From: Aotearoamyces nothofagi
Lineage: Eukaryota; Ascomycota; Leotiomycetes; Leotiales; Tympanidaceae
DNA: 64,000 nucleotides
Reading direction: 5' to 3'
Assembly (NCBI GenBank): GCA_015345905.1
Contig: JADDTR010000029.1
Coordinates: 207,808 to 271,807, forward strand
How positions within the stretch are numbered: the first letter of the stretch is position 1; every line of letters starts with the position of its first letter. Under the pieces are notes generated by a model, which saw only the letters and a list, made by a program, of their open reading frames with translations, was not told where the DNA came from and did not search any database. Positions 1-64,000 of the stretch are shown here, in pieces. A program made the position numbers and the translations under genes.

Positions 1-37
1 CACGATATATCAAGAGGTCAGAATAAAGAGACTTCAC

Positions 38-208
38 CTGTTTCTTTTTGCGATTCAAATCATCATCCGCGATCTTCTTCTGAGCATCTTCGGAATCATA
101 GCTGGCATCTTTCTCCGAAACCAAAGTCGCTTTGCGCGCAAATAAGGTCGATCCTGGATTTACGGGCTTGATGCCGTCTTGAAACTGTATGCCAGAGATT
201 TCGGCCAT
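38..208 (-). CDS. Partial gene, first coding exon, unrecognised product
   Basis: A 57-codon exon begins with an ATG at 208 (MAEISGIQFQDGIKP...) and ends at 38 in ...LNRKKKQ, directly before a plausible donor (CAG|GTGAAGTC) whose intron runs off the left edge. The peptide is hydrophilic with a basic end; I do not recognise the family. Without the rest of the gene its role cannot be stated. It is transcribed away from the downstream rRNA methyltransferase, so the two genes share the roughly 1 kb between them. The exon call rests on a clean in-frame ATG and donor only; the first ATG could also be internal to a longer gene. Confidence 0.45.
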
Positions 209-1262
209 GGATTCAATAGTGAGATGGTACAATATGAGAAACTCAAGATTGAGGACTATGAAGAAACGGACAAGTCCATGGGGATTATAGCCCAAAATAG
301 GGTGTGCTAATTTATATCACAATACATTCCCTCTTTGGGGCCTGCGCGTTGCCACGGTCAAATTTGCAGCTAACGGAGCGGTTAACAGTAAAAGATCATT
401 AACTTGGTCTAACAGAAGGGGTGCTAGAGAGCCTGTTCCTATCGTCGTGATCAGATTCGAGGAGGCCAAAATGCCTCATTCTAATAGTGCGTGCCTGTAA
501 AAGAGGCGGGCATTCACGACTGAGAATAAAACAAGATCCGAATATACTGAAAATCCCTCATACATATATGGCAATGATTCATGGGCACCGCCACACGGTC
601 GACCATAAATCTCTCAAGTGTCTTTGCCAGCCCCCGTGCCATGACGGCTAATGACGGACGACACAGGTCAAAGATAATGATTGATAGTGATCGTCAACGG
701 AAATGGCACAGTTCTGGAAGCCGTCATTTCGACACGACGACACCAGATGCTCACTGCGATAGGAAATTCAATGCCGTAGGCCTCTCCCCGATAGGGGACT
801 GACGGATTCTGGTGAACTTTCTATGATTCCACGGAGGGAAGCTCTCATTAGCCTTATTTATATCACACAGGTTAATAGGCAAATCTCTGGCTCCCATTCA
901 TGGCAATCGAGAAGACCTGAGTATATAGTTTGGTGCGGCTGATATTTGCGCATAAGATGATATAGATCGATGTCTTAGGAAAATGCTTATCTCGCTCTTC
1001 TGCTCTCCGACTCGTCACAATCAATCGGCTGGCATCACTTTGGCGTCTGGCATCTGTTGGATCCAGTCGTGGCAGTCGGCTGCTGTATGCCCCTCGGTCT
1101 ATGCTCCCCTAATTCGTAGAAGCCTGAGGACGCACAGCGCGATTACCGATAAGACCTGCAATACCGAAACTTATTTTCTCTTCAGCTCGTTGGACTTGCT
1201 ATTCTCTAGTAGATATTGAACATTGTTTGTGGTTCGCTCATATACCATGGGAAGACAGCAAT
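209..1262. other. Intergenic region between divergent genes
   Basis: About 1.05 kb between the partial gene on the minus strand and the rRNA methyltransferase on the plus strand. Short open frames at 581-802 and 983-1219 have no recognisable domain and look like chance. It presumably holds both promoters; I see no clear motif or repeat. Confidence 0.5.
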
Positions 1263-3177
1263 ATGTCTCTTTACTACGAAGCAGCTGATATTCTGAAAGC
1301 GCCTACTAATGCAGGGGGTAGCTTAAAGTCGAGGATCTTCAGCAACAAAAATCTCAAGTCGCAGCCTGCTCAAATATATGCTCTGGTCATAGAGACGTGC
1401 AAATGGAGTCTTGTCTTGAAGGAAATCATTGAGCAGACAACACTACTTAGCTTGGAACGAAAGGTGTGTGCCAAAGAATTGTCTGTAAACTCAATGCTTA
1501 CCCATATTATAGCTTACACCCATCCTAGCACTACTCCTCGTCCACGATCTTTTACTCGCAAAGCGAGGCATTGCACTCCCCGCAACTCATGGCCTCCGAA
1601 CTTCGGTCGAACGCCACAAAGCTAGGCTTCAAGCTGAATTTACTAAGGCGCGGATAAGGAGGAAGTTAGGATCTCTGGACGCGTTCAAACAGCATATCGA
1701 GGCTGGAGAGGACAATACTTCGAAGCCAATCGAAGCTCCTCATCCTCGTTGGATTCGAATAAATACTCTTAAAACGCAATTGGAAGATCAGCTCAAGACT
1801 ACTTTTGCTGGGTATGAGCTCATACGAAATGTGGACGCCGTCAGACAACGTGGACCACCACGTCTTCATATCGATGAACATATCCCCAATTTGATTGCCA
1901 TCCCAGCATCTATTGACCTTACAAAGACTGAAGCCTACACATCTGGAGCCATTATATTTCAAGATAAAGCGTCGTGCTTCCCTGCTTACCTCCTTGACCC
2001 CCTCCCACAAGATGGCGACATTATGGACACCTGCGCTGCACCAGGAAACAAAACTACTCATCTTGCTGCTATTCTTAGGTCTCATATCACTGACCCAGAA
2101 GATTATTCTCAGACCATTCACGCATTTGAGAAGGATAAGCGCAGAGCGGAAACCTTGACAAAAATGATCACATTGGCCGGCTCTCAAACGTTTACAAAAG
2201 TCCACTCCGGTCAAGACTTTCTAAAAGTGGACCCCGACGCCCCAATATATAAAGACGTCGGCGCACTTCTCCTGGATCCTAGCTGTTCTGGTAGCGGCAT
2301 CGTTGGTCGCGATGACATGCCTGAACTCCACGTGCCATCCCTCAAATCCAGTGCCATATCTAAACCTTTTAACGTCCGATCTAAGTCCACGGCCAAAGTA
2401 GTAGCAAAAGAAGAGCCCCCAAAAGGGACATTGAAACGAAAACGTGATGCACCTAAAGAGGAAGCAGTTGAAGTCATGGTCGATGACGACGGTGTTCCTA
2501 CAGCAGTTGGCACCCATCAAGATCTCGAAACTAGACTCACTGCTCTCTCAACATTCCAGCTGGCACTACTCCTCCACGCCTTCTCTTTTCCTGCCGCACG
2601 TAAAATAACATATTCCACATGTTCTATCCACGCAGAAGAGAACGAGCTTGTAGTATTGCAAGCTCTGAACTCAGAAATAGGAAAAGAACGCGGATGGCGG
2701 ATCCTAAAACGAGATGAGCAAGTCAGGGGGATGAGAACGTGGACTGTGCGAGGTGACAAAAAAGTATGTGAAGGAAACGAGGAAGTTGCTGAAGGATGTG
2801 TAAGAGCGAACAAGGGTGACGAGTTTGGGACTATGGGATTTTTCCTTGCAGGCTTTGTAAGGGACGATAGTACAAATATGGCTGCGATCGAAGCAACGAT
2901 AGTTCGAGATGAAAATGGGGCGGTTGTGAGAGACATAATGGGAATCCCGGTTCGGGCCATTCCTAACGACGAGCCTAAGCAAGAAGCAAATGGCCCTCTC
3001 GATAATGATGAAGAGGAATGGGGTGGCTTCGGTGACAACGATGCGAATGGTGCTGAAGATAACAAAATTGACAGTGAATCGTCGGAGCCGAGCATTTCAA
3101 ATGCGACTACGAATCCTGAAACTGGGAAACCGGCGGCCAAAAAACGCAAACGAAAGCCTGGGAAGTCGAAACCATGA
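1263..3177 (+). CDS. rcm1: 25S rRNA (cytosine-C5)-methyltransferase, Rcm1/NSUN5 family
   Basis: Coding exons are 1263-1463 and 1513-3177; the 49-nt intron (GTGTGT..TATAG) must be removed to join ...LLSLERK to LTPILALLLVHDLLL, giving 621 aa. The family uses S-adenosylmethionine to methylate one cytosine of the large-subunit rRNA in the nucleolus. Visible motifs are the SAM-binding DTCAAPGNKTTHLA (about residue 239), the motif IV DPSCSGSG (Cys about 325) and the catalytic motif VI TYSTCSIH (Cys about 437), so both cysteines used by Rcm1-type enzymes are present. The FQDKASCFPAYLLDP block also fits NSUN5. An insert rich in K/E separates motifs IV and VI, and the C-terminal tail is acidic, then ends in a K/R-rich stretch that could act as a nucleolar signal. 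The start at 1263 opens with MSLYYEAA, as is usual for this family; a longer frame from 1227 adds 12 residues and is less likely. Confidence 0.92.
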
Positions 3178-3658
3178 GTAGTTATAGAAGTGGAGATTTC
3201 CTAGATATCTGGATGTCTCAACTGAACCCTGCTTAGAAAATTTTATGTTAGGCTACAGCTATTATGGAGTTTTCTATATAATCTATGCGGGATCCTACTA
3301 TGGCACCTTTTCATCCGATTAGCATCGTACTTGAAAATTTCTAGAATGATAAAAAGCTCTTGCTAGCTATCAGTGATATCTCCTAATCGATCATAGTCAT
3401 GATAGCTTACTAGGTTGGTTTTATAACGCTGGCTAGAGATTATGTTGTAGTAAACTTAAATAATATCGAAGGCTGTGCATCAAACTTATATAGCTATAGA
3501 CATCGATATAGTAACCCATCATCATATCCCAGACATTGATATAGTAAACTTTCACTATATCCTAGACATTAGTGATCCATGCTAATCAGTCGCTATCAGC
3601 CTTATGGCACGATCCATGATCCTTGCCTTCCTGCATATCTGTGTAACCCCACATCAAC
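3178..3658. other. AT-rich intergenic region between convergent genes
   Basis: About 480 bp between two 3' ends. It is AT-rich and contains a loose duplication of a phrase around 'gacattgatatagtaa' and 'gacattagtgatcc' near 3500-3575. It probably holds both 3' UTRs and polyadenylation signals; no gene is seen. Confidence 0.4.
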
Positions 3659-5200
3659 CTATGTTCCGTTCAACAAATTCTTGTCCTCATCTACCTTGAG
3701 TGTCTCAAAAACCTCCTTTATCACTCCATATACTCTGTCAACGATCAATTCGACGTCTTCTCGAGCGATGTTATAAGCCGGTGCGATTATTACATGATCA
3801 CCAGATACTCCATCAACCGTGCCTTGACCGGGATATAGCCCAATGTTCCATGGCTCTTTCACTGCTTTTTCGCTGATCCTATAGGCAATGCGTAACTGAA
3901 CGTTAAACGGAGTTTTGTGTTTTTGATCGCGGACAAATTCCACACCCCAAAAGAGGCCTTTGCCTCGAATGTTGCCAACATTCGCATGTGAATCGAGCCT
4001 CAGATGAAGTAGCTCCCCCATATATGCACCCTGAAGTCGAACATTGTGGAGAAGATTATCTCGTCGAATAATGCGCTGGACTGCAAGTGCTGCAGCCGAT
4101 GAAACTGGCATGGCTTGGTATGTTTGGCCATGGGCAAATGCTCCAGAGCCTAAAGATAAAGCCTTAATTACTTTGGGACCAACGATGACAGCGGCAATGC
4201 CCGCGTACCCGCCACCCAAACCTTTACCCACCATCTGGAGATCGGGTACACAGTCCATGGATGGCTCAATATCCGAGTGCTCTGCTTGCCATGCGTGGAG
4301 AGTGCCGGAGCGTCCCATCCCACACATCGTCTCGTCGAGAATAAATAGCGCTCCATACTTCTTGCAGACGCCTTTCATAGATGCGAGGTATCCTGGAACA
4401 TAAGGTGCGCATCCAAGAGCAGCACCGGAAATTGGTTCGCAGACAAAGCCGATGACAGTCTCTGGGCCGAGTTCTTGAAACTTTCGATCCAGCTCTGCAG
4501 CCTTCCTATTGACAAATGAGGCATCAGACTCCCCCTCATGGCGTTGGCGATATGTATTGCAAGATGATACCCAGCTGATATTTGTCATCAGTACACTCTT
4601 ATATATCTCCCGCCGTGCAACGTGCCCAGACAATGATAGAGCGCCTAGCGTGTTCCCGTGGTATGAGTGCTCGCGAGCAATGAATCTTGTCCGCTTTGGT
4701 TCGGGCGGGTTTATTTCACGAAAGTATTGCATGCTCATTTTCATTGCAGCTTCTGCGGCTTCCGACCCTAATAGTGAGTCAGTTTAGGAAGTAGTTAACT
4801 ATAGGGAGAAATGATAGGACCAACCTGATCCGATAACGAAGACTTTGGCCATTTTGTGGTTTGTGCCTGCGATCAGCTCTTCGGCAAGTTCACCAGCAGG
4901 GTCCGTCGTGAACTGTAAAGAGTTACAGTAGCAATTCTGCCTCATCTGAGCAATCTTGGCTTCTAGGACCTCTTCGTTCCCATGGCCTAAGCATGACACA
5001 GCTGCACCACCGGTAGCATCAAAGATCTTTTGGCCATTGCTTATGTATAGATAGTTGCCTTTGGAGCCAACAACCTTCAGGGGGGGAGTATTCAGGAGCC
5101 TGTCCATCAGATATCTTGGGCCCAGTAAGTCATTGGCCAGCTCTTTGCTGTCCACATGGTCGCCGTGGCGAGCTTCCGTCATCACTGCTGATGGACTCAT
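3659..5200 (-). CDS. Class III pyridoxal-phosphate aminotransferase
   Basis: Exons are 4825-5200 and 3659-4767 on the minus strand; removing a 57-nt intron restores ...VIGSG|SEAAEAAMK, the conserved GSEA block that contacts the cofactor phosphate. The product is 494 aa, a normal length for a class III (omega/ornithine-type) aminotransferase. Visible features are ISNGQKIFDATGG near the N-terminus, the CEPISGAA segment, the ILDETMCGMGRSG stretch with the cofactor-binding Asp, and DLQMVGKGLGGG with the Schiff-base lysine at about residue 307. Such enzymes move an amino group from an amine or amino acid to a keto acid; the substrate cannot be read from sequence. The open frame extends upstream to 5317, but that codon is GTG, so the ATG at 5200 (or 5182) is preferred. 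No mitochondrial leader is obvious from this start. It is convergent with rcm1. Confidence 0.88.
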
Positions 5201-8200
5201 GACTGATGCCTCGACAGATGCCGTTAAATACCAAAAGGGTGGTTGGTAAAATGATAGCCGACACAGGTTAAGCCAGTGGAGGAGGCGCGATGAAGGGAGA
5301 AGTGGAAAATTGGCCACGGGGGTACGAGTAAAGATGTAGTAGTAATAAGAGGCGAAGGAGAATAAATGATGGAGGCAATGGCAAACTTAAATAGAGCGAG
5401 TGACAGATGGCGAGCTATTTCGTGTCCGAACAAGAAGGGAAGGAAGGTGATCATAATCACACCTTCCGCCGGCAGGATGCAGCCGTTTGGAGTGAGATAA
5501 AGGGCAGTCGAATACACATCTCAGCTGGATACCAACGTAGAACCCTCGACGCTAGATCTTGTCGTTTTGATACAGCTCGAGGACAGATTGGCTTTGCAGG
5601 TGGTGCTTTCTCCATCATCGCCACTCGACGCGGCGCAATTGCCGTGTTGCGTCTACGTCCATCACTGGCGACCCTGCCAGCGTTGAACCCTCGGCATCAC
5701 CACGCTCCACTTCCCGTACCACGGACCGCATCCCAACCCTCGGCTTGGGGTGGAAGCCGACGGTCTCAGAAGCCGGAGCGTTGCTTGATGGATGATACGA
5801 AGAGCAGCAATGGTTTAGCCTTCACAGTTACGGCTGAGAGCACCAGATAATGGCAGTTTACACGCTCGAACTGACTCGTCGGCTCTGCCATACGTGCCCG
5901 TCATCCGTCTTGCCGGGCGTTAAACAGAGGGGAGGTGAGGCTTTGTGCAGGGCCCATGCAATGCACAGGGCACAGGGCATAGTAGGTAGTAATGGGCACC
6001 TGCGTTAATTTCCTGTGACCGACTTCCCGTCATCCGCTCCGCTTACATTGTCGAGACTCATTTTCCTCCTGCGCTGTGATGGCCACTTGCCGTATGAGTC
6101 TACTTAGAAGAGCTCGAGATTGACGGCGCCTGACAGATAAGAATTGTCCTCCCTGCCCTGTTCTAATATCTCATAGGTTTGAAAGGCTGTCCAAGCCGTC
6201 CAAGCGTACCATGCCTGCCACCCATCCCTCAAGGCACGACTTCCACCGTTGCCGCAGTTGCACCCACAAGGATTATTACTGTTCTTGGGAACAAATCAAT
6301 CACATTATCTACCGTATGTGCTGCCGAGTCTCCTGTCACTCATACCCGTCTGTGGTGCCGACTGGGGATGATGAGTTACGGTTAACCGCAATTACACAGA
6401 GATCCGTTCAGACCCGCGTCCAGTACATATGCATAAGCACTATGCAAGTATATCCCTCGACTACATATGTACGAGTATCTGCTGTAGCATGGATTACATG
6501 GTGTCGGGTCTCTTCGTCGTACGTGAAAACAGCCATCCTTCGCGATGTCAACGTTCTTTGGTATCGGAAACCCAAGTATTTCGTTGTAGGCTGCCCGGAT
6601 TCTTTGATGCAACAGGCCACCGACCAACGTTCAGCGGGCCGTCACATTGGCCTCCAGCGACCTGAGCCGAGTCATGTGCAATACTGGTCGGCTGAAAAAG
6701 AACCGTTTGATTCGATATTGGCTGTTTACCACTCGGCATATGGAGAATTGGAAGGTCAAGTTCCCGTCCCGATGAATATGAAATTGACGTCGTCGCTCGG
6801 GAAGAGGAGTGGGCTAATCGTGGCTGACACTCTGCATGTGCCTCCTTATGCAGTGCACCGAAATGCAACGATTGGATATTTTTATGGGAGATATAGTAAA
6901 CGACAAACGTTTTGCAGGGATGAACTACAGCTTATAAGCAACTTCTCAACGGCTATTAGCTGGAAGGCGAAATTTGATCGTACAAATGGGCGAACTATTT
7001 GATATCATCGGCTTCAGACCCCTGTCGCCTGTTGTCATTGAGCCGACTACAGAGAAGGAAGGCTCGGGATGCCGAGTCGGAAGGGGGACTCGGGGCAGGT
7101 GACATGTTGTTACAAGCCGTTAATATCCGTGTTTAAGGATATTTATCGAGATGGTGGTTGTGTTGTAGTAATGATGATGGGCGTAAGCTAAGAATATGAT
7201 AGGTCATTAAGAGGTCACAGAACTCACAAATCACGAGTAGTTCACAAAAAGTCAGCATTCATGCACGTTGGTCACATATGGGCAAGGAAGATTTCTAAAG
7301 AAGGCTAACGGGAAGAAACATACCGTTAAACCTACTGACCCATTTAGAACGGCTTTGTGCTTGGGAGCGGCTTGATGTTGTAGGAGTTTACTGACTGCCG
7401 AGCAAGGTATTCTAGTTCTGCTTCACGCCTTCTTTCCACGGCCGAGTCTTATTGATAGCCACATCTAGCATCTAGTATGGGATAAGAAGGTGCTTGGCTT
7501 GTCTAGGGCATTGCTGCTGAGTCCGTGTGCATTTTTCTATCCTGATGATATTAGGCTGGATGTTGCATTATGATCTACTGTCCAGTCGAAAATGAACCCG
7601 ACCTTGAACGTGGTACCACATGTTGCTGGATTTCTGATCATCCGTCGAAGCCATCAAAAGACTTGAAGGATGAAAGTCCTTAATGCAAGGCCAGTGTCTA
7701 TCCCTACCATCGGAGTTTATTTATCGAAGAGCTTTCTGGCAGGCAGTTCCATTCACATCGAGCTGCATTCCTGAACCTTCTTCAATGGTTCATCATCTTC
7801 CTAGTAAGATCGTGTTATCGACAAACACGTTCATCCCATTATGTCAGTCATTATCACACGCTTCAATGTCAATAATCCAGAATCACCTAGTATGTTGAAT
7901 AATATGATCTAGTTTAATTCGATTGCCACGATTCTTTTGACTATGAGACTACTCGAAACCGAAGCATGCCCGCGGAGCAAGGGACGAATCCCGGGATTGC
8001 TAAAGGTACCGAGAATGAGGAATTCATCCAAAAATCAACAATTTAGGAGACCGTCGTCATAAATTGGGTTAAGCTGTATGTGGGGATTAACAACGAGATT
8101 CCCGTGGTGTTGATGGGCTTTACCTTAGACTGATACACACACCTGAGGAAAACTAGCCAAGTCACGTGTCATATTGGCAACTTTTTGTTGTGGGTGTTAT

Positions 8201-8763
8201 CACCAGCCAATCATAATTCGTTTCTATTCAAACAAGAAAGGAAAACAGAAAAGTATCAAAGGCGAAAAAATAAAAACCACTACACTACACCCTCAGAAGG
8301 GCAATGAATTCCTTTGTGGCTTAATTTCGACGTCAGTTATTACACAATAGATATATTCATATTGTGATAATACCACGGATTGATTATTTGCACGAGCGAT
8401 AATATACGATTCCAGACAGTGGTGACTGTGAAATCTCAACTTTAAAATCACGCGGCACGCGACGCGAACTGCCTGCCACTTAGTAAACTCAACGATCGCA
8501 AAACAGACGCTGCCATTAGTTTCCCTGTGCGACAACGTCAACATTACCAGCACGCATTCCCAGTCACGTCTGGTGTTTCCGTTTACGATAAACACAGAGT
8601 CTTTCTCCATAGGCTTGTCTCCCCTGGCTTCATTGCCCCTTCTTTCGACACGCAGTGGCGCATCGTACCTGCGATCGCTACTGCCTACCCCTCGAGATCC
8701 TCGAAGTTGTCACCGATCATCCATCATCATACAAAGAGATTGACTTGACTGGCACTCGCAATC
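5201..8763. other. Long non-coding region; promoters, no convincing gene
   Basis: About 3.6 kb between the divergent aminotransferase and forkhead genes. The longest open frame, 6211-7002 (263 codons with ATG), has no recognisable domain, an unusual Cys/His/Tyr-rich composition and overlapping frames on the other strand, so I do not call it. Close to the forkhead gene there is a CACGTG E-box at 8163-8168 and CCAAT boxes in both orientations (8172-8176 and 8207-8211), consistent with a promoter. The rest may be long 5' UTR and regulatory DNA. Confidence 0.5.
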
Positions 8764-10833
8764 ATGCCTCCCTCCGTCAAACGTAGCCAGCGTGTAAAGC
8801 GTCAGTTCCCTACCGATGGACCCGACGACGTCGATTCCCCGAATACATCACCAACCCAGCCAAAGCGCAGAAAGGTAGGCTGTCTATATGCTCATTCAGG
8901 CATACATGCTAATACTGGAGTAGATAAGAGAAACCATCCAGCAGCCAGATATCGAGCCAAACAGACTTCCGAAAACCGGGGCCGAGTTGGACATAAGCCG
9001 TGAAGAACTTCTCACGCAGGTCTCGGAGCATCTTATGCTGAGGGATGATTTCGTACAAATTGCCAAAGACTGCGATAATCGCCTCCATCGGAGAACGGGA
9101 ATTAACGTTTCCGCATATGCAAAGATTGCAGGGAAAGACTGGACATTCTATATTAAACGCCTGAATATCAACATCGGTCGTCCACCGGAAGGTTACGTAT
9201 CAACGGCAAATGGGGAAGTCCCAAAGTACCCTGATGCTAGCAATGAAGGAAGTGAAGTTCCAGCTAGGGATGGTACGGAAAACAGCAGAATACACGTTGA
9301 TCTCGGCCCAAACAAACTGGTTTCTCGCCTTCATGCAGAAATCTACTACGATACCGATGATGAAGTCTGGTTCATTGTGGTCAATGGAAGGAATGGCGTC
9401 AAGCTTGATGATCAACCCCTACGTCGTGGGCAGAAATTGAGACTAAGTAGTGGGAGGGTAATTGAGATTGGCGGAGTCGAAATGCTTTTCGTACTACCTG
9501 AAGACGATGGAAGCCTCAAAATCAATGACAAGTATCTTCGAAGAGCTGGTCTCATAGAGCCGGAACATGATGACAATGAGGGCAATGGAGACCAGGGAAA
9601 TCCAGACACAAACGCAGGATCTTCGGGATCTGGGCAAAATGGTTCGAATGGTCTTCCACCCATTGCTCCAGCACCGCCTGATTACAGGAGACCTGACACA
9701 CCGGTCAAACAGCGAAGCAAAGGGCCATTCATGAATAATTCACCTGCATACAGGTCTACTGGAGGCATAATGATGACTAGCTCTGATCAGGGTCCAGACC
9801 TCTCTCTTGAATCAAACCAACATATCAAGCCTAACTATACATATGGCCAGCTGATTACGCAAGCTATTCTGAATAATCCTAAAGAGGAGGAAACTTTACA
9901 GGGAATTTATGCTTACTGTCAAAAGCACTATGCATTTTATAGAAAGATTGAAAGCGCGAAGGGTTGGCAGGTATGTTGGTATTCCTGCTACATTAGAGTT
10001 TTAACTGACTTTTACAGAATTCTATCCGTCACAATCTATCACTTCATGCTGGATTCAAGTTGAGGCCACGCGAGAGTCATGAACCAGGAAAAGGCGGCTG
10101 GTGGAGTTTTAAGGAGGAAAATCGACAAGCATTTATTGACGACGCCTGGGGTGGCAAGACTGGTCGCAAGTCACGTTCGCCTGTTGATTCCACTCCGGGG
10201 AGGAATCCCCGTACGACTCATGGCCCAGGAGATAGGAGTGGGGGTTCCCCGGTGCGAAAATTCAAACGATCGCCACCATCCGATTCCCCAACACTGAGCT
10301 CCTATCCTTCCAATGGCCCTAACCAGACACCTGATCGTGGCAATCGTCTTCCACAGCCTATGCATGATGGTCTACTTGGAGATGGAAGCCCTCTACCGCG
10401 GCACCGCCGAGGCGGTGCTTCCGTGTATGGTTTATCAGACAATGTCCCAGGTTCACCGCCAGTTCTTTCTTCATCTTACGCTGCTGAAGATGGTCATCCC
10501 TTAATCACTCCTGCTCCCACCCGGAAACACCCCTATCTAGCCCCACCTAGCACTGCACAGCGACCAAGTCAGCATATGCCTACATCCTCTCCAGCACCAT
10601 TCTGGAGATATGCAGATATGGGAAATACACCTTTAAGAGGTATTGGTTATGACCTCAGTCCTATTAAGGATTCCGGTCTTACCATCTTGCCCCAGAGTAG
10701 CAGTCCACCAGGACGAGATTCGGCTGCTAGTCCTTCACGAAGTACTGGCCAAATCAAGACTGAACTCCCTGATGTCGAGGATGTTGAAGAGGAAAAGCCA
10801 GCTTGGGATCTCACGAGGTTAGTCAATTCATGA
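8764..10833 (+). CDS. fkh2: Forkhead transcription factor with FHA domain (Fkh1/Fkh2 type)
   Basis: Exons 8764-8874, 8924-9970 and 10018-10833 give 657 aa; introns are 49 and 47 nt, both phase 0. An FHA phosphothreonine-binding domain lies at about residues 100-215 (INIGRPP, SRLHAEIYY, NGRNGVKL), and a winged-helix forkhead domain starts near residue 340 (PNYTYGQLITQAIL) and is completed across the second intron by NSIRHNLSLHAGFKLRPRE, the recognition helix, followed by GGWWSFKEE. The FHA plus forkhead order is that of yeast Fkh1/Fkh2 and S. pombe Fkh2, nuclear factors that time G2/M gene expression. The tail is Pro/Ser-rich. The last exon may be longer: a possible intron 10818-10862 (GTTAGT donor, gctaatc branch, TATAG acceptor) would replace the last three residues and move the stop to 10941. 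The first exon is basic (PKRRK). Confidence 0.92.
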
Positions 10834-11487
10834 TAGTAAGTGGCACAAGCTAATCTTTATAGGAAATTCCAACCGATTTCCAACTTTCATACTTCTAACA
10901 AGGGTATCATGATGATTAATGCTACTAAAGGTCAGGCCTGAGCTTACCATGCCGTCTGAAGGATGATAATGGGATATTATTGACACCATCACCATGGGCA
11001 TACCTTCTGTACAAGTCTTGTTTTCAGTGGCGTTTTCAAGCAATGTGTATTTGTCTTATGAAATGAGCGTCTGGACCTAGCTGAGCTTTTTTGTACAGAT
11101 ATGTCCAAAGGAAACAGGGAGTAACCTATCGTGCGTTGTATTTCTGCTGGATCATCAATTATCTGCTCTGTTTCTTCATGTAATATAGCTAGACGATAAG
11201 AAATTATGACCGAAGCTTGATTTGTTAACTATCATGTCAATCAAGTCCAGCTATTGCCACTTTCATCTCTCTTTATATACTCGACTATGCTACTCGGTAA
11301 CTCAAGGATACAAGGCTCCTGTTAAATAACTTGAGCTTCTTGACATTAGGTTAACTTACTTAACTTGCAGCTAACTTGACTTGCAACCTATATTTAGAAA
11401 GAGCTCCCGAAAGCCATATAAACCTTTGTATTATTTTGATGTCCTACCAACCTGGTAGCGCGCTAGTATAGATTACATTTTCATACC
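10834..11487. other. AT-rich intergenic region between convergent genes
   Basis: About 650 bp separating the 3' ends of the forkhead and SAP18 genes. The first 110 bp may be the final forkhead exon (see that entry). The rest is AT-rich with no repeat or RNA gene that I can see. Confidence 0.4.
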
Positions 11488-12410
11488 TCACCACCTATCC
11501 CTTCCTCTCGATCCTCCACTTCCAAACCCACCCCTACCACCACCTTCACCTCGATCGCCAGCAGGACCCTCAGGTACCCTCTCTCCTCTCCTCCACTCGC
11601 CACGTGGCACCTCATTTCTTCCCAACCCAAAGCCGCCACCGCCAAATCCACCTCCTCGTCCTCTATCCCTATCTCTACCAAAATCTCTATCTCTGCCTCT
11701 GAAGCCACCCCCGAACCCATTTTCCCTACCTCCTCTGTTGCCAAACTCATAATCCCGTCCTCGTCCTCCTCGTCCCCCAAAGGCTGCATATGGAGCTGCC
11801 GTGTGTGCAGCAGGAATGGGTGGCAAAGGTGGTGCTACCGCTCCCGAAGCCGTAGGTGGGAGAATAGCAACGGCAATGTAGTCACCAATCACGAATTTGC
11901 AACCCCCCAGCGCGACTTCTGAATCGCCTGCTAGTCTACCATCTGCTGGAGCATCAGGGTCTTCGGGGGTGTTGAGTTCGTCGCCGAGGACTACGCTTCC
12001 GATATCTTTTGAGACATACCGACCAGATGTGGATGCCGAGCTGTTCGATGGCGATGGGAAAATGAGGCGGTAAGAGAGACGCGTGCCGATGGAGGGCGAG
12101 GGGAGGAGGGAAGGAAGACTGTCAACGAGGTGATGGGAGAGCTCTTGAAGGGTACAGTTGGACCACGTGGAGAGAGAGAGATGTGGCGGCAGAGGATGTT
12201 GGAATTCACTCAGTCTGCAGAGTCAGATAGGACATTAGTGTAAGAAGTTCTGGAGATTAAGGTAAGGGCATGGCAAGGCCAATGAGAGAATTTTCAGGTA
12301 GGTAGACGAGGCTGAGAGACGTACGGGGGGAAAGCGCCTTCACGGTAAAAGATTTTGAGGTGGAATGGGACCGTAGTTTGACGGTCGATCTTTGCCAGCG
12401 GTGTAGCCAT
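11488..12410 (-). CDS. sap18: SAP18-like protein with long RGG-rich tail
   Basis: Exons are 12325-12410 and 11488-12214 (intron 110 nt, GTACGT..CTGCAG), giving 270 aa. The first about 150 residues match the SAP18 fold: PFHLKIFYREGAFP, then LPPHLSLSTWSNCTLQELSHHLV (the equivalent of the human QIYTW...L.EL block), the RLSYRLIF strand, KDIGSV, and a final FVIGDYIAVAILPP that corresponds to human FQIGDYLDIAITPP. SAP18 belongs to Sin3-histone deacetylase assemblies and to the ASAP complex that is deposited on spliced mRNA. What differs from animal SAP18 (about 150-170 aa) is a Gly/Arg-rich tail of about 100 residues with many RGG, RGR and RDR units, which is typical of RNA-binding low-complexity regions. 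The gene sits 361 bp head to head with PRP18. The track of open frames splits this gene; the join is decided by the reading frame across the intron. Confidence 0.88.
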
Positions 12411-12771
12411 TGTAGGGTATGTACACTGTGGTTATTGGTCCATGAGAGATGGTGTTGTGCAGTTGTCGAGTTCGAATCCGGGACGCAAGGCTTCGAAAGT
12501 TTTGGTTGCAAACTCGCCAAGTCGATTTGTATGTTTGCTCTCCTTCACAGCCTCGATAACAATCGGCCTTCGTTGTTTGCGCCGACGTATCGCATACCTC
12601 GTAAAAACAAATTACTGAAGCAACGCTCATATGACTTTACTATTTTAAATATATTACATCTTGCATAACCTCCGTTCCGGTTGCCTCTTTCTTGCGCTCG
12701 CCATAGGCCTCAGGCGACGTACCGGAGGACTTCAACAAGATCCGCCCAAGAAATCCCAAACAGCCGCAGTT
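12411..12771. promoter_or_regulatory. Shared promoter of SAP18 and PRP18
   Basis: A 361-bp gap between the start codons of SAP18 (minus) and PRP18 (plus). It must carry both promoters and both 5' UTRs. No clear binding motif is visible, so the call rests on gene arrangement alone. Confidence 0.5.
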
Positions 12772-13856
12772 ATGGATTTCGCCTCTCTAATGTCGAAAGA
12801 GATATCCAAATCCAAAAGTCCTCAGTCCTCAGAACCTGCGAAGAAATACCAAAAGCGGTCAGACGTCGAAGCCGAACGTCGCGCCGCATACCTAGCATCC
12901 CAACATGCCACAGAAGCCGAGAAAGAAGCCAAAGCTGTGCAGAAGCGGAAGCGTGAAGAAGAAGAGTCAATAGCCGCGAAAGAACGTGAAGAGAAGCGCC
13001 GCCGGCTTGCAGAGGAGTCGAGGAAACGGAGAGAGGAGGCGGAAAAGGCAGAAGAGAAGGCAAGGCGGAAGAGGCTTGGCCTGCCAGAGTTGGTGGAGGA
13101 GGAAGTCGAAGAGGAAGCTGTAGAAGATGATATCAAGGACGAGGAATTGATAGAGAAGTTGCGTGAGATGGGCGAGCCGGCACGGCTGTATGGGGAGAGT
13201 CATAAGCAACGATTGAAGAGGTTTAGGAAGTTGGGCATTGTCATGACGAAGGGACCGATACCGACGAGCCTCGAACTGGTGGACGAGAAGGACATGAAGG
13301 TTGATACTGTACCGGATGCGTCAGATGTGGAGGGGAGGAAATATCTTTTCCGAAAGCTGGCAAGCTACTTTACTATGGTGCTGAGGGAATGGGAGGCGGC
13401 TTTGGACAGGGAAGAGAAGAGGGACACGTTTGCGAGCAAGGCGGCGTACAATGCCATGGTACAGAGTAAGGAGAATATGACACCGGTATGTTCACAGGAG
13501 ACTCTCTTTGAGCCAAGCTGACATAAATGCAGCTGTTCCGCAAGTTCGAGAAAGGCGACCTTGACGACGGTGTACTGGAACCAATCGTCGAGATTGTCAA
13601 AGCAGCTCAAGAACGACGCTACGTCGACGCAAATGACGGGTACCTTCGGCTCAGCATTGGGAAAGCAGCGTGGCCCATTGGAGTGACTATGGTTGGTATT
13701 CACGAGCGTAGTGCACGAGAGAAGCTCCACGAGAGTGATAAGGGACACGTTATGGGTGATGAAGTGACGAGGAAGTTCCTGCAGAGTATCAAGAGGTGTC
13801 TGAGCTTTGCACAAGTCAGGTGGAAGCCGGATGATATTAGGCAGTTGATGGGATAG
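12772..13856 (+). CDS. prp18: Pre-mRNA splicing factor Prp18
   Basis: Exons 12772-13485 and 13533-13856 (47-nt intron GTATGT..TGCAG, phase 0) give 345 aa, close to the human protein (342). Prp18 is a U5-associated factor of the second splicing step in the nucleus. The N-terminal part (MDFASLMSKEISKSK, then a long charged E/K/R coiled-coil) and the PARLYGESHKQRLKRFRKL segment (a PRP4/PRP18-type motif about residues 140-160) are visible. The C-terminal helical Prp18 domain includes YFTMVLREWEAAL, FRKFEKGDLDDG, the conserved loop-like GYLRLSIGKAAWPIGVTMVGIH stretch, and KRCLSFAQ. The start is taken at MDFASLMSKE; an upstream in-frame extension to 12661 has no family resemblance. Confidence 0.95.
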
Positions 13857-15730
13857 TCTAATTGATATATTGTCCCTCTATTCTCCTGGTTTCTCGACAC
13901 TAAACTCTTACCACCACCAACGTCATTTATTAAATCCCTCCCTTCTCTCTTTATCCGAACCAACATCTGAACTACGGTAGCATCTGAGCCAACATCTATC
14001 CCAACACCAACACCGACACCATCTCCCCAAAAGGCAATGAGCAACGACCAACCCACCAACATAGTCCCAAATATAAATATAGCCCTCTTCTTTCCCACCC
14101 GAATAAAAACCGATACTGTATATAATAAGTACCTACCTACTTACCTAGTGCGCACCACCCCCCTTGCCAAAATTAGTATAGTACAGTACTGTAGTAATCT
14201 CAGACCATGGGATCCCACCCAAGAGATTCTCCGTATGGCAAAGCGAGCCGATATCTCGATGCAGTAGCTCTCTTCAGTTTGCTACTGCTACCGCTACTGT
14301 TATTCCTGGCCTGGGAAGCCCGGAAACACCTGACCAATCGACCGCCGACGATGCGAATCGTGGTTCCTAAGATGCTGTACGGTAGGACCTTCTTCGGGGG
14401 AGATAGGGCGTAGTAGGGCAAAGTAAAGCAGGACAAAGAAAAGTAAGCCAACCTACTACTTACGGTCTGATCGGCCGGTAGACACAGGCCCGTCGATACT
14501 TATCACTAAATCCTGGTAGTGCACTGCTGTCCTGTATACAGACTCGTGTATACCGGCTCATGACCACTAAACTCGCGGCACTTCCCACCTCCCTCCCACC
14601 GCTCATAGCATCTATCTCCTCTCCTCAAGCTCCCGCGTCGCGCATGTCATGCCATGCCTCCTATCCCCATCAGTACAACGACATACGTACTGCACCGGCT
14701 ATAACCAGACAGACGGATAGATCCTCTCGAAGCCCGGATAATAACAATAGCCAAAAGAAAAACCAACATGATATCGCAACCAAACACAAGCTCGGACTGG
14801 ATTTACTATACTATACTATACTATAGTATTGTGTTCTAGCGCAAATCATCAAGTCTCGCGATCCCGACAAAGCGATGCTATCCTAGCCATACCACGATAG
14901 GAATCTCGCTCTCCCCCCCCTCTTCGGACTCCCTCCAAGCAGGCCTCGCTCGTTCGCTTCGCCTGGGGCATTCGTCAGCCTTTTTCCTTCCCTCTGGCGC
15001 CTGCGCGCGCTGCGTGGCGTTGCGTGGAGCGGGCGCGGCGTATTTTTTCTTCTTAATTAATCTCGTTAATTTCCGGAGCGCAAGAGAGTGAGTGGGCGAG
15101 GGAGAGAGAGAGAGGGGCGCGCTTGGGTGGGTGGAGTTTTGACGCGCGGAAAGAGGACCGGCGTCGGTCGGGACCTTGGCCCCCGCCGGGTCGAGGGCCC
15201 CGTTGGGCAGTTGGTGGGGGGATGGGCCATGGGAACTTGGAAAGCATGGAAATAGATGCACAGTTGTGCTTTTTAGGTGGGCAGGTACGTGGAGTGTCTG
15301 GTGTATGGGTTTTATGAAACTACATTATACACCTTTTCATATTTGCTTTTAAATGTAATATCAGAATGGTCAATAAAAAATCAGCCAGGTCAAAAATGGA
15401 ACATGGTTAAAGTTGAATGGATAGTTGGAATAGACAGCAATAGCACAGCTATACAAACTGATCCCTGGATCAGAGATCTCTGCCAACATAGCCAAAGCCA
15501 AGACCCGAACAAATCCTTGCCAACTATTATGACATTACATAAAAGATAGCCGAAACACAAAGCCAAGCAAGATATGATGATGTCCTTTTTTCCCAGTCCA
15601 TCTATCCGTCCGTGAAAAGTCATGGCCGGCCAAACTAGCCAACGCCGTCTCTATATGCAGGTCATGGCGTAGCATATCGAATGGCCGGGTGTATTTGAAT
15701 CGAAAGGCGTTAACGCGATAAAGGCATGAC
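13857..15730. other. Long intergenic region between convergent genes
   Basis: Nearly 1.9 kb between two 3' ends, which is long for convergent genes. Part of it (about 14880-15230) is GC-rich, with purine/pyrimidine-skewed tracts. A 68-codon frame at 14207-14413 has a hydrophobic stretch but no other support. I call nothing here; a missed short or non-coding RNA gene is possible. Confidence 0.4.
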
Positions 15731-16345
15731 TTATGCGAAGAAGACAGCAGCAAGACCAGCAAGGCCTGCAAGCAGGACAGAGCCCGAGAAGCTTGCAGCT
15801 GAACCAGTGTAAGCTGTTGGGGTTGGGCTGACGACCGATGTGGTACCGTTACTGGATGAAACTGGGACAGAGCTGGCAGATCCGGTGGAGCTTGCTACAA
15901 CGGATGATGCGGAGACAGCTGTGACAGAGGATGCAACCACTGCGACTGATGAGGCAACGACAGCGGATGTGGTAGCCTCAACAGATGAAGAAGCTGGGCA
16001 AGCGTTGACGGTAACAGTGACAACTGCTGGAGCGGAAGATGCAACTGCAACGCTGGAAACTGGTGCAGCAGATGAGGATGCAAAGACGTAGGCGGAGGTG
16101 GAGTTGGCTGGGACGGGGTAGGAGACGGCCGAGCTGGTGGACAAGGTGGTTGGGACGGCGACCGAGCTGGTCAGGACAGCGGCCGAGGAAGCTGGGTAGC
16201 TGGTGGTGCTGGTAACGGTGCTGCGGGCTGGGCAGTTGGTGACGGTGGCAGCGCACGAGGTGATGGTGATCTCCTCGGTGACGTAGGAAGTGCTCTGGGC
16301 AGCAACGGCGCCAATCAAGGCAAAGGCGGCAACGGTGAAACGCAT
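15731..16345 (-). CDS. GPI-anchored Ser/Thr/Val-rich cell-wall protein
   Basis: A single exon of 204 aa. It begins with a signal peptide (MRFTVAAFALIGAVAAQ, likely cut after AQ), continues with a short Cys-containing segment (TSCAATVTNCPAR), then a long low-complexity body of Ser, Thr, Ala and Val with one more Cys, and ends with a hydrophobic tail (GSVLLAGLAGLAAVFFA) preceded by small residues, the pattern of a GPI attachment signal. This architecture is typical of fungal cell-wall or plasma-membrane mannoproteins of the CCG-6-like type; no catalytic domain is visible. Three cysteines near the start and one in the middle may form disulphides. The upstream 3.4 kb is rich in minisatellites. 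Confidence 0.85.
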   Translation of the reverse strand: MRFTVAAFALIGAVAAQSTSYVTEEITITSCAATVTNCPARSTVTSTTSYPASSAAVLTSSVAVPTTLSTSSAVSYPVPANSTSAYVFASSSAAPVSSVAVASSAPAVVTVTVNACPASSSVEATTSAVVASSVAVVASSVTAVSASSVVASSTGSASSVPVSSSNGTTSVVSPTPTAYTGSAASFSGSVLLAGLAGLAAVFFA

Positions 16346-16857
16346 CTTGATGATTTGAAGGGTATCTTGAGAAAGATTATACTGGGAGAACGGGAGGTAT
16401 AGGGGGGTTGAGGGCGGGCTGGTGCTGAAGAGCGGTAGACTGGAACTTGTTCTGTAAAGAATGGACGACCGAAGTCAAAGGGATCAAGTACGAGAGTGGT
16501 AGAGTTGAAGCTTTGTGGGTGAAGAGGAGAAGAGGAGGAAACGGAGGGTGGACGGATGGGATATAAGCCAGCGTGGGAAATTAGCAGCCGGGATGCGGAC
16601 AGGCTAGCTGTGGAAGCAGTAAGTAGAAGACGAGGAAGAAGAGGAGAGAGAGCAGCAGGGGCGGCAGCAGGGGGGGGCCTGTCCCCTGGAGCCGTTGCTG
16701 ACGAGCCCTAGACGGGGTAGGGGTAGGGTGGTAGGGGGGTGGTAGGGGGGGGATGGCGAACGTATTGTGCATGCAGGAACAGTGGGAGTGGGCAAGAGGA
16801 CGGTAAGGACGGTAAGACGGTAAGGACCGAGGAGCTGCCATCTACAGTACTGTACTT

Positions 16858-16918
16858 GGCCTGTGGCCTGTAGCCTGTGGCCTGTAGCCTGTGGCCTGTA
16901 GCCTGTAGCAGCCTGTAG
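16858..16918. repeat. Minisatellite, GCCTGTGGCCTGTA unit
   Basis: About four copies of a 14-bp unit alternating GCCTGTGG and CCTGTA, ending in degenerate copies. It lies about 500 bp upstream of the GPI-protein start. Confidence 0.85.
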
Positions 16919-16986
16919 ATAACAGGGGGGCTGCAGTGAACCCGGCCGCTGCCAGTGCCACTCTCGCAGCGTGGCCGCGAAGAAGT

Positions 16987-17035
16987 GGGCGGGCAGGCAG
17001 GCAGGCGGGCAGGCGGGCAGGCAGACCGGCAGGCC
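16987..17035. repeat. GGCAGGCGGGCA-type G-rich repeat
   Basis: Short G-rich direct repeats of GGCAG and GGCGG units. The regularly spaced G runs could fold into a quadruplex, but runs are mostly of two or three Gs. Confidence 0.75.
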
Positions 17036-17798
17036 AGCGTCGACTCCCTATGCGCCGAGACAGACGGTGCTGCGGCAGCATCGACGAATGGCAGCGCGCG
17101 GAGCCGTGGGCCTGCAGGAACCCGGGCCACTCCAGGCGCTGCTAGCCTGCATTGGGGCGGCGGGCTCAGGCACGGCGGGTACTGGATTAGCCGTAGCGTG
17201 CCTGGCGGTGCCTGGAGGAGCCTGACAATGCCTGACAATGCCTGACAATGCCTGGACAATGGACGGGGCGTCCGGGGGGGGCAGGTGGCCGAACGGACCT
17301 ATAGCAGCCCGGGGTGGTGTTTCGATTTGAGCACAGCATCCATCAGCCCCCAAGTACCTGGAGGGACAGCAGGAAGCAGCCTGGCCGGCGCGAGATGACG
17401 ATGTGCCCTGGCCGACGGCCGTTGCCAGCTGACCGGTGCCTGCTGGCCGCTGGCCGCTGGCCGCTGGGCGTTTTTGTTTTGTCGATGGGCATTTCCACCC
17501 TTGGCTGCAGCAGTCCTGCAAGTTCGTTCTGTGCCCTGCACCGTACTGCACTACGGTACTGCACTACGGTACTGCGAGGCCACCCAAGGCCGGCTAATGC
17601 AGGAACTGACGCTGCCGGCCCGCACTACAGTACGTCCTGTGCTGTTTGTACTGGATGCGAGCGGCGACTACGGCAGGTCCAGTGCAGTGCAGTCCAGTGC
17701 AGTGTAGTGCAGTCCAGCTGACGCACAGCTCACGCGGACGCTGGTGCTCTTCGACTGGTGTCCCTGTCCCTCCGTCTCTTTCGTCTCTTCCCCCCGAA

Positions 17799-17975
17799 TA
17801 CGCTGTACTGTGCTGGATACGCTGTACTGGATACGCTGTACTGGATACGCTGTACTGGATACGCTGTACTGGATACACTGTACTGGATACGCTGTACTGG
17901 ATACGCTGTGCTGAATACGCTGTACTGAATACACTGTACTGAATACACAGGATTACACTGTACTGGATACACTGT
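17799..17975. repeat. 14-bp minisatellite (GCTGTACTGGATAC)
   Basis: About twelve tandem copies of a 14-bp unit. The central copies are identical; outer copies carry single changes (GAATAC for GGATAC, ACTGTA for GCTGTA) and one is interrupted by a short insert near 17948. Open frames across it on both strands are artefacts of the 14-bp period. Confidence 0.9.
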
Positions 17976-19784
17976 GCTGTACCTGCCACTGCTTCCTGGC
18001 AGCCTGTAGCCTGCCTACCTACAACCTCTCTGTAGCCCGTCTGTAGCACCTGCACGCCCGCTGGAAGCCTTTCTACCCCCCCCTCTGACCCAGCGCTCTC
18101 TGCTCTGCGCCGTCCCACCGTCTCCTCCCCATCTGGCACTCTGTAATCCCAAATCCCTTCTACCGTAAGCAGATCGCCAGCTTGTACTTGGACCTATACT
18201 ATACTATACTACACTACACTACACTATATATCTATTTTCTATCTTCTATCTTCTATCTTGCCGACACTACTGCCCTGTGCTACGCACCAAGAAAGAGGCC
18301 GCCGTCCACCTCAACAGAATCTAGCGCAGTACAGCCGTCATACCCCCCAAGCTACTTGACCCAGGTACAGCGCCAGACTGTCGCCGTCGCCGTCGCTGTC
18401 GCCATCTTCGTCATCGTCATCGCAATCGCCATATCGCTATATCGCCATCGCCCGCCGTCCGTCTCGTACGGTAATGCACAGTAAGTATAGTACTGTACTG
18501 TATATCACGGCATCGTATTCTCGAGATTGTTTGCGCCCCCCTTCCTCGCACTGCCAGATTAGCCATGAAAAGCCTCATCTTCCACATCCTGTCTGTCTCA
18601 TGCTGCTACAGTACTCGCTACGCGGCTACTCCACTCCACTCCACTCCACTCCTGATCGACAGCCGCCCGACTGCCGCCCTTTGCATTCCTCATCTCGCGC
18701 CTCCCTTGACACCAATGCTTATTTTGTTGTCCTCGATCTTCCTGTCTGCCCCCTCCCCCTCTCCTTCTGTCGTGCTGATTTCGTGCTGTGCTCGCTCCTG
18801 CTCTGCTCTGCTCTGCTTAGCCCTTTTGTGGGAGATTGCATTTTGTGCGCGTTCCCCCTAAAAGGCCGGTGATCTCGGTAACGTCGGTAGCCTCTCCACC
18901 TTGTACTGTGCTACTGTATTACATTACTGCAGTACAGTAGTACAGTACAGTCATGCCCAGTAATACAATAATACAGTAATACAGTAGTATAGTAATACAG
19001 TATTGCCTATCGCTGGTGACTGCGAGTTGCCGCCATGCGTGACCCCGGTGTGCTGTGTAAATGATCTGGACATCGGATAGTTGATGGTTGACACCCACTG
19101 CCCACTGCCCACTGCCCACTGGACATCGCGAGGTGGCATATATATTACCAGTACATCATCTATATAGCCTGGAATCCTGTATATGGTGAATTGACGAGAA
19201 TCACCAGCCTTACGGTACGGCCAGACAGCCACCTCCTTCCCGTACTCGGCAACCATCTGTACCGCGGTAGGAGACAGCCCCGACTGCCCAATGTGCCAAT
19301 CCATACGGTCCATAGCCATCCGCCAATCTACTCTACCTCACTCTCTATATCCATGCATCGCCTTCCATCTGTCCCTCATCTCGCATCGCTGCAGATCTCC
19401 CCCCCCCCTGAGACCTGGGAAAATCAAGTGCTGCTCCGTATGCATACATACTTGCGTGCCTATTTATACCACCCCCCAGTCCGCCCGTCTCACTAACTAA
19501 TTCGCCCATCCCTGTTTCTTGCTGCTGCCCCCCTTTTGGCCAACAGTACAGTACCCGTACTATATCAGTCTCTCAAGGAGAAATGCCCCTTTCGAGCCTA
19601 CCGACCCCATCATCACTATCAGCATATTACAGTACGGCAAAATGCTTCATTACATTTTCGTCGCTCTATTATCGTCTCCTCGTCGAGACTCGAAAATTCA
19701 TCTAACCACTAGACAGCCTAGCAACCCATGCTTAAAACTCCTCCGGCAATACAAAATACCCCGTTGCTGCCTACTGCCGGTATA

Positions 19785-22556
19785 TCAATGATCATGCTCA
19801 AATCCTGATTGTCCCAGCCCTAATCCAATGTCCTTTGCTCTCCCCTTGAGTACCGCCTCAAGTGCACGTCCAACGGCATTCAGATCGCCGAGCAGGGTAA
19901 CGTGACCGCGGTCACTTCTGATCCTTCCACCTTTAACGCAATGATATCCCTCTGGCAACATCGCTTCCTTGGCTAGACATACTCCGTCGCCGCTTGCGAA
20001 CGCTAAATCATCGTAGACATCGGCGCACGGAATACCATCCCTTCCATCAACCTTTGCAGCGTAAACCGTTGGGATAGCTTTGTTATAAATTACCGCGAAC
20101 GGAGGGTACCGGTTTGCCCTTTCGTGCGCCGCATTATGGGCTAGTTCAATCTTGAATTGCTTGATTTCAGGAAGGACTCGACCCAAGTAAGCCAATGAGG
20201 CTGGTCGTGACAAGGTTACGGTGGTAGAAACAGAAGAGTTAGTACTCTGGCCCCGACTGACGGGATTTTGCATATTCCCTATCTGAGGAGCGAGGGAGCG
20301 ACCAGTTACGCCAATATCACGTATCGCATTAGCTGCGCGAGCGGCTGGATTCGGCTCAGGCGGCTGTGATGACTGGCCTTTACCTTGTTTGGCAAGCGCA
20401 GTTGAGGATGCCGATGTTGACTGAGATGCTTGAGAGAGCTTTTTGAGAGCAGCGTTCGATGATTTCCTTCCAGGAAGTTGAAGATTGGGTAAGCTGCCTG
20501 CTCGAAAGATGTGGGCTAGAGCACCGGTGGGTTGGGCCTTAGGAGGCAATGGTGGATCTGTAACAGGGGACCATCGGTATTTTATCCAGTCATCAACATT
20601 AAAAAAATCTACAAGGTAGGACTCCTTTGTTTTCTGATCGATGAATCCATACCCATCCAAAGGCAGGAGTAAAAAGCTTGTACGTAAGGTAAAATTGACT
20701 TGAGCCGTCAAGACACGAGAGCTGAGAAGAACTGGGTCTCCGTTTCGCAGAGGACCAAGGATATTGATACATGACTGCGGAACTCCAGGATAAATAACGC
20801 CAGAAAATAGCTCAGGCCGTTTGTTTACAACGTGCCGTGTAATCAATCCACCTAGGCTGTGTGCAATGACAAGAGCACCGGTCTCCTTGCCAACAGGCTT
20901 GTTCGATGGGAGCGTTTCCAAGAACTCGGTGAGTTTTCTACTCAATAAATGTGGACTGAGTCTCCAATCATAGCCGTAATCCCAAACTCGTAATGTCCCA
21001 TTTTTTGCATTTTCACTCTCTTGCAGCTTCCTAAAGAGTCGCCTCGATATGTCAACAGGTCCAACATTGGTGATCATTCCAGAAGGGAAAATATGTTCTT
21101 CCATTCTTTCTTCGTCTTCCGGTTCGAGTCCAACCTCCATGTTCACTTTACGGATATTCAGTCCAACTTTTACAGGAACCCATAGTTGACGATGCGGCGG
21201 CTTTGCTGATCGAAGGATCGAGCCCCTATAGCCGCCCATAATAACAATATCTCCGGTCAAGTAAGGCAAGACATGATCAAGAACGCTAGTATTTGGCCCA
21301 TCGGGCACGGAGCGCAGGGTTGTAGTCGCTGCTTCGGGCCCGCTTTTTGAACCTTTCGTGGTACCAGTAGTAACTGTCGGGCTGGAGACCACAGATGCCC
21401 TTTTCTTTGCGTAACCTGGTAAAATACCTTTCCCTACGTTAGCATCACTCTTTGACTTTGTGGGCTGAGCTCCACTACTGAAAGCAGAGGCAAAATTCAT
21501 GGTAAAGTCGAAATTGGGCATACTGGGCATATTTGGCATTGTCGGTAATCTAAAGCTTGATCTGTCTTGAAAAGAATCCCTAATAGCTTTGACTCTAGAA
21601 TTGACCATTTCGTGGTGGTCTTCAAATCGTGTATCATCGCCCAATGATGAAGTTCGTGAGAGTGAGTGGTAAAGAAGAGAGTCGTCTGAAGCAACCCGGC
21701 GGATGGGAAGTCCTTCACCATAACCAGATTCTGATGATAAATCCCTAGTAGTATTATCGAGAGTGTTTCCATCATGCGCGCCCTCCGCGGGTGTCCCTCT
21801 TCTTGGTATGGATGCGGAAGTTATGGGTGGAGTTGGTGAATTTGGAGGCGATGCGTCAAAGCTTTTGCCTGAAACCGTAGAAGCTGTATTCTTTACCCGG
21901 TTTGCACTATTGGATGAAAAAATTGTCGTGGAGGGCATGTTGGGAATAAGGCTTCCCTTAGGCAGGGAAGGTAACATTTTCTTGAGAGCGTCTGCACTTC
22001 CTGAAAATGATCGACGTTTGGTAGGAGCGAGGGCATCTCTTAGAGCCGATCGAGTTGCCTCCGGGCGATATATGATGAGAGGTTTAGGACCCGCCTGCCA
22101 AGGGGTTGGAAATCCCGAGTCTTGTATTTCGGGAGACGGTAGTTTCCCAGGTGAGGTGGCTGGGTCACTTCCCCATGACCCTTCTTGTGGTCCATCACCC
22201 CCCAAAATCTCACTAAGCCTTACTGCAGAATTTGGGGGTGTATCGTCTCCATCACTCTCGAACAGACCTCCTCCCTCCAAATCGTCCATAGCCGCAGCCT
22301 TCTCCGCCGCAGGAGTTCTGACAGACGTCAGTCGAGTCGCAGCCTGACTGATCGAGACTTGAAAGATAGACTCCGCATCTTCATCTGATATATTGGCAAT
22401 GCTCAAGACCTCCTCCCCGTCCGACTCGTCATCATCCTGCGGGCCTCCTAGAGACGGGCCAAGTGGCTCTTTTCGAGGCGATCTGGAACAATCTTGTTCA
22501 TCTGTAACTATAGCCGAGGGCCCAGGAATAATATCGGTGCTTGGCATCGCTGCCAT
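19785..22556 (-). CDS. LCAT-like alpha/beta-hydrolase (putative phospholipase/acyltransferase)
   Basis: A single 923-aa exon. The first about 420 residues are Ser/Pro-rich, acidic in places and probably disordered. The enzyme part then begins (VLDHVLPYLTGDIVIMGGYRGSILR), followed by the LCAT-like block LRVWDYGYDWRLSPHLLSRKL and the nucleophile elbow AHSLGG with Ser about 567. Candidate partners of the triad are Asp about 857 in GDGVCL and His about 885 in GHVTLLGD. A second disordered Ser/Gln-rich insert lies between elbow and C-terminal residues (about 670-780). LCAT-family enzymes act on the acyl groups of glycerophospholipids; the substrate here is unknown. No signal peptide or membrane segment is seen, so it is likely cytosolic or peripheral. 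The ATG at 22556 is the first in frame. Confidence 0.85.
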   Translation of the reverse strand: MAAMPSTDIIPGPSAIVTDEQDCSRSPRKEPLGPSLGGPQDDDESDGEEVLSIANISDEDAESIFQVSISQAATRLTSVRTPAAEKAAAMDDLEGGGLFESDGDDTPPNSAVRLSEILGGDGPQEGSWGSDPATSPGKLPSPEIQDSGFPTPWQAGPKPLIIYRPEATRSALRDALAPTKRRSFSGSADALKKMLPSLPKGSLIPNMPSTTIFSSNSANRVKNTASTVSGKSFDASPPNSPTPPITSASIPRRGTPAEGAHDGNTLDNTTRDLSSESGYGEGLPIRRVASDDSLLYHSLSRTSSLGDDTRFEDHHEMVNSRVKAIRDSFQDRSSFRLPTMPNMPSMPNFDFTMNFASAFSSGAQPTKSKSDANVGKGILPGYAKKRASVVSSPTVTTGTTKGSKSGPEAATTTLRSVPDGPNTSVLDHVLPYLTGDIVIMGGYRGSILRSAKPPHRQLWVPVKVGLNIRKVNMEVGLEPEDEERMEEHIFPSGMITNVGPVDISRRLFRKLQESENAKNGTLRVWDYGYDWRLSPHLLSRKLTEFLETLPSNKPVGKETGALVIAHSLGGLITRHVVNKRPELFSGVIYPGVPQSCINILGPLRNGDPVLLSSRVLTAQVNFTLRTSFLLLPLDGYGFIDQKTKESYLVDFFNVDDWIKYRWSPVTDPPLPPKAQPTGALAHIFRAGSLPNLQLPGRKSSNAALKKLSQASQSTSASSTALAKQGKGQSSQPPEPNPAARAANAIRDIGVTGRSLAPQIGNMQNPVSRGQSTNSSVSTTVTLSRPASLAYLGRVLPEIKQFKIELAHNAAHERANRYPPFAVIYNKAIPTVYAAKVDGRDGIPCADVYDDLAFASGDGVCLAKEAMLPEGYHCVKGGRIRSDRGHVTLLGDLNAVGRALEAVLKGRAKDIGLGLGQSGFEHDH

Positions 22557-23535
22557 GGTGACTTCTCAATTTGACATTGCTGGTGAGGTAGCAATTTATG
22601 GGGGATTGACGGGAAGCTGACGAGTCCCGGAAGGGGCGGGAGACCTGTGGAGAAGAGCCAGTTAGTCAGATCTGCTCACGGGGAAGCTGCACGGAAGGCA
22701 CGAGAAACGAACATTCAGGCTCTACCGTTCATCGTCATTGTCGTACAATTCAATCCTAAAGTGTCGTAGGTACGAAGCGTTGCTTGGAATTCGTCCTTTG
22801 CTCGTATGATTTGCGCATGCCAGTGAAGCTACGAATTCGTCCTTAGAAGTCAGACTTAGCGTAACGCGGTAAACTGTGCTGATAAACAAGATGCACATTC
22901 TGGAATGTCGAGTTTAACTCCAAAAGAAAGATTCACATCGTGGGAAAGATACAGTACTCGACATTCATCCTCGAATGGCGCATCATGTAGGACAGGACAA
23001 GTAGTATACGTCATGGTTAAGACGCTCTCGAGCAGAGGTTCAACGACGTGACCCTTCAAAATGCCTCGGTACTGATATCTTCGGATCGGAACAATGGTGA
23101 TGTGCATGTCTGATTTGTGATTAAGCTGCATAAAGCACAACCTATGATCCGTCCTCCGTGTCATCATGTATCTCCAGCTGCGATCTGAGTAGCGCCTAAT
23201 CTATAGGAGCCCTTCTGTCAGGAGCCATTATTTTTACTGTAGAATATGATAGAATCTCGCCGGTAGAAATATGAATAAAGTTAGGAATACAATATATTCT
23301 GAATGCTATAATAGGTGTACATATCCATACTTGTCTTGTTTCCAGCACAGTGCATGAGGTACCCTATCTAAACCCTCGTGGTCTCCAGGGATGGCAATCT
23401 GCACACCTTTAGACGGGTGGAGGCCGGCATCTGTTCAATTCACCGGCCGTCTATGCCCGTGACCGAGGAGCCGCTTCACCCGTTTAATCAATTCAGGCGT
23501 ATAAGGAATAATAAGGCGCGCTAAGGTAAAACTCA
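22557..23535. other. Intergenic region between lipase and tRNA genes
   Basis: About 980 bp with the lipase promoter at its left. An open frame on the minus strand (22856-23167, 103 codons) has no recognisable domain and is not called. No repeat stands out. Confidence 0.4.
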
Positions 23536-23664
23536 GCCGGAATGGCGCAGTGGTATGTTTTCCACTCCTGAAGATTACTTCGGGATATCGAGTATTAACG
23601 TGTCAATAGGTAACGCGTCGCACTTGTAATGCGAAGATCCCCAGTTCAATTCTGGGTTTCGGCA
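23536..23664 (+). tRNA. tRNA-Thr (anticodon UGU) with 57-nt insert in the D-loop
   Basis: Without the insert 23553-23609 the gene folds as a perfect 72-nt tRNA: acceptor GCCGGAA/TTTCGGC with discriminator A, D-arm from GCGC, anticodon stem TCGCA/TGCGA with loop CTTGTAA (anticodon TGT, reads ACA), and T-arm CCCAG/CTGGG with loop TTCAATT. The Pol III A box (TGGCGCAGTGG) and B box (AGTTCAATTC) are intact, and a T5 terminator follows. No intron is present at the canonical 37/38 site. The D-loop insert is described separately. No stem of the tRNA body shows decay, which argues that the gene is used. Confidence 0.9.
23553..23609 (+). other. 57-nt intron-like insert inside the tRNA D-loop
   Basis: The insert starts GTATGT (perfect fungal 5' splice site), has TATTAAC as a branch-point-like sequence 11-16 nt before its end, and ends AATAG. 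Removing it exactly from GT to AG leaves the standard D-loop AGTGGTAA. It also contains a 7-bp hairpin, CCTGAAG..CTTCGGG, with loop ATTA (one G-T pair). The GGTA sequence occurs at both ends, so a target duplication or introner-type insertion is equally compatible with the ends. Confidence 0.75.
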
Positions 23665-23670
23665 GACAAA

Positions 23671-23682
23671 TCTTTTTCTTTT
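23671..23682 (+). terminator. Pol III terminator of tRNA-Thr
   Basis: A T5 run followed by a T4 run, separated by one C, begins 7-9 nt after the tRNA 3' end, the usual place for RNA polymerase III termination. Confidence 0.8.
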
Positions 23683-24011
23683 GGTGATCTCTTTTGGTGG
23701 TTTCATGCTTTTTTTGTGTTTTTGTTGTGTTTTTTTTGTTTCGCCTGAATAAGCGGAACGGAGAAAACGCGGGGTATCACCATTAGACCTAATTTAACAG
23801 TTGGGATAAGCCACCCAGCAGAATAGGACCGTCTCTCTATTCTCGCCATGACCTAATGTGATATTTTACTTGAGCTTTGGTCCTTTTTTCAGATGTTGTT
23901 CAACACATCTAACATGTGGTTAAGTCCATCTTGGACCCTGAGAAGTTGTATGATATACATTAGGGATCGCTATCTTAATCATAATCATAGACCTCATAAA
24001 CCAATATCGAC
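23683..24011. other. Intergenic region, T-rich on the left
   Basis: About 330 bp between the tRNA terminator and the 3' end of the myosin light-chain gene. It has T-rich stretches but no gene or repeat. Confidence 0.4.
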
Positions 24012-24924
24012 CTATTCCTCCTCCTTTGCATCCTTGGCATTCTCACCAGAGATAGCTCCCACAAATTCCTGGTATTTAAAAACCTCACCCCTCTTTCCCA
24101 TGCCCACATCTTTTCCAAATGCTCTCCTACCGCTAAACCCATGTACAACCTTATTAACCTCTCGCTCTGTCAAAGGGCTCTCACCTGGTTCAGGGGCGGT
24201 GTGTAAGAGCGCATCTCGGAGTTCAGCTAGGTCTATTTGCCCACTGTCATCATCATCGAATGCAGCAAGGGCGGAGAAGAGTTCAGTAGGAGGTGATAGA
24301 GATGCGAGGAGTGTTGAAATTTGAGTAAGAAAAGTTGGTAGCGTGAGAGTCTGCGAGGTTGATGGCGGAAAGAAGGGTGCTACATCTGATGAAGAAGAGG
24401 GTAGGCCTGCAAACCAATTAGTCGTCTGTTGGTCCTTACCGATGAAATGGCCATAAGTGCATACCAAGTTGTCTCAACATATCCGCTACATCATCTCTTT
24501 TAACTACACCATCACTATCACGATCTAATATCTGAAACCCTTCCCGCAATTCCCGAACCTGTCCTGGCCGCAGCTTCGAGAGCGCATTGGCATCGGGCTG
24601 CGTTTGTGGCGAGCCTATCATTGCTCCTGCCCTTGGGCTCGAGCTCGCTCCCCTCGTTGGCGACAATTCCTGTTCTCGTTTGGGTGTTATACCTGCTACG
24701 AGACCCCGAGGTGTCCAGCTGTTGGCATCAGTACTGGGCGTAACGGGCGCAGCAAGCTTCGAAGGCATCCCCATGGTCTTCGTGGGGGAAGCTGTGGGAG
24801 TAGTAGTGTTTGTGGTAGTGGAGTTTCTTAACGGGGAAGGAGACGCGGGGGATTCTGGTCTGCGGAATGGAGATGATCGAGGAGAGCCATAGGAAAGAGG
24901 AGACGGTTTGTATGAAGTTGGCAT
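24012..24924 (-). CDS. rlc1: Myosin II regulatory light chain (Rlc1-like, EF-hand)
   Basis: Exons 24465-24924 and 24012-24406 (58-nt intron GTATGC..TGCAG) give 284 aa. The C-terminal about 160 residues form two EF-hand lobes: an apparently intact loop DRDSDGVVKRDD in LREGFQILDRDSDG (about residue 130), and a later loop DDDDSGQIDLAE. The end, EVNKVV...GEVFKYQEFVGAISG, parallels the end of S. pombe Rlc1, which binds the IQ motif of type II myosin in the cytokinetic ring. The Ser/Pro/Thr-rich N-terminal extension of about 110 residues is longer than in yeasts and holds many SP/TP sites, a likely place for phosphorylation. It could instead be another calmodulin-like protein, but the family match of the C-terminus favours Rlc1. 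The gene is divergent from AFI1. Confidence 0.8.
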
Positions 24925-25559
24925 CGACTAGGTGAAAGCTACAATTAGTCCATGACTACTGTACGTAATGTATATGATGCAAGGTAAAAGATAGCTGCAA
25001 CGCGTCACATTAAGCTCTTACCATGGCTGGTTGCTGGGGGTTCCCTGCCCTGGCAGGACTGCTAGGAAATAGAATAGAAGTATAGTTGTGGAGGTACAGA
25101 AGCACCAAAATTGTAGGTTTGCTGGTACAGAATATATCTCCAAAACTGATCAAGCCTAAGACTAGTGAACGGCTGCTGTGGTGTTGTATGGATTCTAGAT
25201 GTCTCCCAGCTTGATGTAAACAAACCGTGCGGCTGCCGAAAGCTTGCCTGCGCCGCCTTGCTGCGCGCTAAGATATCGCCCAACCTTAAATTCCTAGGCT
25301 TGTCAGGGGAAAATACATTGCGAGTAAGGGGTCCAAGTCATCCTTGGCTCTGAGTATCCTCATGCCTCCGCACATAACCATACTTCAGCATTAAGAGAAT
25401 CCCGACCCTCTTGAAACTTATGCAATTCGAATCTAGCCTACTCACGAACCCATTCAGCGAGAAATCGCATATTCTTAAGCTGTAGCATGCTTTCGGGCCG
25501 CGTTTAACAAGCGCATCGAACATCCCTCACTACAGCTTGGCCCATCGACTGGTACGTTG
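24925..25559. promoter_or_regulatory. Shared upstream region of rlc1 and afi1
   Basis: A 635-bp gap between divergent start codons. It must hold both promoters. I see no striking motif or repeat. Confidence 0.45.
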
Positions 25560-28099
25560 ATGGCGTCCCCGCAAATAGCCCATCAGGCAATGTATCGCCC
25601 GCCTACAAATGGCACTACAAGTTCAGCTGGGAGTGCAATCAATCGAAGGACCTCTCTCTCCTCCTTTCCCTCCTCTCGTTCACCGTCGCAGATGTCGCGT
25701 CACTCGCGCCCTTCGAGGTCTCCTCAACCGCCCAGGCTTGACACTCGACTGTCAGACCCAAATTTTGCCTCGAACTCGAAAACTCCCTCCAGCGGAGTAT
25801 CTTCTCAGCACTCGTCATTATCGGCGCCTCGCAAATACAATCCAGATGCCCATCCACCTAGAAAGCTGAAATCACAATACCCTCGTAATGATACAGAAAA
25901 CCATGTGGAGTATATACTTGTTGCGTCCTTCGATATTGATAGAGGCCCGATTATGGAACATCAATACCCTGTGGCAATCACGGGGGATGAGCATATGTTG
26001 GCGGAGCTGATGTTGCCTGATCAGGCCCATGTCCGTAATCAGGATTGGACTATTTTCTTCCTACACAAAGATACTACACAAGAAGAGGAGGATGCAGCGG
26101 TGAAGGCGGAAAAGCGTAGACGAAGGCGGAGGAAAAGGGACATAGTCGCGGGCCTGGTTGTGCCGGATGAAGATGAGGATGCTGAACAAGATGACCTTTC
26201 AGAGCTAGGGAATGAGAGCTCTGATGATAGTGAGCCAGAAGGCGGCGAGGGCCCTCCTCTCATATATGTTTTGAATTTAGTGAACACCAAGCAAGACAAG
26301 ACGGCAAAGAGAGGGGCTGTTGTTAAGGCAATGGCAATCTGCACGCGCCACCCATTTTTACACATATATAAGGCAAGTCTCTCTTCTATATATAATCTAT
26401 AAATCTAACATGCTATAGCCGTTATTATTGTTAGCCCTGGAGGAATACTTCAAGGCACCCCACCCGACGACGCTGGCGTCATTGTATAATGCTGTTAATA
26501 CCATGGACCTATCCCTTATGCCACGGCTGACACTCCTGGAGAGATATTTGTTACAAGCCAGTGAAAACAAGGATCTTTTTGTCGAAAAGTTTGAACAGTT
26601 GATTCAGATGCGCATTGCTGAGGATAGCGGTGATCGACATCCAGACCCTTCTACTATAGATTTCTCTGTAAGTCCAGAGAGACGTCGGGATTTCTCTCGA
26701 AATGGGACAAAAGCCCATGTTCAGATGCATTCAGAGTACTCCGTTCCTAGAGATACCCATGAATTCGAGACGCGGGTTATCTATAATGGTATACCTATCC
26801 CGATTAAAGTTCCAGTTGCAATTTCTCCTGAGACTGTCGGCGACTTTTCTCTCATAAAATTGATACAGACTTTCGCAGAGCCGCATGCAAAATCACCTCA
26901 ACCATTCACTCTACATCAGCACCTTACCACTGGCGGTGCTTATACCCACCCTATCATAGTCCTCGTGAACGCTATGCTCACGCAGAAGAGAGTCATATTC
27001 CTTGGCTACAACCGTCCATCTGGCGAAGTAGCTGAAGCTGTTCTTGCAGCTTGTGCATTGGCTTCAGGTGGAATTCTTCGTGGGTTCACACGGCACGCCT
27101 TTCCATATACGGACCTGAGTAAGATAGACGATCTTCTCAAGGTCCCAGGATTCATTGCTGGAGTGACAAACCCAACATTTGAGAACCATCCTGAATGGTG
27201 GGACGTTCTCTGCGATTTGCCTACCGGTCGAATGAAGATCAGTAATAGGATGGAGCCTGCCCCTCTTACTGAAGGCTTAGTTTATTTCCAGCAACAGAAC
27301 CCCCAAATTTCTAGCGCAGCAAGTGTAGCTAATTCCCTAGGGCCCTCTACAAATGATCCCACAGGCGATGCAGCATTCTTGAACGATGTATTACGAAGTA
27401 TTGCTGCTCGCCATGGGGAGGGTGTTATTCGCGCAAAATGGAGAGACTGGGTGAGCAAATTTACACGAATAGCTGCGGCTTTTGAAGAAAGCGTGTATGG
27501 AGCAAGTGCACTTTATATCGGCGGTGGTGAAGCAGATATTGCCGCCATCGGTGTTACCGGCCATGGGTATGTCTGGAGTGATGAAGCAGCGAAGCAGAGA
27601 GAACTTGCTGGTGGGGTGAGCAGGATCGAAGGATGGCGAAATACTCGAAGCTACTATAGCTATATCCAGGCAAGTATCATTTCATGCCATGAGGAGTATT
27701 GACTAACAGACATAGGATCTCGCCCAACTCTATACGTTTCGCCCTCTGAAAGCTCTTGATTTGCATCATTTACACGATCGTCTTCGCACTCAGAAGTTAA
27801 CCCCTGCAGCTTCACGCGAAATCTACCTAACATTATCAAAATTTACACATTCATACGATGAGATTTGCCAACTACTCACCGTCGCGCCGGAATCGCACGC
27901 AGGGCTGTTTTATGTCGCTTTAGGATTGTTTCACAAGGACCACGACGTGAGGTTGAAAGTAGTAGATCTTTTGGAGAGAATCGGTGAGCACGAGGCTGGT
28001 CGGCACTGGTGGACCGCATTGAGTCGATTTGAGAAGCTTGCCTTTATCAGGATTAAAAGGGAGGCAGAAGCAGATATGAGAACTACTTTGAGTAGCTAA
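25560..28099 (+). CDS. afi1: Afi1-like polarity protein (AFI1 N-terminal and SPA/DENN domain)
   Basis: Exons 25560-26372, 26419-27669 and 27716-28099 give 815 aa. Both introns (46 nt each) begin with GC, in the contexts AAG|GCAAGT and CAG|GCAAGT, and no GT donor restores the frame. The conserved part starts with [22 protein letters not shown], the typical opening of Afi1 N-terminal domains, is interrupted by a charged K/R- then D/E-rich insert, and continues through [18 protein letters not shown] and the region [24 protein letters not shown], typical of DENN/SPA (stabilisation of polarity axis) domains. Yeast Afi1 binds the GTPase Arf3 and helps set polarity at the cell cortex. The N-terminal about 110 residues are Ser-rich. 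The codon before the ATG, TTG at 25557, is not a start. Confidence 0.9.
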
Positions 28100-28443
28100 G
28101 AAGGCGGAGGACCCGCGAGGAGTTCTGGATTTGCGACACGGCAAAGCTAGTGCTTGCAAGGTAAATGATATGAATCACGGGATTACGATCACGACCAGGA
28201 TGACTTTTCTTATTCTGGAAGCTGGATTGGGACTATCGGAAATTTGCAGCATTATTATTGAGCTTGAGAATACATTTCCTTATTTGGGTGTGGAGCCGCC
28301 GGGATTGATAGCGGGGTCCTTAGTCGAGGGGTAGCTGTAACGTCATTAAATATTCAAACAGGCCGTCAACTACCTTATTCTCACAACCACAACCACTATA
28401 TCCAGTATTCGTGAATTGTGCAAGATATCGATTAAGTCTCAAG
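28100..28443. other. Intergenic region
   Basis: About 340 bp holding the afi1 3' UTR and the promoter of the formylglutathione hydrolase gene. Nothing else is visible. Confidence 0.4.
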
Positions 28444-29446
28444 ATGTCATTCAAAACTACAGCAACTATCGCTTCTTTTGGAGGAAAACTCCTTAAGCTC
28501 ACTCACAATGCGCATACTACAGGCACTGAAATGGCCCTGAACTTGTATCTCCCGCCTCAAGCCTCTCAACACAAAGTCCCTGTCCTTTTTTACCTCGCTG
28601 GCCTTACGTGTACAGGCGATAACGGAGCCGAGAAAGGATTCTTCCAATATGGCGCAAGCCAAAAAGGCATAGCTGTTGTGTTTCCCGACACAAGTCCAAG
28701 TACGTCTAAGCCCTGTTTCTACTATTAAATCACACCTAATCTAGTATAGGAGGACTTAAAATACAAGGCGAAGATGACGCATATGACTTCGGTTCCGGTG
28801 CGGGGTTTTACATTGATGCAACAAAAGAGCCGTGGTCAAAGAACTACAACATGTACAGCTATATCACCTCCGAGCTCCCCAACGCTCTCTACAACGAGTT
28901 CTCTGAACTGGATAGCTCCAGAGTCAGTATTACCGGCCATTCAATGGGTGGTCACGGCGCCTTGACATTGTTCTTGAAGAACCCAGGAAAGTATAAGAGT
29001 GTCAGTGCCTTTGCGCCAATCAGTAATCCGAGCAAGGCACCGTGGGGAGAGAAAGCCTTCAACGGGTACCTTGGCGATAATAAGGAGCAATGGAAAGAAT
29101 GGGATGCGACAGAGTTAATTAAGAAGTGGAAAGGAGACTTGGATGTGCTGATAGATGTGGTGCGTTCCTAACTGTTAACATATAAAAGCCAGTATATTAA
29201 CAGTCTTAGGGAATGAATGACAACTTTTACAAGCAAAAACAACTTCTCCCAGAAAATTTCGTCCAGGCCGCCAAAGAAGTGGGCAAGAGCCAAGGCGTGG
29301 TGGTGAGATATCAAGATGTAAGATGCTTGTTGGCGCACTAAATACTCTTGCTGACCTGGGAATAGGGCTATGATCACAGCTACTACTTTATTTCCACATT
29401 CTCGACCGACCACATCAACCATGCCGCTAAATACCTCTTTGCATAG
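28444..29446 (+). CDS. S-formylglutathione hydrolase (esterase D family)
   Basis: Four exons, 28444-28699, 28750-29159, 29210-29317 and 29366-29446, give 284 aa, the usual length of the family. The enzyme hydrolyses S-formylglutathione to formate and glutathione, the last step of glutathione-dependent formaldehyde disposal in the cytosol. Splicing restores [19 protein letters not shown], a hallmark stretch, and [13 protein letters not shown]. The serine-hydrolase elbow [10 protein letters not shown], the Asp segment DVGMNDNFY and the His segment GYDHSYYFI supply the catalytic triad. The third intron falls just before GYDH. No targeting signal is evident. Confidence 0.95.
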
Positions 29447-29777
29447 TATGTCTCACCAGCTGCTTCTTAAAGCATACCAACTTACCTTCATAGAAGCGAG
29501 TTCAATAAACGACAGAAATTGTAGTTAACGAAAATACAAATATCACGTTTACATATCTCACAGGTTGTGATACAGGTGGACTGTGGCAGTGTGCAATACG
29601 GATGTGAAGATCTCCATTATTTTTGCTTTTATTTAACAGTCCACTATGGAGACTTTCTAGATCCGGGACGCCAATTTTTGTACCCTAACCCGAGTCCAAT
29701 ACAATGCCATGCATGTCGCTAAGTAATCACAAGTGAGCAAGTGGTCGAATATCGGAGCAAGGCTCCTCTCGCGTTTC
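29447..29777. other. Intergenic region between convergent genes
   Basis: About 330 bp containing the 3' ends of the formylglutathione hydrolase and RPB6 transcripts. Nothing else is visible. Confidence 0.4.
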
Positions 29778-30494
29778 TCATGTGAGAAGTTCTTCGCACG
29801 TCCAATCCTCGTACCTTGAAAGATATTGTTAGAATGATTAAAAGAGCGACTAAACAAGAATAGACTGACCATCCATCTGGCATATATCGTCTAACAATTA
29901 GTGGAATCTTCTTCTCGGACAACTCCTTGATTGCAATCTGTAGTGGATCCGTCTCTCCCTCAAGGTCAACGAGCACAGGTGCATTCATACTATGCTGCAG
30001 TTAGCACCCCATCCAAAACGATGCCCCCAAATGAGCTTCAGAAAAGAAATAAGGTCGAACCTAATCTGCAAAGCCCTTGTGCCTAAAATTCTCGCTCTCT
30101 CATACTTCGTCATATACGGCGTAGTGGTCCTCTGATCATTTGGAATCTTCTTATCCTTCGGCGCCTTATCACCTCCCTTTCCTCTAGTAGCTGCAGCTGC
30201 TGGGTCACCCGAGACGACTACACCTCGATCGCCAGTTGTGAGGAGCTGGTCAGGGTTCTGACCGGCTTGGATATCGTCTACATTACCATTCGTCTCGGCC
30301 TCGGGATCATAGGGCTCAGCTGGCTCTTCTGGATCATAGTCGGGTTCATCATTTTCGTATCCTGGGGATAATCTGAGAGGGGGTTGATCAGGATGCTGTA
30401 TTAAGGAAGGACAAAGGGTTTGCAACGAGGGGCTCTTTGCGCGAGCACCGCAGACTCACCCTCCAGCATCATCATCTCCACCAAAATCAGACAT
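29778..30494 (-). CDS. rpb6: RNA polymerases I, II and III shared subunit Rpb6 (ABC23)
   Basis: Four exons on the minus strand, 30460-30494, 30061-30372, 29870-29989 and 29778-29814, give 167 aa. The reading is [23 protein letters not shown]..., an acidic N-terminus, then [19 protein letters not shown], the nearly invariant Rpb6 core, [41 protein letters not shown] and the end TCEELLT. Rpb6 clamps the largest subunit of all three nuclear RNA polymerases and is essential. Only these splice choices keep the frame; in particular exon 2 must begin at 30372 (CTCAG acceptor) and not at the nearer CCCCAG. The gene is head to head with TFIIIA. Confidence 0.93.
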
Positions 30495-30831
30495 CTTGTC
30501 GATATAATAACCAAGTGCTTGAGGTCTTGCGCAGAAGTCGAGGTGTCACTGAAAACGTTGTTTGTGGTGATGGACTCGATGTCTAGTTGATCACAGAAAT
30601 TTGGAGCCTTGTCGCAAGAAGCTCGGCGTAGAAATTTGAACGCTCAGGCTTGAATTCTCTCGCTAAGAGATTACACTAAGTCACTACTGTCCCCGACACA
30701 TAAACGGGGTTGGAAATTAAGGTTTGCAAGGGGTTAGAACATTTTGAATACATACCGCCTCGAACATTTTGTTCCAAACACACCCCCAACTCGATATTCT
30801 TTTTAACAATACATCTGCAGATGGTTACAAT
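30495..30831. promoter_or_regulatory. Shared promoter of RPB6 and TFIIIA
   Basis: A 337-bp gap between divergent start codons of two transcription-machinery genes. Both promoters and 5' UTRs must lie here; I see no clear binding motif. Confidence 0.5.
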
Positions 30832-32571
30832 ATGGCAGATGTAGGCACGAAGCGTAAGGCGACGGGCTCGCTGGAAGATGCTGCGAAGCGGATGCGTATC
30901 GAAAAGCCCTCGTTGGTTGGTATGATAAAAATTGACTCCATTAATATTATGCCAATGCTGATGCAGGCCACAGATTCTGACAATCACGAAGTTGAATACG
31001 AAGACGAGGACAAATATTCAGATCAGCAAGATGGAGATGTCTCGGAAGATGGTGAATCTCATCTCGTAGATACTCCCATCACTCCATTCTCGCCATCCCG
31101 AAAGTTTCCATCCGAGCACAAGACCATCAAATGCACCTACGAAGGCTGTACTAAGACGTTCAACAGACCCGCCCGGCTACTATCCCACATACGATCCCAT
31201 ACAAATGAAAGACCTTTTGTATGCCTCTATGATGATTGCGACAAAGCATACCTAGAGGAGAAACATCTGAAGCAACACATCAAAGGATCCCATACGCATG
31301 AACGGGAACATCAATGTGATTGGGAGGGATGTGGAAAGAGTTTTCTGACCGCTACAAGGCTACGAAGACACCAAGCTGCACATGCAGGACATGAAAGGTT
31401 TCGATGCATAGGGTTTCCTCCATGCGACCAGACATTCAGGAAGCATCAAACTCTGCAACGCCACATTCGTTCGGACCATTTCGAACTTGCTCCTTTCCCG
31501 TGCACACATATTGATCCTGTCACTCAGTTACCTTGTAATGCAGGATTTGACTCTGGCGGGGCTCTACGGAAGCACGAAGATAGAGTCCATGGAGCCCTGC
31601 GATTCTGGTGTGACGAATGCATTTCATCAGGTCCCTTAAGCAACGGCGGCGCTTCTACCCAAGTTGGATTCACCACTAAAGCTGAGCTTCTGAGGCACTT
31701 CCGCAACGAGCATGCAAATTGCTTATTTTGCGATCTCAAATGTTCTAGCCAACGTGAGCTGCAGAAGCACGTCGAGACGTATCACTCAGCACCAAAGTCC
31801 TCAGTACCGGCCTCCAAGAATGTCCCATGCACATACCCGGGCTGTGGCAAGAAATTCACAAAGAAATATAATCTCAGTGTCCATGTCCGTACAGCTCACA
31901 ATGGAGAGCGATTTATCTGTGGACAATTCGACTTAGCCAAGTCCCTCGAACTCGCCTCCTGGGATGGCGAAAGCGCTTGTGGCAAGGATTTCGTCTCAAA
32001 AGTTAACCTAGAAGACCATGTCAGGACGCAACATCTCGGCATTCCAAGTGTTGTCAACGCTAGAAGAATCAAGAAGAGCGGCGTCGGAGCCAAGCCCCGA
32101 AAACCAAAGGATGAGAACAACGACGCCATCAACTTGCTAACCGGGGCTAGCTATGCTCAGGACGAGACTCGCAACATATCCTGCTTTCTCCCCGACTGTC
32201 CCTGGATGTTCACGCGCGAATATGACCTGCAACTCCACCTCCGGAGCAAGCACGGCTTCGATTCTACCGGCATCGAGACCACCATCGACGACTCGCTAGT
32301 CAATTTCGAGGCCGAAAGTTTCGCCGAAGATGCCGGCCGTGTACAGTTAGACCTGTTGTACGATCAAGCCAACTTGGACTGGGAGATGCAGCAACGGACT
32401 GCAGATGGAGGTCCATTTTGGATTGGTGCAGACCAGAATGTCGAGACGACATATCACGATGGCGATGCATGGTCCCAAGAAGAGGCCGAAATGAGGAGAT
32501 TGATTGATCTGGATGCTACTTCAAGTACGCAGTATTCGCCATTTTTGGATCCATCTTTGGAACAATTTTGA
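30832..32571 (+). CDS. Transcription factor TFIIIA-like, ten C2H2 zinc fingers
   Basis: One exon of 579 aa from the ATG at 30832; the frame runs back to a TTG at 30769 that is not a start. Ten C2H2 fingers follow an acidic N-terminal part, beginning KCTYEGCTKTFNRPARLLSH at about residue 100. Fingers 1-5 are closely packed with TFIIIA-like linkers, finger 6 carries a long insert, finger 9 has an unusually long Cys-Cys spacing, and finger 10 (CFLPDCPWMF) is separated by a basic linker (KKSGVGAKPRKPKDE). Nine to ten fingers with this arrangement mark fungal TFIIIA, which binds the internal promoter of 5S rRNA genes for RNA polymerase III and also binds 5S RNA. The acidic C-terminal tail is less conserved. 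A different multi-finger factor cannot be excluded. Confidence 0.85.
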   Translation: MADVGTKRKATGSLEDAAKRMRIEKPSLVGMIKIDSINIMPMLMQATDSDNHEVEYEDEDKYSDQQDGDVSEDGESHLVDTPITPFSPSRKFPSEHKTIKCTYEGCTKTFNRPARLLSHIRSHTNERPFVCLYDDCDKAYLEEKHLKQHIKGSHTHEREHQCDWEGCGKSFLTATRLRRHQAAHAGHERFRCIGFPPCDQTFRKHQTLQRHIRSDHFELAPFPCTHIDPVTQLPCNAGFDSGGALRKHEDRVHGALRFWCDECISSGPLSNGGASTQVGFTTKAELLRHFRNEHANCLFCDLKCSSQRELQKHVETYHSAPKSSVPASKNVPCTYPGCGKKFTKKYNLSVHVRTAHNGERFICGQFDLAKSLELASWDGESACGKDFVSKVNLEDHVRTQHLGIPSVVNARRIKKSGVGAKPRKPKDENNDAINLLTGASYAQDETRNISCFLPDCPWMFTREYDLQLHLRSKHGFDSTGIETTIDDSLVNFEAESFAEDAGRVQLDLLYDQANLDWEMQQRTADGGPFWIGADQNVETTYHDGDAWSQEEAEMRRLIDLDATSSTQYSPFLDPSLEQF

Positions 32572-33101
32572 TTTGGAAGAGAAACTTCTATTACGTCCTA
32601 CTACAGCGCAGTTATGAGAGTCATATTGCAGAATTTGCATCTTGCTGTTTCAGATATCCATTGGCTTCATCAAAGCTTGCAAGTGCCGGTACTTTGCCTT
32701 TTATTGGGAATTGTTTCGAGGGCGGCTATAATACATAAATGTCAAATTGCACCACTGAATGAACCTTTACTTTGTTTTCGTCTTAATGTTCCGATTCGGA
32801 TACTTTTACAGCAGCTCTGCAGCATACCACCCACCCGCCTCTGCCCTTCCTAAAGCATCGCCAAAAATCCCTTATAAACAATGCCAAGCCGTATACTAAT
32901 GGCAATCAAAGCAAAACTACAGCGATAACCCAAGCAGTATAAATAAACACTCGTACGCCAGCCATCGATGCACCAATCCACCCGAGACAGAAAAACATCG
33001 ACCTTATAGCATTTTGTAAAGGCCGGGTGTAGATATTGAAAACAGCAAAATCAAGACGCGAGAACATCATTTCTTCTAACATGACAAGGATATGGCTAGA
33101 A
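32572..33101. other. Intergenic region between convergent genes
   Basis: About 530 bp containing 3' ends of the TFIIIA and Nrm1-like genes. No gene or repeat is visible. Confidence 0.4.
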
Positions 33102-34319
33102 TCACCTTTGAGATCTCAATCCCATCAAGGAAAGCAACCCGTCTGCAGCTCGGCCCTTGACTATGCTGCTTGTCAATTCCTGACCTATGCTATCTCTTGC
33201 ATAGAAACCAGGGCTCTCACAGTGGCAATGGGCGCGAGGATGTAAGAGCGCGTCTCGTGACCGAGCTAGTACGGGGGTGGCCAAAATACGATCGACTGAC
33301 TCCTGGGATTTCGACGGAGAGGTGGTAGGTGAAATGTTATTCGCGTTATGGCGACGCGCCGAAGGACTAGCAGATGTTGGTGGAGATGATGGTATGCATA
33401 TGGGGTTCCCTTCTACTTGCATGGCTTCCTCCCCGGGTCCTGCTTCTCGTTTGACGCGTGACGAGTATGTGGTCCAGGAGGGGAGTTGAGTTCGCGCATT
33501 TGGAGGCTTTATTTGGAGCTGTGACAAAGGTAGGTTTGTCTGATTCGTCTTGACTTTATACATTGCTACTTGAAGACGGAGTCGGAGAGTTTTCGCAAGC
33601 TATAACTGGTCAGTAAACTAATTATAAGAGAATGAGGAAGATCAATACACACTTCTCTTACTTCGCCTGTCTGCAATGCGATGCTTAGAGCTGGTATATC
33701 TGCTACTGGTATACTTGGGGGTGCTGGAAGAGGGGCTAGATCTTCCGGCTCCGTGATGGTTGTATTCTGCGAACCTCCCATCTGATCGAATGAAGAGGGT
33801 GGGGTAGGAGATTCGCGAGGGGTCTCAGAGCTAGACTATACAAATCGTCAGTTGTAGCTAGATGATGAAAACGCTTGCCGATGATGAATAGCAACTTACT
33901 CCGATTAACTCTCTAGACTTGAGAACATCTTGGCCGACATTCTCTCGAGCCACAATACGGGTATCCGCTGTGTCTTCTACGATATTCTCCATTTCTGATA
34001 TGGTTTCTACGCGTGCATATTTCGCCTGTCCCATTGTTGCCTCCGCTCCCTCATCTAGAGCAGCGAACTTCCTCTTCGCGGCCCTAGCTGGAGAACAAGG
34101 AACTTTCAGCACTGGCAACAGTGGCGACAGCCTGGGGGACAATGACAGCAACAGCTTTGAGACCTTTTCCGGACTTTGCGTATTCGAGATGGTGTTGGCC
34201 GTGGGACCTGCAAGCTTCTTAGGGCTGCTGCTCGCAGCGGGCGATTGCATAAGCTGCTGGTTGATATCAAGAGTACCGAGTGCAACTCTCATTATGGGAG
34301 CTGAAGCTTTGGATGCCAT
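33102..34319 (-). CDS. Nrm1/Whi5-type cell-cycle transcription repressor
   Basis: Exons 33900-34319, 33662-33835 and 33102-33599 on the minus strand give 363 aa, all junctions phase 0. Joining exons 2 and 3 creates IPALSIALQTGE|LAKTLRLRLQVAMYKVKTNQ, the short Whi5/Nrm1 (GTB-type) motif through which these proteins bind the SBF/MBF transcription factors. In yeasts such proteins repress G1/S genes: Whi5 before Start and Nrm1 after it. The rest is low-complexity and Ser/Pro-rich, with several SP/TP sites such as SPKK and SPEK, compatible with CDK control. The motif lies at about residues 185-225, more central than in yeast Whi5. Which of Nrm1 or Whi5 it corresponds to cannot be decided here. Confidence 0.8.
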
Positions 34320-35111
34320 TCAGTCAGATGGAGATGCACGCGTTGAAGGGATGGCTGTCTAAAAGGCGCGGTCTGGAAGTTGTGCCGTGGAAAGCGCGTT
34401 GGAATTGAGTTGCTGCGTCTACCCCACGCGTAAGTTAAGAACCGGCGATGAATGTAAACACAAGAAATCAAAATAGCACCTTTACGATTTCGCAGGACTT
34501 ACGGGGATTGGTTTGAGCTCCTGGCAGAACCAGAGTCGATATTGAAAAATGCGATTGGAGTAGGAGATGCAGTGCAAGAGTTCTTTTCTCAATCAAGTCG
34601 CGTACCTCGAGAAAGTTGAAGCTCGTGCAATGTGCCTCGCGGTGGACCATAGACGGATGTTCCCGAAGCACCCTTGCAGCCTGGAGTGCCTGGGCAGCCT
34701 GGCATCTTCGACACCCTTACTAGCGCCTAAAACCCCAGCCACAACCAGGTGACTGAACGGCTGGCGGCCATGGCACGTGCCTTGCGGCCTGGTAGCCTGA
34801 ATATCGGGTGGAGGGGCATAACAAGAATAATATAGAGGCACTAGCATTATGGGATCTCGAATATACCATAGGACAGAACGACGAATACGAATATAACTCC
34901 ATTCTATTGATGCATGAAATCTTTATTTGAGTCTAGACTTGACGCGCAGAAGCTCAAAAATACAGAACCTCCCGGAATTTCTGTTACTAAAATGTCCTGT
35001 TGACGCCTTGCTGGCCGTTTTGCTATGTGCCTCTTGAAGAGATTGGCCCTTTTCCACATTGTCTTAATATCCTAAACTCCCAGCTTCTTCGAAATCCAAA
35101 AGAACCATTTA
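34320..35111. other. Intergenic region
   Basis: About 790 bp holding the promoter of the Nrm1/Whi5-like gene and the 3' UTR of MED15. Short open frames (34468-34902) show no domain; nothing is called. Confidence 0.4.
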
Positions 35112-38100
35112 TTATTCCACGTCCATTGAATATGAAGAGCTGTCAAATGCGAATGGTTTGTCAAACATCGAGGGGTCGACGTAATCATCCCATGATTGAA
35201 AAGTATTTGCCGAGTTGTCTGCATCAAGCATCACCGTTTCATCGACACCACCGACGTTAATACTGCTGAAGTTAAGAAGATCATCAGCATCTCCAGCCGG
35301 AAAGGGTACCCAGGTGTCGTCGAAAATGTCTAGGTTGATGGTCAAGTCAACACCATCCGATATGTCGCTATTTGGCTCCGAGACGCCATCTTTACTAGAT
35401 TCGGGCGTGTCATTTGGTGTGATCGAGCGATAGACGTTCATATCTGAAATGGCACCTCCAGCACCGGTTTCAAACTTGGAAAAGTTGTGCAACAAGTCCT
35501 GAGGGTTGATAGATGAGGCTGCCCATAATTTCTGCTCTGCAGCGAGGTCTGTCTTTGAATCGTCATTTTTAGTTCCTTTCGAATCAGACAGGTTGCTTTT
35601 GGATTTATCGACGTTTGAGACGTTCGAACCGGTGAGACCACTCTTTTCGACAGATCTTGTTTGTAGATCCGCTTGGCCCTGTGAAGCCGAAGCGATACCT
35701 GAGGGTGACCCTACAGCCTGCTTCGGCGTTCCATCTTGATTGAGGCCCAGAACCGTCGCAAGCTCACCCAATACATACTTAGGTGGATCAGCAAGAGGCT
35801 TGCTATGCTCTGCATCTCGATGCTTAGCCAACTGCTCCTCAGTGTCAAAGGGATCATTGAAGTAGTGATCACAATCCGTCTCCGAGCAGTGCCATTTCAC
35901 AGGTAACTTCTGCGCCTCCCCGCGAGCCTGCTTTTTGATCTCTGGCGAGATAGTCTTATTGACTAGAGGCGATGTCGTCGTTGGGGGTGTCTGCTGTCCA
36001 ATGACTGGAGTTGAAGTTGCACTGTGTTTTGCCTTTTTGGAAACAGGCAGACGAAGATTTTCCTGCGTGAGTTCGGTCTTTCCATATATCGGCGTACCAT
36101 GGGGTGATCCAAGATGAAACGGAGGCTGGGCTGACGTAGGTGCAGCCGGTGCGTGCGCGGTGCGATTGTTGGTACGGCCTTGGAGCTTGTTTTGGACTTG
36201 CTGCTTCTGCTGCTGTTGCAATTGCTGGAGGTTCGCTGCATTCAGAGGAGTGGCCTGTGGAGGCGGTACAGTAGGCAAGCCGCCCTGGGCTTGTGCTGTT
36301 GAGTTTGCACCAGTTCCTGATTTTACAAATCCAGGATACTTTGCTACGACATTTCCTATCATGGTGGTAGCTAAGGCGTAAGCCTGCTCAAGATCAGAGG
36401 TCGTTAGAGAGAAAGTCTGTTTCGGTTGTTGCATTTGATCATCTTCGAATTGCGGTGACAATTTAAGATACTGAATATGTTAGTAAAAGACCGCTAATAT
36501 GGAATGGAGACAAGTACAGATCGGAAAAATTGCCTAAGACGCGTCTCGTCATGGGTCAAGGCAAACCATCTTGCCACTACTTTCTTCACGCTCTGTAGTT
36601 TTGGCGCTGCCTGCAGCAGCTTTTTCTTCATGTTATTTCTAGCCTCGGCTGACATTGGAATATCGGCGAGGGGTTCGAATTTTGCAGCTTCTTCCTCTTC
36701 GATAAGAGTACATCTTTTAACATCCTCGGGGGTTGCCTGGACCATGGTTGGCTTGGCATGACCCTGGCGGGTGCGGAGAACTTGCTCATATTGTTTACGC
36801 TGCTCCGGCGAAAGGGCTGCGATCTGGGCAGGAGTTGGAAGTGGACGCTGCTGCAGGGGATTCTGATGGTTCTGCGTCTGCTGAGGGACGGGCTGAAGAG
36901 GTTGAGTATTAGGATTTGGTACTTCCATAACATCGTCACTTTTCGAGCGCTTCAAGCTTTTCTGCGCCTGCGGAGGCGATGCGTTTTGAGCACCCGCACG
37001 GGCTTGATTCGATTTACCACCACGCCCAGGTACCGGCGTAGGCTTAACAGATTCCGTTGATGCTGACTGTGGTTGCTGACGCATTTGCCCAGGAACCACC
37101 TGGCCTGTCTGCGGTCTTGCGGTCTGCTTGACATTTTGATTTTGAGCCAGCTGGTTCTGACCTTGCTGCGGAACATTAGAACGTTGCACAGCACCTTGGG
37201 TTGCGCTCTGGTGAGGTGCCATTTGCGGCATCTGCAACATCTGCACCTGCATCTGTTGCTTTTGAAATCGTTGCATATATGCATTCCTGATAATCATCGC
37301 TTTGATTTCCTCATTACTCATAGAAGCCCATTTACCACTAGAATGCGCTCTTGCCTTCTCAATATCTGCTAGGGATATTTGTGGAGGAGGTCCCAATGTA
37401 GCCACGTTGAAGGGTAGCCCGTTCTGAATCTGCGGTTGTCCCATCGGTGCCACTGGCGCCATTCCAGGCTGGGGGTGGGGCTGGCCCGTATGCTGCTGGT
37501 TGGGCATTCCACCAGATTGTAGCCGTTGCTGCTGTTGCTGCTGAGCGTTCCTGTTTCGGAGTACGTTCTGATAATGCATTCTTTGAAAGTGTTTTATCTG
37601 TTCCAGAGCGTTAGGGTTGTTTCCAGGATTCTGGCTTACCCATTGTCTAAGCTGGCCCCACCTTTTGATTTCCGGGGGAACTTGCCGCACAACACTGGAA
37701 GATAAGAGGGACTGCGGAAATTCCATGTGGTCGATCTGGCTGAGAGCATGCTGTTCCGCTGGATTTGGTGCTGCCTGCATGCTGCGGGCCTGGGCTTGAG
37801 TCTGTTGTTGAGGCATCCGAGCCATTTGTTGCTGAATTAACATCTGCTGTTGTGGGTTCATGGCTGCCATGTTAGGCGGAGGACGCTGTCCTGTTTGACC
37901 ACCCGCCATGAACTGTGCAGCCATCTGGTTTGCCATATTCTGTTGGTTAAACTGTGGTTGCTGACCAGGCTGATTCGGGCGAGAAGCCTGGCCGTTTCCT
38001 TGTATCGGTGCTTGAGGCTTCCCCTGCTGACCTGGATGGTTCCCACGGTCGTTCCACTTGACGATAACCTCGTTCAATTTTTCGGGCGGCAGCGTAGCAA

Positions 38101-38709
38101 GTTTCTGTCGCTGTTCTTGTGTCATATTTTGAGGGAAGACCGGACCATTTGCGCCATTCATAGGTGTACCATTCATAGCATTACGCTGGTTCAGTGGTAC
38201 AAAACGTGGGTCGATGGCCTGGCCAAAATGTTGGGTGTTTGCTTGATTTATCTGCAGAGGATCAATTGGACCTTGTTGTGTCGCTCTCAGAGGAGTGTTC
38301 AGTGTAGACATTGCCGGGCTCTGCTGTGGTGGCATTGGCCCCATCCCCCCTGGCTGGCCATGTAGAGCGATCTGTTGATTTTTGGATTGATTTGTTGCTC
38401 GTATCTGCGCCTGCGCTTGCACTGTAGCATAGTTTATTTTCTCTTGCTGTTGCTGTTGAGCATTAAACTGCTGTTGCTGTTGTTGTGCCCTTAGAGTTGG
38501 GTTGGGTGCCGTCCGTTGGCCGTTTGGGGTTGGCACTTGCCCGGGGAAATCATTGATCGCCTGAGGAGTGATATTTCCTTGTGCGGCACTGGCCGGCACA
38601 ACCATCTGGCCCGCATCCTGTGCAAGTACTCCAGCCTGTTGCTGACCGATCAGGTTCTCGACACTGCCGAGGAAGGATCCAAAGTCTGGATTGCCTCCTA
38701 TCTGCTGCC

Positions 38710-38750
<41 letters not shown>

Positions 38751-40011
38751 TGACCTTGACCATTCATAATGGCAGGGTTACTAGATCGTTGCTGCTGCAT
38801 CGATACTGCACTCGGTGGCCTCTTAGCATTAATGGGCATGGGCTGACCCTGTTGTTGGCCCCCATTTTGAGCATGCCTTGCCCTCTCTTGTCGGAGACGG
38901 GTTATGGCCTGGTTTCGATAATACATGAGCAAAGGGTCAATGCCTTGCTGCTGATAACGTAACAGCTGTGCCGGATCAATCCTCCCCTGCATGCTCATCC
39001 TAATGTTGTTTTTGTCCTCATCGGACGCATTCGCCATCAATCGATTGCTCAAGTTAGTTATTAAGGCTTGATCTGCCTGAGAGAGCTGGTTCTGATCACC
39101 TTGCTGTCTATTATTCGGTGCACCTGGCTGTTGCTGTTGCTGTGGCTGTTGCATAGCCATCTGGAACTGCTGGTGAGGTTGCGCCATGTTTTGAGGAAGT
39201 CCATTACTCATCATTCCCACAGGTATCTGTGAAGGCTGCTGCTGGTTTGGCAACGGAGATGCTTGCATTTGATGTTGAAGGTGATGAAAACTTTGCTGTG
39301 GCGGTTGCTGGCCCATACTAGCCCTAGTAATTTGTCCCTGCATGCTGCCCTGATTGACCATCCCAAGGGCGTGTGCCTGTGCCTGTGCCTGTGCCTGAGC
39401 CTGAGCCTGAGCCTGGGCTTGGGATTGGAGCTGTGCTTGTGTGTTCAACGATATCTGATTTCGAGCTGCCGTCAATTGCTCTAGTTTATCGCGAAGCGTC
39501 TTCAGGTATGTTTCCTGTAGCGGTTAGTGGCGGAGTGCGAATGCGTAGGCTTCATGAGATCAATCTTACCCTATCCGGAGCGTTATCAAAGCTGCCCCTT
39601 TCAAACTGCAAAGCCATCACACATATCCTCTGAAGGTCGTGATGTCCGTTGTTGGCTAATCGTAATTGAGTAACTCTTGAGAATGCATCATGTGGTTAGC
39701 TAAATGTTCTGAATACAGTAGGCGAACAGCAACGGGGCGTTTAATCATTGCAATTTTGAAATGAGATGGACGAGAAGAGAATGGACCATCCGATCGTGAG
39801 CTACTCACATGTGCCAGACTTGACTTAATCGTTCTGCTACTCCGACATTTGTCTGCCAACCTGATACGGCAACAGAATACTGATGGATGCTATTCGCTAG
39901 CATCTGCTGCAGAGCAGTGCCTTGCGCTTGCACTTGTTGCTGTTGCTGCTGCTGCTGCATCATCATCGGATTGCCTCCAGCTCCGCCCATGTGCTGGAAG
40001 TTTCCTGCCAT
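35112..40011 (-). CDS. med15: Mediator complex subunit 15 (MED15/Gal11), KIX domain and polyQ
   Basis: Four exons, 39809-40011, 39570-39675, 36518-39514 and 35112-36470, all on the minus strand, give about 1554 aa. The N-terminal MAGNFQHMGG leads through a Met/Gln run into the KIX domain (about residues 35-105), assembled across two introns: SVAVSGWQTNVGVAERLSQVW, HIVTQLRLANNGHHDLQRIC and ALQFERGSFDNAPDRETYL. KIX binds transcription activators. The middle is Gln-rich, with an (Ala-Gln) run at the start of exon 3 and a pure-CTG Gln run at 38711-38752. The C-terminal part has MKKKLLQAAPKLQSVKKVVARW, then an acidic tail. MED15 sits in the Mediator tail and relays activator signals to RNA polymerase II. 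A C-terminal two-Cys/two-His segment (WHCSETDCDHYF...H..AEH) is also visible. Confidence 0.92.
38711..38752. repeat. CAG/CTG trinucleotide tract in MED15
   Basis: A nearly pure trinucleotide run encoding about 14 glutamines in frame in the third exon of MED15. Other Gln runs nearby use mixed CAA/CAG codons, so this one is the most likely to vary in length. Confidence 0.9.
39371..39430. repeat. 6-bp repeat coding (Ala-Gln)n in MED15
   Basis: About nine copies of a CCTGTG/CCTGAG-type hexamer on the plus strand encode alternating Ala and Gln on the minus strand near the start of MED15 exon 3. Confidence 0.85.
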
Positions 40012-40525
40012 AGATGCCAGCGATCATGAAGCAAAGCACGGTATGGTGAGAAGCAGACGAACCTGACGAACCTGACGAACCTGACAAACCTGACGTTAAA
40101 CAATGGTACCGCGACCAAGCGGTAGACGCCAGTAAGTCGTTGGCGGTATGAGGATCTGAGGCCGAGTTTCTTTGAAAAAGATTGTTTTGGGTAGAAAATG
40201 GAAGTGCAGTATGAATATGATGATCTACGGCCGTCGACAATAATAGGCGGCAAGCCGTATTGCCTGCGAGCTGCCTAGGGCTGCCCAACTACCGCCACAT
40301 AGAGCTAAACGTTGCGTTGCACGGGAGCTCGTGACTGGTACTTCGTCTTCGTTTGCTATGCAGGGTGAGTTGTGCAAGGTGTCGCCGTCTCGTCTCGTCG
40401 TATGAGTCTATCGCCGTTGTTGTTGTCGTTGTTCGGTGAGATGGAGTGGTGAAGTGAAGCAGGATGGAGCAGAAGCAAAGAGGAAAGCAGAGAGCAGAGG
40501 AGGCCAGACCGGGAGTAGAGAGGGG

Positions 40526-40548
40526 GAGAGAGAGAGAGAGAGAGAGAG
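40526..40548. repeat. GA dinucleotide microsatellite
   Basis: A pure (GA)n run of about 11-12 units, 500 bp upstream of the MED15 start. Confidence 0.9.
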
Positions 40549-40781
40549 GGTCGCGAGTCGCAATGCTCGAAGTTTGGCACTGTAGCAGGGAGCGATTGCC
40601 CGTTTGCAAAACAAGGCTAACGGACCTTAAACTCGTGAGCCTATTTTACTACCTAAGCTACCTAAGGTAAGGTAGTCCCTCTAGGGCCTTTAGAGTACGA
40701 CTCTGCCAATATTAATGGAGCACCGGAGCCAGTATTAATACTCCGCAATAAATAAAGCATAAACAATAACAATGTCCGCAG

Positions 40782-40840
40782 CAGCCCAGCAGTCCAGCAG
40801 TCCAGCAGTTCAGCAGCTCAGCAGCTCAGAAGCCCAGCAG
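40782..40840. repeat. CAGCAGTC-type minisatellite
   Basis: Six to seven degenerate copies of a 9-bp unit (CAGCAGTCC, CAGCAGTTC, CAGCAGCTC). Confidence 0.8.
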
Positions 40841-43055
40841 TCAGGCCATGAGACCGACGCAGGCTATCTGATCTGGCTACATAAGGTAGTCATGCTCGCC
40901 GACCAGCGATCATCCGCTGCCTGCGTGCTATGAGTAGGTACAGGTACAGTTTAGTAGCCACGGAGTAGCAGTTAGTGGCAAGGTACAGGTAAGGTAGTTT
41001 ACGAGTTGCAACGTATGGTATGTACGGAAGTGCCTAAACTGCTGACCACCTGTAGCGGTCGAACAATAAATAACAAGTAAATGGCAGGGCCTGGAGCATT
41101 TGGTGGCACGGCGGTGATACAGGGATTGCGCAGAATGAGAAGTGTTCTCGTGCTTGCAACTGCACTGGTGGCTTTTGTTCTCGAGTGGTCATCCACCGAC
41201 TCGAGTACGGAGCAGGAGCAGGAGCAGGGCGAAACGGATTCGCGACAACTGAGGTGGCAATTGACTATGCAGGCTGGCAGGCTGTAGAATAGCGAGGACC
41301 CCTGGAACAGGCGAATCGAACATGGAAATCTGCATCTCCAATAACCAAAGGCTCCAAAGAAGGCCCGAAGCAGCAGTTTTACTCGTTACTTATTAATTTG
41401 GAAGTTAGCCAAGGGACGTGGGCACTTGCTGCGTCGCTGCTCGAGAATGAGGCATGGGGGGGGCAGTCAGAGATGGGGGGTTCCGGGGGGGAGGATGGAG
41501 GAGAATGAGCATTACAGCTGGCACAACGCCCGCACACACGCCTCTCTTCTCGTCTGCATGCGATACACACCCATATACCTACCAGCCACCCCACACATAC
41601 GCCATAGTAATCATCTCACTCACTCACCGCAGCCCGCAGACCACACCCTGCGGAATAGCCATGCCCACGGTCCGAGAGAGGGAGAGGGAGATGGGGAGAC
41701 ACACTGTAGAGTACCGCACCGTACCGTACGTACAGAACGGTATACACATAGCCAGCACATCCAGTGCCCGTAGGCGAGTAAGGTATGTACTGTGCGTACT
41801 TGTACCATACGTACAGTATTGTACGAAATGAGGTGGGAACTCGGATGCATAGGTAGGCAAGGCGGTCCTCATCCCTGCCCTCGACGGAGACCATGGGTCC
41901 TGGATGCGGTTAGGGCAACGCAGGGCCAGCAGGGCTAACAGGGGTTAGCGGCCAGTGTGGCAGGCGCTACAGGGCAGCAGGACGCACTGAGAGGCACTGC
42001 GAGGCACTGCGAGGCCCTGGGAGACACTGGGAGACACCCTCCAGGGCATCTGGCAGGCATCTGGCAGGCATCTGACAACCGCCTCCGGGGGCGTTTGGGC
42101 GTCGTTTAAGGCCTGCCAGCGGCATATCCAGCATCCCCAGCACCCCTAGTCCGACGATCAGTGATGCGATAGTCCCGGGACTTCTCTCAGGTCGAGCCTT
42201 TCTCCCCAATTGCCTGCTCGCCTGCTCGCCTGCTCACTCGATTGCCCGGCACGCCTCGTTGCTTGGGGAGGGCGGGGTGGCGATGAGGGAGGAGGCTTGC
42301 TGGAATCAGAGTATATGCTGCAGGATCACATCGCTTCACCTGCGGGCGCAGGAGGAAAGCCGCGCCTCACTTTGATACTAGAGATGCTGCAACGCACTTG
42401 GTAGGCTGATGGAGACCATATCAACTGCAATGTAACGAGGCATTCTGTAGGCTGTCGCACACAGCGGGTAGCGAGTACGGACTGTTGCGCATTATCGCCC
42501 TGCCGAACCGCCTAATCAACAGGTAGAGTACATACAGATACTCCCTCACATCAGGTATACAAGTACCTACCTTAGGTACCGTGAACCGACCTTGGGAACC
42601 CTCCTTGGCACGCCTCGGCCAATGCAATGTGCGGATGTACATACATGTAGCTTAAAGTCCAACGTAAACCCGGACTTGGCGCCAGTTGCACGGCAGCAGC
42701 CTCGACCAACTAGCGACCACAGAATGGCTTGAGGCTGGCCTTGGCTGCCCAAAGCGTGCCTGATGCACCCTCTTATTCGTGCAAGGGAGCCGGCGACGCT
42801 CGGTGCCTTGCCTATCTTGGCACTCGCAGTACGTATACATTCATCTCACCGTGCTGTGCTCGCTCTGAGATATTGAGCGCGTAGACAGCCATGTATACAT
42901 CTACGCACAGATCGCTATAATTCTAGCAATACAGTGCGATTGATTGCGTTGATCAGCCGCGGGCAGGAGGGGAGGCCAGACTTCATGGCAAAGGTGAGCG
43001 AGTGAGCGCCTCGGACTGCACTGCAGCGAGGAGAGCGAGGACGACTGAGTGAGGA

Positions 43056-43077
43056 CGTATGTACGTACGTACGTACT
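43056..43077. repeat. GTAC tetranucleotide microsatellite
   Basis: About five copies of ACGT/GTAC, self-complementary, so it could extrude as a hairpin. It lies 250 bp upstream of the aminopeptidase start. Confidence 0.85.
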
Positions 43078-43325
43078 TGTACAATACATACAGTACATAG
43101 CTTCCCGGTCCTGTCTGCCTGAGGCAGCAACTACAGAAATCGTCGATTGTCGATAAGATACCGTGCTATTTGACACCGAGAGCACTCGACGACGTAAACG
43201 CTGCTACTGTCACAAGAGCCCAGTCGTAAATGTTTAGCACAACATACACTTTAACGTCTATATCTCGAACCTGCAGGAGTATTTGTATCATCTCTCGATC
43301 GTACAGTGCCGCCGCTTCTGCAAAG

Positions 43326-44939
43326 ATGACTGCTAACGACCATCACCACTCCACCGCCCAAGCTCATGACTTCTTAGCCTTCGTGAATGCATCGCCAACC
43401 CGTAAGTAATCCCGCTTCATCCGATTCTGAGTCTATATTAATCCCTTATTAGCTTTTCATGCTGTTCACTCTGCCGTAAAGCGGCTAAAGGCCGCGGGGT
43501 TCGAAGAAATTAAGGAGCGAGATAGCTGGTCATCAATACTCCTACCTGGCGGCAAATACTACCTCACACGCAATGGCTCATCTATCGTTGCCTTTGGCAT
43601 TGGAAAGAAGTGGAAGTCGGGAAATCCAATTGCCATGATCGGAGCTCATACGGACTCACCATGTCTGCGGATTAAGCCTGTTAGCAAAAAGTCAAATTCT
43701 GGATTCCTGCAGGTTGGAGTTGAGACATATGGGGGCGGTATCTGGCATACTTGGTTCGACAGAGATCTTAGTATTGCAGGTAGAGTTATGGTCAAAGATG
43801 GCAAGGGAAACTTTCAACAGAAACTGGTAAAGGTCGACCGACCAATCATTCGAATTCCGACCCTGGCAATCCATCTTGACAGAACTAAAGAGTTCTCCCC
43901 GAACAATGAGACTGAACTGTTTCCTATTGCTGGCCTCGTGGCGGCTGAGTTGAATAGAACTGGAAAGGGGACAGACGACCAGAAGAGAGACGAAAATACA
44001 CCAGCATTGGAGAAGGACACCGAAGCCGAATTCAAGCCTCTTCGATCACTGACTGACCGTCATCACCCTTATATTGTTGAGATTGTCGCGGAACACGCAG
44101 GTGTGGCCGTAGAAGATGTTGTAGATTTCGAATTGGTTTTATATGATACACAGAAATCCTGCATTGGTGGCATTAACAACGAGCTCATCTATTCGGCACG
44201 CCTTGACAATCTCGAGATGACCTACTGCAGTATCAAGGGTCTTATCGAGTCTGTCCAATCACCATCTGCGCTTGATGATGAAACTTCTATTAGACTTGTG
44301 ACCTGCTTCGACCACGAAGAAATTGGCAGCACGACGGCTCAGGGTGCAGCCTCAAATCTGCTTCCTGCCGTACTTCGACGCCTGTCGGTGCTCCCTTCCA
44401 ATTCTCATAATGATAGCAATTCCGATAAATCCTACGAAAAGGTAGGTCGCGAATCCGATGTCGACCTCGCCACTGCTTATGAACAGACCTTGTCTGCTTC
44501 ATTTCTCATCTCAGCTGACATGGCCCACTCGGTCAACCCAAACTATGCCCAGAAGTACGAGCTCGATCATCGCCCAGAAATGAATAAAGGCACGGTCATT
44601 AAAATCAATGCAAATGCTCGCTATGCCACAAATTCTCCTGGAATTGTTCTATTGCAAGAAGTTGCTCGTAGAGCCAAGCCAAGCAGGGATTCGACCACGT
44701 CCAGCGGGGTTCCTCTGCAACTCTTCGTCGTACGCAATGACTCGTCGTGCGGCAGCACAATCGGACCTATGTTATCAGCTGCACTCGGTACACGAACGCT
44801 TGATCTTGGTAACCCTCAATTGAGCATGCACAGCATTCGCGAGTGTGGAGGAGCATACGACGTTGAACACGCGGTCCGCCTGTTTGAGAGTTACTTTGAA
44901 CACTTTTCTGACCTCGAAAGCAAGATACTTGTTGATTAA
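43326..44939 (+). CDS. Aspartyl aminopeptidase (peptidase family M18)
   Basis: Exons 43326-43401 and 43453-44939 (51-nt intron) give 520 aa; splicing restores ASPT|PFHAV, the typical M18 N-terminal segment. The enzyme removes N-terminal Asp and Glu from peptides and uses a pair of metal ions. Metal-binding segments visible in order are IGAHTDSPCLR (His about 91), SARLDNLEM (Asp), FDHEEIGS (two Glu), SADMAHSVNPNY (Asp) and LSMHSIRE (His), the full M18 set. The yeast relatives are Ape4 and the vacuolar Ape1; the lack of a propeptide and the overall match favour the cytosolic aspartyl type. A K/D/E-rich insert (about 230-260) is longer than in animals. Confidence 0.93.
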
Positions 44940-46005
44940 ATAGTATAACCTATCAGCTGTGCCTACTCTTATAAATTTGTAGTACCAATATAGAGCAGTT
45001 CATTGCATTTGTTGATGATCCATTCCCTCTAGACAACTCAGTCTTCGCCTGCCAGGCGTGATACTAACCGACCTTTCCTCCGCTACTTGTTAGATAAAAA
45101 AATTCAGAATGCCCTTGGTGCCATCTTTGTTTACTTAGATTGCTGATAGTAAAGAACAGAGATGTGACTATTAAGGAGGAGGATATGTGGGGAAAGTATA
45201 TAGAGTGGAACCAAGCCGGGTAGGAGATATAGTGATGTGATGAAAGGGATGAGTTGTAGGGACTCTACATATCCACTGCAGCTGGGCATTTTTTAGATTT
45301 TGGTCTTGGTCCTAACTCAAATCAAAATATTCCCTACATTTTTCATATATTCGGGACAGCCAAAGCACCTCTTTTTAGACAAGTACGTGTTTTCAGATCA
45401 GAGTCTATCCAGACATTGGTATGTACAATTCTGGAAACGACGCCTAGAATGAGTTTCGGCTTTACGTGATTTTGGATTAGGGTTTAAATTCAGGTTTAGA
45501 ATTAATAAAGAGGTTTCTTTTATAAACTGGCACCTGATCTTATACTGCTTTTGAAATTTATAGGATGTTTAGAGGTGATAGGGTATATAGACTTAATTTG
45601 GTAGTCTCTGTACAATCCCTTCACTAGTAACTGACAAAACATTTCGTTCCTTTTGTTCACTCAGTACAATGATAGACAATCAAGACTCCTACTGATCATC
45701 GATTAAAATTGAGTTTCCTAACCCTGTAATACTTATATATTTTATATAAATTTGGTGGTAACAAGCCTTGCTTAATTTATACACTACAGGGGTATATAGA
45801 CTTAATTTGGTAGTCTCTGTATAATCCCTTTGCTAGTAACTGATAAAACATTTTGTTCCTTTTGTTCACTCGGTACAATGATAGACAATCAAAAGACTCC
45901 TATTGATCATTGATCGAAATTGAGTTTCCTAATGCTGTAATACTTATATATTTTATATAAATTTAGTTGTAATGTGCCTTGTTTAATTTATACGTTACGA
46001 AGTTG
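44940..46005. other. AT-rich intergenic region between convergent genes
   Basis: About 1.07 kb containing the 3' ends of both flanking genes and, in its right half, the 209-bp tandem duplication listed separately. No gene is seen. Confidence 0.5.
45581..45998. repeat. 209-bp tandem duplication
   Basis: Two head-to-tail copies, 45581-45789 and 45790-45998, both opening with GGGTATATAGACTTAATTTG. They share long identical stretches and differ mainly by C/T and A/G transitions, with a 2-bp length change. The second copy ends within 10 bp of the stop codon of the methyltransferase gene. Confidence 0.9.
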
Positions 46006-46869
46006 TCATGACGCCGCCTTCCTCTTCAATACGGCAATAACTAACCACCTCTTCCTCCCAGCCACATCTTCCACGCCCCTATCGGCGAGCCACACCCTCT
46101 CGTTCCCCTCGGCGTTTCTTTCCCAGATCTTCTCAACCTCCAGTCCCTCCTCCGCCAGCTTGGCCTCGTCAAAAAACCCCGCCATTTTGGTCCTTCCGGT
46201 GTGGAAACCGGCGACAACCCAAGCCCTTCCATCACCGCTCAGAAACCATTTGATGCTCTTCATCAAGTTCCGATGCTGCCAAGGCATCCATAAACAGTCC
46301 GCCACCAACACCCTCCCAAAATCATGCCTTCGTTGGTTAGGGAATGAATATTCGTCTGTCAACTTGCCCCATTCATGTCCCTGCACTCGGCAGTTTGCTT
46401 TTGGACCCAACTTCCTCTCGTCGAGAATGTTCCTCTCGACGTTCGCCCTTATGTTGGCTAGCACTTCCGGGGCCGGATAGTCGGTGATGACAACCTCTTC
46501 CGCACCGGCCAAACATGCCACTATCCCACCCAGGCCCGTCCCTCCACCCAGTTCGAGGACTCGATTCCCCTTAACATCCCATTCACCGGCATCGAAACCG
46601 CCATCTCCGTCTCCCTCTAAAAACTCGGCGAGCTGTAGCCCGGCATTCCATAAAAAGTGGCTGAATAACCGCCGGTTATCGTCACTTTTGGGATCTGACA
46701 GCGAGAGAGAAATGTCTCCAAAGCGTGGCGATTCGTAGATGACTTGGTGTGAATCGTCTCCATGCTGGTTCATAATGTCGTCAGGGAAGATTACTGCTCG
46801 AGAGGAGGAAAGATAATCTTCTGGGTCATTGGACTCTGGGCCAGATAGCCGAACCCTCTCCGTTAACAT
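46006..46869 (-). CDS. Nnt1/Efm7-like protein N-methyltransferase
   Basis: A single 287-aa exon on the minus strand. It is a class I SAM-dependent methyltransferase of the METTL21-like family: motif I is RVLELGGGTGLGGI (about residue 108), followed by an acidic strand end VVITDYPAPEVLANI, and a later VLVADCLWMPWQHRNL segment, the position where this family has its D-x-x-Y/W substrate loop; then a hydrophobic strand AWVVAGFHTGR. In yeast the Nnt1/Efm7 protein methylates the N-terminus of elongation factor 1A; fungal genomes usually name it nicotinamide N-methyltransferase, but the substrate here cannot be read from sequence. Its start codon is 567 bp from the divergent YWTD gene. Confidence 0.85.
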   Translation of the reverse strand: MLTERVRLSGPESNDPEDYLSSSRAVIFPDDIMNQHGDDSHQVIYESPRFGDISLSLSDPKSDDNRRLFSHFLWNAGLQLAEFLEGDGDGGFDAGEWDVKGNRVLELGGGTGLGGIVACLAGAEEVVITDYPAPEVLANIRANVERNILDERKLGPKANCRVQGHEWGKLTDEYSFPNQRRHDFGRVLVADCLWMPWQHRNLMKSIKWFLSGDGRAWVVAGFHTGRTKMAGFFDEAKLAEEGLEVEKIWERNAEGNERVWLADRGVEDVAGRKRWLVIAVLKRKAAS

Positions 46870-47197
46870 TGTGGATTCTAGATGACGATGATCCTTTCGA
46901 TAGATTGACTGAGATACCTCAAAGGTGTGGCCTTATTCAAGCAGTCCGGGTATTGAAACGTGCGAAGAGATGGGATAAAGGGGGGAGTAGCATCAAAGAT
47001 TTTTGGAGAGGCTGTAACGGCAGCCAGATCGCTGCGGAAAACGAACTACGAACTCTGGGCAGTGAACTGTGAACTTACCCGAACACGTAGTAAAAGTAGA
47101 TTTTATTTTTCTATTTCGAATTCCAAAGGATACAACATCCATTGATGGTTTCCTACTCCGAAGTTGAGAGTGGCATTTTGATGTGCCGATTATCTCG

Positions 47198-47218
47198 CGA
47201 TAAGAAATTTTCTTATCG
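47198..47218. promoter_or_regulatory. Palindromic GATA element
   Basis: A 21-bp inverted repeat: CGATAAGAAA, one central base, then its exact complement TTTCTTATCG. It places two GATAAG sites in opposite orientation 9 bp apart, and a third site (TTATCT) lies 3 bp to the left. GATA factors in ascomycetes control nitrogen, iron and light responses; which one is meant cannot be told. Confidence 0.55.
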
Positions 47219-47233
47219 GATGTCCCAGGTCCA

Positions 47234-47266
47234 GCTCGACGGCTCGACGGCTCGACGGCTCAACGG
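47234..47266. repeat. 8-bp tandem repeat (GCTCGACG)
   Basis: Four copies of GCTCGACG, the last with one change, in the shared upstream region. Confidence 0.8.
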
Positions 47267-47436
47267 CAAAGGTAGTCATGGATGATTGACCGCCGGTACT
47301 AACGACAGCATCGTACCACGCGGTCACGCCTAAGACACTTACTTATAGTTACAGTATATCTCGAAAACCACTTTGCTATACATATTTAACCCCTTAGCAA
47401 AAATGAGAAGAGCAGGTTTTCGATTGCTCAGCGACA

Positions 47437-48387
47437 ATGGCCCCTCCACCTCCACCGCAAAGCCAACTGCACCTTTTTATCCTTGAACAAGGTCTCAACG
47501 ACCCGTCCCACCCAAATGGTCGCATATTCACCTGTCTGGCCGACGGCTCCCAGCCACGCAACCTTGTCACCGGTCTGCAATACTTCCCAGACGGCATATG
47601 CATCTCCGCCGACCACAACCATATCTTCTGGACCAACATGGGCGGCCCGTCCGCCTCAGTTCCAGGTTGGGCCAACACAGGCTCAATCCAGCGCTGCAAC
47701 ATTGACGGCTCAAACATTGTCACGATATTCGAAGCAGGAAAGGTCACGCATACGCCGAAGCAGCTTGCCATCGCACCGAGGGCGAAGAAGCTGTATTGGT
47801 CAGACCGCGAGGGAATGAAGGTCATGCGTGCCGACCTCGACGGACGGAACGTCGAGACCCTGATTAGGAATGGGGACGCAGATATTGCTGAGCACAGACA
47901 GGACTATTTGAGGTGGTGCGTCGGTATTGCGGTGGACGAAGACGCGGGATATGTGTATTGGACACAGAAAGGCCCGCCGAAAGGGGGGAAGGGGAAAATT
48001 CTGAGGTGCCCGATTGCTGCGGCTGGCTTCAAGCCCGAGAATAGGGCAGATGTTGAGGTATTGTTTGATGGTCTCCCGGAACCAATTGATCTTGAGCTTG
48101 ACATTGAAGGTGGGTGGATATTTTGGACAGATCGTGGCGATGTCCCCTTTGGCAACTCTGTCAATCGCGCCAAAATCCCCAAAAAAGGAGAGATAACGAA
48201 ACATGTCATCCTTGTAAGAAAGCTACACGAAGGAATTGGCTTGGCTCTTGATGAGAAGAATGGACACATGTACATCACTGACTTATTGGGAGGTGTCTAT
48301 CGAGCTTACTTGGATGGAAGTTGCAAAACAACATTGTTCCCAGATCTTGGCACAGTCACAGGTATTGCGATAGCATATTTAGATTAA
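47437..48387 (+). CDS. YWTD-type beta-propeller protein (LDL-receptor class B repeats)
   Basis: A single 316-aa exon. It carries repeated strands of the YWTD/SMP-30 type: HIFWTNMGG, KLYWSDREGMKVMRADLDGRNVETL, YVYWTQKG, WIFWTDRGD and HMYITDLLGGVYRAYLDG, each about 40-60 residues apart, as expected for a six-bladed propeller. No signal peptide or membrane segment is visible, so unlike animal LDL-receptor propellers it seems to be intracellular. Fungi have several such cytosolic proteins; their roles are unknown, and some related propellers are lactonases, but no metal-site residues can be assigned here. Confidence 0.85.
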   Translation: MAPPPPPQSQLHLFILEQGLNDPSHPNGRIFTCLADGSQPRNLVTGLQYFPDGICISADHNHIFWTNMGGPSASVPGWANTGSIQRCNIDGSNIVTIFEAGKVTHTPKQLAIAPRAKKLYWSDREGMKVMRADLDGRNVETLIRNGDADIAEHRQDYLRWCVGIAVDEDAGYVYWTQKGPPKGGKGKILRCPIAAAGFKPENRADVEVLFDGLPEPIDLELDIEGGWIFWTDRGDVPFGNSVNRAKIPKKGEITKHVILVRKLHEGIGLALDEKNGHMYITDLLGGVYRAYLDGSCKTTLFPDLGTVTGIAIAYLD

Positions 48388-48548
48388 ATATATTGGCATC
48401 ATAAAGTGATGATATCACTCCTTACGTTATGCTACGATGCGCCATGATCCAACAGGCTGCCCTATTCCTTGTGGCCGTATCTTCAATACCAAAAACGCCA
48501 TTTATCCCGTATCAATACTCGTACCATACATAATACCTATGACATCTA

Positions 48549-50336
48549 TTATACGACTGCCTTGCCTGCCTCAACAATAATCTGTTCGTCAATCCTCTTT
48601 TCTGTTTCCCCGAATTCGACTCGTTTGTAGGTCGTTATACGAGCTTCATTCAGATCGATGTCGAAGAACCTTACCCGTCGATGGTATCCACCATAGCCTC
48701 CATAGCCTCCAAACCCTGCACCTCCTGCATAGCACATCCATAAAGCAGGATCATTCTGCTCATTCTTTGCAAGAGAGCAGTATTCATTCGCATGATCACT
48801 GATGAGTTAGCAAAATCAGTACACTAGCATGCTAAAGCGAAGCAGTACTACTTACTGTCCACAGCTAACCAGGACGACACCCTCCTCCACGAGAGCATTC
48901 TTAAATCCTGAATTAAATGCAGGAGCTGTGACACCTTCCCTCCACTCGCCAACTATCTTATTGTCTTGATCGCGATACTCAGGTAGTGGTATATGGATGA
49001 AGGCTAAATTCATATGGACAAGGGTATAATCCTTATGAATTTTCTTTAGCCCTTCGGCGGTCTTCTTGAACCAATCTATTTGATTCTTCTTCAGCCAGTC
49101 ATAGCCTTTGAATGACCTCTCATCTGGCGAATATGCATGAGTGTCCAATAAGTACAACGTCAAAGCGGAATGCTTTGACGTTCCACGAGCAAGTACTTCG
49201 ACATAGTAATTGCCAACTCCTTCAATATCTTCGGGTCCAGCAACAGAAAGCGAATATGGCAAAGACTCGATTAATGCCATTTGGCCCTCCCGTGGTAGAG
49301 AGCCCTCATCGTCATGATTGCCGAATATTGTCGCATATGGTATCTTGCGCTTGATAAAAAGCTCGGCGTATTTGAAGATCGCCTTTAAGATTAGCAGCAG
49401 ATGATAGATTATTAGCGGGCTGACTTACAGTTTGAGCATCGTGAGCAGTATCGCCATTGATCTGGTCACCACTGAGGACTACAAGATCAGGCTTTTCCTC
49501 ATCCAACATCTTTCCAATGAAATCAAGGGTCCGGGTGTCGGCTTCGCAACGGCCGTCATTGAAATCCTCCGCGACATCCCGGCAGACTCCAACTCCAGTG
49601 CTTAAGTGCAAATCTGCAACCTGAAGAATCTTAAACTTGCCATTTTCGCCCACTCGAGGGACAGGCATTGCCATAGGAGTGTGCTTCCCTCGTCGTATAC
49701 TGAGCCGTGCGCCTTGAGCTTCACCGGAACTTTCGAGTAGAAGCGCTGTATCCTTGATCTCCCAGCCTTCTCGTGGATCGACTGCATCAGGCCCAAACAA
49801 GACATCCACGCCTGTTATCGCCTCCACCGAATCACTTATTTGACGCTTTCCCGACCGCTTAAGCCATATTCCTCCTGGACGTGACTCCCAGCGCTCGTCA
49901 GCTTCACCCTTAACCCCATTCGATGGATCTAGTCGACCAATACTCAAGTCAACCACAACTTTGTCGTCTGGGTTTAGTTCCTCTTCCATCTTTCTCTCAA
50001 TGTGTACGTATGCACTTGACACCCAGCCAGTGCCGAGATAGAGATCCTTCTCGATACGATGCCATGATCCACCATCTTTCTTGCAGCTTGATAAGAGGTT
50101 TATAGTCGAACAGTGTTTTATCGTGATATCAGTGACGACCATGCCAACATGATGCTGCGGTAGATATGTATGTATTGAGGAAGGGAGTACTCGGAATTGG
50201 CTATCGAGGAAGAGGACTACTAGGAGAGTTATGAGGGTAAGAGTTCCGAGCTGGATAGCTGTGCGAACCTGCCATCATGTCAGTGCAGGTACTTCAGGAG
50301 ATGATGGAATCGGATACTTACAATTCTACGTGTCAT
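48549..50336 (-). CDS. dcr2: DCR2-like calcineurin-type phosphoesterase, membrane-anchored
   Basis: Four exons on the minus strand, 50322-50336, 49429-50268, 48856-49382 and 48549-48798, give 543 aa. The first exon encodes only MTRRI; joining it to VRTAIQLGTLTLITLLVVLFL creates a short basic cytosolic end and one membrane anchor, so this is a type II membrane protein. The metallophosphatase motifs are KILQVADLHLSTG (D-x-H), LVVLSGDQINGD (G-D), FGNHDDEGS (GNHD), FIHIPLPEY and, made by the last splice, VSCGHDHANEYC (GHDH). The set is complete. In yeast Dcr2 is a phosphatase that influences cell-cycle start and the unfolded protein response. The third exon is needed for GNHD, so the splice model is well determined. 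Confidence 0.9.
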
Positions 50337-50872
50337 CTTGATGGTTTGGATGTCTCTTTATGCGCTAATCAATATGAAATGCTTCTCGAGGGTTGATATC
50401 CTAGGGCAACGACGATTTTGCCGTTAAGAAAATCTATTAACCTTCATAATTGTTCTTGGGTAAAGGTATGGCAGGTATCTTATAAACAGAAGTGTATCTG
50501 ATCTTTGGTTGCAGATGACTTGATTGATTGAGTCGCCGTGCTCGCGTACTCGTTTTAGAAGGCAAGACGGACGCGGAAGCTTGAAAATCCGGGGATATTA
50601 CTTTAGCGATGGTTGGCGCAGCTGCTACAGCTGCCATATGAATGTCTCTGGCGTCCCTTCCACCGCTGGAAGGCTTTGTGCAATTAACGCGACTTCTAAA
50701 GAAAATTTTCATGGTAATCTTAGATTCAAAATTCAGCTCTAGGATAGCAATAATATATATGAGTTGTGCTGTAAGAGAACGATCTAAAGATGTTGCCTCA
50801 GCCGACGCTATTCCCGTTTGAGCACGAAGCTTGTCAGGTAAATCGCAACCTTTTCTATCTCCAAACACAAAC
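50337..50872. other. Intergenic region between divergent DCR2 and Trm61-like genes
   Basis: About 535 bp. An open frame on the minus strand (50874-50437, 145 codons) starts at an ATG overlapping the Trm61-like start codon in CATG. An internal ATG at 50712 would leave a basic 91-aa product, but no family is recognised, so it is not called as a gene. Confidence 0.4.
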
Positions 50873-52288
50873 ATGTCAACAGCACTCTACAGCAGGGTAG
50901 CAATCTCTAAGCTAGCGGGTAACAGGCTAGCTGGAACGTCAGGACCTTGTTTGAAATGTCGGCACCGGTTTCACAGCAGGGCTAGGGTTAAAGGTAAGCT
51001 TAATTGTTATGACTTGCGTTGCTACAACTGACTCCCTTGTTTAGAGAATGATATTGTGCTACTGAGGAAGAAAGGCGACGCATCTGCAACACCAATCCTC
51101 ACGAAGCCTCTCCGTACTACTGGTTGTATACATACACCTCGAGGATCAATTGATCAAGTCAGTCTTATTGGCAAAGGCATTCGCGATGTTGTATCTACGA
51201 GCAAGAAGGTCGAGTATCGAATACACCAACCGTCGTTGGCCGAATATGTTATATTCTCTCCACGATTGGTCACACCTGTGAGCTCTTACCTGAAGTCCTT
51301 TAGGACGTACTGTGCTGATCATATGCCCCAGTAGGTATATCCCGCAGATGCAAATTTGATTGTTTCGTTATTGGATCTTCATCCCACAAACGTGGATCAA
51401 GATGGACAGACAGATCGTCTAGAGATTTTTGAAGCTGGCACAGGACATGGAGCCTTGACTCTCCATCTTTCACGCGCAATACAAGGAATGAACGGGTCCG
51501 GGCCGCCTCTGCCGTCCCAACAGCCAACCCAGCAATTGGCTAATACGGAATCGCGGTCTATAGAGCCAGAAAGCACCACCTCTGACGAAGACTTACCTGT
51601 GGCGGCCGAGCTCATCACTGATATTGACTCGCAAGCAAGCGAGGAGGTGTACCGGGCCTGGCTAGAACAGCGCCGGGCGGTCGTACACACATTGGATACC
51701 TCCGCTCATAATTCTAAGCACGCGCAAGGCGTGGTGCGAAACTTTCGTCACGGCTTATATTATCCTAATATTGATTTTCATGTGGGAACAATTGGGGAAT
51801 ACCTTTCAAAACGACTGGAAATTACACCAGACCCGTTCCTTGAGCATGCAATCCTGGACCTTCCAGCATGCCACGAATACTTGGAAATCATCGGACGTGC
51901 TTTGAAGCCGAATGGCTCATTACTTGTATTCTGTCCAAGCATTACCCAGATCAATACTTGCGTTGCGACAGTGAAGGGTAAGATACTACCACTTCTGTTA
52001 GAAAATGTACTTGAGCTGGGTGCTGGCGTCGGAGTTGGAGGAAGGGAGTGGGACATTAGGGCTGTTAAGCCGCGCGCACTTGTGAAAGCCGAGGAGGAGG
52101 CTAGGAAATCAAGAGAGTTAGAGGCTTTGGATTCAACGGGAGGGGAAGTTTTAGAAGATGTTGTGAATACTACCGAAAACACCACGCCAAAGGGGAGTGG
52201 GTGGGAAATGATTTGCAGACCTAAGGTTGGAGGAAGGGTCACCGGTGGAGGATTTCTGGGGTTGTGGCGACGAATGGAACAGTACTGA
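50873..52288 (+). CDS. Mitochondrial Trm61-like tRNA (adenine-N1) methyltransferase
   Basis: Exons 50873-50993, 51045-51277 and 51335-52288 give 435 aa; introns are 51 and 57 nt. The N-terminus (MSTALYSRVAISKLAGNRLAG) lacks acidic residues and looks like a mitochondrial presequence. The next segment, VYPADANLIVSLLDLH created by the second splice, then EIFEAGTGHGALTLHLSRAI with SAM motif I, and NIDFHVGTIGEYL and HAILDLPACHEYL, match TRMT61-type enzymes, which make 1-methyladenosine at position 58 of the T-loop; the mitochondrial form in animals is TRMT61B. A Ser/Glu-rich insert follows motif I. The ATG at 50873 is preferred to an upstream GTG/TTG-containing extension. Family membership is clear; position 58 as target is inferred. 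Confidence 0.82.
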
Positions 52289-53388
52289 TAAAATGACCAG
52301 TATTAAATAGTACCAAAATAGCCACTTAAGAGCCGCAGCGTACTGTATGTCGACGGCTATTTGCTGTACTACCCCCTCCCCCGAATAGTCTTGGGAACTA
52401 CTTTTTGGATAGCTCGCGGTTAATTAGCTAGGTGTGTCGCTTACCGTACAACAAATATCTTGGACAAATCCTCCTATGCATGATTATTTGGGGGGCGATA
52501 GTACTTCCTGGCCCTGTTTCTTTTTTGGGTGGGATCACACTCTTTGTCACGTTTGTCTCGAATGCTTTCATAGCCGAATCCGTGCAGTTCCTAACAGGTC
52601 GGGACCATACCTTACGTTCAACATCCTCCATCCTTGTGAGTCCCCTGTTATTGCAGGTCTGCTTACGTCGACTATCACGTTGCTAACAATGGAGGGTTAA
52701 GCAGCCGCGCGCCTAGGCCCGCAAAACCTTTAGGCGCGGTGCCGGAGTTTCCCCATGACGCCGGCCTTATCGCTCTGGAGCTGCGCCGGCTCCTTATCGG
52801 TAACCATCGGCACGCGCTGCCGTAGTGTACTGTACTTGAACCAATTTAATCCCACTTAAATCCCACTTTGCTCCCGTTCTACACGGCAAGGGACTCCGAA
52901 GCTCGGGAATAAATCTGGCAACATGGCACAAGATTGGACAATCGCATTGGATTTTGCTTGCCTGTGCGGAAACGGCCCGCTCGCTGGGCTAAGCACAATT
53001 GCGTGGGATGACGGTCCAGCTGGCTTAATCTATTAAAATGGCGTTATACTCGAGCAAGGACTTAGCTTCTGGCCTGTTTTCCTTTCTACCCAGGTAAATT
53101 AACGTCTGTTGACTCGAATCGTCAGAAATATTTAGTCAGTGTCCCCATTTCCAACACTCGTTCTTGATGCTTTGCCATTATTTACCTTCGGATGCGCCCT
53201 GATGGAATATGCTAATGGCCTTGCAGTATATAAAATTACTTAATGCGCAGCCTGGAGATCCTCTATACCCGACAAACTGGACGGCCAACGAACATTTGTG
53301 TCGATGAGATCCAATGACTGATCTCTAAGCCTTCCATCAAACCCTTACCAATTCCCTTCCAGTGGCCAAGAAGTCATCCAAACCGAAA
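52289..53388. other. Intergenic region at the edge of the accessory segment
   Basis: About 1.1 kb upstream of the transporter gene. It holds no recognisable gene; the frame at 52432-52686 has no ATG start and is hydrophobic by composition only. Confidence 0.4.
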
Positions 53389-54801
53389 ATGCCCGACAAT
53401 GTACATACCATGTCACATACTACTACGTCTCCGTTGCACCCCGTAGGAAGTGACTCGGATATTGAGAAAATTGCTGCGCCACCGCAAAGTCTCGTAGGAG
53501 TTGTGTCAAATGCGTTGAAGAAGACTGTATCTCATAGAACAATAGACGACCCTACACCACCACCAGATGGAGGTTCCACAGCATGGACAATATGTCTTCT
53601 GACACATTTGATAAATCTGGATACCTGGGGTTTTTACAGCGCTTTTGGCATTTTACAAACCTACTATGTCTCAGAGCTTCAACTTCCTCCTTCGGATATT
53701 TCATGGATTGGCTCGATTCAAGGCTTTCTTCTTTTTTTTGTATGCACATTTTCCGGTCGACTGAGCGATGCAGGCTACTTCCATCAAACATTTGGAGTGG
53801 GAACAATTCTTATGCTTCTTGGAATCTTCGGTGCATCGGCATCTACGACGTATTGGCAATTAATATTATCACAAGGTATCTGTTTTGGAATTGGAGGCGG
53901 ACTTTGCTACTGTCCTGCTTTTTCAATATTAGCCACATACTTTAGTAGGAAGCAGCCTCTAGTACTTGGTATCGTTGCCAGCGGAAGTTCAACTGGAGGT
54001 ATCATCTTTGGAGCTATGCTACAGCAACTCTTGCCACGTATTGGCTTTCCTTGGACTATACGAGTAATTGGATTCTTCATATTGGCAACATTGATCCCGG
54101 CAAATATACTAATCAAGCCACGGAAACTTATCAAGAATCGTGGTCCGATCGTGGAGTGGGCAGCTTTCAGAGAGCCTCCATATTTATTTTTTGCTGCTGG
54201 GATGTTCTTCATCTTTCTTGGAACCTATATACCTGTATTTTATGTAAGTGTAATCATCCGTGTAATATTGTTATCTAATGCAAGGCAGGTTGGTTCTTAT
54301 GGGAGGAATATTATCGGCATTAGCACCACAAATGCTAATGCCTTAATCCTGATTATCAATGGTGTCGGTATAGCAGGTCGAATTCCGCCAGCCATCATTT
54401 CAACCCTATACACTGGTCCTATGAACCTCCTTATACCTCTCAGTTTGTTATCAGGAATTTTAATATTTTCCTGGATTGCAGTGAAAGATTATACCGGGTT
54501 GATGATCTTTGACGTCTTTTATGGCTTTATTATGGCAGCTTCCCAAGGGCTATTTCCACCATCGCTAGGAAGTTTAACAACCGATCTTAGCAAGATGGGA
54601 GTTAGAAATGGAATGGTCTTTTCAGTTATTGCTTTTGCTCAGCTGGCAGGAACGCCAATTGGTGGCGCTCTTATTACCAAGGATGGTGGGGAGTATTTAT
54701 ATGCACAGATATTTGCCGGGCTATCAATCTTGGTTGGCGTTTGCTTGGTTTTTATATCGCGGTGCTATAAGACTAATTTCAAGTTTTTGGTTAGGGCGTG
54801 A
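53389..54801 (+). CDS. Monocarboxylate-type MFS transporter
   Basis: Exons 53389-54243 and 54289-54801 give 455 aa with 12 likely membrane segments. The N-terminal cytosolic part ends in TPPPDGGSTAW, the PDGG-type motif that precedes helix 1 in the monocarboxylate porter (MCP) family, and helix 4-5 motifs such as GICFGIGGGLCY and YFSRKQPLVLGI fit this family. A 45-nt segment 54244-54288 begins GTAAGT, contains TATCTAATG and ends GGCAG; its length is a multiple of three and no stop interrupts it, so the unspliced frame also reads through with 15 extra residues. Splicing gives FYVGSYGRNIIG, close to the family, and is preferred. Substrates of fungal members include monocarboxylates and riboflavin; none can be assigned. 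The start at 53389 is the first ATG of the frame. Confidence 0.82.
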   Translation: MPDNVHTMSHTTTSPLHPVGSDSDIEKIAAPPQSLVGVVSNALKKTVSHRTIDDPTPPPDGGSTAWTICLLTHLINLDTWGFYSAFGILQTYYVSELQLPPSDISWIGSIQGFLLFFVCTFSGRLSDAGYFHQTFGVGTILMLLGIFGASASTTYWQLILSQGICFGIGGGLCYCPAFSILATYFSRKQPLVLGIVASGSSTGGIIFGAMLQQLLPRIGFPWTIRVIGFFILATLIPANILIKPRKLIKNRGPIVEWAAFREPPYLFFAAGMFFIFLGTYIPVFYVSVIIRVILLSNARQVGSYGRNIIGISTTNANALILIINGVGIAGRIPPAIISTLYTGPMNLLIPLSLLSGILIFSWIAVKDYTGLMIFDVFYGFIMAASQGLFPPSLGSLTTDLSKMGVRNGMVFSVIAFAQLAGTPIGGALITKDGGEYLYAQIFAGLSILVGVCLVFISRCYKTNFKFLVRA

Positions 54802-55449
54802 GAGGAATCATTAAAAGTACTACACTTTGAAAGAATTAAACTAGCTACGTGATGGTCAAGCTAGAAGCAGGCACATATCTTAATGGTTCATGAAGCTACT
54901 TCAATGTTCTAATTGTAGAATTCTCAAAATATAATATTATAATTTCTTAGCTGTAACCCCGTTATTCTCTATTATTTTAAGAATCTTATATAAATCATTG
55001 GATCTTATATAAATCATTGGAACTTGTTTAAAGGGACATTATATAATGGGTAAAACCGACCACATATCGGTGATCAGCGTAAGCGTGGCACAGTCATGTA
55101 TTCGCTAAGCATATACTGTACACCGCTAACTACATGATTCTAGAGCAATTTCGTGTATACATTATACTGTACACGTGACTACAGTACTACGCTCACATGC
55201 ACCGACGGTGGACAGTTCTGCCGATTAGTCGCTTAAAAGATATAGCCAAACTCACGCCACCGGAATATAACAGCTGATATTTATGTGTCCTGTATGAAAA
55301 GAAGCCAACAATCAGTTCTAAATATTACGCATTAAGTTTGCTTTGAAGACTGAAGCTTTCCAAGGCTTCCAGATATAGCACCAGCATATCTGATACACGC
55401 TCTATCACTTGCAGCATTGAAAGATTTTCATGTAAAGATTAACGACACT
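54802..55449. other. AT-rich intergenic region
   Basis: About 650 bp between the transporter and the hemerythrin-like gene. It has a perfect 19-bp tandem duplication (54983-55020) and TACTGTAC/GTACACG-type inverted words near 55110-55180. It probably holds the 3' UTR of the former and the promoter of the latter. Confidence 0.45.
54983..55020. repeat. Perfect 19-bp tandem duplication
   Basis: Two identical adjacent copies of ATCTTATATAAATCATTGG, 54983-55001 and 55002-55020. Confidence 0.9.
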
Positions 55450-56383
55450 ATGACGGAGTCAAAATTCGCCGATGGGCCTTTCAAGCTAATCCAGACGCCC
55501 GTTTACGAATGCAATCTCTCGGTAAGTTTGTAAAGTTTTGACGTCTTCTACAAAGGCAAGTGTTCTAGATCTGATTAGATTACTAGAATTCTCCAGTAGA
55601 TTCTTTCGCCAAGGCTGCAAGTTCTATGGTCTTGACGCACAATGCTATAATCCGCGCACTGAACAGTATCTACAAACAAGCCCTATATATAGAGCCCAAG
55701 GACTACAAAGATTTCATTGTATATTCCCTTTGTTGGCATGAGATCCTATGTAGTATGTATTCCCATCTACCGAGTTGATATATGATGAAGCTAATCAATG
55801 CCAGATTGTCATGAGAGTGAAGAGGAATTCTTCTTCCCGGCGATCGAGGAGGCAGCTGGTGAGAAAGGTCTGATGGATGTAAATGTAAAACAGCACCGTA
55901 TGTTCTCTCCGGCCTTCTCGTTTACAGGTATAATAACTTACGTCTAGTCTAGACGCTCTCCTCCCAGGCCTTGCTATATATAAAGAGTACCTTCTAGATG
56001 TACAAAAACAGCCGGAAACTTTCTCAGGAACGCATTTGATCAGTGTCATCGACACATTCAGTTCTATGCTCTGCACACATCTGGAAGAAGAGATTCCTAC
56101 GCTCCTTGAACTCTCTCGTTTCGGAGATAAGATCCCTCTAGAAGCTCTTATGCGCACAGAGGCTCGGAAGTCCGGTCAGCGCAATAGCAGAATAGGTGTT
56201 GCCTTTTATTTGATGAACATCGACACAGGGTATGAAGACGGTCTTTGGCTAAATTGGCCTCAAATTCCTGCTCCTATAAAATGGGGTCTGATAACGTTTG
56301 GCCTATGGACTTCTACAGTATGGAAGTTTGCGAGCTGTGACCAGTATGGGAAGATGATAGAGTTATATGCGCTTCGGAAATAA
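55450..56383 (+). CDS. Hemerythrin-like HHE cation-binding protein
   Basis: Four exons, 55450-55521, 55587-55752, 55805-55897 and 55953-56383, give 253 aa. Splicing yields FKLIQTPVYECNLSNSPVDSFAKAASSMVLTHNAIIRALNSI, then CWHEILCNCHESEEEFFFPAIEEAAG, then KQHHALLPGLAIYKEYL and a later helix CTHLEEEIPTLLEL. The spaced H, HE, H-E-S-E-E and H-x-E residues form the four-helix iron or cation site of hemerythrin-HHE domains. The C-terminus WGLITFGLWTSTVWKFASCDQYG resembles the ends of many fungal HHE proteins. Such proteins may bind oxygen, NO or iron, but no function is established here. Splice sites are inferred from frame; the first acceptor (TACTAG at 55581-55586) is the only one that restores the helix frame. 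The gene borders the RIP-damaged repeats. Confidence 0.82.
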
Positions 56384-56620
56384 ATATAGGGGATACCTGA
56401 CGTTTGAGCTAGGCAACTCTCGAATGATACTGTTATAATACGAATTGCTATATACTCTATCTTCCTAATGCTAATAAGACTTTAGTCTTTTTCAATCTCG
56501 CTGTAGTTATATTACCAGCAACAACTTTGAACTCCTCTTCCAAATACATTATTCTTTATTTTGAGGCTTTTCAGCAAAGTAAACCCTCCAACTATTCGAC
56601 GTCGAGGCATTCTCCCCTTT
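56384..56620. other. AT-rich transition to repeat region
   Basis: About 240 bp from the 3' end of the hemerythrin-like gene to the first repeat copy. Nothing is seen in it. Confidence 0.4.
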
Positions 56621-57309
56621 CCTAACACTAGTGCTCTGGTATTACGCCGTAATACCAATTTTTTACTATGGGAGATTTAAGGTGTGGTCTGTACAGGCAC
56701 CCATCGGTATTACGCTGTAATACCAATAACCCTAAGAATTTCAACATGGTCCTACAGGCCCTAGAATTTAGGGCCTGAATATACTCAATAGTGCGGTTTC
56801 AATGCCGCTCTCAGAATTGGTATATCTATAGTGGTTGTTGAGTTATTTATGTATTTAGTTCCTGGAATTGCCTGTTCTTCGGTTGTATACACTACCAAGT
56901 ACACTACCGAGCGTGTGTACCGAATTCCCGAATAGGGTTGCCTGAGTATACAGTCCTAGGGTTACTACTAGTCCCAGTCCCAGCCGTCTCACTATTCCCA
57001 ACCGACCCTATCTCTATAACCTAGCAGATTATATATAATCTATACCAAGGCCTATATAAAAAATGTTGGTATATATATAGCTGCTAGTATATTACATCGG
57101 ATCTGTATACAAATGCTATAGTAAGTTACTATAAGGTAATATAAAGGTCTTGGCACTTATTAGATATATAAAATTCAAAGGAGGTATAGATATCTAAATC
57201 TACCTAATTTGTCTAAGTAATACTCTTTGTACAACTTCTTCGACATTTATAAGTATATACCTTGAATCTCCAGTAGTATCTATCCTTAAACAACTCAATT
57301 CATCGAATT
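56621..57309 (+). repeat. Repeat family R690, copy A
   Basis: A full copy of about 689 bp, starting CCTAACACTAGTGCTCTGG and ending ACTCAATTCATCGAATT. It carries two close palindromes, GGTATTACGCCGTAATACC (56638-56656) and a near-identical one at 56706-56724. It matches copy C over almost its whole length apart from a central segment where copy C has tandem units. No open reading frame is preserved. Confidence 0.85.
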
Positions 57310-57315
57310 GATAGT

Positions 57316-57640
57316 CCTAATACTAGTACTCTAGTATTATACTATAATACTAATTTTTTACTATAGGAGATTTAAGATATAGTCTATATAGATATCTATT
57401 GATATTATACTATAATACCAATAATCCTAAGAATTTCAACATAGTCCTATAGGCCCTAGAATTTAGAGCCTGAATATACTCAATAGTATAGTTTCAATAC
57501 CACTCTTAGAATTAGTATATCTACTATAGTTGTTGAGTTATTTATATATTTAGTTCTTAGGGTTGGCTCTTCTTTAGTTGTATATATACTACTAAGTATA
57601 TATACCGAATTCCCAAATGGGGTTGTCTAAGTATATAGGT
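57316..57640 (+). repeat. Repeat family R690, copy B (5' part only)
   Basis: Begins CCTAATACTAGTACTCTAG, six bases after the end of copy A, and follows the family for about 325 bp. Nearly all differences from copy A are C to T or G to A (for example both palindromes read TATTATACTATAATA), the mark of RIP. It runs into the expanded minisatellite and lacks the 3' half. Confidence 0.85.
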
Positions 57641-58188
57641 ACCTAATTCCTAGAGAGTATATATATCCAATTTCTAGAGAGTATATACACCTAATTTCTA
57701 GAAGTGTATAATCCTAATTTCTAGAAAGCAGTATATATCCAATTCACTCAATTTCTAGAAGTGTATATATCTAATTCCTAGAAAGTGTATACTTCTATTT
57801 CTAGGAAGTGTATACATCCAATTTACTTAATTCCTAGAGAGTGTATACTCCTATTCCTAGGAAGTGGTATATATCCAATTCACCCAATTCCTAGAAGTAT
57901 AGGAATCTAATTTATAGGAGTATAGAGACCCAATTCCCAGGAGTATAAAGACCCAGTTTGTAGAAGTATAGGGTCCTAATTCCCAGGAGTGTAGAGACCC
58001 AATTTATAGAAGTATAGACACTCAATTTACAGGAGTATAGAGACCCAATTTCCAGGAGTACAAGAACCCAATTTATAGAAGCATAGGAATCTAATTTCCA
58101 AGAGTATAGAAACTCAATTTATAGGAGTATAGGGATCCAATTCCTAGGAGTATAGGAACCCAATTTACAGGAGTATAGGGTCCCAATT
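57640..58188 (+). repeat. Expanded 22-25-bp minisatellite inside R690
   Basis: More than twenty degenerate units of the type CCAATTCCTAGGAGTATAGAG. Copy C has only about three such units at the equivalent place and copy A has none clear, so this array is an expansion of a segment internal to the repeat family. Confidence 0.8.
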
Positions 58189-58874
58189 CCTAACACTAGT
58201 ACTCTGGTATTATACTATAATACCAATTTTTTACTATAGAAGATTTAAGATATAGTCTATACAGGCACCTATCGATATTATACTATAATACCAATAACCC
58301 TAAGAATTTCAAAGTGGTCCTATAGGCCCTAGAATTTAGGGCCTGAATATACTCAATAGTGCAGTTTCAATGCCGCTCTCAGAATTAGTGTACCTACAAT
58401 GGTTGTTGAGTTATTCATGTATTTAGTTCTTAGGGTTGGCTCTCCTTCGGTCGCGTGTACACTACCGAGTATATACACCGAATTCCTGAATGGGGTTGCC
58501 TGAGTATACAGGCACCCAATTCCTAGAGAGCGTATATACCCAATTCCTAGGAAGTATATATACACCCAATTCCTATCTCTATAACCCAGCGGATTATATA
58601 TAATCTACACTAAGGCCTATACAAAAAATGTTGGTATACATGTAGCTGCTAATGTATCATGTCGGATCTGTATACAAATGCTATAGTAAGTTACTATAAG
58701 GTAATGTAAAGGTCTTGGCACTTATTAGGTACATGAAATTCGAAGGAGGTATAGACATCCAAATCCACCTAATTTGCCTAAGTAACACCCTTTGTACAAC
58801 TTCTTCGACATTTACAAGTATGCACCTTGGATCTCCAGCAGTGTCTATCCTTAAACAACTCAATTCATCGAATT
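58189..58874 (+). repeat. Repeat family R690, copy C
   Basis: A second full copy (about 686 bp) starting CCTAACACTAGTACTCTGG. Its palindromes have lost the central CG (TATTATACTATAATA). It includes about three units of the minisatellite that is expanded beside copy B. The sequence after 58874 has a further, more diverged partial repeat of the 3' part (about 59020-59160). Confidence 0.85.
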
Positions 58875-59365
58875 ACAATGAATATTTACCTAGTGGTATA
58901 TATTAAAGTACTGTATCTTATTGTAATTTACTATATATTACAATAGCTTATAGTAACTTACTGTAAGGTACAGCGAGAATAACTGCAGTTATAGGATGTA
59001 TACAATTCTAAGGACTATATACATCCCAATCTATATAATTTGCTTAAGTAATACATTTTATACAACTTATTCGATATTTACAAGTATATATATTGAAACC
59101 CTAGTAGTCTATATACTTCAATTCATTGAATTACTCTGAAGATTTACCTAGTAGAGTGTGATATATTACAATAACCTATTGTAAGATATAGTATATTATA
59201 GTAACTTACTGTAAGATACTGTATATCACGATAGCCTACTGTAAGATACTGTATATTACAATAACCTACTGTAAGATACTGTATACAACACTTAGACTCT
59301 TAGCGAAGATCAATCGCTGCTGGTCCTATGATTCACTCCTTTGCTATATCTCTGTAGTATACTGT
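58875..59365. repeat. Degenerate AT-rich repeat DNA with TTACTGTAAGATACTGTAT words
   Basis: Contains a diverged partial copy of the R690 3' end (about 59020-59160) and five or more copies of a unit of the form AACCTACTGTAAGATACTGT (59165-59285). A single ATAACTGCAGTTAT palindrome is at 58979-58992. No gene is seen. Confidence 0.7.
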
Positions 59366-59645
59366 ACTTGATAACTGCAGTTATAGTATATTGTATAGGC
59401 ACATGATAACTGCAGTTATAGCACGTCGAATAAGCGCTTGGTAACTGCAGTTATAGCACGTTGTATAGGCGCTTGGTAACTGCAGTTATAGCACGTCGAA
59501 TAGGCTCTTGGTAACTACAGTTATAGCATGTCCAGTAGGCACTTTATAACTGCAGTTATTACATGTCATATAGACACTTTATAACTGCAGTTATTACACG
59601 TTAGGTAGGCACTTTATAACTGCAGTTATTATATATCAGGTAGGT
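59366..59645. repeat. Array of ATAACTGCAGTTAT palindromes, 35-bp period
   Basis: Eight units of 35-36 bp, each with a 14-bp palindrome (G/ATAACTGCAGTTAT) followed by a spacer such as AGCACGTCGAATAGGC. The palindrome is nearly invariant (one copy has ACTACAG), whereas spacers differ between units. It lies just beyond the 3' end of the helicase pseudogene. Confidence 0.9.
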
Positions 59646-60089
59646 ACTCTCTCTATATTAGAGTCAAAAAATCGATTGTCTAAAAGCCAAATAGGTATCT
59701 AACAATGTCTAAAACAGCCAACTTCTAATCTATAATACTATCTATAAAACAACTTACCCTCCCTACTTCAATACACTATTCTACATCTATACAACTGGTG
59801 TACTACCTCTTTTTTAGAGAAGGCTCACCCTCTGCTATACTATACACTGCTCTTGCAGGCCTCTTTCGTTTCCTACCTGCCTCTTCAGCTGCCTCTTCTA
59901 AGGCTGGGCCTTCTGCTATTTCGGTGTCTGAATTTGGTAGCTCTGAGAGCAGGCTTGACAGTAAGGAACCAGCCTCCTTATCATCATCAATATCAGCGAC
60001 AGCATTATTGAGCTCTTCGATGTCACCACCAGTGACATCAATACCGAGCTGGTTGACCTCAGTAGCAAGGCCAACAATATACAGCTCTT

Positions 60090-60300
60090 CGACCTCAGTA
60101 GTAGGGCCAGCAATAAGAGGCTCCTCTACTGCAGTAGGGCCAGCAACAACTGGCTCCTCTGCTGTAGCAGGGCCAGCAACAACAGGCTCCTCTGCTGCAG
60201 TGGGACCAGCGACAACTGGCTCCTCTGCTATAGCGGGGCCAGTAACAACAGGCTCTTCTACTATAGCGGGGCCAGCAACAATAGGCTCTTCTGCTATATC
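60090..60300 (-). repeat. 33-bp coding repeat, EEPVVAGPTAA units
   Basis: Six to seven tandem units encode an 11-residue motif (EEPVVAGPTAA and variants) in the C-terminal tail of the helicase pseudogene. The frame is still open here, so this exon has escaped stop codons. Confidence 0.85.
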
Positions 60301-61016
60301 CTTCATTACAACGTCTAATAACACTAGTCAGTATATCACCCTAATTATATAAACTGCAGTTAATAGACCTACCTTCTTCGCCTTCTATAGCCGCTATTCT
60401 TCTCTTCTCTATTGCCTCTGTCTGCTTTGCCCGTTCGATGGTGCCAGTCTTAGTAGTGGCGGTTGTCTTATTCGCCTTTAGGCCCTTGTCCTTCTCTAAA
60501 CAAGTACTATCCTGCTTCAGCTTATCCTTGGTATACAAGTCCAGGCTGCCCCATTTTATATAGGAGCATCGCTGGCCTAGTATCTTCCTTACCAGTTCCT
60601 CGGCATTGCCTGATATCTCCTCAGCAACCTTGCTCTTGAACCTTGCCTCTCCGGCAAGCTAGGCAACCATCTTGACAGAAGCTCTTGCCTGTAATACCTG
60701 GTTATATAAATAGTTGCAGGTCACGATGTAGACATTCTGAACTTCCGTCTGCTCTAAGCGATGGATCCGACCAATCGTCTGTAGGATTGTGTTTATATTA
60801 TTGGCCATGTCTATGATAATAGTATAATGGCATACCTCCTATAGATTAACATCCAGTGAGCTGGTTTGGAAATTCGTAACCAGAATATCCATTGGTGCCT
60901 TCGGGTCATTGAATGTTCGGATCGTCTTGTATCGATCAATTTGCAAGTGTATAGAGCGGAGACTAAGGACATTAAGTCCGAGGTTTGTAAGAAAAGCTTC
61001 TAAGACCCTATATACT

Positions 61017-61320
61017 AGTTAGTCAAAAAGCCGGCTCTTATAACTACAGTTATCAAAGGCAGGGAGGTCTTATAACTGCAGTTATAGAAGGCAGGCTCTT
61101 ATAACTACAGTTATAGAAGGTGGGCTCTTATAACTGCAGTTATAGAAGGCAGGCTCGGCTCTTATAACTGCAGTTATAGAAGGTAGGCTCGGCTCTTATA
61201 ACTGCAGTTATCGAAGGCAGGCTCTTAGAACTATAGTTATCAAAGGCAGGAGGGTCTTATAACTGCAGTTATAGAAGGCAGGCCCCTATAACTACAGTTA
61301 TCAAAGGTATAAACTTACTA
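61017..61320 (-). repeat. Intronic array of CTGCAG palindromes, 29-34-bp period
   Basis: Nine units of the type TTATAACTGCAGTTATAGAAGGCAGGCTC. On the minus strand the array sits between a GTAAGT donor (about 61320) and a GTATATAG acceptor (about 61010), that is, inside an intron between the two helicase domains. The core palindrome is the same as in the array at 59366-59645; some units carry ACTACAG or ACTATAG, single transitions. Confidence 0.85.
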
Positions 61321-62935
61321 CTAGTTTATAGGCAGGTTGATAACAAGCTGCACTCTGGTCTCCTTCTCAAAGATGATGTTGTAGAGTAAATGGCAAAGAT
61401 ACTATAGCTTTATACTAGGACCTGCAATATACTCTGCCATCGATACCCTGTCTTGGTATAGGTGCAGATAGGATTTAGGCTTGGTATGCCTGAAAAGATA
61501 TATAACCCTATAGTTGTCCTATTTTTTATACCAGGCATTTATGTCTTTAACTATACTCTTCCTATCGACGTTCTTTACCAGGGTGTCTAGATGTATATTG
61601 AAGGTTGTATATACTATCCTTCAATGTACAATGATGTTAATCCAGCCAAGTGCTTTATCTTTAGGGCCATCGTTGCCCTCGCCCTTGCTGTTGCCCTCAG
61701 TGCTGTCCTCTATATCATCATCTACTACAAGACGTCCAACGTGTATATTGTATATATCTATATACTCCTTTTGTTGGTCTCGGGTCATCTGGAGTTCAAT
61801 CGTGGACACATTGTAGTAGGGGATCTGGTCTCCAAGTCGCTGAGCTGGCTCTCTATTCTCGAGGTCGATTGTAGTTGCTATAGTATATTGCATCTAGATT
61901 TGGCTTAGTATAGTATATAATACAGTACCAATCAATAGTGGGTCGAGCTTATCAGCACTTGCTACCTTTCGATACTATATTGGATCGAGCTGATAGACTT
62001 TATAACCCTCTTTCAGAGCCTTTGTCAGGATATACCAACTTGCCAAAGTATCAACATCGACATCGTCATCGTCCTCTAAGATCTCCAAGGCGTCGAGGTC
62101 TTTACTATAGAAGTCCTCCAGCTCAGCATCGACCTCGAGCTCCTACTTATCCTTCTATAGCAGCCTAAGATACCCGCCAAGATCCCTTATATGATTTATC
62201 ATCGGTGTAGTCGATACAAACCATTTTTTCGGTATATTTAGTGTTTTAATAGATATATAAGTTAGGGTCTAGTAGTTCTTGATAGTATATACTTCGTTGT
62301 ATACAACACAGGCAAATATATCCTTGAGCGGGGAGATATACACTAGTCGTGGATTACTTAGTACAATCTCGTCATCGTCATCAACCTTATAGCCGTTATT
62401 TCTATCTGTATCGGCAATTTCGGCCTTATCCTCAACAGCTACTTCCTTCCCAGCTGGACCAGCTGCTCCAACATCGGTATTCTCAAGAGTGCACTTGTAC
62501 CAGGTCGAGTATACAGTTACAATTACAACCCGAGTAGTCTCTAGATCATTATAGTCGAGACTGTTTATATACTCCATCAAATCTTTCGTCTGTATTCCAA
62601 GTAGTATACCTTTGTATATTGGATTGCTGGTAGTGGCTTCACTACTGTAAAACTGCTTGAGGATTATACAGTTAGGGCCTGAGAAGAACTTGAGCCAATC
62701 CTCGAACTAGATATCGACCAACTGGGATAGATATACAACGAGAGTAGGCTTATATATTGTTGGTTCACTAGTCTCTCATGAATACTCAAGCTGTATATAA
62801 GCAGTATATTCAATAAGGCCAAGATAGGTGACAGTCTTTTTGGTACTACAATCGGAGGCATTAATTCTACTACCTATAATGCTCTGCTCTATATTGTATA
62901 TCGTCTTGATACCTACTTGGTGAATTAGCCCTGTC

Positions 62936-62957
62936 TCTTATAACTGCAGTTATAAGA
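62936..62957. repeat. 22-bp perfect palindrome centred on CTGCAG
   Basis: An isolated copy of the same palindrome, extended to 22 bp of perfect two-fold symmetry. It lies at another likely intron position of the helicase pseudogene. Confidence 0.85.
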
Positions 62958-63907
62958 CTCATCGATCATCTGCCAAGGCTGGTAACTCTTTCCTTGGGTT
63001 CTGAACCTACAAGTCACCCGATCCACCCCGAGGGCCTTGTACAACTCAAGGTAACCAGCACTTGTAATCGATACTATACTCACCTTCTCTATCGTCTCCT
63101 AAAAGCGATTTATATCGGCTATATACACTTCGTTGTACAGCTTGTCGCCTTCGATGCCACTAATAGAGTTGTCCTAGACGGCCTGCTGGACAATATACTC
63201 GCTGAGCTCGTCCTTCGTTGAGGTTCCGACGTCGTGGATAACCTTTGCCTACTTGCCCTCTTGCTTCATGAATAGGCCAATTTGCCCTCTAGTAAGCAGC
63301 GGTCGCGGAGTGTTCTTGAGGTTGGCGGTGAGGTTGCCGCTCTGGCTGATGCAAAGAGCAGTATCGCTATACTGGCCTTCTATCTTGTCCTTGACCTCTT
63401 CTGTTAAGACAACCTCGGCAGGCTTATCTTCACCCTCGATACTCTCGTCGTCTGATTTATCATCGGTGGGCTCCTCCACCAACTCCTCATCACCAGCACT
63501 GTAGATAGAGACACCTAGGTCGGCATCTGTAAAGAACTTGGATAGATCTGCAACCACCCTCTTCGACACAATGTATTTCGCCTTACCTGCTGCCTCCCTT
63601 GCCTGTGCCTGCTGCTCCGTTCGGTAAAAGTGTCGAACCAGTGAGTATACACGGTACCAGTCCTCTACAGTATGCTCAACTAACAATGCACTCTTGGCAG
63701 TCTCATTGGGGAAACACTGGAGGTTCTGCAAAATGAGTCTATATATAACATTAACCCAAGTAGTATAGCCCCCAGTAGGATTGTTTGCAGCTTTGATACC
63801 GAGGTGCTCATTTCGGATCGGAATAGTACTGCTGTTGAAGACGTTGTAATACTTGGTCGGAGTTGTGGTGATAGTCTCGAATATCGCTTTTACACCCCAA
63901 GACGAAC

Positions 63908-64000
63908 CCTAACACTAGTGCTCTGGTATTACGCCGTAATACCAATTTTTTACTATAGGAGATTTAAGGTGTGGTCCGTGCAGGCACCCATCGGTATTAC
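63908..64000 (+). repeat. Repeat family R690, copy D (cut by window edge)
   Basis: The first 93 bp of a fourth copy, with intact CG-containing palindromes (GGTATTACGCCGTAATACC at 63924-63942), most similar to copy A. Its left end abuts coding sequence of the helicase pseudogene: on the minus strand ...TTAG|GGTTCGTCTTGGGG continues in the helicase frame. The copy may therefore lie in an intron, or it may interrupt the gene. Confidence 0.85.

Follow-up and report, generated by a model that had tools for sequence, protein, structure and literature searches.

Introns of tRNA genes are usually removed by the tRNA endonuclease and a ligase, and mRNA introns by the spliceosome. Ectopic introns in eukaryotic tRNA genes are described, in the passages available of two papers, for the red alga Cyanidioschyzon merolae and for nucleomorphs (PMC4090602, PMC3978253); the D-arm introns of red algae and nucleomorphs that a preliminary description of the present DNA had mentioned are among them. 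For the green alga Ostreococcus lucimarinus, passages of the same papers report ectopic introns at 27/28 in permuted tRNA genes (PMC4090602, PMC3978253).

Introns of the mRNA type also occur outside mRNA genes. The U6 RNA of Schizosaccharomyces pombe, a Pol III RNA, has an mRNA-type intron that is removed by the spliceosome, as stated in the parts available of PMC8917221 and PMC10484740. Several intron insertions into U6 in fungi are indicated by a title cited in PMC5832005, and U2 as a further non-mRNA intron host by a title cited in PMC2586383. In lichens, spliceosomal introns of rDNA are removed, also in yeast after transplanting, according to the accessible part of PMC8527467. No nuclear tRNA gene with an intron of the spliceosomal type was found in the literature searched, a body that leaves most subscription journals outside its coverage, and spliceosomal introns in tRNA genes are absent from the passages available of PMC8450103, PMC10228655, PMC2586383, PMC4390854, PMC13130702, PMC13148404 and PMC5499181.

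The window, that is, the whole stretch of 64,000 nucleotides that was analysed, holds a gene that appears to combine these two themes. Read directly from the sequence, it is a 72-nt tRNA-Thr(UGU) gene on the forward strand (23536-23664), split in its D-loop, between positions 18 and 19, by a 57-nt insert. The interruption follows gene nucleotide 17, which is G18 in tRNA numbering, and does not fall at 37/38, the canonical position of tRNA introns. The features are as follows.

23536-23552, + strand: tRNA-Thr(UGU) exon 1, 17 nt (5' strand of the acceptor stem, U8, 5' strand of the D-stem, D-loop to G18)
23553-23609, + strand: intron-like insert, 57 nt, in the GT-AG register (GTATGT ... TATTAAC ... 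CAATAG)
23553-23558, + strand: putative 5' splice site GTATGT, a hexamer found identically in two of 11 window introns
23593-23599, + strand: putative branch site TATTAAC, at 10 nt from the insert end; same heptamer in the window intron 29160-29209
23607-23609, + strand: putative 3' splice site TAG, the first AG past the branch site
23610-23664, + strand: tRNA-Thr(UGU) exon 2, 55 nt (remainder of the D-loop, starting with G19; anticodon arm carrying TGT; T arm, 3' strand of the acceptor stem, discriminator A)
23673-23677, + strand: T5 run, likely Pol III terminator; first T-run past the gene, 8 nt after its end

Once the two exons were joined, ARAGORN read the 72-nt form as a clean tRNA-Thr(tgt), with an acceptor stem of 7 bp (one of them G-U), a D-stem of 3 bp, and anticodon and T-stems of 5 bp each; the anticodon loop is CTTGTAA, the T loop TTCAATT and the discriminator A. 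The tRNA body shows no visible damage after removal of the insert, and cloverleaf and anticodon are intact. The preliminary description had claimed a sound tRNA-Thr(UGU) and a normal D-loop after removal from GT to AG, and the regular cloverleaf of the joined form agrees with both; the 57-nt insert that it had described, beginning with GTATGT, containing TATTAAC and ending in TAG (AATAG), was read in the sequence as stated.

The unjoined gene gave no tRNA call at the locus when ARAGORN was run with introns off. With anticodon-loop introns on, the only place in which the program looks for them, the gene was miscalled as Leu(caa) or Arg(cct), which is clearly wrong. The Rfam tRNA match covers only 23600-23656, with 30.9 bits for a gathering score of 29. 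Since ARAGORN misses or miscalls the interrupted gene, similar genes may be hidden elsewhere.

The edges of the insert are ambiguous: a 4-base direct repeat, GGTA, allows five registers (starts 23552 to 23556) that give an identical product. Among these, the register that starts at 23553 is the only one with GT...AG.

The splice signals of the insert were compared with those of local introns. A scan of the window with an intron pattern returned 54 matches on the two strands, no excess over 10 shuffles (17 to 44 matches per strand), and the reference introns were therefore taken from Pfam-supported genes. A simple search for codon and splice signals had yielded 22 gene models with 41 introns; eight spliced proteins were compared with Pfam, and 11 of the 41 introns were kept. 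Ten of them lie inside a Pfam domain: Aminotran_3, Forkhead, Prp18, Esterase (three introns), Peptidase_M18, Metallophos (two introns) and MFS_1. The remaining one falls where the first of two EF-hands ends. Apart from the three Esterase introns, splicing led in every case to a longer or better Pfam match than the unspliced pieces; the Forkhead domain, for instance, scored 45.2 and 36.2 bits in two unspliced pieces and 96.4 bits as one spliced match. The Esterase gene was entered as the last 345 residues of its model, which is probably made of two fused genes.

With a weight matrix from these 11 introns, the insert scored 19.59 bits in total (donor 8.56, branch 6.69, acceptor 4.35), a rough figure, the matrix being small (11 of 41 introns) and the introns having been proposed by a gene finder that uses similar signals. 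Nine of the 11 reference introns score no higher than the insert, the introns being scored leave-one-out and the insert with all 11. Across the local introns the donor ranges from 1.76 to 8.90 bits, the distance from branch site to intron end from 7 to 10 nt (10 nt in the insert), and the length from 45 to 58 nt (57 nt in the insert); TATTAAC is shared with one of the 11. A Markov chain based on the intergenic DNA of the window then supplied random 57-mers, each inserted at one of four D-loop sites: a GT..AG register was possible in 0.93% of 200,000 of them, and a single one of the 200,000 matched the splice-signal score of the insert. Over the whole window and both strands, 11 GT..AG segments of 44 to 65 nt, the insert included, score at least as high as the insert. 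Such signals are not rare window-wide; the improbable part is that they coincide exactly with the edges of the insert in the tRNA. The spliceosomal nature of the insert is well supported by these sequence comparisons, and we judge it highly probable that the insert is a spliceosomal intron by origin, whether it is used or not.

Several searches bear on where the insert may have come from. The 64-kb window contains no second copy of it (best BLAST E-value 2.0), no second match, with three mismatches at most, to its first 21 nt, and no further copy of the tRNA body (best BLAST E-value 0.76). Compared with the 11 local introns, the insert has no similarity beyond that of shuffles, the observed score being reached by between 37 and all of 300. 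Within the 64-kb window there is no sign that the insert is mobile. The preliminary description had listed an 'introner-like' spliceosomal intron among its options: the spliceosomal signals stand, and the single copy in the 64-kb window gives no indication of an introner-like spread. A partial duplication of the D-arm was rejected as the source, as only GGTA aligns and all of 1000 insert shuffles match exon 1 equally well.

The GGTA present at both edges may be a target-site duplication, or it may be due to chance, because an intron must start with GT and end with G, and the tRNA supplies G and GTA at this place; G and GT are thus also expected from the splice-site context. The intron could have been transferred by reverse splicing and then recombination; alternatively, it could have arrived by a DNA insertion with GGTA as the duplicated target.

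Control searches were made in prokaryotic and viral contigs. The exact anticodon-arm pattern was found in no stretch of the viral contigs and in none of the prokaryotic genome contigs, and a degenerate anticodon-arm pattern in at least 120 and at least 119 stretches, respectively. When the anticodon- and T-arm pattern was used, 234 of the 239 matches listed from prokaryotic and viral loci lay within an intact tRNA-Thr(tgt) of 72 to 78 nt; this pattern marks tRNA-Thr(UGU) reliably. The other five listed matches comprise one at a locus end and four whose 60 nt of upstream sequence show no D-arm, and none of the five resembles a D-loop insert. These four loci (L016, L074, L115 and L169), which have the anticodon and T arms of a tRNA-Thr(TGT), may each be what remains after the integration of an element into a tRNA gene. 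A pattern combining D-loop and intron hit two viral-contig stretches, and removing the putative intron gave no tRNA in either.

For transcription, we take the A box to be 23543-23553, its last G being supplied by the first G of the insert, and the B box to lie in the T arm of exon 2 (23610-23664), both according to the box consensus. As the first G of the intron replaces the G19 that ends the A box, both internal promoter boxes would be whole in the unspliced gene, merely further apart. Past the tRNA, a T-rich repeat, TTTTTTTGTGT (23709-23739), has runs T7, T5 and T8 that could back up termination. A T4 run is also present within the insert, near its start (23558-23561), and could stop some Pol III transcripts; this run and the insert hairpin are features that could hinder expression. 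The preliminary description had pointed to the hairpin, of 7 bp: it is present, with at least 7 bp, and is ordinary, since 773 of 5000 random 57-mers have one. With about 15% of random inserts so equipped, we discarded the hairpin as a special signal.

The 129-nt precursor has a predicted fold of -42.8 kcal/mol (z -2.96). In this fold, the mean unpaired fraction is predicted as 0.78 for the donor, 0.72 for the branch site and 0.87 for the acceptor, versus 0.41 overall; when acceptor, anticodon and T arms were forced, the predicted values were 0.78 for the donor, 0.78 for the branch site and 0.90 for the 3' splice site. At the donor, the first G is predicted to be paired (0.01 unpaired). According to the folding model, the insert hairpin would shorten the effective distance from donor to branch site, a point that we counted against splicing. 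A pairing of CGTGT (23599-23603), from the 3' end of the insert, with ACGCG (23613-23617) of exon 2 is possible and would give the precursor a stand-in D-stem; the Rfam alignment of the D-arm uses nearly the same bases, in the interval 23599-23617. Such a pairing arises in 1250 of 100,000 random inserts; here it may have come about by chance, or it may be a slight sign that the precursor retains some structure.

The gene content of the window includes FKH/FHA, SPA, Afi1, Whi5 and Prp18, a set that points to an ascomycete fungus. The PRP18 splicing-factor gene, with Prp18 and PRP4 domains (12772-13856), is situated some 10 kb away from the split tRNA gene, a closeness that is probably coincidental. 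At 51335-52288, the GCD14 family of tRNA methyltransferase subunits is matched weakly, below its cut-off. Dense tandem repeats with periods of 23 to 66 bp occupy 57645-58575 and 59162-61307; a palindromic core, ATAACTGCAGTTAT, is found in two of these arrays. The repeats also give a sub-threshold Rfam match to tsr25. The second tRNA that ARAGORN called in the window, at 61134, is a tandem repeat and not a tRNA.

Taken as a whole, the locus is best explained by a U2-type spliceosomal intron in the D-loop of a nuclear tRNA-Thr(UGU) gene that would be transcribed by Pol III, freed of the intron by the spliceosome and used as a tRNA; we give this reading a probability of roughly 0.6. Pol III would transcribe the gene, with its intact A and B boxes, up to the T5 terminator, and GT-AG splicing of the precursor by the spliceosome would take out the intron; the D-arm would form after the removal, and the spliced tRNA-Thr(UGU) would be put to use. 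Two features speak for a tRNA in use, its undamaged body and the splice signals. In our judgement, splicing into a used tRNA has even odds or slightly better. Whether maturation of the tRNA depends on the spliceosome, the mRNA-type intron of the D-loop being excised from the Pol III precursor before the D-arm forms, appears to us evenly balanced.

The main rival is that the gene is a silenced copy, a recent insert, derived from an intron or not, having broken one of several tRNA-Thr(UGU) genes without productive splicing. Passages of PMC4090602 describe insertions in the D- or T-arm of tRNA genes in various eukaryotes, which mostly affect a single gene out of many synonymous ones and are presumed to make pseudogenes of them, and the T4 run inside the insert points in the same direction. 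However, the tRNA body bears no visible damage, and a random insert would reach the splice-signal score once in 200,000 draws. A dead gene has no reason to retain such signals, although a very young one derived from an intron could; we consider silencing a serious possibility, less likely than use of the tRNA. An artefact of assembly or sequencing is hardly credible, as a chimaera would be unlikely to place GT..AG and a branch site so precisely where the tRNA is interrupted.

Two further readings accept an intron and assign it differently. In one, the tRNA splicing endonuclease would cut out a tRNA intron of a non-canonical kind, comparable to the D-arm introns of C. merolae and perhaps to those of nucleomorphs. 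Such D-arm introns do exist in both, as seen in passages of PMC4090602 and PMC3978253, and many of those in the nucleomorph of Guillardia theta have no defined bulge-helix-bulge (BHB), according to the part available of PMC3978253. At the present locus, a 4-bp BHB core, with bulges of 2 to 4 nt, is absent from all five registers, and a BHB-type tRNA intron was rejected on this ground; the test is lenient, a relaxed core being present in 2308 of 5000 random inserts that were each examined in four registers. The yeast enzyme is moreover reported, in the passage available of PMC4033280, to cut strictly at 37/38. With no BHB core and an insert away from 37/38, the tRNA splicing endonuclease is an unlikely agent, and its action would leave the splice signals unexplained; we regard this origin as very improbable. 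Between the kinds of intron that the preliminary description had put forward, the score of 19.6 bits and the signals at the very edges favour the spliceosomal one, seated in a Pol III gene, and the missing core and the ordinary hairpin disfavour a new endonuclease intron. The splice signals could also belong to a Pol II transcript crossing the tRNA, in which case the Pol III tRNA would not come from the spliced RNA. Spliceosomes normally work on Pol II RNA, and the left neighbour, a gene model at 19785-22556 on the minus strand, points away from the tRNA, so that a divergent transcript could run towards it. However, no gene model spans the locus, and the T-run and the internal boxes fit Pol III; the chance of this reading is slimmer still.

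If the spliceosomal reading is true, the tRNA-Thr gene would cross the divide between tRNA and mRNA splicing, and the non-mRNA hosts of such introns (U6, U3, rRNA and U2) would be extended to tRNA. The supply of one threonine tRNA would be coupled to splicing capacity, and tRNA genes would be a landing site for mobile spliceosomal introns. The gene would also offer a small system in which point mutations could test the action of the spliceosome on a Pol III transcript and the gain of an intron in a structured RNA.

Among the known systems, as far as the available parts of the papers cited describe them, C. merolae and the nucleomorphs share with this locus an intron in the D-arm, there in tRNA genes of an algal nucleus or of a nucleomorph (PMC4090602, PMC3978253). 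The C. merolae introns are attributed to the tRNA endonuclease and a BHB (PMC4090602), whereas the tRNA-Thr insert has no BHB core and has spliceosomal signals. In Guillardia theta, the insertions measure 3 to 24 nt and their removal is not understood (PMC3978253), compared with 57 nt here. Fungal introners resemble the insert in that a ready-made intron would have been inserted, here with a 4-base direct repeat, but their families have many copies (PMC4457414, PMC9860276) and the tRNA-Thr insert is single in 64 kb.

Closer in kind are the structural RNAs of fungi, again as given in the accessible passages. The U3 snoRNA has normal spliceosomal introns in the vast majority of the Pezizomycotina analysed (PMC5832005); it differs in that the host is a snoRNA and the insertion region is widely shared, with experimental proof for two species only (PMC5832005). 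The rDNA of ascomycetes and lichens likewise carries mRNA-type introns in a structural RNA that is not made by Pol II; there, the host is a Pol I rRNA and splicing is demonstrated (PMC8527467), whereas in tRNA-Thr we infer it. The U6 gene of S. pombe is similar in having a spliceosomal-type intron within a fungal Pol III RNA gene (PMC8917221, PMC10484740), but U6 is itself a spliceosomal RNA with reported splicing, and the host here is a tRNA whose splicing is predicted from its signals. The account of the U6 intron by reverse splicing relies on nearness to the catalytic nucleotides of U6 (PMC10484740) and is not applicable to tRNA-Thr. Spliceosomal introns in structural RNA genes being already known, the novelty of the present locus would lie in the tRNA as a new host.
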